Assembly (NCBI RefSeq): GCF_029626225.1 | Contig: NZ_JARUBP010000001.1 | Location: 7,130,001-7,194,000, forward strand | Origin: Asanoa sp. WMMD1127 | GTDB taxonomy: Bacteria > Actinomycetota > Actinomycetes > Mycobacteriales > Micromonosporaceae | Reading direction: 5' to 3' | Length of the DNA stretch: 64,000 nucleotides | Shown here: in pieces, positions 1 through 64,000 of the stretch | Numbering within the stretch: the first letter of the stretch is position 1 | Layout: every line of letters begins with the position of its first letter | The notes under the pieces: generated by a model | The model's database searches: none | What the model was told of the DNA's origin: nothing | What the model saw: the letters and a program-made list of their open reading frames with translations, nothing else | Translations under genes and position numbers: made by a program

Positions 1-343
1 GTAGGCCGACCGCGCCGGCCGCCGAGGCCAGGCCACGGAGCACCGCCGCGAGGGCGATCCCGGCCGCCGCGCCGATGAGGATCTCGTTGGCCTTGGGCTT
101 GCGGAGGACCGGCGCGCGCCGCAGGTAGACGAAGGCAAGCAGCGCCAGCAACGCGACCACCGGAAGGATCACCGCCCCGTTCCACGGCGCCGGCACGTCG
201 AACGAGGCATAGGAGAGCAGCACGACCAACGCCAGCACCACCGCGTTGAAGAGCGACGAACTGTGCCGTAGCTCGCCGGCGCGGGACTGCTCCTGCCGCT
301 TCTTGATGTCGTCGAGCGCCGCTTGCGCGTCATCAGGGTGCAT
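1..343 (-). CDS. membrane protein, 3' part beyond window
   Basis: The reading frame starts at ATG 343-341 and runs off the left edge, so about 114 residues are visible. A GGAGG ribosome-binding site lies 5 bases upstream. The first 30 residues are charged and soluble (starting MHPDDAQAALDDIKK). Hydrophobic segments follow at about residues 33-48, 56-73 and from 88 on, so this is a small multi-spanning membrane protein. I do not recognise a catalytic motif. It is transcribed away from the amidohydrolase at 415 from a shared promoter region. Similar short proteins in actinobacteria often sit next to a winged-helix regulator, which would lie outside this window. Confidence 0.75.
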   Translation of the reverse strand, partial: MHPDDAQAALDDIKKRQEQSRAGELRHSSSLFNAVVLALVVLLSYASFDVPAPWNGAVILPVVALLALLAFVYLRRAPVLRKPKANEILIGAAAGIALAAVLRGLASAAGAVGL

Positions 344-355
344 CGTCGCCTCCTC

Positions 356-408
356 TTTCCTGAGAGGAAAATACTGGGTTCTTTCCTCAGAGGCAAGTCC
401 GCTATGTT
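356..408. promoter_or_regulatory. divergent promoter region with two inverted-repeat operators
   Basis: Two matching imperfect palindromes, TTTCCTGAGAGGAAA (356-370) and TTTCCTCAGAGGCAA (382-396), lie 26 bp apart centre to centre. On the minus strand TTGCCT (396-391) and TATTTT (373-368) are separated by 17 bp and form a good promoter for the membrane protein. On the plus strand TATGTT (403-408) stands 6 bases before ATG 415, the spacing of a leaderless message. The second palindrome covers the minus-strand -35 and lies where the plus-strand -35 should be. A dimeric regulator binding both sites could control both genes (inference). Confidence 0.6.
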
Positions 409-414
409 GACTCC

Positions 415-1401
415 ATGCCACCGCTCGCCGACTCGGACGTGCCGACGTTCTGGCAGGGGCTCGGCCTGCCGGGCCTGGCCGACGTGCACACCCACTTCCT
501 GCCCGACCGCATGATGCGCCGCGTCTGGGCGCACTTCGACGAGGCCGGCCCGCTGGTCGGCATGCCGTGGCCGATCGCCTACCGCTGGCCCGACGAAGAC
601 CGCGTCGCCCACCTCCACGACATGGGTGTGCGCATCTTCAGCGCCCTCGCCTACGCCCACCGCCCCGGCATGGCCGCCGACCTCAACGAGTGGACGCTGG
701 CCTTCGCCGCGCGTACGCCCGGATGCCTGCCCTGCGCCACGTTCTATCCGGAACCGTCGGCCCTGGCCGACACCCAAGCCGCCATCGACCGCGGCGCCCG
801 GCTGTTCAAACTGCACCTCCAGGTCGCCGACTTCCACCCGGCCGACCCGCTGCTCGACGACGTGTGGGGCCTGCTCGCCGAGACCGACCTGCCGGTGATC
901 GTCCACGCCGGCTCGGGCCCGGTCGCCCACGGCTACACCGGCCCGGCGCCGTTCGCCCAGGTGCTCGCGCGCCATCCACGACTACGCGCGATCATCGCCC
1001 ACCTGGGCGCGCCGGAATACCTCGACTTCCTACGCCTGGCCGAGACCTACGACCGCGTAGCCCTCGACACCACGATGATGTTCACCGACTTCTTCGACCG
1101 CGCCCACCCCTTCCCGCGCGAAGCCCTACCCCGCCTACGCGACCTGGGCCTCGCGGGAAAGGTCCTACTCGGATCGGACTTCCCCAACATCCCCTACCCG
1201 TACGCCCACCAACTGGCCGGCCTGGCCAACCTGAACCTCGGCGACGCCTGGCTACGCGCGGTCTGCTGGCACAACGCGGCCCAGCTGTTCCCACTGACTG
1301 AAGGTGGTCGCGGGCCTACAAAGCCGCCTACATCTACGCCGCTGACCTCGTTCTCCAGACCTGTGGAGTCGGCCTCCCAGTGCGGCCGCGACGCCGACTG
1401 A
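415..1401 (+). CDS. amidohydrolase-family metal-dependent hydrolase
   Basis: 328 residues, TIM-barrel amidohydrolase of the ACMSD/amidohydrolase-2 type. The metal-binding HxH is at His25 and His27 (ADVHTHFLPD). Further conserved blocks are KLHLQVADFHP, VIVHAGSGP, IIAHLGAPEY and the late Asp in LLGSDFPNIPYPY. The protein probably hydrolyses or decarboxylates a small substrate; the substrate is not deducible. There is no ribosome-binding site, and the start fits a leaderless message (TATGTT at 403). Family members usually stop soon after the NAAQLF segment (about residue 290). Here about 30 poorly conserved Pro/Ser/Thr-rich residues follow, suggesting the original stop was lost next to the rearranged region downstream. 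Confidence 0.85.
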   Translation: MPPLADSDVPTFWQGLGLPGLADVHTHFLPDRMMRRVWAHFDEAGPLVGMPWPIAYRWPDEDRVAHLHDMGVRIFSALAYAHRPGMAADLNEWTLAFAARTPGCLPCATFYPEPSALADTQAAIDRGARLFKLHLQVADFHPADPLLDDVWGLLAETDLPVIVHAGSGPVAHGYTGPAPFAQVLARHPRLRAIIAHLGAPEYLDFLRLAETYDRVALDTTMMFTDFFDRAHPFPREALPRLRDLGLAGKVLLGSDFPNIPYPYAHQLAGLANLNLGDAWLRAVCWHNAAQLFPLTEGGRGPTKPPTSTPLTSFSRPVESASQCGRDAD

Positions 1402-1646
1402 CCACCATCCGATGCGGGAGCCAGGCAGCCAGGGTGGCCGGCTGCCGGCTACCGCCGGAGCCACCCCCGCGAGGCATCCGCAATACATGACTTCTGTGCG
1501 TCGGAATCTAACGCGCAAGATGCATGTGGCTGGGCCTGGCTTCGGAGGTCTCCACCAGCACCGCTTGTAGGTCAGTGCTGACTCCACCCGGACCAGGGAG
1601 GGCACCCTAGTGTTGGTGGGAGTTGGCACCACCCTGGCGGGCGCGC

Positions 1647-1861
1647 AAGCGGAGCTCGTAGAGCAGGCCAAGTGGCGGGAGCACCTCAATCGGGACGCCC
1701 CCGAGCGCGTCCGCGATCAGACCGAACTGTGAGCGGGACACGGACGCACTGAACTGGAGTGGGCGAAGAGCCTGCGTAAACGACTGTCTGAGGGCGCCTG
1801 CACCATGGCTGATTCGGGTTCGTGGCGAACGGTCCCCGGACACCTCAAGATGCGCGTCTAA
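1647..1861 (+). pseudogene. padR 3' fragment (dead duplicate)
   Basis: The translated sequence matches the C-terminal ~70 residues of the PadR protein at 2013-2606 (ELVEQAKWREH, then the TELEWAKSLSKRLSEGAYTM region). It has no 5' half. The codon for the conserved Trp after QAEL has become TGA (1731-1733), and one codon is missing near the end. It cannot make a functional protein. The stop TAA overlaps the first operator palindrome, exactly as in the intact copy. Confidence 0.85.
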
Positions 1862-1921
1862 TCAACCTTGACTAGATGTTTCCTCCTCGAATACTCTGGC
1901 CAAGTAGTCAAACTGGACTAG
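1858..1921 (+). promoter_or_regulatory. padR promoter with two palindromic operators
   Basis: CTAATCAACCTTGACTAG (1858-1875) and GTAGTCAAACTGGACTAG (1904-1921) are near-palindromes with the same TCAA-NN-TTGA core as the pair in front of the exporter operon. The first contains a good -35, TTGACT (1868-1873). TACTCT (1892-1897) 18 bp later is a -10, and the second palindrome covers the expected transcription start. This fits autorepression by PadR (inference). Confidence 0.65.
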
Positions 1922-2012
1922 TCTAACCAATCCGTTCGCGACACCGAGAGAAGGAATCGAACCCGTGGGAAAGCTCGCGATCGATACGAGAGGGTTGAGC
2001 GGAGCTGGGCGC

Positions 2013-2606
2013 GTGTCGGCGACGAAGCTCCTGGTACTCGGTATCGTGCACCTCTCCGGCGGCGCGCATGGCTACCAGGTGCGGTCTGAACTGCAGAGCT
2101 GGGGTGCGGAGAGTTGGGCCAAGATCAAGCCCGGCTCGATTTATCACGCACTGAAGAAGGCGGCGGCTGATGGCCTCCTCACCGAACACGCCGAGCCGGG
2201 CAACTCTGGGCCGGAGCGCGTTCTGTACCGCGCGACAGCTCGGGGACGTGACGAGATGGTCGAACTGGTCCGCGACGGTCTGCGGCGCACCCACGACGCG
2301 GACATGCTCAACGCGTCCATCGCCATGTTGCCCATGCTGACCAGGGCAGATGCCATCGCGCAGGTTAACGAGCGGGTCGCGCGCCTGGAAGCGGAGCTCG
2401 TAGAGCAGGCCAAGTGGCGGGAGCACCCCAATCCGGACGCCCCCGAGCACGTCCGCGATCAGGCCGAACTGTGGGCGGGACACGCACGCACCGAACTGGA
2501 GTGGGCGAAGAGCCTGAGCAAACGACTGTCTGAAGGCGCCTACACCATGGCCGATGATCCGGGTTCATGGCGAACGGTCCCCGATCACCTCAAGATGCGC
2601 GTCTAA
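2013..2606 (+). CDS. PadR-family transcriptional regulator
   Basis: Winged-helix repressor of the PadR family. The chosen start is GTG 2013, giving 197 residues beginning VSATKLLVLGIV, the classical PadR N-terminus. GGAG lies 8 bases upstream. The wing and recognition region is HGYQVRSELQSWGAESWAKIKPGSIYHALKK, with PadR landmarks HGY and GSIYHALKKAAADGLL. The long helical C-terminal part (VNERVARLEAELVEQAKWRE) is the dimerisation arm. The same frame is open up to GTG 1965, which has its own AAGGA site. Those 16 extra residues (MGKLAIDTRGL...) are a copy of the ABC ATPase N-terminus, brought in by the duplication. Both starts may be used. It lies directly upstream of the exporter operon that it probably represses. 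Confidence 0.9.
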   Translation: MSATKLLVLGIVHLSGGAHGYQVRSELQSWGAESWAKIKPGSIYHALKKAAADGLLTEHAEPGNSGPERVLYRATARGRDEMVELVRDGLRRTHDADMLNASIAMLPMLTRADAIAQVNERVARLEAELVEQAKWREHPNPDAPEHVRDQAELWAGHARTELEWAKSLSKRLSEGAYTMADDPGSWRTVPDHLKMRV

Positions 2607-2742
2607 TCAACCTTGATTAGACGTTCCCTTCTCATACTCTGGCCAAGTAGTCAAACTTGATTAGCTCAACCAATTCGTTCGCACCAACCGAGGGAAGGAA
2701 TCGAACCCATGGGAAACCTCGCGATCGAGACGAGAGGGTTGA
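2389..2742. repeat. tandem duplication, copy B (parent)
   Basis: This is the intact counterpart of 1647-1998. It holds the 3' end of the functional padR, the operators, the promoter and the first codons of the ABC ATPase. Because it is the natural junction of two working genes, it is the likely parent of copy A. Confidence 0.8.
2603..2664 (+). promoter_or_regulatory. exporter operon promoter with two operators
   Basis: CTAATCAACCTTGATTAG (2603-2620) is a perfect palindrome with 8-bp arms and overlaps the padR stop codon. GTAGTCAAACTTGATTAG (2647-2664) is the second, imperfect site. TTGATT (2613-2618) and TACTCT (2635-2640), 16 bp apart, form a promoter. The first operator covers the -35 and the second the expected start point at about 2647. 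It is the likely PadR binding region. Confidence 0.7.
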
Positions 2743-3674
2743 AAAAGAGCTTCGGCAAGACCCACGCGGTCGCCGGCGTGGACCTGGCCGTGAGCGCCGG
2801 GGGCGTGTACGGCGTGCTCGGTCCGAACGGGGCGGGCAAGACCACCACGATCCGCATACTGGCCACGCTCCTGCGCCCCGACGCCGGAGAGGCGCAAGTG
2901 CTCGGCTACGACGTCGTGCGTGACGCCCGGGCGGTGCGGAGCCGGGTGGGCCTCACCGGGCAGTTCGCGTCGGTCGACGAGGACCTCACCGGGGTGGAGA
3001 ACCTGTTGCTGCTCGCCAGGCTGCTCGGCTACTCACGCCGCCGAGCCAGGGAGCGGGCGGCCGACCTGCTCGACGCGTTCGGCCTCGCCGATGCCGCCGA
3101 CCGGCAGGTGAAGAAGTACTCCGGCGGGATGCGCCGGCGCATCGACATCGCGGCGAGCCTCGTCGTCACCCCCGAACTGATCTTCCTCGACGAGCCCACG
3201 ACCGGGCTCGACCCGCGCAGCAGGAACCAGGTCTGGGAGATCGTCAGGGGCATGGTCGCCGAGGGCACCACCGTGTTGCTGACCACGCAGTACCTCGACG
3301 AGGCCGACCAGCTGGCCGACCGCATCGCGGTGATCGACCACGGGAAGGTCGTCGCCGAGGGCTCGAGCGGCCAGCTCAAGGCATCGGTCGGCGCCGGCTC
3401 GCTGCACGTGCGGCTACGTGCGCCCGAGCAGCGGGCCGAGGCAGAGCGGGTCCTCGCCGGCGTCCTCGAGGTGCCGGCCGAGCCGTCCGCCGACCCGGCC
3501 GCGCTGTCCGCGCGGATCTCCGACCCCGACCGGGTCGCCCGTTCCCTGGCCGAGCTGTCCCGCAGCGGCATCGACGTCACCGAGTTCGCGCTCGGTCAGC
3601 CGAGCCTGGACGAGGTGTTCCTCACCCTGACCGGACACGCCGCCGCGGAGACACACGAGGAGGATGCCGCATGA
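2709..3674 (+). CDS. ABC exporter ATPase, DrrA type
   Basis: 321-residue ATP-binding subunit of a drug/lipid exporter of the daunorubicin-resistance DrrA family. Walker A is GPNGAGKTT (38-46), the ABC signature is YSGGM (137-141), and Walker B is LIFLDEP (157-163) followed by TTGLDPRSR. The switch region reads [13 protein letters not shown], with Gln where most ABC proteins have His, as is usual for DrrA proteins. The C-terminal ~100 residues carry the DrrA-specific extension. The start ATG has a GGGAAGGAA site. It is coupled by a 4-base overlap to the permease gene at 3671. The two probably form a 2+2 complex in the membrane that exports a hydrophobic compound. PadR operators lie just upstream. 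Confidence 0.93.
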
Positions 3675-4516
3675 ATGCCACGACCGCGGTGCAGGCGTCG
3701 GCGCCGGTCACTGAGGACGCGCTGCGCAGTGTGCTGTTGGCCGGTGAGCGGCCGTCTCGCCCCGGCCCGGTGCTCACCTCGCTGACGTTCGGCTGGCGGG
3801 CGCTGCTGAAGATCAAACACGTCCCGGAGCAGCTCGTCGACGTGACCATGTTCCCGATCATGTTCACGCTGATGTTCACCTATCTGTTCGGTGGCGCGCT
3901 CGCCGGGTCGACACAGACATACCTGCAATTCCTGCTGCCCGGCATCCTGGTGCAGGCGAACGTCATGATCACCATGAACACCGGCATAACGCTGAACACT
4001 GACATCCAGAAAGGCGTGTTCGACAGGTTCAGGTCACTTCCGGTGTGGCGACCCTCCCCGCTGGTCGGCGCCCTGCTCGGCGACCTGGTGCGCTACTCGA
4101 TCGGGTCGGCGATCGTCATCACGCTCGGACTGGTCCTAGGGTTCCGGCCGGAGGGCGGCGCCGTCGGCGTGGTGCTCTCGGTGCTGCTGCTGCTGGTGTT
4201 TTCGTTCTGCTTGTCGTGGCTGTGGACGATGCTCAGCCTGATCCTGCGCACCCCGAACTCGGTCGCGGGGGTCAGCCTGATGGTGATGTTCCCGCTGACG
4301 TTCGTGAGCAACATCTTCGTGGACCCGAAGACGATGCCCGGGTGGTTGCAGGCGGTCGTCGAGGTCAACCCGATCACCCACCTGGCGACCGTGGTACGCG
4401 GCCTGATGGACGGCTCGGTGCCCGCCGGAGAAATCGGCTGGGTGCTCGTCTCATCCGTACTTCTCGTCGCGGTGTTCGGTCCCATCACCATGATCCTCTA
4501 CCGCAACAAGAAGTAG
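3671..4516 (+). CDS. ABC-2 type exporter permease, DrrB type
   Basis: 281 residues with about six membrane segments, the ABC-2 transporter fold of DrrB-like permeases. The coupling helix region precedes the first span ([15 protein letters not shown]), and the family-typical stretch [13 protein letters not shown] and VNPITHL follow later. The start ATG overlaps the ATPase stop (ATGA), so translation is coupled. It is the membrane partner of the upstream ATPase. The substrate is unknown; the family includes anthracycline and other antibiotic exporters. Confidence 0.92.
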
Positions 4517-4618
4517 ATGCCGCTACCGCGAGCACTTGGTCGAAATCAACTCCGACGACCCGGCCCACTCCACCAACGCCTCACCGGTACCAGGCCCGGA
4601 CACGACAAGGAGAGCCGA

Positions 4619-5041
4619 ATGAGCACCATCCCCAAGGACAACTCGGAAACCGTTGCGCACACGCCCGGGCGGGCGAGCGGCATCGGGGTCTGGATTCTGC
4701 AAGTCGTGCTGGCCGCGATAATCGCCGGCGGCGGAATCTCGAAGCTCGCCGGCGACCCGGTCATGGTGGACATGTTCGCCGGCATCGGGGCTGGCCAGTG
4801 GCTCCGGTACCTGGTCGGAGCGCTGGAGGTCGCGGGAGGGGTTGGACTTCTGATCCCGGCTCTGGCGGGCCTGGCCGGTCTCGGGTTGGCGGCATTGCTG
4901 ACCGGTGCTGTCATCACCGATCAGTTCGTGCTCGAGCAGAGCCCTTGGCTGCCGCTCGCCTTACTCGTCGTGGCGGCCGTGATCGCAAGGGCGCGGTGGT
5001 CGCGCACCGAGGCCGTCGTCGGCACGCTGCTCAGGCGCTGA
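4619..5041 (+). CDS. DoxX-like membrane protein
   Basis: 140 residues. ATG 4619 is chosen because AAGGAGA lies 8 bases upstream; the open frame reaches further back without support. It has a 25-residue soluble N-terminus and then four hydrophobic segments with the DoxX-family pattern (GGGISKLAGDPVMVDMFAGIG, then LVGALEVAGGVGLLIP). The function of such proteins is poorly defined; some relate to redox homeostasis. It lies 100 bp behind the exporter permease and 27 bp before the hydrolase on the same strand, so it may belong to the same PadR-controlled unit. Confidence 0.8.
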   Translation: MSTIPKDNSETVAHTPGRASGIGVWILQVVLAAIIAGGGISKLAGDPVMVDMFAGIGAGQWLRYLVGALEVAGGVGLLIPALAGLAGLGLAALLTGAVITDQFVLEQSPWLPLALLVVAAVIARARWSRTEAVVGTLLRR

Positions 5042-5068
5042 GACAAACCTCTCGAACGGAGATGTGAG

Positions 5069-5902
5069 ATGAACGAGATGGCCTTTCGCGTGACATCAAA
5101 CGATGGCACCACCATCGCCTACGACAGGGAAGGAAGCGGTCCGGCCGTCATTCTGGTGGGCGGAGCACTCGACGAGGGGGTGGAGAACGCTCCCTTGGCG
5201 CCGGCTCTCGCCGAGCACTTCACGGTCTACAACTATGCCCGTCGGGGACGCGGCGCGAGCGGCTTCACCGAGCCGTACGCCGTGGAAAGGGAGATCGAGG
5301 ACCTGGATGCGTTGATCGCGGAGGCGGGCGGCTCGGCACACCTGTTCGGGGCGTCCTCAGGCGGCGCGCTGGCGCTGGAAGCCGCCGCGGCCGGGTCAGC
5401 CATCGACACGATCGCCGTCTGGGAGGTGCCCTACGCGGTCGGGGACGACATACGCCCGCGATTCGAGGAGTACATCGCAGACACCCGACGCGCCTTCGAC
5501 GCCGGGCGAGACGAGGAGGTTCTCGAACTGTTCATGCGCATGACCGGCGCCTCCGACGACAACATCGCGGCCAGGAAAGCGGCAGGCAAGCAGACGGCTC
5601 ATTGGGCGCATTCGGTCGCCCTCGCGCCCACGCTGGTCCACGACAGCGTTTTCCTCAACCGCTACCAATTGCCGGCCGATCGACTGGCAACGGTCACCCA
5701 ACCGGTCCTGGTCACCACCGGAGGGCCGATCACGGTCCCCTATATGGCAGGCCTGCCCTCGGACTTCTTCGACCGCGCAGCCGACGAGCTTGCAGACCTA
5801 CTGCCCCACGCTCGACGGGAGACCCTTGAGGGGCCGGATCACGTCGTCGACCCACAGACCGTCGGCCCGCTGTTGCTACGGTTCTTCAGCAGCGAACACT
5901 GA
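5069..5902 (+). CDS. alpha/beta hydrolase
   Basis: 277-residue alpha/beta-hydrolase fold protein without a signal peptide. The nucleophile elbow is GASSG with Ser96, the oxyanion-side segment is VILVGGALDEGVEN, and the late His is in GPDHVVDP near residue 263. The cap region is short. The start ATG has GGAG 9 bases upstream. It ends a same-strand run of exporter, DoxX-like protein and hydrolase, and so may modify or detoxify the exported compound (inference). The substrate is not deducible. Confidence 0.85.
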   Translation: MNEMAFRVTSNDGTTIAYDREGSGPAVILVGGALDEGVENAPLAPALAEHFTVYNYARRGRGASGFTEPYAVEREIEDLDALIAEAGGSAHLFGASSGGALALEAAAAGSAIDTIAVWEVPYAVGDDIRPRFEEYIADTRRAFDAGRDEEVLELFMRMTGASDDNIAARKAAGKQTAHWAHSVALAPTLVHDSVFLNRYQLPADRLATVTQPVLVTTGGPITVPYMAGLPSDFFDRAADELADLLPHARRETLEGPDHVVDPQTVGPLLLRFFSSEH

Positions 5903-5914
5903 GGGGCCCGCGAG

Positions 5915-6220
5915 GTGTTGCGGGAAGACCGATTAGGCACCGCGCAAGCAGATCTTCGTCGCGCCAGGGACACGGGGCGGACAGGTGGTGTCGAGGTTGA
6001 TGTCGTCAGCGGCATCACGGGCCTGATCCTGGGCGTGCTCGTCACCAACGTCTTCGTCACCACGCAAGGCCGGGCCGTCGTACTGACCTGGGCCTCAGTG
6101 GGACTCGACCTGGCCTACTCGCTGCTCATCGGCTCCGTCGTCGGTCGTACCCCGCACTCCGGGCCGCCTCAGTACCGCCCACCGAACCCCTGCGCAGCAC
6201 ATGACCAGGCACCTCGGTAG
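5915..6220 (+). pseudogene. possible membrane-protein remnant
   Basis: Up to 101 residues from GTG 5915. Only the middle (about residues 30-80, SGITGLILGVLVTNVFV and LDLAYSLLIGSVVG) looks like real coding sequence, with high GC at third positions and two membrane segments. The first ~25 codons have atypical codon use and no ribosome-binding site. I cannot assign a family. A decayed fragment of a small membrane protein is more likely than an intact gene, given the degenerate surroundings. Confidence 0.35.
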
Positions 6221-6296
6221 GGCCATTGATTCCGGGCTGTGGTCGCATGCGGTCACCGTTCCCGGGGGGTGGCCCGGTGCCGAAAGTCGTGCCCAC

Positions 6297-6410
6297 GGCG
6301 TCCGACGGGATGCCCGATCTGGGATGTGCAACCGCGCGCTGCAGCGCAAGCACGGCGTCGGCTTCCGAACCGTGACAGCGGCGCTGCACCGCCTGCAAGG
6401 CCCACGGTGA
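6297..6410 (+). mobile_element. IS21-type transposase N-terminal remnant
   Basis: The frame ending at TGA 6408-6410 encodes RRDARSGMCNRALQRKHGVG followed by FRTVTAALHRLQ. The spacing R-ALxRKxxVxxRTVxxAL matches the N-terminal helix-turn-helix of IstA transposases of the IS21 family found in actinobacteria. Nothing of the catalytic core follows, and no terminal inverted repeats are visible. It is a scar of a former insertion. Confidence 0.45.
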
Positions 6411-6430
6411 CGCCGACGGCACCCGTGCCC

Positions 6431-6586
6431 TCATTGAGGTCCTGATGCTGCACCGGCCGGGTCGAGGTGGCCGGCGATCGCGGCCAGCTGGCGGCGGAGG
6501 GCGCGTTCGCGGTTGGCTGCGATGGTCCGCAGGTCCTCTGAGGACTCGGGCGTCGCTTCCTGACAGCTGTCGACGACGTCGTACAT
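6431..6586 (-). CDS. possible small protein, unknown
   Basis: 51 codons from ATG 6586, starting MYDVVDSCQEATPESSEDLR and ending with a charged helix rich in Arg and Ala (NRERALRRQLAAIAGHL). Codon third positions are mostly G or C. The frame is the same as that of the large regulator upstream and begins 48 bases after its stop. It could therefore be a small independent gene, or a former C-terminal extension cut off by a stop codon. No family is recognised and no clear ribosome-binding site is present. Confidence 0.3.
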   Translation of the reverse strand: MYDVVDSCQEATPESSEDLRTIAANRERALRRQLAAIAGHLDPAGAASGPQ

Positions 6587-6634
6587 CTGGCGCCGGCGGT
6601 CGCGGCGATGGTCATCGCGAATAGGGGTCCCCAG

Positions 6635-9073
6635 CTAGCCGACGCGGGCGCACAGGTCGAGCAGGCCGGCCGGGTCCAGCCTGGCACCGTGGCGGCAGCC
6701 CGCCGCGAAGGTCGCCTCGCCCAGCGCGGCCCGCGCGGCCGCCGCGGCCTCGTCGCGTTGCGTCCGGATCCGGGCCGGGGGCGGGCGGCGTCGCAGCGCG
6801 TCTCCGGCGCCGATCAGGGCCGCGGCCCCGGCCGGGTCGCGGTCGACGAGGTGGCGGGCGTGGGCGTGGAACGCGTCGGCGGCCTCGTCGCGGTCGCGGG
6901 TGTTGTGCTCGAGTGTCGACGGCAGCGCCGTCCGCAGTGCCCGTGCCGCGCCGGACCGGTCACCGGTCGCGTGCCGCACCACGCTGACCCGCAGGCCCAC
7001 GATCGCGGTCATCCGGCGGTCGTCGCCGCCCTCGCCGGCCAGCAGCGTCTCGGCCCGGTCGACGGCGGCCAGCGCCGCCTGCGTGTCACCGCGGCGCAGC
7101 GAGGCCAGCGCGGCGGTCGTCTCGGCCAGCGCGGCCAGCCGCAGGTAGCCGGCGGACCGCAGGAGTGGCACCGCCTCGGCGGCGTGGGCGCCGGCGGTGG
7201 CGGGCTCGCCGAACTCGAGCGTGATCTCCGCGAGGTTGTAGAGGCTGCGGCCCAGCTCCATCGCGCCCGCCCCGCTGCGGCGCTTGGCCGCGAGGGCCGC
7301 CCGCTGCTGGCGTTCGGCGTCGCGCGGCCGGCCGAGCTCGACGGAGACCGCGGACAGGTTGTTGAACACGCGGCCGATCATCGTCACGTCGCCGGCCCGG
7401 CGCGCCGCGACCAGCGCTGCTCGCAGCAGCGTCCGGCCGGCGACCGGGTCGCCACTCTCCACAGTGGTCTGCGCGAGCAGGTTGAGCGCGGCCGCGCGGA
7501 CGAGGTGATCAGGGCTCACGAGCGCCTGCTCGGCGAGCGAGACCGCCCCGGTGAGGTCGCCGCGCAGGGAGGCCAGGTGTCCGGCGCGGACCCACGCCAT
7601 CTTCGGGCCGTGGACGGCGAGGCGGCTCAGCAGGTCCTGGCCCTCGCGTAGGCGGCCGGTCGACTCCCAGAAGCGGCCGAGTGCCGCCGCCGTCGCGTCG
7701 TCGACGAGGTCCGGCTCGTGGGTGGTGGCCCAGCTGACCGCGGCGCGGACGTTGGCGGCGTCCCGGTCGTCGACGGCCGGGCCGCGCAGCATCCGCACGG
7801 CCAGGGCCCGGGAAACCCGCTCCTGGTCGGGGGAACCGCGCAGCTGCTCGCCGGCCAACTCGGCCATCGGGTCGGCGAGCAGGTAGCGCGAGGTGGCCGC
7901 CTGCGCCGCGACCCGGACCAGCGTGATGTCGACCAGCTCGGTGAGCGTGGTCAGCACCCAGGTCGGGTCGCGGCCGAGCGCCTCGGCGACCGCCTCCACG
8001 TCGCCGAGGCGGGCGCCGCCGGCGAACGCGCCGAGCCACCGGAACAGGGTTCGCGCGTCGGCGGAGACCACGTCGAGGCTCGCCTCGATCGTGGCGCGCA
8101 GCGACCGGTGCCGGGCCGGCAGGTCGCGGGCGCCGTCGGCGAGGACGGCCAGCTGACGGTCGAGGCGCTCGGCCAGCTCCGCCGGGTGCAGCAGCCGGAC
8201 CCGGGCGGCGGCGAGCTCGACGGCCAACGGCAGGTGGCCGACCCGGCGGCAGATGCGCGCGACCGCGGGACGCGTGCCGGCGTCGAGCACGAAGTCGGGC
8301 CGTGCGGCCGCCGCACGCGAGGCGAACAGGGCCACCGCGGCGTCCGCCGGCAACGGGTCGAGGGCGAACAGCCGTTCCCCGCGTACGCGCAGCGCCCGCT
8401 GGCTGGTGACCACCACCGTGAGGCCGGAGCAGCGGCGCACGAGCGCGGCGACCTCGGACGCGGCCGCCACGAGCTGCTCGAACCGGTCGAGCAGCAGCAC
8501 GACGCGCCGCTCCCCCAACTGGGCGGCGACCCGGTCGACCGGCGCCAGGCGCGAGGGTCCGCAGCCGAGGGCGTCGGCGACCAGCTCGCCGACCAGCTCG
8601 GGCTCGCGCACCGCGGACAGGTCGAGCGCGCAGACGGCGAGGTCGGTCCGGCCGCCCAGGGCGACCGCCAGCTCGGCCACCAGCCGCGACTTGCCGATGC
8701 CGCCCGGACCCGTCACCGTCACCAGGCGGTGGCGGGCGCCGGCGACCAGGTCGAGCAGCGCGCGCAGCTCGGCGTCGCGACCGATCAGCCGGTCCGGCGA
8801 GCCGATCGGCCGGCCGGGCGTGGTGGAAGAAACGGACGCGCCCGGCACCGCGGCGGCGAGGAACGCGCTCAGGTCGTCGCCGGCGAGCTCCAGCGCGCCG
8901 GCGACCAGTCGGGCCGAGTGGGTGCGGGGCGCGCGGACGCCCCGCTCCAGGTCGCGGATGGCGCGCTCGCTCAGCCCGCTGCGGCGGGCCAGCTCGCGTT
9001 GACCGAGACCCGAACCGGCGCGGTGCCGCCGCAGCAGCTCGGCGAAGCGACCCACGGGCGCCACGGACAGCAT
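6635..9073 (-). CDS. XRE-HTH / NB-ARC / TPR transcriptional regulator
   Basis: 812 residues. ATG 9073 is chosen because GAGGA lies 8 bases upstream and the protein then starts directly with the DNA-binding domain. Residues 8-65 are an XRE-type helix-turn-helix (LGQRELARRSGLSERAIRDLE). The P-loop is GPGGIGKSR (122-130), followed by an NB-ARC/STAND ATPase with VVLLLDRFEQLV (Walker B region). A winged-helix-like segment follows, and the C-terminal half contains tetratricopeptide repeats (SLYNLAEITLEFGEPATAGA and neighbours). Such proteins are ATP-dependent switches that regulate secondary metabolism or secretion in actinobacteria. It is divergent from the secreted protease gene at 9234, a possible target. 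Confidence 0.85.
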   Translation of the reverse strand: MLSVAPVGRFAELLRRHRAGSGLGQRELARRSGLSERAIRDLERGVRAPRTHSARLVAGALELAGDDLSAFLAAAVPGASVSSTTPGRPIGSPDRLIGRDAELRALLDLVAGARHRLVTVTGPGGIGKSRLVAELAVALGGRTDLAVCALDLSAVREPELVGELVADALGCGPSRLAPVDRVAAQLGERRVVLLLDRFEQLVAAASEVAALVRRCSGLTVVVTSQRALRVRGERLFALDPLPADAAVALFASRAAAARPDFVLDAGTRPAVARICRRVGHLPLAVELAAARVRLLHPAELAERLDRQLAVLADGARDLPARHRSLRATIEASLDVVSADARTLFRWLGAFAGGARLGDVEAVAEALGRDPTWVLTTLTELVDITLVRVAAQAATSRYLLADPMAELAGEQLRGSPDQERVSRALAVRMLRGPAVDDRDAANVRAAVSWATTHEPDLVDDATAAALGRFWESTGRLREGQDLLSRLAVHGPKMAWVRAGHLASLRGDLTGAVSLAEQALVSPDHLVRAAALNLLAQTTVESGDPVAGRTLLRAALVAARRAGDVTMIGRVFNNLSAVSVELGRPRDAERQQRAALAAKRRSGAGAMELGRSLYNLAEITLEFGEPATAGAHAAEAVPLLRSAGYLRLAALAETTAALASLRRGDTQAALAAVDRAETLLAGEGGDDRRMTAIVGLRVSVVRHATGDRSGAARALRTALPSTLEHNTRDRDEAADAFHAHARHLVDRDPAGAAALIGAGDALRRRPPPARIRTQRDEAAAAARAALGEATFAAGCRHGARLDPAGLLDLCARVG

Positions 9074-9233
9074 CCGACCATCCTCGCAGCGCCGACCGTC
9101 GATGCTGGCGCAGCTTCGGCTTCCCGACACCGCACCGGCAGTTCACCGGCAACTCCGCCGGCCGCGGGCCCGCCGCGACCCGCTCGGGCTCCACCGTGGG
9201 ACCACCACCGAACACCACACAAGGAGAACCAGC

Positions 9234-10520
9234 ATGAGAAAACCACTGGCCGTGGCCGTGGCGGCGGCACTCGCCATCGTCGCCGGGGCCACGCCCGCCG
9301 GCGCCAACGACGACGACCCGGGACCAAGGCCGCAGCGGCCGCCCGTCACGACACCGGGTCCGCTGCCGGACAAGCCGCCCGCCGTCGGCCCGGTGTCCAA
9401 GGAGGACCTGCCGGCGGGGTTCGCGTCCTGGGAGGCGATGTTCGACGAGCAGCACCGGCTCAACGACATCGCCGACCGGATCATCGCCGCCGGTGGTGCC
9501 GGCGGTGGTGCCGGGTACGCCGGGATGGTCGTCGACCCGACCCTGCACGACGTGCGGCTCTACTGGAAGGGCGCCCTGCCGGACGCCGTGGCCCGGGCGG
9601 TCGAGGCCGGCCGCGCGACGGCGCCGGTCCGCGTCTACCAGGCCGCCTACTCCGACGAGGAGCTACGCGCCGAGGCCGCGCGGTGGATCGCGTCCGGGCT
9701 GGTCTCCGACGCCTACCCCAAGGCCGACGGGAGCGGGGTCACGGTGGAGGTGGCCGGCGCCGCCGCGGTGCAGCTTCCGGGTGGCGCCCGCACGACGTAC
9801 ACGATGAGATATGGGCAGGGTCCGGTGGTGCCGCTGGAGGGTGAGCCGGCGACGGCGTCGACCTTCTACCGGCAGCAGGACACGTCGCCCTACTGGGGCG
9901 GTGCGCAGTTCCGCCGGCCCGGCAACTGGGTCTGCACGACCGGTTTCGCCGTGACCGACAACGAGGGCTACCCCGGGATGCTCACCGCCGGACACTGCGG
10001 CACGCCGGGAGAGGCGATCACCACCAACTGGGGTCCGCAGAACCCCATCGGCCAGGTGTGGTGGGACTGGGACTACCAGGACATCGCGCTGATCTGGATC
10101 TACTCGGACGTGCAGGGCCGGGTCTACACCGGACCGTGGAACTCCAGCTACGGCCGGTCGATCAACTCGGCGAAGACCAACTACGTGGGCAACTACGTCT
10201 GTGTCAGCGGTGCGACCAGCGGTGAGCACTGCGCGGTCAAGGTCTACTACGTGAGCCCGTCGGACGTCACGGTCAAGGCGGAGCGCACGAAGAACGGCGC
10301 GTGCGCGGCCGCGCACGGCGACAGCGGCGGCCCGGTGATCTCACAGTCCACCGGCGCGGCCTTCGGGTACGGCATCATCTCCGCCGGCCAGAGCTCCGTC
10401 GACACCTGCGAACCGGGCCCGTTCGGCGCGAACGACGGCTACCACAAGGTGCACTTCAAGGGTCTCAAGTTCGCCCTGAACCACTTCGGCGCGACCCTGC
10501 GGACCCACCCGTACTACTGA
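9234..10520 (+). CDS. secreted trypsin-like serine protease (S1)
   Basis: 428 residues from ATG 9234, which has AAGGAG 9 bases upstream. A signal peptide covers about residues 1-24 (cleavage after PAGA). A propeptide of about 180 residues precedes the protease domain. The catalytic triad is His254 (LTAGHC), Asp283 (YQDIAL) and Ser364 (HGDSGGP). Paired cysteines near 234/255, 323/333 and 357/390 fit disulfides. The domain is of the chymotrypsin/alpha-lytic-protease type common in Streptomyces and Micromonospora. It is released outside the cell to degrade protein. It ends 44 bp from a convergent gene, with a strong hairpin between. Confidence 0.92.
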   Translation: MRKPLAVAVAAALAIVAGATPAGANDDDPGPRPQRPPVTTPGPLPDKPPAVGPVSKEDLPAGFASWEAMFDEQHRLNDIADRIIAAGGAGGGAGYAGMVVDPTLHDVRLYWKGALPDAVARAVEAGRATAPVRVYQAAYSDEELRAEAARWIASGLVSDAYPKADGSGVTVEVAGAAAVQLPGGARTTYTMRYGQGPVVPLEGEPATASTFYRQQDTSPYWGGAQFRRPGNWVCTTGFAVTDNEGYPGMLTAGHCGTPGEAITTNWGPQNPIGQVWWDWDYQDIALIWIYSDVQGRVYTGPWNSSYGRSINSAKTNYVGNYVCVSGATSGEHCAVKVYYVSPSDVTVKAERTKNGACAAAHGDSGGPVISQSTGAAFGYGIISAGQSSVDTCEPGPFGANDGYHKVHFKGLKFALNHFGATLRTHPYY

Positions 10521-10527
10521 TCGGCGT

Positions 10528-10558
10528 GGCCGGCCATGAAGGAGCTTCATGGCCGGCC
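10528..10558. terminator. bidirectional hairpin between convergent genes
   Basis: GGCCGGCCATGAAG and its exact complement CTTCATGGCCGGCC flank a GAG loop, giving a perfect 14-bp stem. It lies between the stops of the protease gene (plus) and the ThuA/dehydrogenase gene (minus). No long T-run follows on either side. A shared transcription terminator is the simplest reading. Confidence 0.8.
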
Positions 10559-10564
10559 GCTCGC

Positions 10565-13500
10565 TCACGACACGGTGATCGTCACGCTGCTCGAGTGGGT
10601 GGCGCCCACGCTGTCGGTCAGGGTCAACCAGGCCGTGTAGGTGCCGGGCCGGGAGTAGACGTGGCTGGCCGTGGCCGCGTGGACGGACGGGGTGTTGTCG
10701 CCGAACCGCCACTCGCGGTCCACGATGGTGCGCCCCGGTGGCGGCGCCGACGTGCTGCCGAACGCCACGGTGAGCGGCCGGGTGCCGGTCGTCGGCGTGG
10801 CGGTGACCGTCAGCGTGGCGCCGGTCTCGGCCTTGACGCCGCGGCCGTTGAACCGCAGCCAGTCCAGCGCCATGATGTCCGGGTCGCCCGTCTGACCGGC
10901 TTTCACGAACCGCAGATACAGCGGGAACGTGCCGCCCGGGTTGGTCAGGGCGACGGTGGGTGAGATCAGGTTGTCGTACCCGCCGGTGCTGTTGATCGTG
11001 GCCGTGCCGATCAGGGTGCCGGTCGGTGAGCCGGCGCGGAACTCGATCGTGCCACCGGTGCCGCCGGACGACGCGCCGACCGTGACACCGCTGATGCCGG
11101 TCAGGTTGACCGGACCGAGGTTGATCCAATCGCCGTTGTCGAGGTCGCCGAGCCGCCGGCCGGCCTGGGCCGCGGGCCGGTCGAGGACGCTGACCCCGGA
11201 CTGGGAGTCGAAGTGCTCCGCCTCCGTGCTGCGCGGCTGCAACGCGACCTGGGTCGAGCCGGTCAGCGCGGGAATGCCGCCGGTCGCGCCGGCGTCGGTG
11301 TACTGCGCGCTGACCAGCTGATAGAGGTTGGCGCCCGGCCCGTGCCCGTCACCGCCGCCCGACTCGGTCACCAGCGTGCCCGCACAGCCGACGTAGTTGT
11401 CGAGCGGGTGGGCGTGCGCGTCGTGGCCGAGCAGCGTCTGCACCACGACCCGGTTGCAGTCGATGGACGTGTCCTCGGGATCAGAGACCGTGACGGTGTA
11501 CGGGATCCGGTCGCCGAACTCGAAGAAGCCGCCGTGCGGGATGGTGATCGTGACGGTGGGCCGCGTGTTGCCGACGGTGATCTCCGTCGTGGCCATCGCG
11601 GTCAGCCCGCCGGCGCCCGTGACGGTCAGCCGGGCGGTGTAACGGCCCCGCGTCCCGTACGAGAAGGTGGGATTGGCGACCGTCGAGTCGGTCGTGCCGT
11701 TCCCGTCGAAGTCCCACGCGTAGCTGACGGCCCCGGTCGTGCCGGCGCTGGAGAACGTCACCGCCAGCGGGGCGGGGCCGGAGTCGCGGCTGGCCGTGAC
11801 GACCGCGACCGGCGGCACCCCGTTGGCGACGTAGTCGATGCGGTAGATGCCGGCGCCCTCGTTGGTGCCGCCGCGCCCGCTGCCCGAGCCGGCGCCGAAG
11901 TCCATGACGTAGAGCGAGCCGTCCGGCCCGAACTCCGCCTCGAAGGGCTGGATCCAGCTCATGCCGCTGAAGATCGTGTTGATCGACTGGAGCCCCCCGA
12001 CACTGGTCGGCCCGAACCGCGGGTCGGTGAACGTCTGCGCGGTCTTGTTGATCGACAGCGTCTTCCACCACTTGCGGGTCAGCTCGTAGACGATCCACTT
12101 GTTCTCGAAGTACTCCGGGAACTTCGACAGGCGCGGGTTGGCGGGGTCGTAGTCGTAGACCGGGCCGCCCATCGGGCCGCCACCGCCGGTGCCGACCTCG
12201 GGGAACGGGGTCGAGGCCGAGTAGGCGTACCAGACGAGGGCCGGGCGGGCCGCCGGCAGGTTGGTCAGGCCGGTGTTGTTGGGCGAGTTGTTGACCGGCG
12301 CGGCGCAGTTGAACAGCGGGCCGGAGGTCGAGGTCGCGAAGTTGTAGTCGTTGAAGGGGATGTTGTTGCCGATGCAGTACGGCCAGCCGTAGTTGCCGGC
12401 GCTGGTGACCCGGTTGAACTCGACCGTCCCCTCTGGACCGCGGTTGGCGTTGGCGGCGGTCGCGTCGGGCCCGTAGTCGGCGACCATGACCGCGTTGGTG
12501 TGCGGGTCGACGGTGATCCGGAACGGGTTCCGGAAGCCCATCGCATAGATCTCCGCCCGGGTACGCGCGGTCCCCGGCGCGAACAGGTTGCCGGCCGGGA
12601 CCGAGTACGTGCCGTCCGCCTGCGGCCGGATTCGCAGGATCTTGCCGCGCAGGTCGTTGGTGTTGCCGGAGGTGCCCTGCGCGTCGAAGGCGCGCCGGCC
12701 GGACCGTTCGTCGATCGGCGTGTACCCGCTCGACTCGAACGGGTCGGTGTTGTCGCCGATCGCCGCGTAGAGGTTGCCGTCCTTCCCCATCGCGATCGAC
12801 CCGCCCATGTGCGAGTTGGCCCGCGCCTCGCCGCGCAGCGTCGGGATGGTGAGCAGGCGTTTCTCGGAGCTGAGGGCGATCGACGAGCCGGTCACCGTGA
12901 ACCGGGAGAGGTTGAGCTGGTTGAGCGTCCTGTCGGACCAGAGCAGATAGAGCCAGTTGTTGGTGGCGAAGTTGTTGTCGATGGCCAGCCCGAGCAGCCC
13001 GTCGGACTGGCTGGTCTGCGCCGGCGTGTAGGCGAAGTCGATGAGCGTGGTGACCGCCAACGTGCTCTGGTCGATCACCTTCACCGCGCCGGTCCGCTGG
13101 ATGTAGAACACCCGCCGGTCGGGCGCCACCGCCAGCTCGAACGGGTCGGCGAGGTTCTGCGTGACCAGCGGCACCCGCTGGAACTTGTTGTTCTGGGTGG
13201 CGCTGCAGTCGCCGGCGACCACGCCGGCCGCCCACTCGATCCCGTAGCGCAGATGGTCGAGGAAGAACGGCTCGCTGAACGACGAGATCGAGTGCCCGCC
13301 GGCGGTGAACCATGACCGCCCGCCGTCATAGTTCTGGCACCACGAGTACGCGTGGTCGACACCCTCGTCCAGGCCCGGGATGCCGTCGCGCACCTTGATC
13401 TGGGCGAGCGTGTGCACCCGGCCGGTCGGGTTGGTCCGCCAGTTGTACCACTCCTCGCTGCGCTCCCAGAGCTCCGGAAGGTTCTTCGTGGAGGGGTGCG

Positions 13501-14011
13501 CGCGGTCGAGCACCTTGATCCGGCCCGGGTAGACCCCGCCGGTCGCGCTGAAGTCGGGGTGCACGTCGAAGATCGTGCCGACCAGGCCGTCGTACCAGGC
13601 CCAGTCGCGCTCGCTCGCGCTCGCCGCGTGCAGCCCGACCCAGCCGCCGCCGGCCCGGACGAAGTTCTGCAGGGCGGTGCGCTGGGCGGCGTTGAGCAAC
13701 GCGCCGGACGCCGGTGTCGAGTTGGTGTTGTTGAAGACCAGCGCGTCGAAGCGGGCCAGGTTGGCGTCGGTGAACGCGGCCGCGTCGGTGGTCGCCTCCA
13801 CCTCGAAGTTGTGTGCCGTGCCGAGCTGCTGCACGGCGGCGATGCCGGCCGGGATCGAGTCGTGGTAGAAGTTCGTGACCTTGGAGAAGACCAGCACGCG
13901 GAACCGTGGCGCGGCACTGGCGGGGCTGGCGGGGCCGATGACCACCGCAGTCACCGCGAGCGCGAGGGTGGCGACGAGGGCGAGCAGCCGGGGACGGCGA
14001 GTGCGACTCAT
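10565..14011 (-). CDS. secreted ThuA / sugar dehydrogenase / PKD / CBM6 protein
   Basis: 1148 residues from ATG 14011 (GGGAG 7 bases upstream). A signal peptide ends near residue 34 (SPASAA). Domains in order: ThuA-like trehalose-utilisation fold, about 37-262 (RVLVFSKVTNFYHDSI, GGGWVGLHAA); PQQ-dependent glucose/sorbosone dehydrogenase-type beta-propeller, about 275-720 (DPFELAVAPDRRVFY, LGLAIDNNF); PKD domain, about 730-820 (YAWDFDGNGTTD); a linker domain with GHDAHAHPLDNYVGC; carbohydrate-binding CBM6-like domain, about 925-1055 (EAEHFDSQSG, DWINLGPVNL); second PKD, about 1060-1148 (REWRFGDNTPS). This architecture is known from secreted actinobacterial and planctomycete proteins thought to bind and oxidise sugars. 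It is transcribed alone. Confidence 0.88.
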   Translation of the reverse strand: MSRTRRPRLLALVATLALAVTAVVIGPASPASAAPRFRVLVFSKVTNFYHDSIPAGIAAVQQLGTAHNFEVEATTDAAAFTDANLARFDALVFNNTNSTPASGALLNAAQRTALQNFVRAGGGWVGLHAASASERDWAWYDGLVGTIFDVHPDFSATGGVYPGRIKVLDRAHPSTKNLPELWERSEEWYNWRTNPTGRVHTLAQIKVRDGIPGLDEGVDHAYSWCQNYDGGRSWFTAGGHSISSFSEPFFLDHLRYGIEWAAGVVAGDCSATQNNKFQRVPLVTQNLADPFELAVAPDRRVFYIQRTGAVKVIDQSTLAVTTLIDFAYTPAQTSQSDGLLGLAIDNNFATNNWLYLLWSDRTLNQLNLSRFTVTGSSIALSSEKRLLTIPTLRGEARANSHMGGSIAMGKDGNLYAAIGDNTDPFESSGYTPIDERSGRRAFDAQGTSGNTNDLRGKILRIRPQADGTYSVPAGNLFAPGTARTRAEIYAMGFRNPFRITVDPHTNAVMVADYGPDATAANANRGPEGTVEFNRVTSAGNYGWPYCIGNNIPFNDYNFATSTSGPLFNCAAPVNNSPNNTGLTNLPAARPALVWYAYSASTPFPEVGTGGGGPMGGPVYDYDPANPRLSKFPEYFENKWIVYELTRKWWKTLSINKTAQTFTDPRFGPTSVGGLQSINTIFSGMSWIQPFEAEFGPDGSLYVMDFGAGSGSGRGGTNEGAGIYRIDYVANGVPPVAVVTASRDSGPAPLAVTFSSAGTTGAVSYAWDFDGNGTTDSTVANPTFSYGTRGRYTARLTVTGAGGLTAMATTEITVGNTRPTVTITIPHGGFFEFGDRIPYTVTVSDPEDTSIDCNRVVVQTLLGHDAHAHPLDNYVGCAGTLVTESGGGDGHGPGANLYQLVSAQYTDAGATGGIPALTGSTQVALQPRSTEAEHFDSQSGVSVLDRPAAQAGRRLGDLDNGDWINLGPVNLTGISGVTVGASSGGTGGTIEFRAGSPTGTLIGTATINSTGGYDNLISPTVALTNPGGTFPLYLRFVKAGQTGDPDIMALDWLRFNGRGVKAETGATLTVTATPTTGTRPLTVAFGSTSAPPPGRTIVDREWRFGDNTPSVHAATASHVYSRPGTYTAWLTLTDSVGATHSSSVTITVS

Positions 14012-14129
14012 GGGGCGCTCCCGAAGCAAGGGACGGGTGGGAATAGCGCTGTGCGTCCGCCGACGGGCTCAGCGTAGGCGATCAATAGGTCGGAATCAAT
14101 GCCCGCCCGACTGACGGGCCCGCGGGCAC

Positions 14130-14135
14130 TATCGT
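14130..14135 (+). promoter_or_regulatory. -10 box of leaderless promoter
   Basis: TATCGT, then 6 bases, then GTG 14142. The spacing puts transcription start at or next to the start codon. No ribosome-binding site is present. Confidence 0.5.
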
Positions 14136-14141
14136 TCTGGT

Positions 14142-14639
14142 GTGCAGATCCGTTTCGACGTCCCGGCCGATCCCGCCTACCCGGGCCGCGTGGCCGCCGT
14201 GCTGAGCAGCGAGGGGCACCGGAGGTACGCCTACGTCGGCGCGGTGCTGGGGTTGGTCGGCGCCGTCGGCCTCGCGCTGTCGGTGGGGTTCGACGCGGGC
14301 GAGCAGCTCCTGCCCCTCTACATAGCGCTGGTCCTCGGCGGCCTGCTGGCGATCGCGTACGCGCCGCTGGTGCGGTGGCGGGCCCGCCGCCGCTCCGGTC
14401 GCTACGCGGTCGACGGCGGCTACGACATCACCGACGACAACATCCTGATGCGCAGCGGTACGGAGTCCGGCGGCATCGCCTGGGCAGGCGTGAGCCAGGT
14501 GGTGGAAACGCCGGAGTTCTGGGTCGTGTACGTGGGCCGCATGCCGGCGACCGTGATCCCGCGCCGCTTGATGTCCACCGAGGACGATGCGACGTTGCGC
14601 ACCTTCATGGCCGAACGAGGGCTGCTCCAGCCTCGGTGA
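14142..14639 (+). CDS. YcxB-like membrane protein
   Basis: 165 residues from GTG 14142, preceded by a leaderless-type -10 box. It has an N-terminal soluble stretch, two adjacent membrane spans at about 30-50 and 53-72 (YVGAVLGLVGAVGLAL, LYIALVLGGLLAIAY), then a beta-rich tail. The tail has the YcxB pattern (YDITDDNILMRSGTESGGIAWAG, VVYVGRMPATVIPRR). Function is unknown in the family; the tail is a PH-like domain on the cytoplasmic side. It stands between the ThuA gene (divergent) and a TPR gene. Confidence 0.75.
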   Translation: MQIRFDVPADPAYPGRVAAVLSSEGHRRYAYVGAVLGLVGAVGLALSVGFDAGEQLLPLYIALVLGGLLAIAYAPLVRWRARRRSGRYAVDGGYDITDDNILMRSGTESGGIAWAGVSQVVETPEFWVVYVGRMPATVIPRRLMSTEDDATLRTFMAERGLLQPR

Positions 14640-14641
14640 CC

Positions 14642-14679
14642 CCTCCCCCGCGCAGGGGAGGCGAACCCCGCCGGCGGGG
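14642..14679 (+). terminator. two adjacent GC hairpins
   Basis: CCTCCCC (14642-14648) pairs with GGGGAGG (14655-14661). Directly after, CCCCGCCGGCGGGG (14666-14679) is a perfect palindrome. They follow the YcxB-like stop within 3 bases. There is no T-run, so this is a likely but not proven terminator. Confidence 0.5.
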
Positions 14680-14746
14680 GAAGGTCGCGAGCCGGCGCGC
14701 TGAGACGGTAACCCTGTTGCCACCGTCTCTACCGGGGAGCGCCGCG

Positions 14747-15037
14747 ATGACCAGCACCGTCGGACCCACCGCCACCACCGGCCGCCGCCGCAACCTGCTC
14801 GACCTGACGTCGCAGGAATGGGCCCGACCCGCACGGCCGCGTCGCTCCCGGAGAACCTGGGTGATCGCCGGTCTCGGCGTCGCGCTGGTCGCTGCCGCCG
14901 CCGCGTCCGCCTCCGGCCGGGACACCGGCCCGGCGCGCCTATATTCACTCGCATGGCGTTCGCGGCGTGGCGCAGGCGGAGCAGGTCGGTTCCGCAGGAG
15001 CAGGAACGCGTCAAGGAGCTGGTCAACGAAGCGGTAG
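14747..15037 (+). CDS. small single-span membrane protein, unknown
   Basis: 96 residues from ATG 14747 with GGGGAG 8 bases upstream. A Pro/Arg-rich N-terminus (LLDLTSQEWARPARPRRS) leads into one hydrophobic segment (TWVIAGLGVALVAAAAASA). After this the tail is very basic and overlaps the start of the TPR gene in another frame. The coding signal is good up to the membrane span and doubtful after it. The gene may have been truncated by the TPR gene. Confidence 0.4.
   Translation: MTSTVGPTATTGRRRNLLDLTSQEWARPARPRRSRRTWVIAGLGVALVAAAAASASGRDTGPARLYSLAWRSRRGAGGAGRFRRSRNASRSWSTKR
14940..14945 (+). promoter_or_regulatory. -10 box of leaderless promoter
   Basis: TATATT, 7 bases, then ATG 14953 of the TPR gene. 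There is no ribosome-binding site, so a leaderless message is likely. Confidence 0.5.
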
Positions 15038-16500
15038 GGCTCGAGCTGGCCGGGCGCATCGGCGCCGCGGTCGATGCGTGCCGACACGCCGTCGAGGAGT
15101 TGCGGCAACTGGCGCGGCGGGACCGCGGTGCGGCCCTGCCCATGCTCGCGTTGGCACATCGCAACCTGTCCGAGTTCCTGTCCAGCGCGGGGCGAGCCGC
15201 TGAGGCCGTCGCCGCGGCCGAGGACGCCGTGCGGACGGCACGGGAGCTCTACGCCATCGACCGGTGGCAGCACGAGGAGATGCTCGTGAAGGCGCTGGCC
15301 ATCCACAGCAAGCGGTTGGTGAGCGCGGGCCGGCCCGCGGAGGCGCTGGTGCCGGCCCGCGAGGCATTGGCCCTGTCGGACGAACCGGCCGACGCGCTGC
15401 TCGCGCGGATCCTCGAGGCGTACGCGATAGCCCTGGCGGCGACCGGGCAGGAGGCCGAGGCGCTGGCGGTCAGCGGTCGCGGCCTGACCGTGCGGCGCCG
15501 GCTCGCCGCCGATCAGCCGGTTGGCTCGACGCCGCAGAACGAGTTGGCGCATGCGTTGGGCCTGCATGCCAACCGGCTGTACCGGGCCGGACGGTGGCGC
15601 GAATGCGTCGAGACGAGCGCCGAATCCGTTGCGCGCTTCCGCGAGTCGGCCCGGACGGACGACGAACTTCCCCGGGCGTTGCGCAACTACGCCGTCCACC
15701 TGGCCGGCGTGCGCCGCCCGGAGGAGGCCCTGGCGGCGGCCGAGGAATCCGTTGGGCTCGCGCGCGATCTCGTCGAGGTCGAGCCGGCGCATCGGAACCT
15801 CCTGGCAACCTCGTTGAGGGCGTACGCCGGACGGCTCTCCGAACTGGGTCGCGGCGCGGAGGCGACAGCCGCGGACAGCGAGTCGGTCGAGATCTACCGC
15901 GAACTCGCGGCCGGTGACCGCAGCGCTTATCTGGCGGAGCTGGCGGAGGCGATCGCTGGCCTCGGAGCGGTGACCGAGGACGACGAAACCAGCCTCGCGT
16001 TGACGGAGGAGGCGGTGATGCTGTTGCGCGAGCTGGCCGCCGGCGACCGTGCCGCACACGTGCGCGACCTGGCGCTCGGGCTGTCGAACCTGGCCCGCAG
16101 GTTGGCCGCGAACGGCCGCGTCGAGGAGGCGCTGGCCGCCGGCATGGAGGCCCTCGACCTCGAGCGGGAGGCCGCGACCAGCAACCGGCCTTCGATCGTC
16201 AGCCGGCACGCGCGCACCCTGGGCTGGGTGGCGGCCCGGCTGGACGAGGCGGGGCGGGTCGACGAGGCACGAGCCTACGGCGCGCAGGCCGTCGCGGTCG
16301 CGCGCGAAGCGCTTGCCGCCAACCGCGCGGCAAACCGTGGAATCCTGGCCGCCGCGCTCGAGGATCAGGCCGCCCGGCTGATGGGGCCGCGCCGGGGTGC
16401 CAAGCGGGCGACGGCCCGTCCACGAGACAGGAACAAGCCAGGCAGCCCGCAGGCGATGTGGCGCGAGGCGCAGCGGCTCTGGGCGGAGGACGACGACTAG
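14953..16500 (+). CDS. tetratricopeptide-repeat protein
   Basis: 515 residues from ATG 14953, the first start after which the protein composition becomes normal. The whole chain is helical and made of degenerate TPR units about 40-45 residues apart, recognisable by the phrase AGRxxEAxxxAxEAVxLxRxL (for example SAGRAAEAVAAAEDAVRTAR and NGRVEEALAAGMEALDLERE). There is no signal peptide, membrane span or enzymatic motif. A scaffold or protein-interaction role is expected. Similar TPR proteins in actinobacteria often accompany NB-ARC or CHAT proteins, but no such partner is adjacent. It is followed by a convergent gene. Confidence 0.8.
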   Translation: MAFAAWRRRSRSVPQEQERVKELVNEAVGLELAGRIGAAVDACRHAVEELRQLARRDRGAALPMLALAHRNLSEFLSSAGRAAEAVAAAEDAVRTARELYAIDRWQHEEMLVKALAIHSKRLVSAGRPAEALVPAREALALSDEPADALLARILEAYAIALAATGQEAEALAVSGRGLTVRRRLAADQPVGSTPQNELAHALGLHANRLYRAGRWRECVETSAESVARFRESARTDDELPRALRNYAVHLAGVRRPEEALAAAEESVGLARDLVEVEPAHRNLLATSLRAYAGRLSELGRGAEATAADSESVEIYRELAAGDRSAYLAELAEAIAGLGAVTEDDETSLALTEEAVMLLRELAAGDRAAHVRDLALGLSNLARRLAANGRVEEALAAGMEALDLEREAATSNRPSIVSRHARTLGWVAARLDEAGRVDEARAYGAQAVAVAREALAANRAANRGILAAALEDQAARLMGPRRGAKRATARPRDRNKPGSPQAMWREAQRLWAEDDD

Positions 16501-16517
16501 TTGACGCCAAACCCGGT

Positions 16518-17486
16518 TCAGGCCGGGTCGTCGTCCCAGGCGAGTGAGCTCATTCGCCAGCCCGACGGGGTGTTGACGAACTGGGTCGTCTTCCTTCCCT
16601 GGCCCTCGAACCACTCGCCGTTGAGGTAGCCGGACTTGCGGTATCGGCTGAACCGGTGCGCGATCGTGCCGGAGATCTCCGTCGTCTCCGACGTTTCCCA
16701 CTCCTGGAACTCCGTCAGCGTGCCGTCGGTGAGGATCTTCTCCCGAGGTGCGACGAACTGGGCGAGGTCGTGGACCACCGGTGTTCCGCCGACGTTCTTG
16801 ATGATCACTCCCTCCGGGATGAACACCGAACGGATCGCCTCGACGTCGGGTCGGGCGCCGCCGAGATTGGTGAAGGCGCCCATGAAACGGGCCATCAGGT
16901 CGTCCAGCTCCGCCTTCGCGCCGGGGGACGAGGCGGCGCGGCGGGCTCGCCATTCGTCGGCCAGCACCGACCAGATCTCGAGGTCCATCCGTCCGCCGGC
17001 GCCGTCCGGGTAGACCTGACGCAACGTGCCGTCGTGGCTCATGCCGAGCCGCCGCGCGACCGCGATGCTGCGCTCGTTGCCCGACCTCGTGCGCCACTCG
17101 ACGCGGGCGATGCCGCGTTCGTCGACGGCCCAGTCGATGATCCGTTCGGCGGCCCGGGTGATCAGGCCGCCGCCCTGTGCGCCGGGTTCCAGCCAGCAGC
17201 CCGCTTCGCAGAGGCCGAGCGCGGCGTCGAACGAGACGAACATGACACCACCGACGAGCTCGCCGGCGCGCCAGATGCCCCAGATCCCGCCGTCGTCGCG
17301 GGCGCGCCGGTCCGCGTACCCCTGCAGGACCGTGCGCGCCGATTCGAGGTCGCCGGCGACGAAGCGGGCCGAGACCCACGGCAGGATGTGCGCGCGGGCC
17401 CGGTCCAGGTGGGCGAGGAACTCCTCGGCGTGCCAGGGCTCGAGCGGGCGCAGCACGGCCGAGTCGGTGAGGGGCAGCGCGAACAT
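16518..17486 (-). CDS. GNAT acetyltransferase fused to SnoaL-like domain
   Basis: 322 residues from ATG 17486 (GGAGG 6 bases upstream). Residues 1-180 are a RimJ/RimL-type GNAT acetyltransferase (LRPLEPWHAEEFLAHL, GAQGGGLITRAAERIIDWA for acetyl-CoA binding, then SGNERSIAVARRLGM). After a short linker, residues about 195-322 resemble the SnoaL/NTF2-like fold (LMARFMGAFTNLGGARPDVE, IFREK-like APREKILTDGTLTEF). The catalytic base of the second domain cannot be assigned. The two domains are usually separate proteins. The gene faces a TetR gene across 47 bp containing one palindrome, so TetR probably controls it. Confidence 0.8.
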   Translation of the reverse strand: MFALPLTDSAVLRPLEPWHAEEFLAHLDRARAHILPWVSARFVAGDLESARTVLQGYADRRARDDGGIWGIWRAGELVGGVMFVSFDAALGLCEAGCWLEPGAQGGGLITRAAERIIDWAVDERGIARVEWRTRSGNERSIAVARRLGMSHDGTLRQVYPDGAGGRMDLEIWSVLADEWRARRAASSPGAKAELDDLMARFMGAFTNLGGARPDVEAIRSVFIPEGVIIKNVGGTPVVHDLAQFVAPREKILTDGTLTEFQEWETSETTEISGTIAHRFSRYRKSGYLNGEWFEGQGRKTTQFVNTPSGWRMSSLAWDDDPA

Positions 17487-17497
17487 CACGACCTCCG

Positions 17498-17521
17498 TAC
17501 ATAACAAACGTTTGGCATGTA
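17498..17521. promoter_or_regulatory. TetR-type operator
   Basis: A 24-bp palindrome centred on CAAACGTTTG (17505-17514), with outer arms TACAT and ATGTA. Twenty of 24 positions are symmetric; only the AA/GC pairs between core and arms break symmetry. It fills the gap between the GNAT-SnoaL gene (minus) and the TetR gene (plus). It is the expected autoregulatory site. Confidence 0.75.
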
Positions 17522-17533
17522 CGCTAGCAGACC

Positions 17534-18148
17534 ATGAGCCCCGCTCCCACCGACCATGACTCCCGGCGCCAGGACGTCTCCGAGGCGGTGTGGCAGGTGC
17601 TGGCCGAGCACGGCTTCGGCGGGCTGACCATGCGCGCGGTCGCGGCGGCGTTGGGCTCGTCGACCGGGCTGGTCACCCACTACTTCGCGGGCAAGCGCGA
17701 GCTGATCGCCCACGCCCTCGACATCCTGGAGACCCGCACCGCCGCCCGACCTCGGCAGGCCGCTCCGGCGCCCGGACTGGCCGCGCTGCGCACCCAGATG
17801 CTCAACATCCTGCCGCTGACACCGGAAGGGGCGGCGATGAACCGGATCTGGGTCGGCTCGTGGGACCTGGCGCTGTCGGACCCCGACCTGTTCGCCGCGC
17901 AGACCCTGCGCTACGAACGCATCCGCGCCGGCCTGCGCGCCGCCGTCGAGGAAGCGCAACGGCGCGGCGAGCTTCCCGACGGTGACGCGAGCCGGCTGGC
18001 GACGACCGTGCTGGCGTTCACCCACGGCCTGGTGGTGCAGGCGCTCTTCGATCCGCGACTGCTGCCGGCGAAGACACAGAAGCGCCTGGTCGACGACTTC
18101 CTCGCCGGGCTCACCGCCCGGTCGGACCGGTCTCGACCCGCGCGATGA
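17534..18148 (+). CDS. TetR-family transcriptional regulator
   Basis: 204 residues. The N-terminal helix-turn-helix is at about 15-60 (VLAEHGFGGLTMRAVAAALG, TGLVTHYFAGKRELIAHAL), the standard TetR pattern. The C-terminal ~140 residues form the ligand-binding and dimer domain (resembling BetI-type TetR proteins). The start ATG 17534 lies 13 bases after the operator palindrome. It probably represses itself and the divergent GNAT-SnoaL gene. The 3' end overlaps the convergent winged-helix gene by 38 bp. Confidence 0.9.
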   Translation: MSPAPTDHDSRRQDVSEAVWQVLAEHGFGGLTMRAVAAALGSSTGLVTHYFAGKRELIAHALDILETRTAARPRQAAPAPGLAALRTQMLNILPLTPEGAAMNRIWVGSWDLALSDPDLFAAQTLRYERIRAGLRAAVEEAQRRGELPDGDASRLATTVLAFTHGLVVQALFDPRLLPAKTQKRLVDDFLAGLTARSDRSRPAR

Positions 18149-18446
18149 GCTGCTTCAGCCGCTCGATCTCCTCGGCGAGGGCGGCGTCACCGGCGGCGGT
18201 GAGCGTGATCCAGGTGCGGCCGCGCTTGCCCTCGTAGCCCTTCTCGATCTCGACGAGACCGGCGCTCTCCAGCACGGCGAGATGCTGGGACAGGTTGCCT
18301 GCCGTCAGCTCCAGCTGTGTGCGCAGATAGCCGAACTCGACCCGGCGGGCCTCGTGCGCGATCGTGAGGATGCCCAGCCGGACCCGCTGGTGCACCACGT
18401 CGTCCAGGCCGGTGACCGGGTGGGCGGCCGCGCCCTCGGCGGTCAC
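18111..18446 (-). CDS. winged-helix regulator (ArsR/HTH_34-like)
   Basis: 111 residues from GTG 18446. The fold is a compact winged helix: LDDVVHQRVRLGILTIAHE, RTQLELTAGNLSQHLAVLE (recognition helix), GYEGKRGRTWITLTAAGDAAL (wing), ending in a coiled helix. This is the type of small regulator usually encoded with a membrane protein. Here its GTG overlaps the stop of the upstream membrane-protein gene (GTGA), so the two are translationally coupled. The pair probably works as sensor and transcription factor (inference). Confidence 0.88.
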   Translation of the reverse strand: MTAEGAAAHPVTGLDDVVHQRVRLGILTIAHEARRVEFGYLRTQLELTAGNLSQHLAVLESAGLVEIEKGYEGKRGRTWITLTAAGDAALAEEIERLKQLIARVETGPTGR

Positions 18447-19141
18447 CGTCGCCGCCTGCGGGCCAGCGCGAACCCGACCGCGCCCAGCAGCAGGTAGCCG
18501 CCGCTGACCACCATCGCGGGGATGAAGTCGGTCAGGTAGCCCCAGTGGGCGCCCCAGCCGAAGTCGATCGGCACGAGCACGACCGCCAGGTAGCCGAGCG
18601 CGAAGACCAGCAGCGCGAAATGGCGCTCGAGCCAGGCCAGCACCAGCAGCGCGACGCCGATCGTGCCCGTCGGCGCGATGAGCCGGTCCAGCACCATCAC
18701 CCACGACGGCAACGGTTCGCTCGGCGGCGCGTTGTTGCTCCAGTAGATCCCCGCGGTCAGCCACGCGGCGGCGGAGACGACGGCCAACCCGACACCGGTG
18801 AGCACGTACGGCAGGACGCGCGCGCCGAGGCCGCGGGCGCGGGTGGCCCGCACGGCGTAGAGGGCGATGCCCGTGTAGGCCAGCAGCAGCGCGGGCAGCC
18901 AGTAGAGCCCGCGGTCGAGGCCGCGCAGGTGGCACGGGTCGTTGCCCTCGGCGAACACACCCGCGCAGTCGGCGTGCAGCGAGAGGGCGTGGGCCGGGAT
19001 GGCCAGGAACGTCACGACGGCGAGGACCAGCAGCGCGACGCCGGTCACGCGCTGGTCGAGCCGCACGCGATGGGCGAGCGCGCGCACGTCGGCCAGCAGC
19101 CGCCGGGGATCGCCGGCAGCGGACACCGATTCAGTGGTCAT
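18443..19141 (-). CDS. multi-span membrane protein coupled to winged-helix regulator
   Basis: 232 residues from ATG 19141. About six hydrophobic segments are visible: TGVALLVLAVVTFLAIPA, LYWLPALLLAYTGIALYAV, VLPYVLTGVGLAVVSAAAWL, LIAPTGTIGVALLVLAWLE, FALLVFALGYLAVVLVP and AMVVSGGYLLLGAVGFALA. An extracytoplasmic loop carries two cysteines (HADCAGVFAEGNDPCHL). No enzyme family is recognised. The next gene, a small winged-helix regulator, overlaps its stop codon. Confidence 0.75.
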   Translation of the reverse strand: MTTESVSAAGDPRRLLADVRALAHRVRLDQRVTGVALLVLAVVTFLAIPAHALSLHADCAGVFAEGNDPCHLRGLDRGLYWLPALLLAYTGIALYAVRATRARGLGARVLPYVLTGVGLAVVSAAAWLTAGIYWSNNAPPSEPLPSWVMVLDRLIAPTGTIGVALLVLAWLERHFALLVFALGYLAVVLVPIDFGWGAHWGYLTDFIPAMVVSGGYLLLGAVGFALARRRRR

Positions 19142-19148
19142 GCCAACA

Positions 19149-19165
19149 GGTTTCCATAACAAACC
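19149..19165. promoter_or_regulatory. possible operator
   Basis: GGTTT and AAACC flank a 7-base spacer just upstream of the membrane-protein start. It could be an autoregulatory site for the winged-helix protein of this operon. The match is short. Confidence 0.3.
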
Positions 19166-19228
19166 AATTTTCGCCAGTACGAGTCTGCGCGCACGGAGCC
19201 GATGCGGCGGCGCCACCGTCCCATCCGT

Positions 19229-20065
19229 ATGCGTGTGACGGTCGCGTTGGTGTTGGTGGTGCTGCTGGGCGGGTGCGCTGGGGGCGACGGCACGGAAAAG
19301 GCCTCCGCACCGCCGAACGCGGACCGACTCGCCCAGGTCGAATGGCGGCTGACCGAGATCGTCGAGCCGTCCAGAAGCTGGCAGCCGCCGGCGGACGCCG
19401 AGGTCCGGCTGCGTTTCGACGGCGCCGGCGGCTGGAGCGGTGAGTCGTGTAACCACTACCAGGGCTCGGTCCTGGTCGACGGCGCCACGCTGTCGTTCAG
19501 CGGGGGCGCCGGAACGGACATGTTCTGCAGCGGCGTCTCCCGCACGCTGGAGCAGGCGTTCCTGGGGATGATGCGAGGCGATACCGGTTGGCTCGTCGAA
19601 GCGGGCGAGTTGCGGCTCGACCAGTCTGACGGCTGGGGGCTGCGGTTCAGGGTCGTCGACCAGCTCTATCCCGGCCGGGGCATCACGCCACTCCTGCAAG
19701 GTCACCATGGCACGGCCGAGTACCGGCTGGGCTGGTCCGCCTGCACCCCCGAGATCTGCCTGCAAGCGGACTGGCGGGTCGCACCGGGGAAGCCGTGGAG
19801 CACGGCGGGGCGGGCAGACTCGCGGCCGTCCCTGTCACGCATCCAGGCCGACCTCGGTGGCGTGGCGCTGGTCGCGGCGGTCGCGCCACGTGCCGCGGCC
19901 CGCGTCGTCTACCGACCGGCACCGACCGGCGTACCCGTCGATCTGACGCTGTTCGACATCCCGGGAGTCTCGATGGGACGCGTGTCGGCCGGATTGGTCG
20001 AGCGTCCCTCGGGCACGTCGTCCTGGACCGCCCTGGACAGGCAGGGACGACCACTCCCGTGGTGA
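19229..20065 (+). CDS. lipoprotein with META/HslJ-like domain
   Basis: 278 residues from ATG 19229; an in-frame ATG at 19202 is also possible. A lipoprotein signal peptide ends in LLGGC. The first part after the Cys resembles the META domain of HslJ (VEWRLTEIVEPSRSW, GESCNHYQGSVLVDGATLSF, MFCSGVSRTLEQAFLGMM, GELRL). The second half, about 130 residues, has no recognised domain. It is expected on the outer face of the membrane; the role of META-domain lipoproteins is unclear. Confidence 0.75.
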   Translation: MRVTVALVLVVLLGGCAGGDGTEKASAPPNADRLAQVEWRLTEIVEPSRSWQPPADAEVRLRFDGAGGWSGESCNHYQGSVLVDGATLSFSGGAGTDMFCSGVSRTLEQAFLGMMRGDTGWLVEAGELRLDQSDGWGLRFRVVDQLYPGRGITPLLQGHHGTAEYRLGWSACTPEICLQADWRVAPGKPWSTAGRADSRPSLSRIQADLGGVALVAAVAPRAAARVVYRPAPTGVPVDLTLFDIPGVSMGRVSAGLVERPSGTSSWTALDRQGRPLPW

Positions 20066-20131
20066 CCAGCTAGCCGGAGGACGTACGCCCGCGGGCCGAT
20101 CCACGCACGCTCGACTGCCATCCGTGGCCCG

Positions 20132-20740
20132 ATGCCCTCGCCGGGCGCCGGCCGGCACGGTTGCGGTGTGCTCAGGTCGCTCGCGAACGTTCCCAACGCC
20201 ATCACGCTCGTGCGTACCGTGGTCGCCGTCTGTCTGGCCGCCGCGGCTATCACCACCGCAAGCACCGCGTTGCTGGTCGCGGCGTACCTCAGCTACTGGG
20301 TGGGCGACACGCTCGACGGGCTCGCGGCCCGGGTGCTGAGGCAGGAGACCCGGGGCGGCGCGGTGTTCGACATCCTCGCCGACCGGGCCTGCACCTCCGT
20401 CTGCGCGGCCGGTCTGCTGACGGTCCGGCCCGACATGGCGGTGCCGATCACCGTGTTCCTCATCCAGTTCATGGTGGTGGACAACCTGCTGAGCCTGGCG
20501 TTCCTGCGCTGGCCGCTGCTGAGCCCCAACTACTTCGACCAGGTCAGCCCGCGCATCCACCGCTGGAACTGGTCACCGCCCGCCAAGGCCGTCAACACCG
20601 GCGCCCTCGTCGTGTTGGTCGCGGTGAGCCCGGGGCCGATCGTCCCGACGGTCCTGGCGCTGGCGGTGACCGGGGTCAAACTGGTTTCCCTCCTGGCCGT
20701 TTTGCGCCTGCCGGATCCCCGTGCGCCGGGCCCGGCATGA
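20132..20740 (+). CDS. CDP-alcohol phosphatidyltransferase family protein
   Basis: 202 residues from ATG 20132; GTG 20168 (VLRSLANVPNAITLVRT) is an equally good start and gives 190. The CDP-alcohol phosphotransferase motif D-G-x2-A-R-x7-8-G-x3-D-x3-D is present as DGLAARVLRQ ... GGAVFDILAD. Five to six membrane spans surround it. The enzyme transfers a phosphatidyl group from CDP-diacylglycerol to an alcohol; the acceptor cannot be told from sequence. The stop overlaps the next start (ATGA), so it is coupled to a VTT-like membrane protein. Confidence 0.85.
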   Translation: MPSPGAGRHGCGVLRSLANVPNAITLVRTVVAVCLAAAAITTASTALLVAAYLSYWVGDTLDGLAARVLRQETRGGAVFDILADRACTSVCAAGLLTVRPDMAVPITVFLIQFMVVDNLLSLAFLRWPLLSPNYFDQVSPRIHRWNWSPPAKAVNTGALVVLVAVSPGPIVPTVLALAVTGVKLVSLLAVLRLPDPRAPGPA

Positions 20741-21219
20741 TCGCCGTCTGCGGGACCGCCGTCCTGGTCGGCTTCGTCTCGGCCGTTCTACCGCTCACAC
20801 CGGTCGAGCCCTATGTGGTGGCCGCTGTCGCCGCGACTGATGAGTCGGCACTGATCGTGGGGATCGCCGCCGCGGCCGGCCAGACGGCCGGGAAACTGCT
20901 CCTGTTCCTGACCGCCCGCGGCGCGCTGCGGTCGACCTGCCTCCGCCGGCGGCTGCCGAAGCCGGCGGCGCGGCGACCACCGCGCAGGACCCGGCGCCGG
21001 GCCGCCGCGGCGCTCCGACGCCTGGACCAGCCGCGCCAGGCCGTACCCATCCTGTTCGCCAGCGCGGTCACCGGCCTGCCGCCGCTGTTGGCCACCAGCG
21101 TCTACGCCGCCCGCACCACGATGAGCGGCACCGCGTTCAGCGTCACCTGCCTGGCCGGCCGCGCGATCAGGCTCAGCGCGCTGGCCTCGGCGCCCCACCT
21201 GCTCGGCATCCTGCATTGA
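20737..21219 (+). CDS. VTT/DedA-like small membrane protein
   Basis: 160 residues from ATG 20737, overlapping the previous stop by 4 bases. The N-terminal half (LPLTPVEPYVVAAVAA, then AAGQTAGKLLLFLTARG) and the late GLPPLLATSVYAARTTM segment resemble a short VTT (DedA-type) domain. It is interrupted by a very basic loop of about 30 residues (KPAARRPPRRTRRRAA). Membrane phospholipid scrambling or transport is known for VTT relatives, which fits its coupling to a phospholipid-synthase-like gene. Confidence 0.65.
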   Translation: MIAVCGTAVLVGFVSAVLPLTPVEPYVVAAVAATDESALIVGIAAAAGQTAGKLLLFLTARGALRSTCLRRRLPKPAARRPPRRTRRRAAAALRRLDQPRQAVPILFASAVTGLPPLLATSVYAARTTMSGTAFSVTCLAGRAIRLSALASAPHLLGILH

Positions 21220-21229
21220 TGGGATCGAA

Positions 21230-21235
21230 TACGCT
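21230..21235 (+). promoter_or_regulatory. -10 box of leaderless promoter
   Basis: TACGCT, 6 bases, then GTG 21242. No ribosome-binding site. Confidence 0.45.
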
Positions 21236-21241
21236 TGATGC

Positions 21242-21859
21242 GTGGATGCGCAGACGGTGGTCACGACGATCACTATCGCCATATCTATCACCTCGCTCGC
21301 CGTCTCCGGGGCGCTCACCCTCCGGCAGGTGCGCACGGCGACCGACGGCTACGCCCTTCCCGTGGTGCTCAACGTCTTCAGCCAGTTCCGCTCGCAGGAG
21401 TTCTTCGAAGCCCAGCAGTACGTCCTCTACCAGCTCAGGAAGGACTTCCCGGAAGTCGCCGCCTACACCGCGCTGCCGTTGGAGGCGCGATCACAGGTCC
21501 GCGCGGTCGCCGGTCTCTACGACGACCTGGGCAAGTTGGTGGCCCACGGGATCGTCAAGGAAGAGCTCGTCATCGGCTCGAACGGCATCCACGCCAGACG
21601 CATCTGGGAAGCGGTCGAGCCCTTCGTGCTCGAGGAGCGCCGACAGCGCCGCAGCAACCTGTGGATCTATCTGGAGGATCTGGCCTACCGCTCCACCCGG
21701 ACACCGCCGGCGACCATCCACGCGAAACTGAAGCTCCACCGGTACGTGGCGCCGTCCGGCCCCGGGCAACCGGGTCCCGGCCCGAGCGGCCCCACCGTTC
21801 CTCCGCCACGATCACGAAAGCGGGCGATCGACCGCGGCGAGCACGAATCTCCGCCGTGA
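21242..21859 (+). CDS. membrane-anchored hypothetical protein (DUF4760-like)
   Basis: 205 residues from GTG 21242. One N-terminal membrane span (VVTTITIAISITSLAVSGAL) is followed by a cytoplasmic helical region with VFSQFRSQEFFEAQQYVLYQL and WEAVEPFVLEERRQRRSN. This is the pattern of DUF4760-type proteins that carry one anchor and an aromatic helical domain. The last 40 residues are Pro/Gly-rich and disordered. Function is unknown. The start fits a leaderless message. Confidence 0.65.
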   Translation: MDAQTVVTTITIAISITSLAVSGALTLRQVRTATDGYALPVVLNVFSQFRSQEFFEAQQYVLYQLRKDFPEVAAYTALPLEARSQVRAVAGLYDDLGKLVAHGIVKEELVIGSNGIHARRIWEAVEPFVLEERRQRRSNLWIYLEDLAYRSTRTPPATIHAKLKLHRYVAPSGPGQPGPGPSGPTVPPPRSRKRAIDRGEHESPP

Positions 21860-21924
21860 CGCGGCCGCCCTCAGGCATCAGGTGACCACGCTCGATGTCG
21901 CCGCGGCCGTGCGAACGGAGCGGC

Positions 21925-22380
21925 CTACTTGGTGTCGGTCGCGCAGGCGGCGCGCAGCTTGTTGCCGACGTGGGCGAGCGTCTCCCTGGCCTCCTCGACG
22001 GGGGTGTCGTCGGCCGGGTCGGCGATCTTCTGGATCGTCGCCGCGCCGTCGGCCAGCGTGTTCGCCGGCGCGTACGGGCGGCCCGACATCTCCACCAACG
22101 TGTCGGCCCACCGGGTCAGCCCGGTCCGGATGTCGCTCTCCGCCGCCTCGACCGCGGCCCGGTCGCCGGCGGCGGTGGCCTCCCGCAGGCTGGCCGCACC
22201 GGACTCGAACGCGGCCAGGCCGTCCTCGTTCACCACCCGGGCCTCCACGCAGTTTGCCCTTCCTACGTCCGCGACGTAGTCGGCGGGCGGGGCCGCCCGG
22301 CCGCCCGCGGCGCCGGAGTCGCACGCGGTGAGCGCCAACCCGGACAGCATCACGGCAGCGGCGAGCAGCAACCGGCGCAC
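21925..22380 (-). CDS. hypothetical lipoprotein
   Basis: 151 residues. GTG 22380 is chosen because GAGGAG lies 6 bases upstream and the product then begins with a normal lipoprotein signal (VRRLLLAAAVMLSGLALTAC). The mature part is an all-helical Ala/Glu-rich domain with one further Cys (NCVEARVVNEDG) and another near the end (RAACATD). No family is assigned. It lies 75 bp downstream of the sensor kinase on the same strand and may be co-transcribed. Confidence 0.75.
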   Translation of the reverse strand: MRRLLLAAAVMLSGLALTACDSGAAGGRAAPPADYVADVGRANCVEARVVNEDGLAAFESGAASLREATAAGDRAAVEAAESDIRTGLTRWADTLVEMSGRPYAPANTLADGAATIQKIADPADDTPVEEARETLAHVGNKLRAACATDTK

Positions 22381-22455
22381 GGCGGACTCCTCAGGTCTTC
22401 CCGACTCGGCAGCGTCGACCATATGCCGACCACCGGGTCGCCCGCTGCCCCGCGA

Positions 22456-24477
22456 TCATCGGCGGCGGGGCACCCAGAACTCGACCTCGGCGCCCTCGCC
22501 GGGTCTACTGTGGATCGTCGTCGTGCCGCCGAGGTCGGTGATGCGGCCGCGCATCGACTGGGCCACGCCGAGCCGGCCCGCGCCGGCCGCCTCGGGCAGC
22601 CGCGCCGGGTCGAAGCCGACGCCGTTGTCGCGCACGGTGACCCGTACGCCGTCGTCCTCGTCCTCGAGTAGCAGCCACGCCCGGGCGTGCGGGCCCGCGT
22701 GGCGGCGGACGTTGTCCAGCGCCGCCTGCACCGCGGCCGTCAGCTCGGCCACGACCTCGGGCGGCAGCACCACCGGCTCCGCCGGCGCGGCGACCTCGAC
22801 CACCGGCGACGCCAACCCGGTCAGCGTCGCCCGCAGGTCCCGGTCCGGGCCGGCAGCGGTCGCGCCCCCGGTGAGCAGCGTCCGCAGCGCCACCTCCTGC
22901 TCCCCCGCCAGCTTCGCGAGCTCCGACCCGCCCGCACCCAACTGCGCGCCCTGCCGCTGCACCAACGCCAGCACCTGCAACACTCCATCGTGGATCGGCC
23001 GGGCCAACCGGTCCCGCTCGGCCGCCGCGGCCTCCTGGCGGATCAGCTCCGCGCGTTTGCGTTCCGCCCAGCGTTCCGCGATGTGGTGGGCGACGCCGAG
23101 GCCGCCGATGGCCGCGGCCGCCGCGAGCAGGAGCACCGCCGAGGTGGTCAGGTGATAGGCGGGGTTGAGGTAGGACGACTGGGGCACGCCGTCGCGCAGG
23201 TAGGTCACCTGGACCGTCTGCAGGCCGCCGGTGGCGAGGACGCCGGTGAGCGGGCCGAGCACGGCCGGGATCGCACCCCGCGGGGCGAGCACCGGCGCGG
23301 CCGCGCCCGCGACCGCCGTGCCGGCCGCCGTGACCAGCACCAGCAGCAGGAGGCCGGGGACGATCCGATGCTGTTCGGCCAGCTTCTCCGGTTGCCCGGT
23401 GGTGGCGGCGTACGCGATGAACAGCGCCGTCGCGGCGGCGGCGGCCAGGGTGGCGGCGAGCGGCACCCGCCACCGGGTGACCGCGGCCAGCGCGCCGATC
23501 GCCGCGCCGGCGAGGGCGGCCAGCCAGCGCGTGGGGCCCGTGTAGGCCAGGGCCGTGAACGCCAGGATCAGCGGCGCCGACATCGCGACCTGGACGGTGG
23601 CGACCGCGAGCGCCGCGGACAGCGACCAGAGGCCCGCCACCGCCGCGAGGACGATGCCGACCGCCAGCGTGATCGCGCCCATCACCGCCACCACGGCCAT
23701 CGGGTGCCGGTAGAGGGACATGAAGCTGACGTCCAGCAACGCGGCCAGGCGCTCGGTGGTCAGCAGGGCGAGCGGTAGCTCCAGGCTGATCGCCAGGCCC
23801 GCCGCCACGACAAGCCGCCAGCGCTGCCAGCCCGGCGGTCCGGCCGCGGCGTCGTCACCCCGCCGGTGCCACACCAGGGCGGCCGCGATCGCGACGAGGC
23901 CCAGGGCGGTCATGACGGCGTGCCAGGTGGCGCGGGACGGAGTGGTGATCAGCCAGCCCGCCCCGACGATCGCGGAGCCGAACAGGCGCGACCCGACGGC
24001 CAGCGCCGCGGCGGCCGCGCCGAGACCCGGCGCCCCGCGGCTGAACAGGCTCTGCGCGCAGGCGAGCACACCCACGAGCGCCAGGGGGTACGCGGTGCGC
24101 AGCGCGACCGACACGCCCAGCGGATAGGACGTCGCGGTGGCCAGGCCGGCGACCTCCACGACGCTGACCAGTCCGGCAGCCGCCAGGAGGTAGGGCCACC
24201 AGCGCAACAGGCACAGTGCGACGACGGTGGCCACCACAGGCGCCGCGGCGTAGAGCCAGCCCACCCCGTGCCAGCCGCCCCCGCCGGCCGGCCCGACGAC
24301 GAACGGCGCCACGGGGCTGTAGGCGGGCGAGGCGGCCACGGTCAGGAGCAGGCAGCCGCCCAGGCCGGCGAGGGCCACCCACCAGAGCCGCGCCTTGTCC
24401 GTCACGGCGTCGATGATGACCGATCCGGCTTCGGCGCGGGGTCCCGGCGGACGGCCGGCGGTGGCGTTGTGCGACAT
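22456..24477 (-). CDS. sensor histidine kinase (MacS/NarX type), orphan
   Basis: 673 residues from ATG 24477. The first ~450 residues contain about twelve hydrophobic segments. The phospho-acceptor His is about residue 496 in RLARPIHDGVLQVL, the HisKA_3-like pattern. The ATPase part shows the N box DNVRRHA (about 589) and the G box DNGVGF (about 618), then RLGVAQSMRGR. It should autophosphorylate and pass phosphate to a NarL-type response regulator. No response regulator is encoded on either side, which is unusual since they normally adjoin. The very large membrane domain suggests sensing of a lipid or membrane state. Confidence 0.85.
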   Translation of the reverse strand: MSHNATAGRPPGPRAEAGSVIIDAVTDKARLWWVALAGLGGCLLLTVAASPAYSPVAPFVVGPAGGGGWHGVGWLYAAAPVVATVVALCLLRWWPYLLAAAGLVSVVEVAGLATATSYPLGVSVALRTAYPLALVGVLACAQSLFSRGAPGLGAAAAALAVGSRLFGSAIVGAGWLITTPSRATWHAVMTALGLVAIAAALVWHRRGDDAAAGPPGWQRWRLVVAAGLAISLELPLALLTTERLAALLDVSFMSLYRHPMAVVAVMGAITLAVGIVLAAVAGLWSLSAALAVATVQVAMSAPLILAFTALAYTGPTRWLAALAGAAIGALAAVTRWRVPLAATLAAAAATALFIAYAATTGQPEKLAEQHRIVPGLLLLVLVTAAGTAVAGAAAPVLAPRGAIPAVLGPLTGVLATGGLQTVQVTYLRDGVPQSSYLNPAYHLTTSAVLLLAAAAAIGGLGVAHHIAERWAERKRAELIRQEAAAAERDRLARPIHDGVLQVLALVQRQGAQLGAGGSELAKLAGEQEVALRTLLTGGATAAGPDRDLRATLTGLASPVVEVAAPAEPVVLPPEVVAELTAAVQAALDNVRRHAGPHARAWLLLEDEDDGVRVTVRDNGVGFDPARLPEAAGAGRLGVAQSMRGRITDLGGTTTIHSRPGEGAEVEFWVPRRR

Positions 24478-24544
24478 GCCGCCAATATCTCGGCCACCGC
24501 GGCCGGCGGGCATGAGTCGACGTACTCACCCGATCGGGCGTACC

Positions 24545-24916
24545 TCAGTTGCGCCGGTCGACGGCGATCGCGTCGACCACGAGCCGCTTCCCGTCGGGCA
24601 GTCGCACGATGGCCGAGGTGCGCGCCGGCGGCGCCGCGGGAAACGTCTCGGCATAAACGGAATTGATCACGTCGAACTGGCTCTCGTCGGTGTAGAGCAC
24701 GGTGGCCTTCACCACGTCGGACGCGTCACCGCCGGCCGCGCGCACGGCCTCGACCAGGTTGTGGAACGCCTGCCGGCATTCGGCTTCGAAGGCGTCCGGA
24801 CACATCTTCGTGGCCGGGTCGACGCCCGCCTGCGCCGAGACGAACACGAGGCCGGCGGCCTTCACGAAAGGGCGGTACGGGCCGAGCGCCGGCGGCACGA
24901 CGACATTGGCGAACAT
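24545..24916 (-). CDS. RidA-family protein
   Basis: 123 residues, the full length of the YjgF/YER057c/UK114 family. Arg99 in PPARTSAIV is the residue that binds the substrate carboxylate in RidA enamine/imine deaminases. VFVSAQAGVDP and ECRQAFHNLVEAVRAAGGD are other family blocks. It probably hydrolyses reactive enamines in the cytoplasm, though it belongs to a divergent subgroup and may act on another substrate. It is divergent from the TauD-like gene, 96 bp away. Confidence 0.85.
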   Translation of the reverse strand: MFANVVVPPALGPYRPFVKAAGLVFVSAQAGVDPATKMCPDAFEAECRQAFHNLVEAVRAAGGDASDVVKATVLYTDESQFDVINSVYAETFPAAPPARTSAIVRLPDGKRLVVDAIAVDRRN

Positions 24917-25012
24917 CTTTCACCCAATTCCTGGACGACGCTGTCGGAACTATAACGAACGCGGGGCGCGCATATCGAAGTACGCTGGGTCGACTTCCTG
25001 GGGAGGACGCGA

Positions 25013-25876
25013 ATGTCCGATGTGGCGATCAGAAGTTGGTCCGCCGCCGAGATCGCCGCGGGCGACTGGACGATCGACCACCGCGACGACGTCGACGGGC
25101 TCGCCGCCGAGATCCGTGACGTGCTGGAGCGGGGGCCCGGTTTCGCGGCCGTCACCGGCGTCCCCGTCGACGATCTCGACACCGCCTGCGCCCGCGCGCT
25201 CGCGATCGTCGGCGTGCTGGGCCGGCCGCTGCCGCAGGGCCCCGAGCGGGCGCCGACGCTCACCTGGCTCATCCGCGACGAGGGCACCTCGCGGTTCGCC
25301 GCCGACGGGGCTTACGAGAAGGGCATCTACACCTCGAAGTCGCACGACGACCTCGACATCCACAACGACGGCGCGATGCGCCCGCACGGCCACGAGGTCG
25401 ACCTGTTCGCGCTGCTCTGCGTCGAGGCGGCGATGGCCGGCGGCGAGAACGTGTTCGTGAGCTCCGGCGCCGTGATCGACGCGCTGCGCGCGGACTTCCC
25501 GAGGGCCTACGAGCGGCTCTGCCAGCCGTTCGCGTTCGAGCGCTCGCATGTCGCGTACGCCGGTCAGGATCTGGTCTCCTGGGCGCCGGTCTTCGACCTC
25601 GCGGCGCCGCGCCCGCGGGTCCGCTGGAACCGGCAGCGCATCGAGATGGCGCCACCGGTCACCGGCGTGCCGCTGACGGCCGACGACGTGTCCGCACTGG
25701 ACGCGATGGACGCGGTGCTGGCGCGGCCCGAGCTGCGGTTCCGGCACACGCTGGCGCGCGGCGAGCTGTTCGTCGTCGACGACGCGCGGATGCTGCACGG
25801 CCGCACGTCCTTTCGCGACGATCCCGCCGCGCCGACCGGCCGCTGCCTGGTGCGCGTCCTGTTGGCCCGGCACTGA
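25013..25876 (+). CDS. TauD/TfdA-like Fe(II)/2-oxoglutarate dioxygenase
   Basis: 287 residues from ATG 25013 with GGGGAGG 7 bases upstream. The iron ligands are His117 and Asp119 (LDIHNDGA) and the distal His262 (MLHGRTSF). Arg277 or Arg281 near the C-terminus would bind 2-oxoglutarate. The fold pattern fits the clavaminate-synthase-like/TauD group, oxidising a small amino-acid-like or acidic substrate, which cannot be named. The next gene, 21 bp downstream, encodes a YheO-type PAS protein. The two may form an operon. Confidence 0.88.
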   Translation: MSDVAIRSWSAAEIAAGDWTIDHRDDVDGLAAEIRDVLERGPGFAAVTGVPVDDLDTACARALAIVGVLGRPLPQGPERAPTLTWLIRDEGTSRFAADGAYEKGIYTSKSHDDLDIHNDGAMRPHGHEVDLFALLCVEAAMAGGENVFVSSGAVIDALRADFPRAYERLCQPFAFERSHVAYAGQDLVSWAPVFDLAAPRPRVRWNRQRIEMAPPVTGVPLTADDVSALDAMDAVLARPELRFRHTLARGELFVVDDARMLHGRTSFRDDPAAPTGRCLVRVLLARH

Positions 25877-25897
25877 CACACCCCTGGGGAGGTCCCG

Positions 25898-26755
25898 ATG
25901 TTCGAGGTGCTCGGCGCCGTGCTCGGCGCCATCGTCGGCGCGCTGGTGACGTTCTTCATCGGCCGGAGCACGTCGCCGCGCGAGGGCCGCCTGACCGGCA
26001 CGCCGCTGGTGAAGATGGCCGACTACCCGGTGCGGGTCGGCGCCGACGACGGGCTGCTGCGCCTCGACCCGGACGCCCTGGCCCGGCTGTGCCGCACGCT
26101 GCTCGAGGACGACAACCCCCGGGCCGCCGTCGACCTGCTCTATCTGGCCCAGCGCAACAAGTCGGCGATCGACCAGTCGCCCGGGCTCGCCGACCTGCTC
26201 GAACGGGTCCGGGCCCGCTACCGCAAGCGGTTCAAGCAGTTGGTCGAGCCGAAGGCGATCACCGAGAACCGGGAGCACCTGCTCAAGCAGTTCTACGAGA
26301 TCACCGAAGGGCTCGGCGAGACGTTCGCCGGGGTGCCGATCGAGTTCGTCCTCCACGACACCCGCGACCCGCTGCACTCGGTCGTCGTCATCAAGAACTC
26401 GATCACCGGCCGCAAGAAGGGCGACCAGGCCTCGACCTTCGGCGAAGACGTGATCATCTCGTACGGGCAGTCGCGCTGGACCGGCACGCAACACTCCTAC
26501 CGGCTGCGCCACCCGTCCGGCCGCGAGATCAAGGCGACGACCATCCCGCTGGAGGACAAGGACCTGGGCCTGATCGCCTTCCTGTGCATCAACATCGACA
26601 TCGAGCGGCTCTCACCGGACTCGCCGGAGCTGCCGCGACTGGCGGGCCGGCTGGTCGACACACCGGGCGGCTGGGGCGCCCAGGTCTTCCACATCGACGA
26701 GGTCGCCGCGGCCGCGGGCCGCGTCCCCACCGCCCGCACCACCGACGAGGACTGA
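25898..26755 (+). CDS. membrane-anchored YheO-like PAS protein
   Basis: 285 residues. One N-terminal membrane segment (about 4-22, VLGAVLGAIVGALVTFFIG) precedes a helical region. A domain at about 125-235 then closely follows the YheO-like PAS pattern (ITEGLGETFAGVPIEFVLHD, RDPLHSVVVIKNSITGRKKG, IAFLCINIDIE). In DadR/YheO regulators that domain precedes a helix-turn-helix; here no DNA-binding domain follows. The protein ends in about 50 residues without known fold. A membrane-side ligand sensor is plausible. The start has GGGGAGG upstream. Confidence 0.75.
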   Translation: MFEVLGAVLGAIVGALVTFFIGRSTSPREGRLTGTPLVKMADYPVRVGADDGLLRLDPDALARLCRTLLEDDNPRAAVDLLYLAQRNKSAIDQSPGLADLLERVRARYRKRFKQLVEPKAITENREHLLKQFYEITEGLGETFAGVPIEFVLHDTRDPLHSVVVIKNSITGRKKGDQASTFGEDVIISYGQSRWTGTQHSYRLRHPSGREIKATTIPLEDKDLGLIAFLCINIDIERLSPDSPELPRLAGRLVDTPGGWGAQVFHIDEVAAAAGRVPTARTTDED

Positions 26756-26766
26756 CGCGAACCGTC

Positions 26767-26795
26767 TTGTCCGTCGATCGATGTGAAGCTATCTT
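26767..26795 (+). promoter_or_regulatory. promoter of small secreted protein gene
   Basis: TTGTCC (26767-26772), 17-bp spacer, TATCTT (26790-26795). Transcription would start near 26802, leaving a ~45-base leader with GGGGAGG before ATG 26848. Confidence 0.6.
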
Positions 26796-26847
26796 TCAGG
26801 GAGGTCGGGAAGTAGGAAACTTCTCGCCCAACCACGGGGAGGCGCTC

Positions 26848-27246
26848 ATGCGATCGATCAAGCGGATGGCTGTCGTCGGTGCGATGGTGGCGGGTGTGCT
26901 GGTGGGTGGAGGCGGCGCGGCCGGCGCTGCTCCCGCGCGTGCCGCCGACTGCGCCCTGACCATGGGCAACGTCGGCTACAGCGCGAACATGCTCTACGTC
27001 AGCGGGTGGCTCTCCGGTGACTGCCGCGGGCAGGTCGGGGTCGACCTGCAGCTCGCGTCGTCGGCCGCGGGACCGTTCACCACCGTCGAGTCGTCGGTGA
27101 CCTACCCGCTCACCCCGGACGCGCAGGGCGGCACCGCCTGGTTCACCGACGCCTACCAGACCTACGGCTGCGCCTTCTACTTCCGCGGCGTCGGCACCTA
27201 CGGCGACCTCACCGCGGTCTCGCCCACTCCGCGACGTCCCTGCTGA
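26848..27246 (+). CDS. small secreted protein, unknown
   Basis: 132 residues from ATG 26848 (GGGGAGG 7 bases upstream). The signal peptide is MRSIKRMAVVGAMVAGVLVG, ending near PARA at residue 31. The mature part is about 100 residues, beta-rich, with four cysteines (DCALTMG, GDCRGQ, YGCAFYF, RRPC) that could form two disulfides. No family is recognised. A good sigma-A-like promoter stands in front. The stop adjoins a convergent 35-residue membrane-protein gene. Confidence 0.75.
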   Translation: MRSIKRMAVVGAMVAGVLVGGGGAAGAAPARAADCALTMGNVGYSANMLYVSGWLSGDCRGQVGVDLQLASSAAGPFTTVESSVTYPLTPDAQGGTAWFTDAYQTYGCAFYFRGVGTYGDLTAVSPTPRRPC

Positions 27247-27354
27247 CTAGCGCCTCCCGCGGAGAAACAGCAGCGCGACCGCGGCGATGACCGCCGTCGT
27301 GCCGAGGCAGCAGAACGCGAGCACCGCGAGATGCCACGGCTTCAACGCCCCCAT
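27247..27354 (-). CDS. 35-residue single-span membrane protein
   Basis: ATG 27354 to TAG 27247 gives 35 residues. MGALKPWHLAVLAFCC is followed by a membrane segment (LAVLAFCCLGTTAVIAAVAL) and a basic end LRGRR. AGGGA lies 8 bases upstream of the start. Third codon positions are nearly all G or C. The MGALKPWH opening is also seen at the N-terminus of TatA proteins of this bacterial group, but the amphipathic helix of TatA is missing. I regard it as a real but uncharacterised miniprotein. Confidence 0.65.
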   Translation of the reverse strand: MGALKPWHLAVLAFCCLGTTAVIAAVALLFLRGRR

Positions 27355-27426
27355 GTGTCCGTCCCTCGCGTCGGCGAAGCACTACCAACGGACGGTACCG
27401 CGTCGCGCGCCAGCCGTTCGAGGGCG

Positions 27427-28386
27427 TCAGCGGCGGGCCGTGCTGAACCGGCGTTGGTACGCGGCCGGGCTGATCGCGAGCTTGCGGGCGAAGACCCGGC
27501 GCATGCTCTCGTAGCTCGGGAACCCGGCCAGGCTCGCGGCCTGGGTCGCGGTGTGTCCCTGGTCCAGCAGCGCCCGGGCCAGGTCGAACCGGATGCCCTC
27601 CACGTAGCGGGCCGGGGTCGTGGCCAGTTCCTCGTGGAACAGCCGGGTGAGCTGGCGGGTGCTGACGTTGAGGTGTTTCGCGAGCTCACCGAGCGAATAG
27701 GTCCCGCCCGGTTCGGCCGTGACCAGGTCGGTGATCTCGCGCAGCGCCGGCGAGCGGGGCGGCGGGCCCTCCAGCGGCGCCGAGAACTGCGACTGGCCGC
27801 CCGCCCGCTGCATGTAGACCACCAGGGCGCGGGCGACGTGCCTGGCCACGTCGGGTCCGTGGTCGTCCTCGACCAGGGCGAGCGCCAGGTCGATACCGGC
27901 CGTCACACCCGCCGAGGTGTACGTGTCGCCGTCGCGCACGTAGATCGCGTCGGAGTCGACCTCGCAGGTCGGACACCGGAGGGCGAGCTCGTGCGCGACC
28001 TGCCAGTGGGTGGTGGCGCGCCGGCCGTCGAGCAGGCCCGCGGCGGCGAGCACGAACGCCCCCGTGCAGACCGACGCGACCCGGGCGGCCGCGGCGGCCG
28101 GGATCCGGGCGGCGTCGGCCAGCCCGGCGGGCACCCGGGCGCGCGGGTAGCGGTCGGATCCGGCCACCATGAACGTGTCGTACGCCGGTTCGGGCGCGAC
28201 CGGGCCGTCGACGCCGACGCGTATCCCGCTGTCGGACGTCACGTCGGCCCCGTCCGGCGACAGCAGCACGATCCGGTAGTCGGCGCCGAACCGGTTCGCC
28301 TCCTTGAACACCTCGGCCGGGCCGGCCACGTCGAGCAGGGTCACTCCGTCGTAGACGAGGAAAGCGACGTGCTGCGGGCCGGGCAC
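27427..28386 (-). CDS. GlxA-family AraC-type transcriptional regulator
   Basis: 319 residues. The N-terminal ~190 residues are a DJ-1/PfpI-like domain (HVAFLVYDGVTLLDVAGPAEVF, VASVCTGAFVLAAAGLLDGR with the Cys of the nucleophile-elbow position). The C-terminal ~100 residues hold the two helix-turn-helix motifs of AraC proteins (YSLGELAKHLNVSTRQLTRL and ATQAASLAGFPSYESMRRVF). It is divergent from the HD-domain gene at 28496 and probably controls it and the following oxidoreductase gene. Confidence 0.92.
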   Translation of the reverse strand: MPGPQHVAFLVYDGVTLLDVAGPAEVFKEANRFGADYRIVLLSPDGADVTSDSGIRVGVDGPVAPEPAYDTFMVAGSDRYPRARVPAGLADAARIPAAAAARVASVCTGAFVLAAAGLLDGRRATTHWQVAHELALRCPTCEVDSDAIYVRDGDTYTSAGVTAGIDLALALVEDDHGPDVARHVARALVVYMQRAGGQSQFSAPLEGPPPRSPALREITDLVTAEPGGTYSLGELAKHLNVSTRQLTRLFHEELATTPARYVEGIRFDLARALLDQGHTATQAASLAGFPSYESMRRVFARKLAISPAAYQRRFSTARR

Positions 28387-28495
28387 GGTTCATTGGTAAC
28401 ACACCGTCACGGCGGGCGGCGCGGTGTCCGGATACGAGGGATTCCTGGCCGGATGAGGGCGGCGGCGCGGGCCGGCCGATGGGCAGCATGGGGTC

Positions 28496-29134
28496 ATGCC
28501 AGAGGTCATCGCGGGACTGGAGATACCCGGGACGGCGGCGGTCGCCGAGGCGACCACGCTGATCCAGGAGACGACCAGCCCGCTGTTCTACAACCATTCG
28601 CGCCGGGTTTTCCTGTTCGCCTCGACGCACGCCGAGCGGCTCGGCGTGAAACCGGACCCGGAGTTGCTCTACCTCTCGGCGATCTTCCACGACGCCGGCC
28701 TGCTGACCCCGTTCTCCGAGGTCGAGCAGCGCTTCGAGGTCGACGGGGCCGACCACGCCCGGAAGTTCCTCCTCGACCACGGCTTCGCGGGCGCCGACGC
28801 CGACACCGTGTGGGCGGCGATCGCGTTGCACACCACGCCCGGCATCCCGGACCGGATGGCGCCGGAGATCGCGATGACGCAGCTCGGCGTACTCACCGAT
28901 GTGCTCGGTTTCGGTCTGGACCTCCTCGACCGCGACCGGGTGGACGAGATCCTCGCCGCCCATCCGCGCGGGGACTTCAAGAACGGGTTCCTGCGCGCGA
29001 CCGTCGCGGGGCTCAGGAACCGCCCGGAGACCGCCAACGGCACCGTCAACGCCGACGTGCTCGCGCACTTCCTGCCCGATTTCCAGCGCGTGACCACGGT
29101 CGAGCGCATCCTCGACGCCCCCTGGAGCAGTTGA
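28496..29134 (+). CDS. HD-domain hydrolase
   Basis: 212 residues with the metal-binding pattern H...HD...H: His34 (FYNHSRRVFLFA), His65-Asp66 (IFHDAGLL) and a later His in IALHTTPG. This is the HD phosphohydrolase/cyanamide-hydratase-like fold. The substrate is not defined. It lies 6 bp before the oxidoreductase gene and divergent from the GlxA-type regulator, so these three probably form one regulatory unit. Confidence 0.85.
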   Translation: MPEVIAGLEIPGTAAVAEATTLIQETTSPLFYNHSRRVFLFASTHAERLGVKPDPELLYLSAIFHDAGLLTPFSEVEQRFEVDGADHARKFLLDHGFAGADADTVWAAIALHTTPGIPDRMAPEIAMTQLGVLTDVLGFGLDLLDRDRVDEILAAHPRGDFKNGFLRATVAGLRNRPETANGTVNADVLAHFLPDFQRVTTVERILDAPWSS

Positions 29135-29140
29135 CCAACC

Positions 29141-30064
29141 ATGAGAGCGATCACCGTACGAGACCGCGACGCCGGCGTGTCCGGCCTCACCCTGACCGAC
29201 ATGCCGTACCCCCATGCCGCGGAGAACGACGTCATCGTGCGCGTCGACGCCGCCGGCTTCACCCGTGGCGAGCTCGAGTGGCCGGCCACGTGGACGGACC
29301 GCGCCGGCCGCGACCGGACGCCCAGCATCCCCGGGCACGAGCTGTCCGGGACGGTCGTCGAGCTCGGCTACGGCACCACCGGGCTGACGGTCGGCCAGCG
29401 GGTCTTCGGGCTGGCGGACTGGGCCCGCGACGGGTCGTTGGCCGAGTACGCGGCCGTGGAGGCCCGCAACCTCGCGCCGCTGCCGGCCGACATCGACTCC
29501 ACCGTCGCCGCCGCGCTGCCGATCTCCGGACTGACGGCGTGGCAGGGCCTGTTCGACCACGCGCGCCTGGTGGCCGGCCAGACGGTGCTGATCCACGGCG
29601 CGGCCGGCGGCGTCGGCTCGATCGCCGTCCAGCTCGCCCGCGAGGTCGGCGCCCGGGTGGTCGCCACCGGCCGGGCCGGCGACCGCGACACCGCCCTGGA
29701 CCTCGGCGCGCAGGCGTTCCTCGACCTGACGGCCGGCGACCTGGACCGGGCGGACGAGGTCGACGTGGTCTTCGACGTCATCGGCGGCGACATCCTCGAG
29801 CGGTCGACCGAGCTGGTCCGCCCGGGCGGCACGGTCGTCAGCATCGCGATGGCGCCGACCGCGCGGCCCAAGGACGGGCGGGCCGTGTTCTTCGTGGTCG
29901 AACCCGATCGGGCTGCGCTGACCGAGCTGGCGGCGCGGGTCCGGACGGGGCGGCTGCGGGTGATGGTCGGCGCGGTGCGGCCCCTGTCGGAGGCGGTCGC
30001 GGCGTTCACCCCGGAGCGGCGTACGCACGGCCGCACGATCATCCAGGTCCGCGAGCCGGACTGA
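29141..30064 (+). CDS. NADP-dependent quinone oxidoreductase-type enzyme (MDR family)
   Basis: 307 residues of the medium-chain dehydrogenase family without catalytic zinc ligands. The GroES-like N-terminal part is DVIVRVDAAGFTRGELEWP, and the nucleotide-binding fold is LIHGAAGGVGSIAVQLAREVG with GxxGxxG-type spacing. It is the zeta-crystallin/quinone oxidoreductase subgroup, reducing quinones or enones with NADPH. The start ATG is 6 bases after the HD gene, so it is co-transcribed. Confidence 0.88.
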   Translation: MRAITVRDRDAGVSGLTLTDMPYPHAAENDVIVRVDAAGFTRGELEWPATWTDRAGRDRTPSIPGHELSGTVVELGYGTTGLTVGQRVFGLADWARDGSLAEYAAVEARNLAPLPADIDSTVAAALPISGLTAWQGLFDHARLVAGQTVLIHGAAGGVGSIAVQLAREVGARVVATGRAGDRDTALDLGAQAFLDLTAGDLDRADEVDVVFDVIGGDILERSTELVRPGGTVVSIAMAPTARPKDGRAVFFVVEPDRAALTELAARVRTGRLRVMVGAVRPLSEAVAAFTPERRTHGRTIIQVREPD

Positions 30065-30122
30065 GCATCGACCTCGCGCGCGGGACAGCGGGACGGCGAC
30101 CCGCGATGATCTACTGTCGCGC

Positions 30123-30893
30123 ATGTTCGTGCGTCGTCGTCTCGTCCCGCTCGCGCTCGGCCTCGTCGGTGTGCTGGGCGCCGGCTGCACGGGCGCTCCC
30201 GCACCACCGGCCGCGACGGCACGGTCGAGCGCCGCCGCGCCGTCTCCCACGGCCGACGCCGACGCCGCCCGCGAGGAGCTGATCACGGCACTGGAGCGGT
30301 CGGCCGCGGTGCCGCACACGTACGCCGTCCGCGCTGATCTGCCCGAAGGGCAGCGGGTCAAGGGGACGGGCGCCATCGACCTGAAGCGGAAGCGTTTCCA
30401 GACCGCGGTGACGATGACCGGCGGCAAATATCCCGGTGCCGGCAACCGGATCGTGCTGGGCACCGACTCCTACCAGCGGGAGTCCAGTAAGGACAGTTGG
30501 GTGCACCTGTACCTCGAGCGGGTCCGGGCCGACGACACCCTGGTGGGCTTCGACTGGACGGATCCGACCGGCTTGAAGGCGTTCACCAAGGCGATCGGGC
30601 GGGTGGAGCGGACCGGTCCGCACACCTACACGGGCCGGGTCGACCCCACCGCGAGCTACGGGGAGCCGTTCCTGCCGGTCGGCGCGCCGGCCCTGTGGTC
30701 CATCGGCCTCGACATGTCGCCGTTCACGGTCACCACCGATGCCAAGGGCTGGGTCACCTCGATCGAGGTGACGCTGACCCCTCGGGACAGCAAGAGGTTG
30801 ACGATGTCGACATCCATGAGCGGCCACGGGAAACCCTTGGCCGTCCGGAAACCGGCGCGGTTCGCCGAGGCCGCGGAGTTCTACTACGACTAG
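30123..30893 (+). CDS. lipoprotein, LppX/LprG-like
   Basis: 256 residues. The signal peptide ends in the lipobox LGAGC. The mature part begins with a Pro/Ala/Ser linker and then a single beta-sheet domain (YAVRADLPEGQRVKGTGAIDL, TYTGRVDPTAS, VTTDAKGWVTSIEVTLTPRD). The pattern resembles actinobacterial LppX/LprAFG-type lipid-binding lipoproteins, though without clear motif identity. It is expected on the outer membrane face. A TACTGT box stands 5 bases before the ATG, so the message may be leaderless. Confidence 0.75.
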   Translation: MFVRRRLVPLALGLVGVLGAGCTGAPAPPAATARSSAAAPSPTADADAAREELITALERSAAVPHTYAVRADLPEGQRVKGTGAIDLKRKRFQTAVTMTGGKYPGAGNRIVLGTDSYQRESSKDSWVHLYLERVRADDTLVGFDWTDPTGLKAFTKAIGRVERTGPHTYTGRVDPTASYGEPFLPVGAPALWSIGLDMSPFTVTTDAKGWVTSIEVTLTPRDSKRLTMSTSMSGHGKPLAVRKPARFAEAAEFYYD

Positions 30894-30973
30894 CTTCCGG
30901 GTCCCCGGCGGCTCCGCGCTGGCGTTAACATCGTCGATGAGTGCGGGCCCCGATCGACCGCAGGAGCAAGCCG

Positions 30974-31684
30974 GTGACCGCTCGGATCAGCAAGCACACG
31001 GCCGCGGGGACGGTTGTGCTTGTTGTCCGGGGTGTGCTTGACATGCCTGCCACGCCGGAGTTCGCGCGCGAGGTCTTCGTGGCCGTCGAGGAGCTGACGG
31101 CCCGGCAGCTGTTGATAATCGACCTGCGGGAGCTCGACGGTCTCCCTTCCGAGGGCGAACGCGTCCTGGGCGAGGCCGCGGAGCTGTGCGAAGCCCATGG
31201 CGTGGAGTGCTACCTGGTGGTGCGGCCCGACGACTTCCCCGCCGTGCGCAACGGGGTGGGCGACAACCAGGCGGCACGCGTCATCGCCAACAACGGCCGC
31301 CGCGACCGGCCGTCCACAGAGGACCGGTCTCCGCCGCCCCGCGGCGACCGGGCCTCCTTCTTCCTCCAGCAACGCCGCAGCGCGGACGGGGACGTGCGCC
31401 TGCTCGTCTTCGGCGAGATCGACGTCGACACCGCCGGCGAGCTGGCCCTGGTGCTGCACGACGCCGTCATGCGCCGGACGGCCCGCGCCGTCACCGTCGA
31501 CCTCGGCGGCGTGACGTTCCTGGACTCCGCCGGCGTCCGCGCCCTGCTGCACGCCCACGCCCTGGCGGCGGCTGGCGGCATCGCCGTGCGGGTCGTCCAC
31601 CCGGGCCAGTCGGTCTCCAAAGCCCTGCGGATCACCGGCGTGCACGCCCTGCTCACCGAGCCGGATCCCGGGACCACCGACTGA
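30974..31684 (+). CDS. double STAS-domain protein (anti-sigma factor antagonist type)
   Basis: 236 residues from GTG 30974, chosen for AGGAG 7 bases upstream; GTG 30941 is in frame but unsupported. The first STAS-like unit (VVLVVRGVLDMPATPEFARE, LLIIDLRELDGLPSEG) lacks the usual DSSG site. A Pro/Arg linker follows. The second is a regular STAS domain (LLVFGEIDVDTAGELALVL, VTVDLGGVTFLDSAGVRALL), where the Ser of LDSAG is the expected phosphorylation site. It is expected to bind an anti-sigma kinase in a partner-switching system; no kinase gene adjoins. Confidence 0.85.
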   Translation: MTARISKHTAAGTVVLVVRGVLDMPATPEFAREVFVAVEELTARQLLIIDLRELDGLPSEGERVLGEAAELCEAHGVECYLVVRPDDFPAVRNGVGDNQAARVIANNGRRDRPSTEDRSPPPRGDRASFFLQQRRSADGDVRLLVFGEIDVDTAGELALVLHDAVMRRTARAVTVDLGGVTFLDSAGVRALLHAHALAAAGGIAVRVVHPGQSVSKALRITGVHALLTEPDPGTTD

Positions 31685-32797
31685 TCAGCGGCGCGCTTCC
31701 TGCGCCGGCTCGGCTGCGGTTTCCACATCGGATGGCGGCTCGCCGCGACCCTGGCTGACCGACCGGACCACCTGGTACGCGACCGCGGTCAGCGGGACGG
31801 CGACGATGGCGCCGGCGACGCCGCCGGTCAGCGCGCCGGCGGTGACCGCGACCAGCACCACCGCGGGATGCAGCCGCAGCGCCCGCCCCATGATCAGGGG
31901 TTCGAGCAGGTTGCCCTCGATCTGCTGCACGACGACCACCGCGGCCAGCACCAGCAGGGCGTCGACGGGGCCGTTGGCGGCGAGGGCGACCAGGACCGCG
32001 GCGATCCCGGCGACGGTCGCCCCCAGGATCGGCACGAACGCGGCCAGGAACGTCAGCACCGTCAGCGGCAGCGCGAGCGGCACGCCGATGATGAACAGCG
32101 CGGCCCCGATCCCGATCGCGTCGACGGCCGCGACCGCGACGGTGCCCCGGGCGTAGCGGGCCAGCGCCTGCCACCCGTTGCCGGCCGCGGTCAGCCACCG
32201 GTCGCGGGAGCGGGCCGGCAGCCGGTCGCCGAACCAGCTCGCCATCGCGGGGCCGTCCTTGAGCAGGAAGAAGATGAGCACGAGGGCCAGCAGCGCGGCG
32301 CCGAGGAACTCGACGACCGTCATGGCCGAGCCGACCGGGTCGGGCGCGGACGAGCGGGCCTGGTCGCCGATCCGGTCGAGAGCCGCGGTCAGCTGGGCCT
32401 CGCTGAGCCCGAAGGTGCCGACGAGCCACTCCTGCGTACGCGACCAGCCTTGGGAGAGCTGGTCCGGCAGGTCCGCGGCCTGGTCGGCGACCGTCGGCCA
32501 CATCAGCACGGCCGGCAGCACCAGGACCGCGAGCATGACGGCGATCGCCGCGAACGCGGCCAGCGCGGGCGGCACGCGCCGGCGCCGGAGGACGGCGCTG
32601 ATCGGCTGCAGCAACGCGGCCAGCACCAGCGCGGCCACCACCGCCATCGTCAGCGGGGCGACCAACACGGCCAGCCGCAGCACCAGCCAGGCGACACCGA
32701 CGACCAGCAGCACGCACGCGGCGGCCACGCCCGCGTACCGAAGCGACCATGGCAGGGCGTTCCAGACGCCACCGCGCCGTTCCCCACGTTCATCCAC
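31685..32797 (-). CDS. AI-2E family transporter
   Basis: 370 residues from GTG 32797; the frame is open to GTG 32833 without a better site. It has seven to eight membrane spans in the AI-2E/PerM layout: two N-terminal spans, a soluble middle part with LPDQLSQGWSRTQEWLVG, then FLGAALLALVLIFFLLKDG, the reentrant region PILGATVAGIAAVLVAL, and QQIEGNLLEPLIMGRALRLHP near the end. Members export signals or act as Na+/H+ antiporters; the substrate is unknown here. It ends base to base with the convergent STAS gene. Confidence 0.88.
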   Translation of the reverse strand: MDERGERRGGVWNALPWSLRYAGVAAACVLLVVGVAWLVLRLAVLVAPLTMAVVAALVLAALLQPISAVLRRRRVPPALAAFAAIAVMLAVLVLPAVLMWPTVADQAADLPDQLSQGWSRTQEWLVGTFGLSEAQLTAALDRIGDQARSSAPDPVGSAMTVVEFLGAALLALVLIFFLLKDGPAMASWFGDRLPARSRDRWLTAAGNGWQALARYARGTVAVAAVDAIGIGAALFIIGVPLALPLTVLTFLAAFVPILGATVAGIAAVLVALAANGPVDALLVLAAVVVVQQIEGNLLEPLIMGRALRLHPAVVLVAVTAGALTGGVAGAIVAVPLTAVAYQVVRSVSQGRGEPPSDVETAAEPAQEARR

Positions 32798-32849
32798 GTG
32801 CCCTGATGTACCCAGGCGGCCGATTCGGCACACGGCGGGCGCCGCTGTC

Positions 32850-32855
32850 TAGAGT
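32850..32855 (+). promoter_or_regulatory. -10 box of leaderless promoter
   Basis: TAGAGT, 6 bases, ATG 32862. No ribosome-binding site. Confidence 0.55.
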
Positions 32856-32861
32856 GCGGGG

Positions 32862-33938
32862 ATGGCCGACGACCCCCGCGCGATCGCCCGGCGGCTCCCC
32901 GGCGTGGCGGATGTGACCGGGCTGTGGGCGATCGCCGAGCGACGGCTCGCGGCCGGTGACGCGACGTTCGTGACCGACCTCGGGATCGCGTTGTGGCAGC
33001 GCTACGGGAACGAGCCCGAGCCACCGTGGCAGTACCGCAGTCTCTTCGACCATGTGCTGCGGTTGCTGGCGTTGACACCCGGCCCGGTCGAGCACGCGCT
33101 CCGGCTGATCTCGGTGGCGGTGGACCGGCGGCAGGTCCGCTACGCGGCCTCCCTCCTGGCCTCCGCCCACTCCGCGGCCGAGCTGCGCGCGGTCTTCGAC
33201 GGCCCGGCGCCAGAGGAGCTGCGCGCCTGCGTCCTGCACGAGATGGTGTTGCGCGGCGACGACGTGACGCATCGGTGGACCGAGTCACCGCACTGGCGGT
33301 TCCACCCGTTGGCGTGGCTGCCGCGGTCGCTGACGCCGCTCGAGGGCCGGCCCGGCCTCCCCCACCACACGGTCCGCGGCGGGAGCCACGACCTCCCGAC
33401 GACCGCGACGACGCCCGCGCCCGGGCACGGCCCGGTGCCGTCCGCGCACGAGACGACCACCGAGGCGACGGCCGCGGCCCTCGGCGCGGCCGTGGCGAAC
33501 TGGGCCGAGGAGTCCAACGGACGCATCGAGGCCCGGACCTGGGCGCTGGACACGCCGCCGCACCCGGACGCGGTCGGCGACACCCTGCTCGCCCTCGGCC
33601 TGGCGAGCCTGCGGGACGCGACGGCCCGGCCCGGCCGATGCTCGGCGACCCAGGCGTGGCAGGCCCTCTTCACCGCGGCCTCGAGCGGCGGCGCCTACAA
33701 CTCGGGCGCCTTCGGGGCGTACGGCCGGCTCCTGGCCTGGCGGTCGGTGGCCGCCCTGGTCGCCGCCCCGCCCGACGCGCCGGCGGCCGAGGTCGAGGAG
33801 CTCGCCCACAGCGCCGACTGGTACTCGTTCGCCGCCGCGAGCGGCTGGTTCGAGCAGGTCGCCTGGGACATCGGCCTCGCGGCGGTATCCCCCGACGGCC
33901 GCGGCCTCGCGGTCCTGGCCGCCACGGACACCGACTGA
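32862..33938 (+). CDS. hypothetical protein (DUF6183-like)
   Basis: 358 residues, soluble, no signal peptide. The N-terminal ~130 residues are helical. A middle Pro/Thr/His stretch (about 160-190) follows, then a helical domain ending in ADWYSFAAASGWFEQVAWDIG and GLAVLAATDTD. That ending is, to my memory, typical of DUF6183 proteins of Streptomyces and relatives, a family without known function. Start and -10 box spacing indicate a leaderless message. Confidence 0.7.
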   Translation: MADDPRAIARRLPGVADVTGLWAIAERRLAAGDATFVTDLGIALWQRYGNEPEPPWQYRSLFDHVLRLLALTPGPVEHALRLISVAVDRRQVRYAASLLASAHSAAELRAVFDGPAPEELRACVLHEMVLRGDDVTHRWTESPHWRFHPLAWLPRSLTPLEGRPGLPHHTVRGGSHDLPTTATTPAPGHGPVPSAHETTTEATAAALGAAVANWAEESNGRIEARTWALDTPPHPDAVGDTLLALGLASLRDATARPGRCSATQAWQALFTAASSGGAYNSGAFGAYGRLLAWRSVAALVAAPPDAPAAEVEELAHSADWYSFAAASGWFEQVAWDIGLAAVSPDGRGLAVLAATDTD

Positions 33939-34094
33939 CCGCTTGCGGTGCGCCGCCGGTGCTGGGTGCGCTGGCTGCATGGCAACCGGCTGGGCCGGCG
34001 GGAAGCGATCAGGGTAGAACCAGGGCGGTCCCGGATGGGTCCGACCCTCCACTTTCGGCAGGCTCGTCGTTGACGACCGATCGAGGGGGTTGGG

Positions 34095-35189
34095 TTGAGG
34101 CGCATTCTGGTGGCGGTGACGGCCGCGGCGGCGATGGTCGTGGGCCCGGCGACGGCGGTGGCGGCGGCCACGCCGGCGAGCGGGCACGCCGGGCTCGACG
34201 GCCTCGAAGGCCTCGAAGGCCTCGACGGCCTTGACGGCCTGGTGGCCGCCGGTGCGGTCGGCGCGGTGGCGGAGATCCGCGACGGTGACCGGGTGTGGCG
34301 TGGCGTGAGCGGTGTCGCCGCGATCGGTTCGACGCGACCGGTGCCGGTCGCCAGCCGGTTCCGGGCTGGCAGCCTCACCAAGACGTTCGTGGCCACCGTC
34401 GTGCTGCAGCTGGTCGACGAGGGACGGCTGCGGCTCGACGACAGCGTCGCGGTCGGCGGCCACCGGGTCACCGTCCGGCGGTTGCTCGACCACACGAGCG
34501 GGATCCCCGACTACCGGCCCACGCTGGTGCTGCCGCCCGCGCCCGAGTTCCTGGACCAGCGCTGGCGCACCTGGACCCCCGAGGAGCTCATCGCCCGGGT
34601 GGCCGGCGGCGGCCCGGCGGAGTTCGCCTACTCCAACACGAACTACCTCGTGTTGGGCCAGGTCATCGAGGCGGTGACCGGCCGGTCGTACGCCGACGAG
34701 GTCGAACGCCGGATCATCCGGCCGCTGCGCCTGACCAGGACCAGGATGCCGGGCACCGATCCGCGCATCAGGGGTCCGCACCCCCACGGCTACGTCCCGA
34801 TCCAGCGGGGCGACCGGCTGCGGCTCGTCGACTTCACGGAATGGAACCCGTCCGTCATGGGCGCGGGCGGCGAGCTGATCTCGACGACGCGCGACCTCAA
34901 CCGGTTCTTCGCCGCGCTGTTCGGCGGCCGCCTGCTCCCCCGCCGCCTGCTCCGGGAGATGCGCACACCGGGCGTGGCCGACGGGCGCTACGGGCTCGGC
35001 CTGGCGTGGCGGGACACCCCGTGCGGGACCCGGGTGTACGGCAACGACGGCGACGCGATCGCGTACCAGAGCTGGTCCTTCTCCACGTTGGACGGTCTGC
35101 GGCAGGTCACCCTGGCGCTCACGCCCGACTTCAGCGCCGACCTCGACGACGCCGTCGACGCCTATCTGGACCGGTTCTTCTGTCGCTGA
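34095..35189 (+). CDS. secreted serine hydrolase (beta-lactamase / D-Ala-D-Ala carboxypeptidase family)
   Basis: 364 residues from TTG 34095 (GAGGGGG upstream). The signal peptide spans about 1-25. Active-site motifs of class C-type penicillin-binding hydrolases are present: Ser93-x-x-Lys96 (SLTK), Tyr179-Ser-Asn181 (YSN) and GNDG near residue 312 in the place of HTG. TSGIPDYRP and MGAGGELISTTRDLNRF are further family blocks. It should act outside the cell on peptidoglycan peptides or esters. Just after the signal peptide lies a run of Gly-Leu-Asp/Glu triplets (residues 33-49) encoded by a 9-bp DNA repeat. Confidence 0.88.
   Translation: MRRILVAVTAAAAMVVGPATAVAAATPASGHAGLDGLEGLEGLDGLDGLVAAGAVGAVAEIRDGDRVWRGVSGVAAIGSTRPVPVASRFRAGSLTKTFVATVVLQLVDEGRLRLDDSVAVGGHRVTVRRLLDHTSGIPDYRPTLVLPPAPEFLDQRWRTWTPEELIARVAGGGPAEFAYSNTNYLVLGQVIEAVTGRSYADEVERRIIRPLRLTRTRMPGTDPRIRGPHPHGYVPIQRGDRLRLVDFTEWNPSVMGAGGELISTTRDLNRFFAALFGGRLLPRRLLREMRTPGVADGRYGLGLAWRDTPCGTRVYGNDGDAIAYQSWSFSTLDGLRQVTLALTPDFSADLDDAVDAYLDRFFCR
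34191..34241 (+). repeat. 9-bp microrepeat inside serine hydrolase gene
   Basis: Five to six tandem copies of GGCCTCGA(A/C) encode alternating Gly-Leu-Asp/Glu. The number of units can vary by slippage without breaking the frame. Confidence 0.8.
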
Positions 35190-35190
35190 G

Positions 35191-35904
35191 CTACGCCCGC
35201 TTCCGGGCGACGACCAGCCGGCACCGCGCGCTGCCGTCGGGATGGTGGCCCAAGGTGGGCAGGTCGAGCGACTCGGCGCTGAAGCCGGCCGCCGTCAGGT
35301 CGACGAGGTTCTCGGACAACGGGTTCGTGCGGTAGTACATGACGAACGGGGGCCGCCACACCGCGTTGCGGACGCGCATCGCGGCGTCGAAGCCGAGCGT
35401 CACCCAGTGCGCGACCGACGTGCGGGGCGGCGGTGAGCCGACCGGGAACGCGAAGACGCCGCCGGGACGCAGCGCGCGGTGCACGCCCGCGAAGAGCGCC
35501 GGCCGCTCGGCGGGCAGGAAATGCCCGAGCGCCCCGAACGAGACCGCCAGGTCGAAGTGCGCGTCGAACGGCAGGGCGCGGGCGTCTGCGCGGACGAACG
35601 TGGCGTCCGGCTGTGCGGCCCGCGCCTGGGTGATCATGCCGCCGCTGAAGTCGACGCCGGTGATCCGTCCACCGCAGACGGACCGGAGCACGCCCAGGCC
35701 CGCGCCGGTCCCGCAGCAGACGTCGAGGCCGGTGTCGAACGTGCCGAGCCCGGACAGCGCCTCGGCGGTCGCGTCGAGGATGCTCCGGGGAGTGCGGAAC
35801 GGCGTGTGGTCGAACTTCGGCGCCAACAGGTCATAGCCGTGCTCGACCGACGACAGCGCCTGGACGCACAGCTCTCCCAACGACGGCCCGCGAGGCGAGA
35901 ACAC
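35191..35904 (-). CDS. class I SAM-dependent methyltransferase
   Basis: 237 residues. Motif I is GLDVCCGTGAGLGVL, the acidic residue after strand 2 is in ITGVDFSGGMI, motif II is FVRADARALPF and motif III is LRPGGVFAFPVG. It is a Methyltransf_11/25-type enzyme; the acceptor is unknown. GTG 35904 is preceded by TAGGCT with 6-base spacing, so the message is probably leaderless. The stop adjoins the convergent serine hydrolase stop. Confidence 0.88.
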   Translation of the reverse strand: MFSPRGPSLGELCVQALSSVEHGYDLLAPKFDHTPFRTPRSILDATAEALSGLGTFDTGLDVCCGTGAGLGVLRSVCGGRITGVDFSGGMITQARAAQPDATFVRADARALPFDAHFDLAVSFGALGHFLPAERPALFAGVHRALRPGGVFAFPVGSPPPRTSVAHWVTLGFDAAMRVRNAVWRPPFVMYYRTNPLSENLVDLTAAGFSAESLDLPTLGHHPDGSARCRLVVARKRA

Positions 35905-35910
35905 CCCGCG

Positions 35911-35916
35911 AGCCTA
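35911..35916 (-). promoter_or_regulatory. -10 box of leaderless promoter
   Basis: TAGGCT (minus strand), 6 bases, GTG 35904. Confidence 0.5.
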
Positions 35917-35931
35917 CTGCGCGGGGTCCCG

Positions 35932-37797
35932 TCAGTTGGCGTGCTTGCGCCGCGCCGCGGCCCGGCCCCGCACGGTCTGGTCGAGGATGACCTTGCGGAT
36001 GCGTACGGACGTCGGTGTCACCTCGACGCACTCGTCCTCGCGGCAGAACTCCAGCGCCTGCTCCAGCGAGAGCTTCCGCGGCGGGATGACCTTCTCGGTC
36101 TCGTCCGCGGTCGACGAGCGCATGTTGGTGAGCTTCTTCTCCTTGGTGATGTTGACGTCCATGTCGTCGGACCGGCTGTTCTCGCCGACGATCATGCCCT
36201 CGTAGACCTCGGTTCCGGGCTCGACGAACAGCGTGCCCCGCTCCTGGAGGTTGAGCATCGCGAACCCGGTGACGCTGCCCGACCGGTCGGCCACCAGAGA
36301 CCCGTTGCCCCGGGTACGCAGCTCGCCGAACCAGGGCTCGTAGCTCTCGAACACGTGGTGCAGGATGCCGGTGCCGCGCGTGTCGGTGAGGAACTCGGTG
36401 CGGAAGCCGATCAGGCCGCGGGCCGGGACCAGCCACTCCATCCGGATCCAGCCGGTGCCGTGGTTGACCAGCTGCTCCATCCGGCCCTTGCGGGTGGCCA
36501 GCAGCTGGGTGATCGCGCCCAGGTATTCCTCCGGCGCGTCGATCGTCAGCCGCTCCACCGGCTCACACACGCGACCGTCGATCTCCCGGGTGACGACCTG
36601 GGGCTTGCCGACGGTCAGCTCGTACTGCTCGCGGCGCATCTGCTCGACCAGGATCGCCAGCGCGAGCTCGCCGCGGCCCTGGACCTCCCAGGCGTCGGGG
36701 CGGTCCGTGGGCAGCACCCGCAGGGAGACGTTGCCGACCAGCTCGCGGTCGAGGCGGTCCTTGACCATCCGGGCGGTGACCTTGGCCCCCTTCACCTTGC
36801 CGACCAGTGGCGAGGTGTTGGTGCCGATGGTCATCGAGATGGCGGGCTCGTCGACGGTGATCAGCGGCAGCGGCCGCGGGTCCTCGGCGTCGGCCAGCGT
36901 CTCGCCGATCATGATCTCGGGGATGCCGGCGACGGCCATGATGTCGCCGGGGCCCGCCGACTCGGCCGGCTTGCGCTCGAGCCCCTCGGTCATCAGGAGC
37001 TCGGCGATGCGTACGCGCTCGGTCGTGCCGTCGATCTTGCACCAGGCCACCGTCTGGCCCTTGCGGATCGTGCCCTCGCGGACCCGGCACAGCGCGAGCC
37101 GGCCCAGGAACGGCGACGCGTCGAGGTTGGTGACGTGGGCCTGCAGCGGCGCGTCCTCCTCGTAGGACGGGGCCGGGATCGTGTCGAGCAGGGTGCGGAA
37201 CAGCGGCTCCAGCGAGTCGCTGTCGGTCGGCACGGTGCCGTCGGCGGGCTGGGTCAGCGAGGCGATGCCGTCGCGGGCGCAGGCGTAGACGATCGGGAAG
37301 TCGATCTGGGAGTCGTCGGCGTCGAGATCGAGGAAGAGCTCGTAGGTGTCGTCGACGACCTCTTTGATCCGGGCGTCGGGCCGGTCGACCTTGTTGATCA
37401 CCAGGATGATCGGCAGGCGGGCCTTGAGCGCCTTGCGCAGCACGAAGCGGGTCTGCGGCAGCGGGCCCTCGCTGGCGTCGACCAGCAGCACGACGCCGTC
37501 GACCATGGTCAGGCCGCGCTCGACCTCACCGCCGAAGTCGGCGTGGCCCGGCGTGTCGATGATGTTGATGACCACCGGCTCGCCCTCGGCCGGGGCGTAC
37601 GTGATCGCGGTGTTCTTCGCGAGAATGGTGATGCCCTTCTCGCGTTCCAGATCCATCGAGTCCATCACCCGGTCGGTGAGCTCGGCCCGGGCATGGAACT
37701 GGCCGCCCTGACGCAGCATGGCGTCGACGAGCGTCGTCTTACCGTGGTCGACGTGGGCCACGATGGCGACGTTGCGGAGATCGGAACGGGTCGGCAT
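35932..37797 (-). CDS. typA: translational GTPase TypA/BipA
   Basis: 621 residues, full length. G1 is AHVDHGKT (14-21), the switch II region DTPGHADF, G4 NKVDRPDA; the effector region [11 protein letters not shown] matches the family. Elongation-factor domains II, III and V-like parts follow, then the TypA-specific C-terminal domain ([22 protein letters not shown]). It is a ribosome-binding GTPase assisting 50S assembly and stress responses. It has an actinobacterial length and ends with KHAN. It is transcribed alone, upstream of and in the same direction as the methyltransferase gene, with 27 bp between. Confidence 0.97.
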
Positions 37798-37927
37798 ACC
37801 TCCATCCTCCTTGGTCGGCCGGCGCCGACCCCGTCGGGGTATCCCGGAGGTGGCCCGGATCTCTGGTTATTGCCTATTTTCGGACCCTCGCGCACTGGCA
37901 TGCTGGACCGGTGGGCCGGGGGACGCA

Positions 37928-39370
37928 ATGGTCGATCTACTGACACGGCTGGCAGACCTGCCGCCAGCCGTCATCTATGTGATCGCCTTCACACTCATCG
38001 CCGGCGAGACCGCGGTGCTGCTCGGGCTGGTCTTTCCGGCCGAGGCGACACTGCTGCTCGTCGGCTTCCTTTCCTTCACCGGCACGCTCGACCTGCGCCT
38101 CAGCCTCGCGCTGATGGTGGTGGCCGGGCTGGTCGGTGACTCGCTGGCGTTCCGGGCGGGGCGTCGCTACGGGGAGCGACTACGCGAGGGGCGCTGGGGC
38201 GAGCGGGTCGGCGCCGCGCGGTGGGCCAAGGCCGAGGGCCTGCTGCACCGGACAGGCGGCCGCGGCATCCTGGTCGCCCGGTTTGTCGCATTCGCCCGTA
38301 CGCTCGTCCCCCGCCTGGCCGGTGCCGCCGGCATGCCGTACCGCCGGTTCGTGATCTGGAACGCTCCCGGCGTCACGCTCTTCGTCGGCGCCTCGGTGCT
38401 GGTGGGCTACCTGGCCGGCGAGTCCTACGAGACGGTCTCCGAATATCTGGGCAAGGCCACCGGCGCCGTGCTGATCCTGCTCGGCACCATTATCGCGATC
38501 GTGATCGCCGGCCGCTGGCTCGGCCGCAACCCCGACCCGTGGCGGGCGCTGGTCGCCCGGGCCGGCGCGCTGCCGCCGCTGCGCTGGGTCAACCAGCGCT
38601 TCGGGGTGCTGTTCTTCCTGCTCACGATGCGGGTCGGGCGGCGCTGGGCGCTGGTCGCCAACCTCGTCACCGGGGTCGCGCTGCTGTTCGGCGTCGGCTT
38701 CGGGCTGGCCTACATCATGAAGTGGGCCGTCGGCCAGAGCGGGCTGAGCGTCGTCGACGACAACATCGCCGGCTGGTTCGCGCTGCGCCGCACCGACCCG
38801 GCCGTTGACGCGGCCCGCGAGACGCTCGGCATCCTGCGCGGCTCCCTGCTGATCATCATCGTCGCGCTGGTCGCCCTGGTGCTGGCCTGGCGGCGCGGCT
38901 CCTGGCGCGGCGACCTGGTCACCATCGTCAGCACGGCGGGCGCGTTCGTGCCGCTGGTGCTGCTGGCCGTGATCTCCGACGTGACCCGGGCCGGTGCCCT
39001 GACGCCGGCCAACTCGTCCGTCTCGGGCCTGTTCCCCAGCCAGAACGCGGTGATCACCGCCGGGTTCTGCACGCTGGCCTGGCTGCTGTCCCGGGGGCGC
39101 CGCTGGCCGCTGCGCGTGGCGCTGTGGACGGTGGCGGCCGCGTTCATCGTAAGCCTGTCCGGCGCGCGCCTCTATCTCGGTTGGAGCGTCGGCAGCGAGA
39201 CGGCCACCTCGGTCCTGCTCGGCGTGATGTGGACGCTCTTCTTCATGGTGGCGTGGGCGAGCCGCGGCCAGGCGCCCGCCGAGCCGGCGCCGGCCGCCGA
39301 GCCGGTGTCCGATGCGGAGGACGACGGCGGGCTGGCCGCGGCGCCGCAGATCGCGCAACCGGGGCGGTAG
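37928..39370 (+). CDS. DedA/VTT protein fused to inactive PAP2-like domain
   Basis: 480 residues from ATG 37928 (GGGGGA 7 bases upstream). Residues about 10-200 are a DedA (VTT) domain: AGETAVLLGLVFPAEATLLLVG, GDSLAFRAGRRYG, ARFVAFARTLVPRLAGAAGM. Residues about 225-445 have the membrane layout of a PAP2 phosphatase. The catalytic signatures are broken: PSGH is PSQN (370-373), and the SRxYLGxHxxxD region reads RLYLGWSVGSE (414-424) with Ser for His. DedA proteins move or flip phospholipid carriers such as undecaprenyl phosphate. The PAP2 half probably keeps only a structural or binding role. Confidence 0.85.
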   Translation: MVDLLTRLADLPPAVIYVIAFTLIAGETAVLLGLVFPAEATLLLVGFLSFTGTLDLRLSLALMVVAGLVGDSLAFRAGRRYGERLREGRWGERVGAARWAKAEGLLHRTGGRGILVARFVAFARTLVPRLAGAAGMPYRRFVIWNAPGVTLFVGASVLVGYLAGESYETVSEYLGKATGAVLILLGTIIAIVIAGRWLGRNPDPWRALVARAGALPPLRWVNQRFGVLFFLLTMRVGRRWALVANLVTGVALLFGVGFGLAYIMKWAVGQSGLSVVDDNIAGWFALRRTDPAVDAARETLGILRGSLLIIIVALVALVLAWRRGSWRGDLVTIVSTAGAFVPLVLLAVISDVTRAGALTPANSSVSGLFPSQNAVITAGFCTLAWLLSRGRRWPLRVALWTVAAAFIVSLSGARLYLGWSVGSETATSVLLGVMWTLFFMVAWASRGQAPAEPAPAAEPVSDAEDDGGLAAAPQIAQPGR

Positions 39371-39420
39371 GAAGCCGTTCCGGTTGGTAGCGTCGCCCCG
39401 AACCACCACGGGGAGGTGCG

Positions 39421-40284
39421 ATGTTGCGGTCACGCGCGGTCGCGGCAATGTGTGCGGTTGCCCTGCTGCTGCTGGCGGGCGGCTGCGGCGGGCGGGAGCC
39501 GGCCCGGGCCGCCGGGTCCGGCGACGGGGGCGCGGCGGTCCAGTCCGCCGACGACGACAGCCTCGCCTGGGAGGACGACGCCCCGGAGGACCCGGACGCC
39601 GGCGCCGCGGCCGGCCTGGGCGCGGCGCCGACGACCGCGCCGCCGAAGCCCACCTCGAAGCCGACCCGCAGGACGACGCCGACCAAGAAGAGCCCGCCGC
39701 GCAAGTCGACGGGCGAGAAGCTCCCGCCGGCGCCGCCGAAACCGGCCGAGGGTTGCACCAAGCCGCGCTACGAGGGCGCCCAGGCGAGCCGGGCCGACGC
39801 CAAGGCGGCGCTGGTCGACGCCGCGGGCCGCACCTACTGGCCGACCAGCGCGCCGAGCCTGCGGGTGCCGCTCGACCTGGTCAAGGCCACCGCCTACCAG
39901 GAGAGCGGGTGGCAGTCCAACATCATCGCCTGCGACGGCGGCGTCGGGCTGATGCAGGTCATGAAGGACACCGCGGCGTTCGTCAACCAGCGGTTCGACC
40001 AGACCTACGACATCAGGAACTACCGCGACAACGCGGCGCTGGGTGCCAACTACCTGGCCTGGCTGATCAAGTACTTCGGCGACGTCTACTTCGATGGCGA
40101 CTACGACGCCGACCCGGCGGACTGCGCCAGCCACGACGACCTGTGCCTGCTCAACGCCGTGATCGCCGCCTACAACTTCGGGCCTGGTGCGGTCGACACC
40201 GACGCGGGCCTCAAGATCCCGAACCCGCGCTACGTCGACAACGTGCGGTCGCTGATGACCACCTGCGAGTGCCTCAACTGGTGA
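39421..40284 (+). CDS. lytic transglycosylase-like lipoprotein (SLT domain)
   Basis: 287 residues from ATG 39421 (GGGGAGG upstream). The lipobox is LAGGC, with Cys22. A 90-residue Pro/Lys/Thr-rich linker crosses the wall region. From about 115 to the end is a goose-lysozyme/SLT fold with catalytic Glu161 (AYQESGW), then GGVGLMQVMKD, NYLAWLIKYFG and VIAAYNFGPGAVDT. Such enzymes cleave peptidoglycan glycan strands during growth. The 3' end overlaps the convergent methyltransferase by 11 bp. Confidence 0.9.
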   Translation: MLRSRAVAAMCAVALLLLAGGCGGREPARAAGSGDGGAAVQSADDDSLAWEDDAPEDPDAGAAAGLGAAPTTAPPKPTSKPTRRTTPTKKSPPRKSTGEKLPPAPPKPAEGCTKPRYEGAQASRADAKAALVDAAGRTYWPTSAPSLRVPLDLVKATAYQESGWQSNIIACDGGVGLMQVMKDTAAFVNQRFDQTYDIRNYRDNAALGANYLAWLIKYFGDVYFDGDYDADPADCASHDDLCLLNAVIAAYNFGPGAVDTDAGLKIPNPRYVDNVRSLMTTCECLNW

Positions 40285-40942
40285 CCTTGACCGCGCGCAG
40301 CGCGAACACGTCGGCGATCCCGTTCGGGCTCGACTCGGCCACCCGGTCGATCCGCAGGCCGGCGTCGACGACCGCGTTCAGCAGGTCGGCCAGTGGCACG
40401 TGCCAGGCGCCCACCCGGGCCCGCACGCCGTGGGGCGCCCAGGCGTCGAAGGTGCGCGCCGTGTCGGCATAGCGGGTGTTGATGGTGATCAGGTCGGCGT
40501 CCGAGCGGTCGGCGAACGCGCCGACGAAGCAGGGGTGGACGCCGACGTGCACCAGCCGGCCGCCCGGGGCCAGCACCCGGCCGGCCTCGCGCAGCACCGC
40601 CGCGTAGTCGGGCAGGTCGGTGTGCGCGAGCACGCAGGCCACGGCGGGGACGCTGGCGTCCCTGATCGGCAGGCGGGTCGCGTCGGCGGCGGCCACCGGG
40701 AGCCGGGAGCGGGCCCAGCGGAGCTGGCCGCGGGACAGGTCGGCGCCGACCGGGGTCCAGCCGAGCTCGCGGATCGTGCCGGCCTGCGCTCCCCCGCCGC
40801 AGCACAGGTCGAGGCAGCGGCCCGCGCCCGGACCGAGCAGCTCGGCGAGATGGACGCGCACCCGGTCCATATAGGACGATGCGACCTTCGTGTACTCCTC
40901 GTACCAGTCGGCGTGGGCGTCGTACGCGGGCGGGGCGGTCAT
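40274..40942 (-). CDS. class I SAM-dependent methyltransferase
   Basis: 222 residues. Motif I is CLDLCCGGGAQAGTI, motif II AAADATRLPIRDASV and the post-motif region LAPGGRLVHVGVHPCF. The N-terminus (YDAHADWYEEYTKVAS) is typical of Methyltransf_11 proteins. The acceptor is unknown. The start ATG 40942 follows TAGCGT by 6 bases, with no ribosome-binding site, so it is probably leaderless. Confidence 0.87.
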   Translation of the reverse strand: MTAPPAYDAHADWYEEYTKVASSYMDRVRVHLAELLGPGAGRCLDLCCGGGAQAGTIRELGWTPVGADLSRGQLRWARSRLPVAAADATRLPIRDASVPAVACVLAHTDLPDYAAVLREAGRVLAPGGRLVHVGVHPCFVGAFADRSDADLITINTRYADTARTFDAWAPHGVRARVGAWHVPLADLLNAVVDAGLRIDRVAESSPNGIADVFALRAVKVTS

Positions 40943-40948
40943 CCCGGC

Positions 40949-40954
40949 ACGCTA
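40949..40954 (-). promoter_or_regulatory. -10 box of leaderless promoter
   Basis: TAGCGT (minus strand), 6 bases, ATG 40942. Confidence 0.5.
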
Positions 40955-41015
40955 ACCCCGGTCGCGGGCCGGGTGGGGCGATGTTCGCGGAGAGCGCACA
41001 CTATCGTCGGAACCG

Positions 41016-41831
41016 ATGGACAGCTGGGACGAGGTCGACGAGGCGCTGGGCGCCGCGCCGGGCACCGCCGCCGCCTGGGTCGGGCCGGTCGGCGGCCCGC
41101 CCGCCTACGCGCGGCAGGCGGACGCGACGCACTACGCGGCGAGCACGATGAAGGTGGGCGTGCTGGTCGCCCTGCACCGGGCGGCCGCGGCCGGACTGCT
41201 CGACCTCGACGCGCCCGTGGCCGTCCACAACAGACACACGTCGGCCGCGTCCGGCTTCTTCGCCGACGATCCGGCCGAGGACAGCGACACCGCCACCTGG
41301 GCCCTGCTGGGGGCGACGAGCACGCTGCGGGACCTCGCCCGGCAGATGATCGTGCGGTCGGGCAACCTGGCGACCAACCTGTGCCTGGCGGCGGTGGGGG
41401 TGCCGGCGGCGCAGGAGGTCTGGCGGCTGGCCGGCGCTACCCACAGCGTCACCGCGCGTGGGATCGAGGACGCGCCGGCCCGGTTGGCGGGCCTCGACAA
41501 CCTGGTCACGGCGGGCGACCTGGCGGCCCTGTTCGGGGCGGTGGTGACCGGCGACCTGCTCCCATCGGGGGCCGGGCGCGAGGTGCTCGCGCTGCTGGAG
41601 GCCAACGAGCACCGCGACGACCTGGTGGCGGGGCTGCCGGCCGGCACGCGGGTGGCACACAAGAACGGCTGGATCACCGGGGTACGCCACGGCGCCGGTG
41701 TGGTGTTCCCCGCCGACGCGCCGCCGTACACGGTGGTGGTCTGCACCTCGACGTCGTTGCCCGACGAGGCCGCCTGCGCCCTGGTCGCCGGCGTCTCCCG
41801 GGCCGCCTGGTCGGCCCGGCACTCGCTCTAA
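41016..41831 (+). CDS. class A beta-lactamase-like serine hydrolase, no signal peptide
   Basis: 271 residues. The catalytic motifs of class A beta-lactamases are recognisable: Ser43-Thr-Met-Lys46 (STMK), SGN in place of SDN (IVRSGNLATN), and KNG in place of KTG (AHKNGWITGV). The omega-loop Glu cannot be placed with confidence; IEDAPARLAG lies in that region. There is no signal peptide or lipobox, so the protein would stay in the cytoplasm, where a penicillin-hydrolysing role makes little sense. An esterase or peptidase role is possible. A TATCGT box stands 8 bases before ATG 41016. Confidence 0.8.
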   Translation: MDSWDEVDEALGAAPGTAAAWVGPVGGPPAYARQADATHYAASTMKVGVLVALHRAAAAGLLDLDAPVAVHNRHTSAASGFFADDPAEDSDTATWALLGATSTLRDLARQMIVRSGNLATNLCLAAVGVPAAQEVWRLAGATHSVTARGIEDAPARLAGLDNLVTAGDLAALFGAVVTGDLLPSGAGREVLALLEANEHRDDLVAGLPAGTRVAHKNGWITGVRHGAGVVFPADAPPYTVVVCTSTSLPDEAACALVAGVSRAAWSARHSL

Positions 41832-42625
41832 GGCTCCAGCAGGCGGTCCCGGAGGGTGGCGCGGAGCGTGTCGTCGACGCCCAGCGCGTCGCGGAGGTAG
41901 GTGTCCATGTCGCCGTGGCGGGTCGCGACCTCGGCGTAGGCCGCGTCCAGGTACGACTCGCGGGCCTCCAGGACCGGGCGGATGGCTTCCAGGTCGAGGC
42001 CGGGGCTGCGGACCAGCATGGCGCCCATGATCGCCTCGTTGACGCCGTCGGCCAGGTCGTTGGTGCGCAGGTAGTCGGCCCGGATCGCGGCCCGGTCGAC
42101 GCCGAGCGCGGTCAGCAGGATCACCGAGAGCCAGCCGGTGCGGTCCTTGCCGGCGCTGCAGTGGAAGAGCAGCGGGAGGTTCCCGTCCTCGGCCACGGTG
42201 CGCACGGCCCGCGCGAACGCCTCGACCGCGACCGGGTCCGCGACGAACCAGCGGTAGATCGCCTCCATCGCGCCGGTGGTGCCCTCCCGGGCCAGGGCCT
42301 CGTAGGCACTCAGGTCATGGCCGAGCAGCACCGCCGACACGTACGTGAATACCGGGTGCTGCGGGTCGTGGATCGGGATGTGCACGACCCGCGGCTCGCC
42401 GGCCAGCCGGTCCGGCGGGGCGACCTCGATCTCGCGCGCGCTGCGCAGGTCGACCACGCAGGCGAGGCCGAGCTTGCCGATCGTGGGCAGGTCGTCGTCG
42501 ACCAGCCGACCCAGGCCGCTCGCCCTGATCAGGGCGCCGGACCGGACGCGCCGCCCGTCCGCCCCGACCAGTCCGCCGAGGTCACGGGCGTTCGGCGCCC
42601 CCGTCAACGTCCATTCCGCGGTCAT
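41828..42625 (-). CDS. tyrosine-protein phosphatase (DSP/PTP-like)
   Basis: 265 residues from ATG 42625, where GAGGA lies 7 bases upstream. The P-loop is HCSAGKDRTGW with Cys156 and Arg162, the CX5R signature of the bacterial Y_phosphatase3 family (MptpB-like). The N-terminal block NARDLGGL with RVRSGALIRAS is typical of the family. It is expected to remove phosphate from Tyr or phosphoinositides. It is cytoplasmic, with no signal peptide. It overlaps the convergent beta-lactamase-like gene by 4 bases at their stops. Confidence 0.9.
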   Translation of the reverse strand: MTAEWTLTGAPNARDLGGLVGADGRRVRSGALIRASGLGRLVDDDLPTIGKLGLACVVDLRSAREIEVAPPDRLAGEPRVVHIPIHDPQHPVFTYVSAVLLGHDLSAYEALAREGTTGAMEAIYRWFVADPVAVEAFARAVRTVAEDGNLPLLFHCSAGKDRTGWLSVILLTALGVDRAAIRADYLRTNDLADGVNEAIMGAMLVRSPGLDLEAIRPVLEARESYLDAAYAEVATRHGDMDTYLRDALGVDDTLRATLRDRLLEP

Positions 42626-42659
42626 CGCCGGTCCTCCCGTCACACACAGCTCTCCCGGA

Positions 42660-42665
42660 TAGGGT
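42660..42665 (+). promoter_or_regulatory. -10 box of leaderless promoter
   Basis: TAGGGT, 7 bases, ATG 42673. Confidence 0.45.
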
Positions 42666-42672
42666 GCCGCAC

Positions 42673-43752
42673 ATGACGATCGAGGATGTCAGGACCCACC
42701 GGGTGACCGCCCCGCTGCACACCCCGTTCGTGACGGCCCTGCGCCGCGCGACCTCGGTGGAGACCCTGATCGTCGAGATCGTCGACCGCGACGGCGTGTC
42801 GGGATTCGGCGAGGCGCCGCAGGTGTGGCAGGTCACGGGCGCGTCGCTGGCGGGTTCCGCGGCCTGCGTCGAGACGATGCTGCGGCCGCTGCTGATCGGG
42901 CGGGACCCCGACGACCTCGTGGCTCTCTGCCGCGCGGTGGCCCGGGCGGTGGCCGGCAACGAAGGGGCCAAGGCGGCGGTCGACGTGGCGCTGCACGACC
43001 TCGTGGCGCGGCGGCTGGGCGTACCCCTGGCGCGGTTCCTCGGCGGCACCACCCTGCGGGTGCCGACGGACGTGACGCTGACCGCCGCCGACGAGATCGG
43101 GGTGGCCGACGCCGCGCGCGCCCGGGTGGCCGAGGGATTCGACGTGCTCAAGGTCAAGGTCGGGGCCGACCCCGCGACGGACCTGGCGCGGATCCGCGAC
43201 GTGCGGGCGGCCGCCGGGCCCGCGACGCGGATCAGGCTGGACGCCAACCAGGGCTGGTCGGCGAAGCAGGCCGTACGCATCATCAGCGCGGCCCAGGACG
43301 CCGGCGCCGACCTGGAGCTGGTCGAGCAGCCGGTCGACCACCGCGACATCGAGGGGTTGCGCTGGGTGACGGACCGTGTCGACGTGCCGGTCCTGGCGGA
43401 CGAGTCGGTGTACGGGGTCCGCGACCTGGTGACGGTGATCCGGTCCCGGGCGGCGGACATGGTGAACGTGAAGCTGGCCAAGTGCGGTGGGCTGGGTCCG
43501 GCGCGGACGTTGCTGGCGCTGGCCGAGGCCCACGACATGGGCACGATCGTCGGCACGATGATGGAGAGCCCGGTCGGGGTCGGGGCAGCGGCGAGCCTGG
43601 TCGCGGCGTACGGCACGAGCGCGGTCGCCGACCTCGACGCGGCGTGGTGGCTGTCGTCCTCGCCGGTCGTGGGCGGACTGACCTACGAACCCGGCGCGGT
43701 TCTGCTGCCGGGGGTGCCCGGTCTCGGGGTGACGCTGCCGGTGTCCGCTTAA
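42673..43752 (+). CDS. dipeptide epimerase (enolase superfamily, MLE subgroup)
   Basis: 359 residues. The enolase-superfamily barrel shows Lys160 and Lys162 in VLKVKVG, metal ligands Asp190 (RLDANQGW), Glu218 (VEQP) and Asp243 (ADES), and the second acid/base Lys in NVKLAKCGG (265-273). This set fits L-Ala-D/L-Glu and related dipeptide epimerases, which act in recycling of murein peptides; other MLE-group activities are possible. The capping domain is at 1-130. ATG 42673 follows a TAGGGT box by 7 bases. The next gene, NlpC/P60, acts on wall peptides and fits the same theme. Confidence 0.85.
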   Translation: MTIEDVRTHRVTAPLHTPFVTALRRATSVETLIVEIVDRDGVSGFGEAPQVWQVTGASLAGSAACVETMLRPLLIGRDPDDLVALCRAVARAVAGNEGAKAAVDVALHDLVARRLGVPLARFLGGTTLRVPTDVTLTAADEIGVADAARARVAEGFDVLKVKVGADPATDLARIRDVRAAAGPATRIRLDANQGWSAKQAVRIISAAQDAGADLELVEQPVDHRDIEGLRWVTDRVDVPVLADESVYGVRDLVTVIRSRAADMVNVKLAKCGGLGPARTLLALAEAHDMGTIVGTMMESPVGVGAAASLVAAYGTSAVADLDAAWWLSSSPVVGGLTYEPGAVLLPGVPGLGVTLPVSA

Positions 43753-43916
43753 TCCGGACACCTACCGCCCGGATGGACCCGGGACCGCGCGATTCGTTCT
43801 TGATCGTTTTGATCGCTCCAATGGGTCAATGGGGCTTGCGGGTGCGGATTCGGGCGGTCGGTCGATCGGGGTCGGCCGAGCGGTCAGTTTGAAGGAGAGT
43901 TGCAAGAGATGATTGA
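43753..43916 (+). other. leader region before NlpC/P60 gene
   Basis: 164 bp without a gene. A small hairpin TCCGG ... CCGGA (about 43754-43775) follows the epimerase stop. The rest, including AT-richer TTCTTGATCGTTTTGATCGC, may hold the promoter. If the NlpC/P60 protein starts at 44037 instead of 43917, the leader is about 280 bases and GC-rich hairpins (around 43950-43985) would be untranslated. Confidence 0.4.
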
Positions 43917-44921
43917 GTGACGACGAATCTTTTCGTAGCCTGGCGAGCAGGGGTGGGGACCCCGTCGGCGGTGCGGACGGGGGGCGGGCGAGTGCGAACG
44001 GACAGGCAGCGAGCGGTGCGGGCAGGCAGCGACGCGATGGTGCGAGTGGCCGTCGCGACACTGTGGTCCACACCGGACGCGGTCCGACCGATTGACAGCC
44101 GCGCGCTCGGGCGCACCGCCGACATCCCATCCTGGGTGGCGTCGATGTCCGCCGAGCAGCAGGTCGGCGACGGGGTGCTGAGCCAGTTGCTGCTGGGTGA
44201 GCGGGTACGCGTCGACGAGGTGCGCCCCGACGGCTGGGTCCGGGTGGTCGCCCTGCAGCAGCCGGGGGTGCGCGACGAACGCGGCTACCCCGGATGGATC
44301 TCCGCGGACCAGCTCGGGCCCGCTCCCGCTGACGTCGACGACACCACCCTTGTCGTCGACGCGACCGCCACCGACCTGCGGGCGGCGCCCCGCGGGCCGG
44401 TGCTGCTGGCCAACGTCATGCTCGGCACCCGCCTGACGGCGGCGGGCGGGCCGGTCGACGATTTCCTGCCGGTACGGGTCGGCGACGAGCGGCTGTGGGT
44501 GGCCGCCGCCGACGTGGTCCACGCCGGCGGCGAGGGCGGCCGACCGACCGCGGCGCTCGACGTGGCGTCCCGGCTGCGGGGTGTCCCTTATGTCTGGGGT
44601 GGGCTCTCCGCGTACGGAATCGACTGCTCGGGACTCGTGCACCTGTCGTGGCGCCGCTTCGGGGTGACCCTCCCCCGCGACGCGGCCGACCAGGCGGCGG
44701 CGACCCGCTCGGTGCCGCTGGGCTCGGAACAGCCCGGCGATCTCTATTTCTTCGCCCGGCCGGGCCGGCGCATCCACCACGTCGGCATGGTCACCGGCGG
44801 CACCGGTGGCGGGCCGCGGCGGATGTTGCACGCCTGCTACACGCAGCGGCGGGTGGTGGAGGAGCCGCTGTCGTCGGCGCGGGAGGACACGTTGATCGCG
44901 GCGCACCGGGTGGTCGACTGA
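43917..44921 (+). CDS. NlpC/P60-family peptidase with SH3-like N-terminal domains
   Basis: 334 residues from GTG 43917; ATG 44037 (MVRVAVATLWSTPDAVRPID) may be the true start, giving 294, because homologs begin around there and the first 40 residues look non-coding. Two SH3-like segments (about 41-200) precede the NlpC/P60 domain. The Cys-His-His catalytic set is Cys237 (IDCSGLVH), His288 (HHVGMV) and His305 (MLHACY). It resembles gamma-D-Glu-diamino-acid endopeptidases of the YkfC kind, which cleave murein peptides, agreeing with the dipeptide epimerase upstream. No signal peptide is evident, so intracellular recycling is likely. Confidence 0.88.
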   Translation: MTTNLFVAWRAGVGTPSAVRTGGGRVRTDRQRAVRAGSDAMVRVAVATLWSTPDAVRPIDSRALGRTADIPSWVASMSAEQQVGDGVLSQLLLGERVRVDEVRPDGWVRVVALQQPGVRDERGYPGWISADQLGPAPADVDDTTLVVDATATDLRAAPRGPVLLANVMLGTRLTAAGGPVDDFLPVRVGDERLWVAAADVVHAGGEGGRPTAALDVASRLRGVPYVWGGLSAYGIDCSGLVHLSWRRFGVTLPRDAADQAAATRSVPLGSEQPGDLYFFARPGRRIHHVGMVTGGTGGGPRRMLHACYTQRRVVEEPLSSAREDTLIAAHRVVD

Positions 44922-44935
44922 AGTTCGTGGCCGGC

Positions 44936-45097
44936 CGGGGAATGGTCGCGGTGGGTCGGTGGTTGAGGTGAGTGTCGGTGTGTTCAGTGTCCCCGGGCCT
45001 CACCTAAATTGCCTTCGCGGAATACCGTCCGGCTGGAGCCGCGTCGCGCCACTCGCCGAGAGGCGACCTGCACACCGACACCGAAGCGCCGCCCCGG
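44936..45097 (+). repeat. 199-bp tandem repeat, copy 1
   Basis: The unit recurs exactly 199 bp downstream. From 44985 to 45097 the two copies are identical over 113 bases. From 44936 to 44984 they differ at a few positions. It starts 15 bp after the NlpC/P60 stop. Confidence 0.95.
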
Positions 45098-45126
45098 GCT
45101 TTCCGTCCGGGAGCGGCGTTTTCTTT
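45017..45126 (+). ncRNA. candidate small RNA, copy 1
   Basis: A TAAATT box (45005-45010) could be a -10. About 110 bases later comes an intrinsic terminator with a T-run. Between them TCGCC-GAGA-GGCGA is a perfect stem capped by a GNRA tetraloop. No convincing protein is encoded: the open frame across it is the same in both copies but has no homology signal. The -35 is not clear. The RNA ends are estimates. Confidence 0.45.
45087..45126 (+). terminator. intrinsic terminator, repeat copy 1
   Basis: CGCCGC (45087-45092) pairs with GCGGCG (45113-45118), with an inner CCGG/CCGG pairing. TTTTCTTT (45119-45126) follows. This is the clearest rho-independent terminator in the window. Confidence 0.8.
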
Positions 45127-45134
45127 GTGCCGAC

Positions 45135-45296
45135 CCGGGAATGGTCGCGGCGGGTCCGTGGTTGAGATGACTGTCGGTGTGTCCAGTGTCCCCGGGCCTC
45201 ACCTAAATTGCCTTCGCGGAATACCGTCCGGCTGGAGCCGCGTCGCGCCACTCGCCGAGAGGCGACCTGCACACCGACACCGAAGCGCCGCCCCGG
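45135..45296 (+). repeat. 199-bp tandem repeat, copy 2
   Basis: Second copy of 44936-45097. The 113-base identical core lies at 45184-45296. Confidence 0.95.
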
Positions 45297-45322
45297 CCAA
45301 CGCCGAGGGCGGCGTTCTCGTT
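45216..45322 (+). ncRNA. candidate small RNA, copy 2
   Basis: Same layout as copy 1: TAAATT at 45204-45209, GNRA-capped stem, then a hairpin and T-rich tail. The sequence beyond the identical core differs, but it again pairs with the conserved 5' arm. Confidence 0.45.
45286..45322 (+). terminator. intrinsic terminator, repeat copy 2
   Basis: CGCCGCCC (45286-45293) pairs perfectly with GGGCGGCG (45307-45314), followed by TTCTCGTT. The 3' arm and loop differ from copy 1, yet a stem is kept. Confidence 0.65.
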
Positions 45323-45463
45323 GACCCCACCTAAGGGCCACCTAGCCTGACGCCGGTCTGGCCGGCGTCGCCGGCCTCGCGGTGAAACTCCCCTCCGCGG
45401 CGCTGCCGGCCGGGCGGTGAGACGCGGTCCTCGGGCCCGGCCGAGCGCGGACCCGGAATGCGC

Positions 45464-45497
45464 CGCAGGCCGACCCGGTGTGCCGGGTCGGCCTGCG
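45464..45497. terminator. long hairpin 3' of terC
   Basis: GCAGGCCGACCCGG and CCGGGTCGGCCTGC flank a TGTG loop, and one more C-G pair closes the base, giving a 15-bp perfect stem. It lies 15 bp beyond the terC stop. There is no U-run; a processing or termination role is likely. Confidence 0.65.
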
Positions 45498-45511
45498 TTG
45501 GTGCCTGCGCT

Positions 45512-46534
45512 CTAGCTGCCGACCGTGGTCAGCTCGCGCCCTTTGCGTTTGTCGCGGCTCGATTTGATCAGGCTGGCGATGGTGGCCAGTATGAGCGTCC
45601 CGAGGATCACGGTGAGCGACAGCCAGATGGGGATGTGTGGCGCCCAGCTGATGTGCTCGCCGCCGTTGATGAACGGCAGGTTGTTGTCGGCCAGCGCCTC
45701 GAGCACCAGCTTGACGCCGATGAAGGCGAGTACGACCGCCAGGCCCAGGTTGAGGTAGACGAGGCGGTCGAGGAGGCCGCCGAGCAGGAAGTAGAGCTGG
45801 CGCAGGCCCATCAGCGCGAACACGTTCGCGGTGAAGACCAGGTAGGGCTCCTTGGTCACGCCGAAGATGGCGGGGATGGAGTCCAGCGCGAAGATCAGGT
45901 CGGTGGTGCCGATCGCGATCATCACGATGAGCATCGGCGTGAACAGGCGCTTGCCGGCGCTGTCCGTCGTCGTGATCCGCACGCCGTCGAAGTCGCGGGA
46001 GAACGGGACGGCGCGCCGTACCCAGCGGATGATGATGTTCTCCTTGAACTCCTCCTCGTCGGGCTCGCCCTGGCGCACGAAGTTGATCGCGGTGTAGACC
46101 AGGAACGCGCCGAAGATGTAGAAGACCCAGGAGAACTGGCTGATCAACGCGGAGCCGGCGGCGATGAAGGCGCCACGCATCACCAGCGCCAGGATGATGC
46201 CGACGAGCAGCACTTCCTGTTGCAGGTGTCTCGGCACCATGAACCGCGACATGATGATCACGAAGACGAAGAGGTTGTCGACCGACAGGCTGTATTCGGT
46301 CAGCCAGCCCGCATAGAACTCGCCGGCGAACGTCGCGCCGGACGTGAACCACAGCCCGAGGCCGAAGAGCAGGGCCAACGCGACGTAGATCGACACCCAG
46401 ATCGTCGACTCTTTGAGGCTCGGCTCGTGCGGCCGGCGACCGATGATCAGCAGATCGGCGAGCAACACGGCCACCATCACCACGAGGGTGATGCCCCACA
46501 CGAGCGGGGTCACGTGCAAGTCAGGCGCGTTCAA
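45512..46534 (-). CDS. TerC-family integral membrane protein (metal exporter type)
   Basis: 340 residues from TTG 46534. This start is chosen because GGAGG stands 5 bases upstream and the protein then begins LNAPDLHVTPLVWG, matching homologs. About nine membrane spans are present. Conserved acidic and metal-site stretches are LTEYSLSVDNLFVFVII and DLIFALDSIPAIFGVT. TerC/Alx/MeeY proteins export manganese or load it onto secreted enzymes. A manganese riboswitch of the yybP-ykoY class lies in its leader, in agreement with that role. Confidence 0.93.
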   Translation of the reverse strand: MNAPDLHVTPLVWGITLVVMVAVLLADLLIIGRRPHEPSLKESTIWVSIYVALALLFGLGLWFTSGATFAGEFYAGWLTEYSLSVDNLFVFVIIMSRFMVPRHLQQEVLLVGIILALVMRGAFIAAGSALISQFSWVFYIFGAFLVYTAINFVRQGEPDEEEFKENIIIRWVRRAVPFSRDFDGVRITTTDSAGKRLFTPMLIVMIAIGTTDLIFALDSIPAIFGVTKEPYLVFTANVFALMGLRQLYFLLGGLLDRLVYLNLGLAVVLAFIGVKLVLEALADNNLPFINGGEHISWAPHIPIWLSLTVILGTLILATIASLIKSSRDKRKGRELTTVGS

Positions 46535-46536
46535 AT

Positions 46537-46544
46537 AGACCTCC
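46537..46544 (-). promoter_or_regulatory. terC Shine-Dalgarno, complementary to riboswitch 3' strand
   Basis: On the minus strand GGAGGTCT precedes TTG 46534. It is the exact reverse complement of AGACCTCC in the riboswitch 3' strand (plus-strand 46594-46601). Pairing of the two would hide the ribosome-binding site. Confidence 0.7.
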
Positions 46545-46589
46545 GGCAGGCACACCACATCGCTGCGCGGCGACGTGCTGAGACGTGAC

Positions 46590-46717
46590 TGTCGGAGGTC
46601 TCTTCCACCACCCGGCCTGGTTAAGCCTGGTGACCGGCGGTGCCGGGAGACGCCCGGCTCGCGCCGGACGGCTGCCGTGCTGACGACATCGCCGCGGGGG
46701 AATACTCCCCTCCTCGG
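46590..46717 (-). promoter_or_regulatory. yybP-ykoY (Mn2+) riboswitch
   Basis: Read on the minus strand the leader has the conserved blocks of this class in order: GAGGAGGGGAGTA at the 5' end (GGGGAGTA at 46710-46703), GTCGTCAGCACG (46687-46676), a CCGG-containing variable arm, and GAAGAGACCTCC at the 3' end. P1 forms between GGAGG at the 5' side and CCTCC at the 3' side. The class senses Mn2+ and is known to precede terC-like genes. With metal bound, P1 ties up the strand that would otherwise pair with the terC ribosome-binding site, so it should be a translational on-switch. Confidence 0.8.
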
Positions 46718-46857
46718 TCGCCATCATCCCCTATCGAGGCCGGTTTTGACACATCGACCACCGGGACTCGCCTGTGAGCTCGTGCATCACCGCACGTCGC
46801 GTACGGCATCCTAGGATGTTGTCCGTGTCTCCACCCGATCATGGGAGGCTTCCCGGC

Positions 46858-47154
46858 ATGGTTCTCGAGGTCGCTCTGATCGATATCAAGCCGGGTGAGG
46901 AAGACGCGTTCGCCGCGGCCTACGGCAAGGCCCACCCGATCGTCCGGAGTACGCCCGGCTTCCGCTCGATCCGCATGACGCGCGGCATCGAGTCACCGTC
47001 GCGGTTCGTGCTGCTGGTCGAGTGGGACTCGGTCGAGGCGCATCTGGAGAACTTCCGCGAGAGCGAGCGGTTCCCGCAGTGGCGCGCCCTGATCGGCCCC
47101 TACTTCGCCGCGCCACCGGTGGTCGAGCACTTCATCGACGTCCCGACCGACTGA
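46858..47154 (+). CDS. antibiotic biosynthesis monooxygenase (ABM)-domain protein
   Basis: 98 residues from ATG 46858 (GGGAGG 9 bases upstream). It is a single ferredoxin-like ABM domain: VLEVALIDIKPGEEDAFAAA, TPGFRSIRMTRGIESPSRFV and LLVEWDSVEAHLENFRESE. Members include heme-degrading and quinol monooxygenases as well as stress proteins; the catalytic role is open. It overlaps the convergent GNAT gene by 23 bp at the 3' end. Confidence 0.87.
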   Translation: MVLEVALIDIKPGEEDAFAAAYGKAHPIVRSTPGFRSIRMTRGIESPSRFVLLVEWDSVEAHLENFRESERFPQWRALIGPYFAAPPVVEHFIDVPTD

Positions 47155-47641
47155 CCCCCGGAGCCAGGTCGCGGGCGTGGCGGATGCCCGGTCGGCCGGA
47201 AAGGACCACCTCGCCGACCGCGGTGAAGCCGTTGCGGCGCAGGACGGTGAGCGAGCCCGGGTTGACCAGCGCCGCCGAGGCGTACAGCCGGTGCAGGCCG
47301 TACTCGTCGCGCGCCAGGTCGCAGATCCGGGCGACCGCGGCGGTGGCCAGGCCGCGGCCCGTCGCGTGTTCGGCCATGCGGAAGCCGAGATCGGCGCTCC
47401 CGCCCGCGACGTCGAACAGGTTGAAGCGACCGAGGACCGCGCCGTCGTCGTCGACCAGCAGATGGAAGTGGTCACTGCCCGTGGCCTGGTCGGCGAGGAG
47501 CTGGGCATGGCGCTCGGCGAAGCTCGCGAAGTAGTCGTCCCCGCGGTCGGGGATGAAGCGGGCGAAGTACACGCGGTTCTGGCGCTCGAAGTCGAGCAGC
47601 GCGGCGGCGTGGGCGGCGGCGAGGCGCTGGAGTTCGGGCAC
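47132..47641 (-). CDS. GNAT-family N-acetyltransferase
   Basis: 169 residues from GTG 47641. This start gives the usual GNAT length and is preceded by TACGAT with 6-base spacing (leaderless); upstream GTG 47680 is possible. It is of RimJ/RimL type. The acetyl-CoA site is in MAEHATGRGLATAAVARICDLA, and the later block is NPGSLTVLRRNGFTAVGE. FHLLVDDDGAVLGRFNLFDV is the central beta region. The substrate may be an N-terminal amine or an amino-sugar. It is divergent from the SDR gene 55 bp away. Confidence 0.85.
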   Translation of the reverse strand: MPELQRLAAAHAAALLDFERQNRVYFARFIPDRGDDYFASFAERHAQLLADQATGSDHFHLLVDDDGAVLGRFNLFDVAGGSADLGFRMAEHATGRGLATAAVARICDLARDEYGLHRLYASAALVNPGSLTVLRRNGFTAVGEVVLSGRPGIRHARDLAPGVSRSGRR

Positions 47642-47647
47642 GGGCGC

Positions 47648-47653
47648 ATCGTA
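47648..47653 (-). promoter_or_regulatory. -10 box of leaderless promoter
   Basis: TACGAT (minus strand), 6 bases, GTG 47641. Confidence 0.45.
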
Positions 47654-47683
47654 AATGGGGCGCGGGCCGAAGATCGACACGAT

Positions 47684-47689
47684 TAGGGT
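47684..47689 (+). promoter_or_regulatory. -10 box of leaderless promoter
   Basis: TAGGGT, 7 bases, GTG 47697. It lies back to back with the promoter of the GNAT gene. Confidence 0.5.
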
Positions 47690-47696
47690 GGCCCGC

Positions 47697-48458
47697 GTGA
47701 GTGAGCGCGTAGCGATCGTGACCGGGGTCAGCAGGCGCGTCGGCATCGGCGCGGCGGTCGCGCGGCGCCTGGCCGACGACGGGCATCGGCTGTTGGTGAG
47801 CGGGCTGGCGACCTACGACCACGAGCAGGGAAGCGGCGCCGATCCCGACGGCGTCGCCGAGATCATGGCGGGTCTGTCCGGCGGGCCGCACCACTACTCC
47901 CCCGCCGACCTGTCCGACCCGACGGCGCCCGCGGCGCTGGTCAAGGCGGCCCTCGACCGCTTCGGTCGGGTCGACACGCTGGTCGCGGTGCACACGTACT
48001 CGACCAGCAACACGTTCGGCGCCCTCGACGCCGAGGAGATCGACCGGCATCTGATCATCAACGTCCGGGCCACGATGCTGCTGATCGAGGCCTTCGCCGC
48101 AGCACACGACGCCGGCGCCGGTCGGGTCGTGCTGTTCTCCAGCGGCCAGCGGTTGGGGCCGATGACGGGCGAGCTGCCGTACGCGGTGAGCAAAGCCGCC
48201 GTGGAGAACCTGACCAAGCAGCTCGGCACCCTGCTGATGCGCCAGGGCATCACCATCAACGCCGTGAACCCGGGCCCGACCGACACGGGTTGGGCGTCGC
48301 CCGAAACGATGGAAGCCCTCGCCCACCTCTTCCCCGGCGGCCGGTGGGGCGAACCCGACGACGCCGCGCGGCTGGTCGGTTGGCTCTGTTCCCCCGACGC
48401 CCGCTGGATCACCGGCCAACTGATCGACTCCGAGGGCGGCTTCGACCGCTACGCCTGA
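47697..48458 (+). CDS. short-chain dehydrogenase/reductase
   Basis: 253 residues from GTG 47697. The nucleotide-binding start is VAIVTGVSRRVGIG (5-18). Catalytic Ser148/149 is in VLFSSGQRLG, and Tyr162 and Lys166 in YAVSK. NPGPTDTGW and the C-terminal GQLIDSEGG are classical SDR blocks. The usual NNAG motif at strand 4 is replaced by AVHTYSTSN, which also occurs in FabG-like 3-oxoacyl reductase relatives. NAD(P)H-dependent reduction of a ketone is expected. It is followed by a 1-kb non-coding repeat region. Confidence 0.87.
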   Translation: MSERVAIVTGVSRRVGIGAAVARRLADDGHRLLVSGLATYDHEQGSGADPDGVAEIMAGLSGGPHHYSPADLSDPTAPAALVKAALDRFGRVDTLVAVHTYSTSNTFGALDAEEIDRHLIINVRATMLLIEAFAAAHDAGAGRVVLFSSGQRLGPMTGELPYAVSKAAVENLTKQLGTLLMRQGITINAVNPGPTDTGWASPETMEALAHLFPGGRWGEPDDAARLVGWLCSPDARWITGQLIDSEGGFDRYA

Positions 48459-48585
48459 CCCCGCCCCACCCTCGACCGGTGCGCTCCTGCCCGCTGGCTG
48501 GTGCGCCTCGTTCGCAGGCCGGCGTGCGCCACCGCGGCGTCCGGCTCGCGCCCGCGTTGACGGTGGCCCGCGAGGGTGTTGTCGC
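48459..48585. other. intergenic region after SDR gene
   Basis: No gene is supported. Frames are open on both strands because of high GC but show no protein family or start site. It leads into the palindromic element and minisatellite at 48586-49290. From 49291 to 49516 likewise nothing is recognised. Confidence 0.5.
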
Positions 48586-48629
48586 GGAGCCGCACATGCT
48601 TTGGCATGTACGCACATGTCGAAGCATGT
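48586..48629. repeat. dispersed palindromic element, copy A
   Basis: CATGCTTTGGCATGT (48595-48609) can pair with ACATGTCGAAGCATG (48614-48628) through all 15 positions if G-U pairs are allowed, with an ACGC loop. The segment GGAGCC ... ACATGCT..GGCATGTA.GCACA is shared with 62171-62205. Confidence 0.65.
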
Positions 48630-48724
48630 CGACTCGAACCAAGACCCACCGCGCGCCGCCCCGCGCCGTCGGAGCTAGCGGCGGGCACGTGCGACAAGCG
48701 CCCGCATCCCTAGGGCCGGAGCTT

Positions 48725-49290
48725 GGCGGCAGTAGGTGCCGGAGCGCCCGCACCCGCCACCGGACCGCACCACCACGCGGGTCGCGGAGTGACCGCACCC
48801 ACCGTCGGAGCGTCGTGGCAGGCGGCGGCCGGTCGCCCGCACCCGCCACCGAACCGCACCGCCGCGCGGGTCGCGAGTGACCGCACCCACCCTCAGAGCG
48901 TCGTGGCAGGTAGCGGCCGGTCGCCCGCACCCGCCACCGAACCGCACCGCCGCGCGAGTGGCAGAGCGACCGCACTCACCCTCAGAGCGTCGTGGCAGGC
49001 GGCGGCCGGTCGCCCGCACCCGCCACCGGACCGCACCGCCGCGCGAGTGGCAGAGCGACCGCACCTACCCTCAGAGCGTCGTGGCAGGCGGCGGCCGGTC
49101 GCCCGCACCCGCCACCGAACCGCGCCGCTAGGCGGAGTGACCGCACCCACCCTCAGAGCTTCGTGGCAGGCGGCGGCCAGTCGCCCGCACCCGCCACCGG
49201 ACCGCGCCGCTAGGCGGAGTGACCACGCCCGCCGTCAGAGCTTGTGGCAGGTGGCGGGCGGTCGCCCGCACCCGCCGGACACGGCCGAGG
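48725..49290. repeat. minisatellite, seven copies of 81-89 bp
   Basis: The phrase CGTGGCAGGCGGCGGCCGGT, then CGCCCGCACCCGCCACCG, recurs with GTGGCAGG at 48815, 48903, 48992, 49081, 49163 and 49244, plus a diverged first copy near 48729. Spacings are 88, 89, 89, 82 and 81 bp, so reading frames are not preserved between units. Each unit can fold with GTGGC against GCCAC. Confidence 0.9.
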
Positions 49291-49516
49291 GGCCGCGCCC
49301 GTTGCAGCGCGCCTGTACCAGGCCGGCGCGACGAAGCCGCGCGGTGCGGGTGTTCCTGCGGGAGCGCAGGCAGCGGCGATCGCCGCGGCCGGCCGCCCGA
49401 GCGACGCGTCACTCCGAGCGACCGCGGACCCGGCCGCGCGGCGACGCCTCGAGGGGTGGTCGCGCGAAGAGGGCCTGGCCGCGGTGACGTTGATGCCTCG
49501 GGCGGCCCAGGGTGTC

Positions 49517-50332
49517 TCAGGCTGAGGCGTAGGCCGGCGGTGGGGTGAGGCGGGTCGGGGTCGAGCCGGTGAAGGCGCGGAAGTCGCGGATGAGGTGCGC
49601 CTGGTCGTAGTAGCCGGCGTCAGCCGCGACGGTGGCCCAGCCGTCGGTGGCGGCGCGGGATACCGCGCGGCGGGCGCGTTCGAAGCGCACCAGGCGGGCC
49701 AGCACCTTCGGTGGCAGGCCGAGCTCGCGGCGGAAGACCGCGGTGAGCTGGCGGCGGCTCCAGCCTGCCTCGGTCGCCAGGGCCGGCACCGGGACCGCGC
49801 CGCCGGTCGTCACCAGGCGGCGCCACGCGGCGGCCAGGCGGGGGTCCGGCTCCGGGGTGGAGGCCAGGCGGGCGCCGAAGGCTTGGTCGAGGAGCGTGAA
49901 ACGCTCCGCCCAGGTCGTGGCCGCGCCGAGGCGCGCGGGTAGGTCGCGGAGCGGGCGGAGGGCGGCGCCGTCGAGTTGGTCGACGGACACCACCTGGTTG
50001 GCGAGCTCGCCCAGGGGGCGGCCGAGGATGCGGGTCGCGACCAGCGGGTCGAGCATCAGCTGGATGCCCGCGGCCGCGCCGGGTGCGGTGATCGTGTCGA
50101 CCCAACTGTCGGACAGGCCCGCGGTGAACGAGGCGACGCTGGTCGCGCCGGCGGCCGGGTCGCGGGGGTCGCGTACGTCGAGGGGCGCGCCCCAGCCCAG
50201 CACCAGGACGCAGCGGGAGACCGCGGCCTCGCGGCGGGCGAGTGGGGTCGCGGCCCGCTCGACGTAGCCGACGTAGGGGCCGACGGCCCGTCGGAGCGTC
50301 CCGGCGGGCGCTCCGACGGTGTAGCCGATCAC
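49517..50332 (-). CDS. AraC-family transcriptional regulator
   Basis: 271 residues from GTG 50332, which overlaps the uvrB stop (GTGA). The N-terminal ~165 residues are a cupin-less sensor domain with [17 protein letters not shown] and [13 protein letters not shown]. The C-terminal ~95 residues carry the AraC helix-turn-helix ([49 protein letters not shown]). [12 protein letters not shown] is diagnostic of the family. The effector is unknown. Translational coupling to the DNA-repair gene uvrB is uncommon. Confidence 0.88.
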
Positions 50333-52461
50333 TTGACTCCGGCGACGTCCATGCCGCGTAGCTCCTTCTTGAGCTCGTGCACCTCGTCGCGGATGCGGGC
50401 CGCCAGCTCGAACTGCAGCTCGCGGGCCGCGGCCAGCATCTGGTCGTTGAGGTCCTGGATGAGCTGGGCCAGGTCGTGGCGGGCCATGCCCTGGGCCGAC
50501 GTGCGCGCGGCGGCCTTGCCCTTGGACCTCGTCTCCGGGACCGGGCCCTTGCCCCGCGACATCTGGCGGCCGCCGCCACCCACGATCGCGCCGCCCGGGC
50601 CGTGCCCGCCGAGCGCGCCTTCGGTGTCTTCGGCCTCGCGGTAGATGTCGTCCAGGATGTCGTGGATCTTCTTGCGCAGCGGCTCCGGCGAGATGCCGTT
50701 GGCCTCGTTGTGCGCGACCTGCTTGGCCCGCCGGCGGTTGGTCTCGTCGATCGCCTCGGCCATCGACGGGGTGATCTTGTCGGCGTACATGTGGACCTGG
50801 CCGGACACGTTTCGGGCCGCGCGACCGATGGTCTGCACCAGCGACCGGCCGCTGCGCAGGAAGCCCTCCTTGTCGGCGTCGAGGATCGACACCAGCGACA
50901 CCTCGGGCAGGTCGAGGCCCTCCCGCAGCAGGTTGATGCCGACCAGCACGTCGTAGTCGCCCTTGCGCAGCTCGCGGAGCAGCTCGACCCGGCGCAGCGT
51001 GTCGACCTCGGAGTGCAGGTAGCGCACCCGGATGCCGTGCTCCAGCAGGTAGTCGGTGAGGTCTTCGGCCATCTTCTTGGTCAGCGTGGTGACCAGCACC
51101 CGCTCGTCCTTGTCCGTCCGCAGCTTGATCTCGTGCATCAGGTCGTCGATCTGGCCCTTGGTCGGCTTGACCACGACCTCGGGGTCGATCAGGCCCGTCG
51201 GCCGGATCACCTGCTCGACGAACTCGCCGCCGGCCTCGCGCAGCTCCCACGGCCCCGGGGTCGCCGAGAGGAAGACCATCTGGCCGACCCGCTCGAGCAC
51301 CTCGTCGAACCGCAGCGGCCGGTTGTCGGCCGCGCTGGGCAGCCGGAAACCGTGCTCGACCAGCAGCCGCTTGCGGGACGCGTCGCCCTCGTACATCCCG
51401 CCGATCTGGGGGACGGTCACGTGCGACTCGTCGATCACCGTGATGAAGTCGTCGGGAAAGTAGTCGAGCAGGCAGAACGGCGGGTCGCCGTAGGTGCGCC
51501 CGTCGATGTGCATCGAGTAGTTCTCGATGCCCGAGCAGAACCCGACCTGCCGCATCATCTCGATGTCGTAGGTCGTGCGCATGCGTAGTCGCTGGGCCTC
51601 GAGCAGCTTGTTCTGCCCCTCGAGCTCGGCCAGCCGCTCCGCCAGCTCGGCCTCGATGCCGTTGATCGCCCGCTCCATCCGCGCGGCGCCGGCCGCGTAG
51701 TGGGAGGCGGGGAAGATGAACAGGTCGTCGACCTCGCGGATCACGTCGCCGGTCAGCGGGTGCAGGTAGTAGAGCCGCTCGATCTCGTCGCCCCACAGCT
51801 CGACCCGGACCGCCATCTCCTCGTAGGCAGGGATGATCTCGAGCGTGTCGCCCCGGACCCGGAACGTGCCGCGGGTGAACGACATGTCGTTGCGCGCGTA
51901 TTGGATGTCGACCAGCCGGCGGAGCAGCTGGTCACGGTCGACCTCGGCGCCGCGCTTGAGCCGCACCGCCTGGTCGAGGTATTCGGACGGGGTGCCCAGG
52001 CCGTAGATCGCCGAGACGGTCGCCACCACCACCACGTCGCGCCGCGTGAGCAGCGACATGGTCGCCGAGTGCCGGAGCCGCTCGACCTCTTCGTTGATCG
52101 ACGAGTCCTTCTCGATGTAGGTGTCGGTCTGCGGGATGTAGGCCTCGGGCTGGTAGTAGTCGTAGTAGGAGACGAAGTATTCGACCGCGTTGTTGGGCAG
52201 CAGCTCGCGGAACTCCTTGGCGAGCTGCGCGCAGAGCGTCTTGTTGGGCGCGAGCACCAGCGCCGGCCGCTGCAGCCGCTCGATCAGCCACGCGGTGGTC
52301 GCGCTCTTGCCCGTGCCGGTCGCGCCGAGGAGCACCGAGTGCCGGTCGCCCCGACGCACCCGACGCTCAAGGTCGTCGATGGCTGCCGGCTGGTCGCCGG
52401 CTGGCTTGAAGTCGCTGATGACCTCGAAGCGGCCGTCGGTGCGGGGGATGTCCAGCGTCAT
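50329..52461 (-). CDS. uvrB: excinuclease ABC subunit UvrB
   Basis: 710 residues from ATG 52461, where homologs start ([20 protein letters not shown]). The helicase P-loop is GATGTGKS (46-53). The DNA-clamping beta-hairpin region is [30 protein letters not shown] is motif II (DESH box), and QTIGRAARN is motif VI. The C-terminal UVR motif ([19 protein letters not shown]) contacts UvrC. It is a core protein of nucleotide excision repair, working with UvrA and UvrC. An upstream in-frame ATG at 52491 is possible. Its stop overlaps the araC-type gene. Confidence 0.97.
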
Positions 52462-52560
52462 GCTCTTAAAACTACGTCGGGGGTACGACATGTTCCCGCG
52501 ACCGGACGATGCGTATGTGATCGGCTTCGATATTGTCATTGTGTGGGATAGGTCACCGCG

Positions 52561-52779
52561 CTACCGTTTGAGCGTAGGCCGCTCGCGGCGGCCGTCCGGG
52601 AACAGATCGGGCCTCCACACCGGCCGGTCGGTCCCGGCGCTGTGGTTGCAGCCCCGGCACATCACCGGCGTGCGCACCCGACGCGGTCGCGCGACGCGCA
52701 GACCGGCCGCCGCGAGCGCCCTGACCGGGCGGCGCCCGGCCCCGCACGTCACCTCAGCCACGATCAGCCGTTCAACCAC
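52561..52779 (-). CDS. possible small protein upstream of uvrB
   Basis: 72 residues from ATG 52779, ending TAG 52561. Third codon positions are about 85 percent G or C, as in real genes of this genome. A CxxC pair occurs in VMCRGCNHS, suggestive of half a zinc knuckle. No ribosome-binding site is evident and no family is recognised. It lies 99 bp upstream of uvrB on the same strand and is divergent from the lipoprotein gene. It could also be a shadow of a long divergent promoter region. Confidence 0.3.
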   Translation of the reverse strand: MVERLIVAEVTCGAGRRPVRALAAAGLRVARPRRVRTPVMCRGCNHSAGTDRPVWRPDLFPDGRRERPTLKR

Positions 52780-52781
52780 GC

Positions 52782-54395
52782 GTGACCCTTTCTCGTCGGC
52801 CTGCCGAGCGGCGGCGCATCGTCGCGTTGGTCGTGCTCTCCTGCCTCTCCCTCGGATCGTTGGCCGGCCTGGTCGGCGGCCTCGTCTCCTGCGTGCCCAA
52901 GGAGGAGGCGGTGCAGGCCCGGCCGCTGTCGACGGCGGAGGCGCAGCGGCTGGCCGACATGCGGGTGACCAACTACCGCGACGAGCGCGCCGGCGTCAGC
53001 GCGGTCTGGGGCGACGGCGACTCCCAGGTACGCGTCGCGGGCTGGGTCGACTGGAAGCGCGCGCTGACCTACGTGCGGGTCGGTGGCCCCGGGGCCGGCG
53101 ACCAGCGGGGGCTGCTCCAGGCCGTACCCGGGATGGTGGCGAACCGGCCCGCGACGGCGCAGGAGGCCGCCGCGGAGGCCGAGGCCCCCCGGCCGAGCGA
53201 CGCCACGAAGCCCGCGCCGCCAGTCGCCGAGCCGCCCGCCGCTCCCCCGGCCGACGGCTGGCAGCTGCGCACCTGGACCCCCACCGGCCAGAAGGCGACG
53301 CCGCTGGACACCTTCCTGTCGCTGATGTTCGTGATCGCGAGCACCAGGTCGGACCGCGCCGACCTGCTGGCCAGGACCGAGGCGCGCTGGATGGGACAGG
53401 ACCGGATCGGGGGTACGACGGTCGACGTGCTGCTCGGCCCCGCGGTCCCCCCGCAACCGCTGCCGACGGCGTCTCCGACACCGACCGCGAAAAGCAAGGC
53501 CACGGCGACCCCCGCCGAACGCGCCACGGCCAGCCCGAGCACCGCGACACCCACCCCCACCCGCACCGCCCCACCGACCGCCCTCAACGAGCTCGGCGGC
53601 GCGATGCGCTACTGGCTCGACTCCGGCTCGAAGCTGCGCCGGTTCGAGGCGCTGCTGCCCGGCAACATGTCGGCCCGGGTCGACCTCGACCACGCCGAGC
53701 GCCCCGAGCTGACCGCCGTCGCCGCGTTCGGCGGCCGCACGATCGCGCCGCGCAAGCCGACCAAGACCGAGGCCGCGCTGCTGGCCAAGATGCGCCAGCG
53801 CAACTTCGAGCGGGGCGGGGCCAAGTTCTCCGTCGACGTGCCGACGATCCCGCTGGCCTACCTGCGCGGCACCGGCTGGCTCGACTGGAGCAGCACGGTG
53901 GCGTACCTCGCGGTGCATGACGTCCGCAAGCCCACCGATGTCGCGTACATGCGGGCCGATCCGAACGGGGTCGCCCTGCAGACGAAGACCGGCAAGCGGA
54001 TCGAGGAGCCCCCGGTGCCGGCGCCCGACAGCGGCTGGACGTTCCAGGCGTGGACGGAGCGCTCCGACGCCCGTGGTGGGCTCGACATCGACCTGCTGCT
54101 GGGCGAGGCGCTCGCGGTGGCCGCGCCGACCAAGGACAGCGCCAGCTTCTTCGTCGAGCACGCGTCGTTCCTGCGCAAGGACGAGATCGACGGGGTCGCG
54201 GTGACGGTGTTCGAGATCGCGAAGCCGGCCGAGCTGGGCAACGTCGGCCGGGGGCAGGCCCGGATGCGCTACTGGGTCGACAAGTCGGGCGCGGTGCTGC
54301 GGCTGGAGGCGCGCACCCGGGCCGGCACGTTCGGCCAGCTGAACCTCGTCGACGGCACGGTGCCGACCCTGCCGACGGGGCCGCTGGGCAGCTAG
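52782..54395 (+). CDS. lipoprotein with internally duplicated domain
   Basis: 537 residues from GTG 52782; the start is not certain, since no ribosome-binding site is visible. A lipoprotein signal ends in GLVSC (Cys37). The mature chain has two related halves of about 220-270 residues joined by a Pro/Ala/Thr linker (210-265). Matching blocks are VAGWVDWKRALTYVRV / GTGWLDWSSTVAYLAV, GWQLRTWTP / GWTFQAWTE, WMGQDRIGGTTVDVLL / FLRKDEIDGVAVTVFE and MRYWLDSGSKLRRFEA / MRYWVDKSGAVLRLEA. The family is not named; the pattern is LppX/LolA-like. It overlaps the convergent coaE gene by 4 bases. Confidence 0.78.
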   Translation: MTLSRRPAERRRIVALVVLSCLSLGSLAGLVGGLVSCVPKEEAVQARPLSTAEAQRLADMRVTNYRDERAGVSAVWGDGDSQVRVAGWVDWKRALTYVRVGGPGAGDQRGLLQAVPGMVANRPATAQEAAAEAEAPRPSDATKPAPPVAEPPAAPPADGWQLRTWTPTGQKATPLDTFLSLMFVIASTRSDRADLLARTEARWMGQDRIGGTTVDVLLGPAVPPQPLPTASPTPTAKSKATATPAERATASPSTATPTPTRTAPPTALNELGGAMRYWLDSGSKLRRFEALLPGNMSARVDLDHAERPELTAVAAFGGRTIAPRKPTKTEAALLAKMRQRNFERGGAKFSVDVPTIPLAYLRGTGWLDWSSTVAYLAVHDVRKPTDVAYMRADPNGVALQTKTGKRIEEPPVPAPDSGWTFQAWTERSDARGGLDIDLLLGEALAVAAPTKDSASFFVEHASFLRKDEIDGVAVTVFEIAKPAELGNVGRGQARMRYWVDKSGAVLRLEARTRAGTFGQLNLVDGTVPTLPTGPLGS

Positions 54396-55561
54396 GGCCG
54401 CCAGCCGGTCGCGGCCGCCCAGGCGTCGGCTCGGGCGTAGATCTCGTCGAAGAACGGCTCCTTGGCGTCGACGTAGTCGTCGATCGGGCGTCCCGCGTGG
54501 GCCCGCTTCACCGCGATGTAGGCGTCCCGGTCGGCCGCGTCGGCGCGCAGGTGGTCGCGGAGCAGCAGCGCCGTGCGCCAGCCGGGTGAGCCGGCCACGC
54601 GGACGTGCAGGTTGACCCGGCGACCGGGGTCGGCGTTGGCGTGCAGCCGCTTCTCCCAGGGTCCGGGATCCGGGGGCTTGGGCCGGTCCTGGTCGATCCC
54701 CGGCTTGCGGGGGAAGCCGGCCGCGCCCAGCTTGCCGGCCAGGGCGTCGGCCTCGTCCAGCGAGTCGACGGTCAGCATCATGTCGATGACGTCCTTGGCG
54801 GGCAGCCCGGGCACGGCGGTCGAGCCGATGTGGTCGACCCGGTGCGGCCCGACCCGGTGGCGGATGCGGGCGGCCAGTCGCGCATACTGCTCCGGCCACG
54901 TCGGGTCGTAGTCGACCAGCCTGGCCAGCGGGTCCGCGTCGGCCGGGCGGCCCGTGCGCACGTTCCGCTCGTAGGCCACGAGCCGGTCCGTCCACAGTGC
55001 ATCGATCGCGGCGGTGAGCTCCGCCGGTGGGCCGCTGTTGTCGAGCACCACGTCGGCGGCCGCGCGCCGGGTCGCGTCGTCGATCTGGGCCGCGATCCGG
55101 GCGCCGGCGTCCTCGACGGTCATGCCGCGGTCGCGCACGAGCCGTTGGATCCGCACCTCGGGGGCCGCGTCGACGACCACGACCAGGTGGTACGCCGGCC
55201 CGAGGTTGCCCTCGACCAGCAGCGGGACGTCGTTGACGACGATCGCGTCCGCCGCCGCGGCCGAGGCGAGCTCCGCCGATCGGGCCTGGATGCGCGGGTG
55301 CAGGATCCCCTCGAGCCGCTTGCGGGCCGCGGCGTCGCCGAACACGATGCGGCCGAGCGCGGGCCGGTCGAGGGCGCCGTCCGCCGTCAGCACGTCGGGC
55401 CCGAACGTCGCCACGACCTCGGCCAACCCCGGCGTGCCGGGCTCGACCACCTCGCGGGCCAGCCGGTCCGAGTCGATCACCACCGCGCCGTTGGCCGCGA
55501 ACCGCTTCGCCGCCGCGCTCTTGCCGGCCCCGATCCCACCGGTCAACCCCACCCGCAACAC
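54392..55561 (-). CDS. coaE: dephospho-CoA kinase fused to UPF0157 (GrpB) domain
   Basis: 389 residues from GTG 55561. Residues 1-205 are CoaE: P-loop GGIGAGKS (8-15), VVIDSDRLAREVV (substrate Asp), LEGILHPRI and VNDVPLLVEGNL. It phosphorylates dephospho-CoA in the last step of CoA synthesis. Residues about 210-389 are a UPF0157/GrpB domain of the nucleotidyltransferase superfamily (DPTWPEQYARLA, VDHIGSTAVPGLPAKDVID, NLHVRVAGSPGWRTALLLRD). The same fusion is known in Mycobacterium tuberculosis CoaE, where the extra domain aids folding. The order rpsA-coaE-uvrB is typical of actinobacteria. Confidence 0.95.
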   Translation of the reverse strand: MLRVGLTGGIGAGKSAAAKRFAANGAVVIDSDRLAREVVEPGTPGLAEVVATFGPDVLTADGALDRPALGRIVFGDAAARKRLEGILHPRIQARSAELASAAAADAIVVNDVPLLVEGNLGPAYHLVVVVDAAPEVRIQRLVRDRGMTVEDAGARIAAQIDDATRRAAADVVLDNSGPPAELTAAIDALWTDRLVAYERNVRTGRPADADPLARLVDYDPTWPEQYARLAARIRHRVGPHRVDHIGSTAVPGLPAKDVIDMMLTVDSLDEADALAGKLGAAGFPRKPGIDQDRPKPPDPGPWEKRLHANADPGRRVNLHVRVAGSPGWRTALLLRDHLRADAADRDAYIAVKRAHAGRPIDDYVDAKEPFFDEIYARADAWAAATGWRP

Positions 55562-55616
55562 AGGCGAAAGGCTAACAAGGGGGAAGGACGGACCGGGACC
55601 ACCGCCCGTGGGGGTG

Positions 55617-55637
55617 TCCGGGGGCTCGGCCCCCGGA
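55617..55637. terminator. hairpin between rpsA and coaE
   Basis: TCCGGGGGC and GCCCCCGGA flank a TCG loop; the 9-bp stem is perfect. It lies 56 bp upstream of the coaE start. Confidence 0.5.
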
Positions 55638-55654
55638 GCAGGCATAAAGGAGGA

Positions 55655-55691
55655 GTCCCCCCGGTCCGCGCTTTCCGCGGACAGGGGGGAC
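55655..55691. terminator. strong hairpin 3' of rpsA
   Basis: GTCCCCCC-G-GTCCGCG pairs with CGCGGAC-A-GGGGGGAC around a CTTTC loop, giving 15 paired positions with one mismatch. It follows the rpsA stop by 10 bp on the minus strand. No T-run follows, so it may attenuate rather than stop transcription into coaE. Confidence 0.65.
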
Positions 55692-55701
55692 CCAGGAACT
55701 C

Positions 55702-57195
55702 CTACTTGCCGGCGAGCTTCTCGCGGAGCGCGGCCAGCGCCTCGTCCGTCGCCAGGGTGCCCGCGGGCTCCTCGGCCGCCCGGGCCGGCGTGGAGGACGA
55801 GGACGACGCCCCGCCGCTCTGGCCGCCGGTGGGGGCCGGCGGAGCTGCGGCCGCTTCGGCGTCGGCGGCGCGGGAGGTCTGCACCTGCTTGGTGTGGGCC
55901 TCCCAACGCTGACGCGCCTCGGCGTACTGCGTCTCCCAGGTCTCGCGCTGCTTGTCGTAGCCCTCGAGCCACTCGCCCGTCTCGGGGTCGAAGCCTTCGG
56001 GGTAGATGTAGTTGCCCTCGTTGTCGTAGGTCGCCGCCATGCCGTAGAGGGTCGGGTCGAAGTGCTCCTCGCCCTCGACGAAGCCCTCGTTGGCCTGCTT
56101 GAGCGACAGCGAGATCCGCCGGCGCTCGAGGTCGATGTCGATGACCTTGACCATGACGTCGGAGCCGACCTGCACGACCTGCTCCGGGATCTCCACGTGG
56201 CGCTCGGCCAGCTCGGAGATGTGCACCAGACCCTCGATGCCGTCGTCGACCCGGACGAACGCGCCGAACGGCACCAGCTTGGTGACCTTGCCGGGCACGA
56301 TCTGCTGGATCGCGTGCGTGCGGGCGAACTGGCGCCACGGGTCTTCCTGGGTCGCCTTGAGCGACAGGGACACCCGCTCGCGGTCGAGGTCGACGTCGAG
56401 GACCTCGACCTCCACCTCCTGGCCGACCTCGACAACCTCGGACGGGTGGTCGATGTGCTTCCAGGACAGCTCGGAGACGTGCACCAGACCGTCGACGCCG
56501 CCCAGGTCGACGAACGCGCCGAAGTTGACGATCGACGAGACCACGCCCTTGCGGACCTGGCCCTTCTGGAGCTTGTTGAGGAACTCGGTGCGAACCTCGG
56601 ACTGGGTCTGCTCGAGCCAGGCGCGGCGCGACAGGACCACGTTGTTGCGGTTCTTGTCGAGCTCTATGATCTTCGCCTCGAGCTCCCGGCCCACGTAGGG
56701 CTGGAGGTCACGAACCCGGCGCATCTCGACGAGGGACGCGGGCAGGAAGCCCCGCAGGCCGATGTCGAGGATCAGACCACCCTTGACCACCTCGATGACC
56801 GAGCCGCGGACGACCCCGTCCTCTTCCTTGATCTTCTCGATGGTGCCCCACGCCCGCTCGTACTGCGCGCGCTTCTTCGAGAGGATCAGGCGACCTTCCT
56901 TGTCCTCCTTCTGGAGGACCAGGGCCTCGATGTGGTCACCGACCGACACCACCTCGGCGGGGTCGACGTCGTGCTTGATCGACAACTCACGCGAGGGGAT
57001 CACGCCCTCGGTCTTGTAGCCGATGTCGAGCAGGACCTCGTCCCGATCGACCTTGACGACGGTGCCTTCGACAATGTCGCCGTCGTTGAAGTACTTGATG
57101 GTCTCGTCGATGGCGGCGAGGAAAGCCTCCTCGGAACCGAGGTCGTCGACGGTGACCTTGTTTGCGCTCGAGGTGGCCTCGATGCTGCTCGTCAT
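55702..57195 (-). CDS. rpsA: 30S ribosomal protein S1
   Basis: 497 residues from ATG 57195 (MTSSIEATSSANKVTVDDLG). Four S1 RNA-binding repeats lie at about 35-105, 120-190, 207-278 and 293-365 (for example GDIVEGTVVKVDRDEVLLDI and VRKGVVSSIVNFGAFVDLGG). A low-complexity Ala/Pro/Ser tail follows, as usual in actinobacteria, which have four rather than six repeats. It binds mRNA on the small ribosomal subunit. The 260-bp gap to the divergent methyltransferase holds its promoter; TAAGCT (57382-57377) is a possible -10, so a long leader would be made. Confidence 0.97.
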   Translation of the reverse strand: MTSSIEATSSANKVTVDDLGSEEAFLAAIDETIKYFNDGDIVEGTVVKVDRDEVLLDIGYKTEGVIPSRELSIKHDVDPAEVVSVGDHIEALVLQKEDKEGRLILSKKRAQYERAWGTIEKIKEEDGVVRGSVIEVVKGGLILDIGLRGFLPASLVEMRRVRDLQPYVGRELEAKIIELDKNRNNVVLSRRAWLEQTQSEVRTEFLNKLQKGQVRKGVVSSIVNFGAFVDLGGVDGLVHVSELSWKHIDHPSEVVEVGQEVEVEVLDVDLDRERVSLSLKATQEDPWRQFARTHAIQQIVPGKVTKLVPFGAFVRVDDGIEGLVHISELAERHVEIPEQVVQVGSDVMVKVIDIDLERRRISLSLKQANEGFVEGEEHFDPTLYGMAATYDNEGNYIYPEGFDPETGEWLEGYDKQRETWETQYAEARQRWEAHTKQVQTSRAADAEAAAAPPAPTGGQSGGASSSSSTPARAAEEPAGTLATDEALAALREKLAGK

Positions 57196-57455
57196 GTGGG
57201 CGGTTGCTCCGGTCGGATGGTGTGTCACAGCTGCGGTGCGGGTAGCTAATGACCTGTGTGCGCCCGCGAATTGGTCGTAAGGCACACCGCAACGATCGCC
57301 CATGATCATTGATGGTGTCCGTGGACCGCGGACGCCTGCTCCCTGCCGAGGCACACAATCCGCGTGCGCATCGACTAGCTTACCGTGCGCATTACCACAG
57401 CGTGCAAGCCCTCCCCAAGCCGCGCCGACAACGTACCGCGTGATGGGGTTGCTCC

Positions 57456-58259
57456 GTGTCTGACGACGATCCCGGCGTGGGCCGGCGGGCGGTGACCGAC
57501 GCGGAGGCGCGGCGGGCCAGTCGGGGCTGGTGGGACAAGGACGCCGACGCCTACCAGGCCGAGCACGGCGCGTTCCTGGGTGAGGTCGACTTCCGCTGGT
57601 GCCCCGAAGGGTTGCGGGAGGCCGACGCGCACCTGCTGGGGCCGGTCGCCGGGCGGCGGATCATCGAGGTCGGCGCGGGCGCCGCGGCCGCCGCACGGTG
57701 GTTGGCGGCTCAGGGCGCCGAGGTGGTTGCCACCGATTTGTCCGCCGGCATGCTCCGGCACGCTGTGACCGGGAACACATCATCCGGCGTACGCCTGCCG
57801 CTGGTCCAGGCCGACGCGCTGGCGCTGCCGTTCCGGGACGAGGCGTTCGACATCGCGTTCACCGCCTTCGGCGCGGTGCCGTTCGTGGCCGACTCGGCGG
57901 CGCTGATGCGGGAGGTGTTCCGGGTGGTGCGGCCGGGCGGGCGGTGGGTGTTCGCGGTGACGCACCCGATGCGGTGGATCTTCCTGGACGATCCGGGCGA
58001 GGGCGGGCTCGTGGCGGTGCACTCGTACTTCGACCGGCGGCCGTACGTGGAGACCACGCCGGCCGGGGTGCCGACCTACGTCGAGCAGCACCGGACGCTG
58101 GGCGACCGGATCCGGGAGCTCGTCGGCGCGGGGTTCGTGCTGGAGGACCTGGTCGAGCCGGAATGGCCGGAGGGGCACGAGGGGATCTGGGGCCAGTGGA
58201 GCCCGCTGCGGGGCCGGCTCTTCCCGGGAACCGCGATCTTCGTGGCCGGGCGACCCTGA
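57456..58259 (+). CDS. class I SAM-dependent methyltransferase
   Basis: 267 residues from GTG 57456. Motif I is IIEVGAGAAAAARWL, where one glycine of the usual GxGxG is Ala. The strand-2 Asp is in VVATDLSAGML, motif II LVQADALALPFRDEAFD and the post-motif region VVRPGGRWVFAVTHPMRW. It is of the Methyltransf_11 type, found next to rpsA in many actinobacteria. The acceptor is unknown. It lies 40 bp before argS on the same strand. Confidence 0.88.
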   Translation: MSDDDPGVGRRAVTDAEARRASRGWWDKDADAYQAEHGAFLGEVDFRWCPEGLREADAHLLGPVAGRRIIEVGAGAAAAARWLAAQGAEVVATDLSAGMLRHAVTGNTSSGVRLPLVQADALALPFRDEAFDIAFTAFGAVPFVADSAALMREVFRVVRPGGRWVFAVTHPMRWIFLDDPGEGGLVAVHSYFDRRPYVETTPAGVPTYVEQHRTLGDRIRELVGAGFVLEDLVEPEWPEGHEGIWGQWSPLRGRLFPGTAIFVAGRP

Positions 58260-58299
58260 CGCGGCACCGAAACGGACACCCCACGTAGATTGGTACCTC

Positions 58300-60024
58300 G
58301 TGGCAACCCTGGAAGAACTGCTCCGTGATCGGCTCGCGTCCGCGTTCGAGGCGGTGGCCGGCGCGCCGGCCGACCCGAGCGTGCGCCGGTCCCAGCACGC
58401 CGACTTCCAGGCCGACGGCGCGCTGGCGCTCGCCCGCAAGCTCGGGCGCAAGCCGCGTGACATCGCGGTCGACGTGGTGGCCGCGGCCCGGCTCGACGAC
58501 CTGTGCGCGGAGGTGACGATCTCGGGGCCGGGGTTCATCAACCTGACGGTCGCCGGCGACACGATCGGGTCACTGCTCGCCGTCATGAACCGCGACGAGC
58601 GGCTCGGCGTCGCGCGGGTCGCCGCGCCCGACACCGTGGTCGTCGACTACTCGGCCCCCAACGTGGCCAAGGAGATGCACGTCGGCCACCTGCGGTCGAC
58701 GGTGATCGGTGACGCCGTGGTGCGGCTGCTCGAGTGGCTCGGCCACCGGGTGACCAAGGCCAACCACCTCGGCGACTGGGGCACGCCGTTCGGCATGTTG
58801 ATCGAGCATCTGCTCGACATCGGCGAGACCGAGGCGGCGCACGAGCTGTCGCTGGGCGACCTCAACGGCTTCTACCGGGCGGCCCGGGCCAAGTTCGACG
58901 CCGACGACGCGTTCAAGGAGCGGGCGCGGCTGCGGGTCGTGGCGCTGCAGAGCGGCGACGAGCAGACCCGGCGCCTGTGGCGGCTGCTGGTCGACGAGTC
59001 CGAGAAATATTTCCTGGCCGTCTACGAGCGGCTCGACGTCTGCCTGACCGAGAAGGACTTCTTCGGCGAGAGCTTCTACAACGACATGCTCACGCCGGTG
59101 GTCGAGGAGCTCGACCGGCTCGGGCTGCTGCGGGAGAGCGACGGCGCCGCGGTGGTCTTCCCGGACGGCTTCACCAACCGCGAGGGCGACCCGCTGCCGA
59201 TCATCGTGCGGAAACGCGACGGCGGCTTCGGGTACGGCGCGACGGACCTGGCCGCGATCCGCTACCGCACGCAGGAGCTGGCGGCCAACCGGCTGCTCTA
59301 CGTGATCGGGCTGCCGCAGCGGCAGCACCTGGAGATGGTCTACGAAGTGGCCCGCGAGGCCGGCTGGCTGCGGGCGCCGGCGCGGGCCCAGCACATCGGC
59401 TTCGGCTCGGTGCTCGGGTCGGACGGCAAGATCTTCCGCAGCCGGGCCGGCGACACGATCAAGCTGGTCGACCTGGTCGACGAGGCGGTCGCGCGGGCGG
59501 CGGCGCTGATCGAGGAGAAGAACCCGGAGCTCGACGAGGCCGCGCGGGCCGAGGTGGCGCGGCTGGTCGGCGTCGGCGCGATCAAGTACGCGGACCTGTC
59601 CAACGACCGCACCCGCGACTACGTCTTCGACTGGAAGCGGATGCTCTCGTTCGACGGCAACACGGCGCCCTACCTGCAGTACGCGCGGGCCCGGATCCTG
59701 TCGATCTTCCGGCGTGGCGGGGTGACGCCCGCCCGGGACCTGGCCACGATCACCGTCGCCGAGCCCGCGGAGCGGACCCTGGCGATCGAGCTGCTGGCGT
59801 TCCCGGGCGTCGTGACGGAGGTGGCCGAGTCGCTGGACTTCCACCGGCTGGCGAACTACCTCTACGGCGTGGCGACGGCCTTCACCGCGTTCTACGAGAA
59901 ATGCCCGGTGCTCAAGGCCGCCGGCGCCGAGCGGGAGAGCCGGCTGGCGCTCAGCGACCTGACGGCGCGGGTGCTCGGCACCGGGCTGGGTCTGCTCGGG
60001 ATCGGTGCGCCCGACCGCATGTAG
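58300..60024 (+). CDS. argS: arginyl-tRNA synthetase
   Basis: 574 residues from GTG 58300. The class I signature is HVGH (127-130) in APNVAKEMHVGHLRSTVIGD. The region in place of KMSKS reads SDGKIFRSRAGDTIKL, as is common for ArgRS, which lacks a strict KMSKS. The N-terminal Add-1 domain (1-105) recognises the tRNA D-loop. The C-terminal DALR domain (about 450-574, ANYLYGVATAFTAFYEKCPVL) binds the anticodon and ends MRM-like as DRM. It charges tRNA-Arg in translation. Confidence 0.97.
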   Translation: MATLEELLRDRLASAFEAVAGAPADPSVRRSQHADFQADGALALARKLGRKPRDIAVDVVAAARLDDLCAEVTISGPGFINLTVAGDTIGSLLAVMNRDERLGVARVAAPDTVVVDYSAPNVAKEMHVGHLRSTVIGDAVVRLLEWLGHRVTKANHLGDWGTPFGMLIEHLLDIGETEAAHELSLGDLNGFYRAARAKFDADDAFKERARLRVVALQSGDEQTRRLWRLLVDESEKYFLAVYERLDVCLTEKDFFGESFYNDMLTPVVEELDRLGLLRESDGAAVVFPDGFTNREGDPLPIIVRKRDGGFGYGATDLAAIRYRTQELAANRLLYVIGLPQRQHLEMVYEVAREAGWLRAPARAQHIGFGSVLGSDGKIFRSRAGDTIKLVDLVDEAVARAAALIEEKNPELDEAARAEVARLVGVGAIKYADLSNDRTRDYVFDWKRMLSFDGNTAPYLQYARARILSIFRRGGVTPARDLATITVAEPAERTLAIELLAFPGVVTEVAESLDFHRLANYLYGVATAFTAFYEKCPVLKAAGAERESRLALSDLTARVLGTGLGLLGIGAPDRM

Positions 60025-60072
60025 CCCGCGTTCGAGCTGCGGTTTCGGCCGGGCGGGGCGAGAATCGCAGCC

Positions 60073-61575
60073 ATGGCTCTCTCCGTCCTGCGCACCAAGA
60101 GCATCGAGCGGTCCATTCAGGAGACTGACGAGCCGGGCCATCGGCTCAAGCGCGAGCTGAGCGCGCTCGACCTTACGGTGTTCGGCGTGGGCGTGATCGT
60201 GGGTACGGGCATCTTCGTCCTGACCGGTCAGCAGGCGGCGACCAACGCCGGGCCGGCGATCGTCATCTCGTTCCTGCTCGCCGCCGTCGTGTGCGGGTTG
60301 GCCGCGCTCTGCTACGCGGAGTTCGCGTCGACGGTGCCGGTGGCGGGCAGCGCCTACACGTTCGGCTACGCCACGCTCGGCGAGCTGGTCGCCTGGATCA
60401 TCGGCTGGGACCTGGTGCTCGAGCTCGGGCTCGGCGCCGCGGTGGTGGCGCGCGGCTGGAGCGCGTACCTGCAGACGCTCTTCGGGCTGCCGACCTGGCT
60501 CGCGGGTGACACCGCCGTGCCCGACTGGGGCGCGATGTTCATCGTGCTGGTGCTGACCGTGGTCGGCGTCATGGGGACGAAGCTGTCCGGGCGGTTCACC
60601 GGCGTGCTGGTCGCGATCAAGGTCGCGGTGGTGCTGTTCGTGATCGGGCTCGGGCTGTTCTACATCAAGGGTTCCAACCTGACGCCGTTCGTGCCGCCGG
60701 CGCAGCCCACCGAGGGTGCCTCCGGTGGTGAGGAGCCGTTGCTGCAGGCGCTGCTCGGCGTCGTACCGCAGCAGTTCGGCTTCTTCGGGATCGTGGCGGC
60801 GGCGTCGATCGTCTTCTTCGCGTACATCGGCTTCGACGTGGTCGCGACCACCGCCGAGGAGACGCGCAAACCGCAGCGCGACATGCCCCGCGGCATCCTG
60901 GCGTCGCTGGCGATCTGCGCGGTGCTCTACATGGCGGTCGCGTTCGTGGTGACCGGGATGGCGAAGTACACGTCGCTGGACACGGGCGCCCCGCTGGCCA
61001 AGGCGTTCAGCGACAACGGCGTCGAGTGGGCGTCCAAGGTGATCTCACTCGGCGCGATCTGCGGCATCACCACCGTGATCCTGGTGCTGCTGCTCGGCCA
61101 GTCCCGCGTCATCTTCGCGATGTCGCGCGACCACCTGCTGCCGCCGGCGATCGCCCGGGTGCACCCGCGGTTCGGCACGCCGTGGCTGATCACCATCGGC
61201 ACCGGCGTCGTGGTGGCGCTGGTGTCGGGCTTCGTGCCGCTGTCGAAGCTGTCGGAGCTGACCTCGATCGGCACGCTGTTCGCCTTCGTGGTGGTGGCGA
61301 TCGGCGTCATCATCCTGCGGCGTACGCGACCCGACCTGCCCCGCGCGTTCCGCACGCCGTTCGTACCCGTGCTGCCCATCCTCGCGGTGCTGGCCTGCCT
61401 CTGGCTGATGATCAACCTGCCGGTGGACACCTGGATCCGGTTCGTGATCTGGATGGCGGCCGGGTTCGTGGTCTATTTCGCGTGGGGCGTCCGGGCGGCG
61501 GGCCGGCGGCGGGAGATCGACGAGCGGGCTGCCGCGGAGTCCCCGTCCCCAACGCAGCCCCAGGATCGCGTCTAA
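60073..61575 (+). CDS. APC-family amino-acid permease (YfnA/CAT type)
   Basis: 500 residues with twelve membrane spans. The substrate-binding helix 1 break is GVGVIVGTGIFVLTG, a signature of the cationic amino-acid transporter branch. FFAYIGFDVVATTAEETRKPQRDMP is the helix 6-loop block of the same group. It probably imports an amino acid with protons. ATG 60073 is 48 bp after argS, same strand. The cytoplasmic C-terminus is short and Pro/Ser-rich. Confidence 0.92.
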   Translation: MALSVLRTKSIERSIQETDEPGHRLKRELSALDLTVFGVGVIVGTGIFVLTGQQAATNAGPAIVISFLLAAVVCGLAALCYAEFASTVPVAGSAYTFGYATLGELVAWIIGWDLVLELGLGAAVVARGWSAYLQTLFGLPTWLAGDTAVPDWGAMFIVLVLTVVGVMGTKLSGRFTGVLVAIKVAVVLFVIGLGLFYIKGSNLTPFVPPAQPTEGASGGEEPLLQALLGVVPQQFGFFGIVAAASIVFFAYIGFDVVATTAEETRKPQRDMPRGILASLAICAVLYMAVAFVVTGMAKYTSLDTGAPLAKAFSDNGVEWASKVISLGAICGITTVILVLLLGQSRVIFAMSRDHLLPPAIARVHPRFGTPWLITIGTGVVVALVSGFVPLSKLSELTSIGTLFAFVVVAIGVIILRRTRPDLPRAFRTPFVPVLPILAVLACLWLMINLPVDTWIRFVIWMAAGFVVYFAWGVRAAGRRREIDERAAAESPSPTQPQDRV

Positions 61576-61613
61576 ACGTGTTTTGTCCCTTTCCTTCCGG
61601 GTATCCGCGCGGC

Positions 61614-61817
61614 ATGGGACTTCGCAAAGGTGACAAGGTGAGCTGGCAGAGCCACGGCCAGCGCGTGCACGGCACGGTCGAGGAGAAGATCACGTCACGC
61701 ACGTCAGCGGGCGGCCGCACGGTGGACGCGTCGAAGGACGAGCCGCAGTACCGGGTCCGCAGCGACAAGTCCGGCCGCGATGCGGTGCACAAGGAGGAGG
61801 CGCTGCGCCGTGAGTGA
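61614..61817 (+). CDS. DUF2945 (TUDOR-like) small protein
   Basis: 67 residues from ATG 61614. The whole protein is one DUF2945 domain: GDKVSWQSHGQRVHGTVEEKI, EPQYRVRSDKSGRDAVHKEEAL. This is a small beta-barrel of the hypervirulence-associated TUDOR type, probably binding nucleic acid or peptide. It overlaps the next gene by 8 bases, a usual pairing of DUF2945 with DUF3140. Confidence 0.85.
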   Translation: MGLRKGDKVSWQSHGQRVHGTVEEKITSRTSAGGRTVDASKDEPQYRVRSDKSGRDAVHKEEALRRE

Positions 61818-62130
61818 CGAGGTGGACGACTTCGGCAAGGCGGTCAACATGACGGCGGGCGAGCTGGAGCGCTGGCTTCGCACGGACGACTCGCGGTCGG
61901 TGGGCCAGAAACCGGCCAGCGGCGGCGAGTCCACGGGCCACGCCTCCGGGCGCCGCATCGTGGACCTGCTCCGCACGAAGAAGTCGGACCTGACGGACGA
62001 GGACCGCGCCCACATGCGCAAGGTCGTGGGCTACGTCAAACGCCACAGCGCCCAACGCCCGAAGGGCGACGTCACCGACACGACGTGGCGCTACTCCCTG
62101 ATGAACTGGGGCCACGACCCCCTCAAGTAG
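61810..62130 (+). CDS. DUF3140 small protein
   Basis: 106 residues from GTG 61810. DUF3140 blocks are FGKAVNMTAGELERWL, RRIVDLLRTKKSDLTDEDRA and DTTWRYSLMNWGHDPLK. The function is unknown; the domain is related to nucleic-acid-binding proteins by its helical basic pattern. It is coupled to DUF2945, with the start lying inside that gene. The 3' side is a convergent intergenic region with repeats before polA. Confidence 0.85.
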   Translation: MSDEVDDFGKAVNMTAGELERWLRTDDSRSVGQKPASGGESTGHASGRRIVDLLRTKKSDLTDEDRAHMRKVVGYVKRHSAQRPKGDVTDTTWRYSLMNWGHDPLK

Positions 62131-62153
62131 CAGTGCCGCCCGTAACGGGCCGC

Positions 62154-62205
62154 CGAGGTGTGTCCTGGTCGGAGCCCACATGCTCCGGCATGTAGGCACA
62201 CCTCG
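62154..62205. repeat. dispersed palindromic element, copy B
   Basis: CGAGGTGTG (62154-62162) pairs with CACACCTCG (62197-62205). Inside, CGGAGC pairs with GCTCCG. From 62171 it matches 48586-48621 at about 31 of 35 positions (GGAGCC, ACATGCT, GGCATGTA, GCACA). From 62206 to 62415 I see no gene. Confidence 0.6.
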
Positions 62206-62415
62206 CGACATGTGCGTGTCCGCGAGATCGCCCCGCCGTCTTGACGCGGATTGCGACCAGCCATAGAGCGCACGCGGGCCGGCCCTGGTCGAGACCATCG
62301 ACCGCCAGTTCTCGATCTCAGCGCCGCTCGACTCGACGCCTGGCGTCGAGCCCGAACCGCCGCGGCCGAATTTGCCTCGGCACCGGCCCACAACGACTCG
62401 TGGCCGTCGGCGGCG

Positions 62416-62552
62416 GCGCCCGCCAAGCCGCCACCGCCGAGCCGGGTCAGCGCGCTGGCGCTGGCGGCGCCCGCCAAGCCGCCACCGCCGAGCCGGATCA
62501 GCGCGCTGGCGCTGGCGGCGCCCGCCAAGCCGCCACCGCCGAGCCGGGTCAG
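62416..62552. repeat. 51-bp tandem repeat across the polA stop codon
   Basis: Units start at 62416, 62467 and 62518; the third is 35 bp and includes the polA TGA (62549-62551). Units are nearly identical (one G/A difference). On the minus strand each has GGCGGC ... GCCGCC, a stem-loop, and an in-phase TGA. Confidence 0.9.
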
Positions 62553-64000
62553 TGGTCGGCGCTGTTCCAGTCGCGGCCCAGGCCGACCGAGACCTCGAGC
62601 GGCACCGCGAGCGGGTAGGCCCCGCCCATCGCCTCCCGGACCAGGGCCTCGGTCTGCTCCCGCTCCCCCTCCGCGACCTCGAAGACGAGCTCGTCGTGGA
62701 CCTGCAGCAGCATCCGCGACCGCAGCCCCGCCTCCTTGAGCGCCGCGTCGACCCGGAGCATCGCGACCTTGATGATGTCGGCGGCCGAGCCCTGGATGGG
62801 GGCGTTGAGGGCCATGCGTTCGGCCATCTCACGGCGCTGGCGGTTGTCGCTGACCAGGTCCGGCAGGTAGCGGCGGCGGCCGAGGATGGTCTCGGTGTAG
62901 CCGTCCTGGCGGGCCCGGTCGACGATGGCGCGCAGGTAGTCGCGGACGCCGCCGAACCGGTCGAAGTATTCGTCCATCAGGCCGCGGGCCTCGTCGGTGG
63001 CGATGCCGAGCTGTTGGGAGAGGCCGTAGACGCTCAGGCCGTACGCCAGGCCGTAGTTCATCGCCTTGATCTTGCGGCGGTGGTCGGCGGTGACCTCGTC
63101 GAGGGGCATCGAGAAGACCGACGAGGCGGTGGCGGCGTGGAAGTCGGCGCCCGAGTTGAAGGCGTCGATCAGGGCCTCGTCCTTGGACATGTCGGCCATG
63201 ATGCGCATCTCGATCTGGCTGTAGTCGGCCGTCATCAGCGTCTCGTAGCCCTCGCCGACCACGAACGCGCGGCGGATCCGCCGGCCCTCCTCGGTGCGGA
63301 TCGGGATGTTCTGCAGGTTGGGGTCGGTCGACGACAGGCGCCCGGTGGCCGCGACGGTCTGGAAGTAGGTGGTGTGGATCCGGCCGTCGTCGGACACCGA
63401 CTTGAGCAGTCCGTCGACTGTGGACTTGAGCTTGGCCACGTCGCGGTGGCGCAGCAGGTGCTCGAGCAGCGGGTCGCCGGTCTGGGCGAACAGCCCCTGC
63501 AGCGCGTCGGCGTCGGTGGTGTAGCCGGACTTGATCCGCCGCGTCTTGGGCAGGCTCCGCTCGGTGAACAGGATCTCCTGGAGCTGCTTGGGCGAGCCGA
63601 GGTTGAACTCGCGCCCGACCACCGCGTAGGCCGCCTGCGCCGCCGCCTTCACCTCGGCCGCGAAGTGGGCCTCGATGTCGGACAGGTAGTGGGTGTCGGC
63701 CGCGATGCCGACCTGCTCCATGCGGGCCAGCACCTCGGAGAGCGGCAGCTCGACGTCGGCCATGAGCCGGATCGACAGCTCGCCGTCGCGGGAGAGCTCG
63801 GCGTCGATCGCGTCGGCGAGGTCGAGGGTGGCGCGGGCCTGGAGCATCAGGTTCTGCTCGACGACGCCCTCGTCGCCCAGCCCGTCGAGGGTGAGCTGGC
63901 CGGACTCGGGCGTGTCGACGCGTAGCTCGCGGTGCAGGTAGCGCAGCGCCAGGTCGGCCAGGTCGTAGGTGCGCTGGTCGGGCCGGGCCAGGTAGGCGGC
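62549..64000 (-). CDS. polA: DNA polymerase I, C-terminal part (5' end beyond window)
   Basis: About 483 residues are visible; the frame is open through position 64000. Polymerase A-family motifs are motif A LMTADYSQIEMRIMA, motif B HRRKIKAMNYGLAYGLSVYG (the O-helix) and motif C LLQVHDELVFEV. VAATGRLSSTDPNLQNIPIR is the conserved fingers entry. The upstream visible part belongs to the inactive 3'-5' exonuclease-like domain. It fills gaps after excision repair and removes primers. It is convergent with the DUF3140 gene; a 51-bp repeat covers its stop codon. Confidence 0.97.
   Translation of the reverse strand, partial: AAYLARPDQRTYDLADLALRYLHRELRVDTPESGQLTLDGLGDEGVVEQNLMLQARATLDLADAIDAELSRDGELSIRLMADVELPLSEVLARMEQVGIAADTHYLSDIEAHFAAEVKAAAQAAYAVVGREFNLGSPKQLQEILFTERSLPKTRRIKSGYTTDADALQGLFAQTGDPLLEHLLRHRDVAKLKSTVDGLLKSVSDDGRIHTTYFQTVAATGRLSSTDPNLQNIPIRTEEGRRIRRAFVVGEGYETLMTADYSQIEMRIMADMSKDEALIDAFNSGADFHAATASSVFSMPLDEVTADHRRKIKAMNYGLAYGLSVYGLSQQLGIATDEARGLMDEYFDRFGGVRDYLRAIVDRARQDGYTETILGRRRYLPDLVSDNRQRREMAERMALNAPIQGSAADIIKVAMLRVDAALKEAGLRSRMLLQVHDELVFEVAEGEREQTEALVREAMGGAYPLAVPLEVSVGLGRDWNSADH

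Follow-up and report, generated by a model that had tools for sequence, protein, structure and literature searches.

The window, by which we mean the whole stretch of 64,000 nucleotides (64 kb) that was analyzed, carries two direct copies of a repeat at 44930-45097 and 45129-45296, between an NlpC/P60 gene and terC. The copies are 96% identical over 168 nt and are spaced 199 bp start to start; 170 of 196 aligned positions agree, and the longest identical run, 113, lies at 44985-45097. A DNA search of the same genome found no copy beyond these two. The initial annotation of this DNA had noticed the 199-bp unit with its identical 113-base core and had read it as a pair of tandem small-RNA genes, a proposal now borne out by class-wide homologues, a common fold and a promoter string belonging to each copy. 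The repeat represents one small-RNA gene present twice in tandem. It is not a product of chance, since the predicted transcripts fold far more stably than their shuffles (copy 1 from 44971: -78.9 kcal/mol, z -4.34; copy 2 from 45170: -75.7 kcal/mol, z -3.77) and DNA matches occur in 30 of 61 genomes. Folds begun at the end of TAAATT, which is found in both copies (45005-45010 and 45204-45209), are weaker (z -2.31 and -1.88).

The RNA probably starts about 35 nt before TAAATT, near 44971, and would be about 155 nt long including its terminator. The predicted transcripts, on the plus strand like all parts of the two copies, extend over 44971-45125, with the start placed by promoter and outer stem and the end by the terminator, and over 45170-45324, where both ends are predicted likewise. 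A transcript of about 110 nt had been expected earlier; the prediction is longer because the outer stem extends the RNA by about 35 nt at its 5' end. Each copy contains a GNRA-capped stem, CGCC-GAGA-GGCG, at 45054-45065 and 199 nt further on, and ends in a terminator hairpin placed by folding (45083-45122 and 45281-45320). The 5' arms of the terminators are common to both copies and the 3' arms differ, and both still fold into strong hairpins, just as first described. The T-run is clear behind copy 1 (TTTTCTTT) and weaker behind copy 2 (TTCTCGTT). Folding was applied to the terminators of the two window copies; elsewhere they were judged by eye, and some short forms of the RNA show none. Between copy 2 and terC, a perfect inverted repeat whose 15-bp arms enclose a 4-nt loop (45464-45497) is perhaps a terminator as well.

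Fold and distribution of the homologues

The DNA search gave matches in 30 of 61 genomes, the window's own included, and in 26 of 54 genera. For the first alignment, 30 of 40 listed places were used, namely the two window copies and one place per further genome; the weakest genome match (genome G045, locus L032, 27 nt) would not align and was left out. Models were then made of a long form (R1) and of a short form (R2); for R2, the 7 rows with stems of approximately equal length were taken out of an initial alignment of 15 short rows. Of the 394 genomes of the class, which represent 138 genera, R1 has matches in 95 (45 genera) and R2 in 237 (80 genera), with E-values that are rough for both models. 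The Micromonosporaceae, in which homologues were at first to be sought, are thus only part of the range. In draws from the phylum, R1 matched in 10 of 296 genomes and R2 in 10 of 149, and all twenty rows came from the window's own genome, family, order or class. Genomes have one to four matches, mostly one or two. Among the matches listed, the exact pattern occurs in Streptomyces, Micromonospora, Actinoplanes, Nonomuraea, Actinomadura, Saccharothrix and Dactylosporangium. Several genomes of a genus recognized as Streptomyces, among other things by its Scr RNA families, have the short form together with long forms (G077, G097 and G115). Tandem or close copies recur at L079, L084, L095, L114 and L288, so that local duplication has probably happened repeatedly.

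The homologues have one common predicted fold, consisting of a closing stem P1, a 2-bp stem P1b, an unpaired strand, a variable arm and a GNRA hairpin, P4. In the alignment, conservation begins well before TAAATT, where TGTCGGTGTG forms the 5' partner of CACACCGACA, which immediately precedes the terminator; in copy 1 the strands of P1 are at 44972-44982 and 45071-45081, each placed by covariation, and in alignment A5 11 of 11 P1 pairs have changed on both sides. The 5' strand of P1b (GU, 44989-44990) pairs with AC at 45066-45067, and the stem P1b directly abuts P4 (45054-45065). Between P1b and P2 the strand CCCCGGGCCUCA is almost invariant among the aligned homologues and unpaired in the model; it is CCCCGGGCCTCA at 44991-45002 in copy 1 and lies at 45190-45201 in copy 2. 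Alignment and covariation place the P2/P3 arm, the variable peripheral part, at 45011-45049. The structured body of copy 2 (45171-45281) scores 133.3 bits with R1, copy 2 being among the sequences from which R1 was built.

Covariation in the homologues, proposed as a check by the initial annotation, agrees with this fold and with the suggestion that structure rather than sequence is kept. In A2, a plain MAFFT alignment of 29 distinct rows, 12 of 27 pairs show changes on both sides, with 38 two-sided cells against 9.7 after shuffling; 95% of cells pair, falling to 23-46% once partners are slid. In A5 (107 distinct rows), 21 of 27 pairs are two-sided, with 340 two-sided cells against 75, and the 48 distinct short-form rows give 149 against 39; A5 and A8 were fitted to the models, which favors structure, and their rows are related to each other. 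With the partners slid out of register, pairing in A2, A5 and the short-form alignment drops from 95-98% to below 50%. Both pairs of P1b are formed in the 48 distinct short-form rows wherever both letters are present, and their types vary (GC 27 and AU 18 for one; AU 19, CG 13, GC 12 and UA 2 for the other). The P1b columns of A5 (109 rows) are mostly G-C (102) and U-A (93), with another standard pair in 2 and 9 rows and unpaired or gapped positions in 5 and 7. Of the 109 A5 rows, 99 have GAGA, GCGA or GTGA as the P4 loop, as do 56 of 56 in A8; the other ten A5 loops are GCGTA (5), GAGGA (3), CTGGA (1) and one that is truncated.

In distant copies the P2 arm is reduced to a short hairpin, and the core is the same in short and long forms. 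In several lineages the P2/P3 arm also bears an additional hairpin, constant in position but not in length (L028, L031, L112 and L246). A small hairpin predicted by RNAalifold (AG-GUC/GGC-CU) was dropped in favor of P1b, which still pairs in distant forms. The outermost U-A pair of P4 in R1 was likewise rejected; it is not formed in 41 of 107 rows, and P1b accounts better for the constant A.

Promoter and sigma factor

Promoters were counted in 166 distinct copies with at least 94 nt of upstream sequence, drawn from 239 rows of A3, A5 and A8, the rows left out being repeats or rows without upstream sequence. A stretch of 62 nt was searched, ending 6 nt inside the RNA. The string GGAAY-N17..19-GTT stands at the promoter position in 124 of the 166 copies, 115 of them with N18, as compared to a mean of 0.26 and a maximum of 2 in shuffled controls; copies from related species are not independent in these counts. 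Farther upstream, the string was found in 0 of 166. Long forms carry it in 91 of 116 cases, all 91 with N18, and short forms (body of at most 90 nt) in 33 of 50; these 50 include L261, a long form cut by a contig end. It is missing in 42 of the 166 distinct copies. By eye, some short forms look rather like TANNNT promoters.

GGAAY-N18-GTT occurs exactly twice in the whole 64-kb window, once per copy, as GGAAT-N18-GTT at 44939-44964 and 45138-45163. TAAATT, originally offered as a box of each gene, does stand in both copies; as a -10 box it was discarded, being situated inside the predicted transcript and varying among homologues, and the conserved string is the ECF-type one upstream. Both window copies fit the SigR promoter consensus, given as GGAAT-N18-19-GTT (PMC9205884). 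Elsewhere in the same genome, the only one of 42 SigH_actino matches over the cut-off is preceded by GGAAT-N18-GTT ending 250 nt before the profile match, and the only one of 26 TRX_reduct matches over the cut-off by GGAAT-N19-GTT ending 56 nt before it. The predicted sigR and trxB of this genome thus carry the SigR-type promoter string too. SigE of S. coelicolor is reported to have GGAAC-like -35 boxes as well, with 18-bp spacers in 59 of 100 sites, and the string therefore does not fix the sigma factor. Control of the small RNA by SigR is likely from these matches.

Of the 116 long forms, 16 carry a CRP-like site, GTGA-N6-TCAC, in their upstream sequence, against an expectation of 0.1; the 50 short forms have none, and none was seen upstream of the window copies. 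In the Micromonosporaceae and Streptomyces, a CRP-family palindrome or a near form of it was observed upstream of the -35 element at L008, L010, L021, L057, L058 and L061. An IdeR/iron box at CCTCACCTAA, a half site found by eye, was considered and dropped.

Neighboring genes and proposed mode of action

Neighboring genes were called by a simple script rather than a gene finder. Among 40 copies (39 long and the short L111), the commonest neighbor family is common to 5. The NlpC/P60 and TerC neighbors of the window RNA are found with 2 of the 40 copies, which both belong to the window's own genus, and the proposed link to a wall-hydrolase gene is not supported. Among 37 short-form copies the commonest neighbor occurs in 14, and in 14 of 14 it is the 3' end of this gene that faces the RNA (nine upstream on the same strand and five downstream on the other); the one member tested, that of L299 (1623-2216), had no Pfam match. 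Six Streptomyces loci, including L308, L309 and L311, have the short form flanked by genes for a UvrD/HelD-type helicase and a malic enzyme, as identified by Pfam in one pair. At L313 (1501-1990), in a genome of family f8 that is probably mycobacterial, the RNA follows a WhiB-family gene at a distance of 38 nt. By computation, each copy is a free-standing gene that is independent of its neighbors. Its own promoter and terminator, together with the lack of a conserved neighbor or reading frame, are features of trans-encoded sRNAs.

It is hypothesized that the repeat encodes a SigR-type stress sRNA of approximately 155 nt that acts in trans by pairing of its C-rich strand with mRNAs, a reading to which we assign a probability of about 0.42. 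A SigR-type ECF sigma factor, responding to thiol or oxidative stress, would start transcription of each copy, probably with a contribution from a CRP-family activator upstream in some lineages, and the intrinsic terminator would stop it. The fold, with P1, P1b abutting P4 and the variable P2 arm, would hold out the near-invariant C-rich strand. Under stress the RNA would accumulate, and our guess is that the strand would then pair with G-rich sequence at the translation starts of a group of mRNAs, thereby lowering their translation. We slightly favor this antisense reading because pairing through a C-rich strand is the commoner mode of sRNA action. The exact complement of the strand, TGAGGCCCGGGG, occurs in the window's own genome only at the two copies themselves; a reversed control string gave 0, so that this count, restricted to the exact 12-mer, says little.

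The RNA might instead be a ribonucleoprotein scaffold that under stress binds, sequesters or escorts a protein, as 6S and Ms1 do with RNA polymerase, with the CCCCGGGCCUCA junction and the P1b/P4 stack as putative binding site. We regard this as a possible if tentative explanation, and it follows close on the antisense reading because the junction and the GNRA loop are kept more evenly across the class than a seed needs. The nearly invariant 12-nt junction strand would be as suitable for binding a protein or ligand as for serving as a seed, and the low number of matches per genome and a core that stays the same while the P2 arm varies in length are also in keeping with a scaffold. Against it, the Rfam scans of the window and 30 loci gave no match pointing to a protein partner, and we know of no protein partner of the RNA. 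An extended version of this idea, which we consider doubtful, would make the RNA an undescribed, class-wide RNA arm of the thiol-stress response in the Actinomycetia: a ribonucleoprotein RNA of a breadth comparable to Ms1, with a junction that binds a protein belonging to the stress or transcription machinery; in filamentous lineages, duplication would have given rise to longer paralogues under CRP and SigR control.

A compact fold with a conserved junction followed by a terminator hairpin would also be expected of a cis-acting, riboswitch-like leader whose terminator controls the next gene, and in five Streptomyces loci (L096, L097, L098, L100 and L104) the RNA does precede a codirectional gene. 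The genes downstream differ, however, and are often on the other strand; with neighbors so varied, on either side and either strand, a cis role for one gene is unlikely, and we hold the leader to be improbable. That the repeat is nothing more than a functionless gene end or terminator duplicated locally, as its tandem position behind the NlpC/P60 gene might suggest, is refuted for the family by the class-wide homologues, the covariation and the conserved promoter string, although one of the two local copies is possibly redundant. A short conserved peptide is very improbable, in agreement with the view that no protein reading is convincing, as open frames through both copies are expected at the local G+C content, while lengths in A5 (junction 15-20 nt, arm 8-68 nt) change in steps that are not multiples of three and changes follow the base pairs.

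Many antibiotic producers are Actinobacteria, and no general small RNA of the SigR/SigH response was found in the literature searched. Through an RNA so widespread, with so conserved a fold and such a promoter, that response would gain a post-transcriptional branch, one that is directly testable in laboratory Streptomyces, and the family would be one that Rfam 15 scans do not recognize.

Comparison with known RNAs

Scanning the window with Rfam 15 (4227 families) gave 0 matches at the gathering cut-off, and at E up to 10 the interval 44900-45400 gave only two far sub-threshold matches (E 6.9 and 7.9). At E up to 1, nothing was found on the RNA body in 10 homologous loci, with an F6 match (E 0.85) lying just behind the RNA of L046; in 20 further loci the body was without a match except at L308, where a sub-threshold Thr_leader match (E 0.17) lies over the RNA. 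The L311 Streptomyces interval, scanned at E up to 10, gave nothing on the RNA body. The initial impression of an RNA family that was not recognized agrees with the scans of the window and these 30 loci. Near one short-form copy, the Rfam family Ms_IGR-5 sRNA is found on the other strand (L276, 1844-2034).

From the gene names, the helicase/malic-enzyme interval of the Streptomyces short form is presumably SCO2951/SCO2952. The number of the published RNA scr2952 points to this interval, and the two may be the same transcript, as compared by interval rather than by sequence. In S. coelicolor, scr2952 is named as conserved and as part of Rfam (PMC8388888), yet the scans of the L308, L309 and L311 intervals gave no such match. 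New scr names carry the right-hand gene number (PMC3765725), and the older name may follow another rule. RF02828, RF02829 and RF02826 were considered as entries for scr2952 and are Scr3920, Scr4115 and Scr6925. The name scr2952 may cover the short form.

A text search of the literature with the core sequence returned no paper, with supplementary tables outside its scope. Published lists include Streptomyces sRNAs that are conserved, have C-rich loops and lie at other genes (PMC3765725), nine conserved intergenic regions of S. clavuligerus that show a promoter, a terminator and an RNAz signal and are not annotated in Rfam (PMC11678152) and about 50 predicted RNAs of mycobacteria (PMC3388012). 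Single transcripts of the family have probably been listed before. As a class-wide RNA, the family with its fold and promoter appears to be undescribed within the literature searched, supplementary tables being outside it.

6C RNA is likewise actinobacterial and has a C-rich stretch, and is described as two stem-loops, each typically with six C (PMC4046766). The window RNA does not have two stem-loops with six C in each loop; its C-rich stretch is in the junction and it has no Rfam match, and the initial judgment that it is not 6C RNA stands. 6S-like RNAs such as Ms1 have a long closing stem, which the window RNA shares along with a wide actinobacterial spread; the window RNA is shorter than Ms1, its fold is without a large central bubble, and its two copies, scanned at E up to 10, matched none of the Ms1/6S-like families of Rfam. 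For Ms1/6S-like RNA, this spread is documented in PMC9130861. The promoter string GGAAT-N18-GTT of the window copies is shared with the SigR/SigH regulon. The well-known members of that regulon are protein genes. In Corynebacterium, 44 start sites of sRNA candidates are reported with SigH promoters (PMC4046766).
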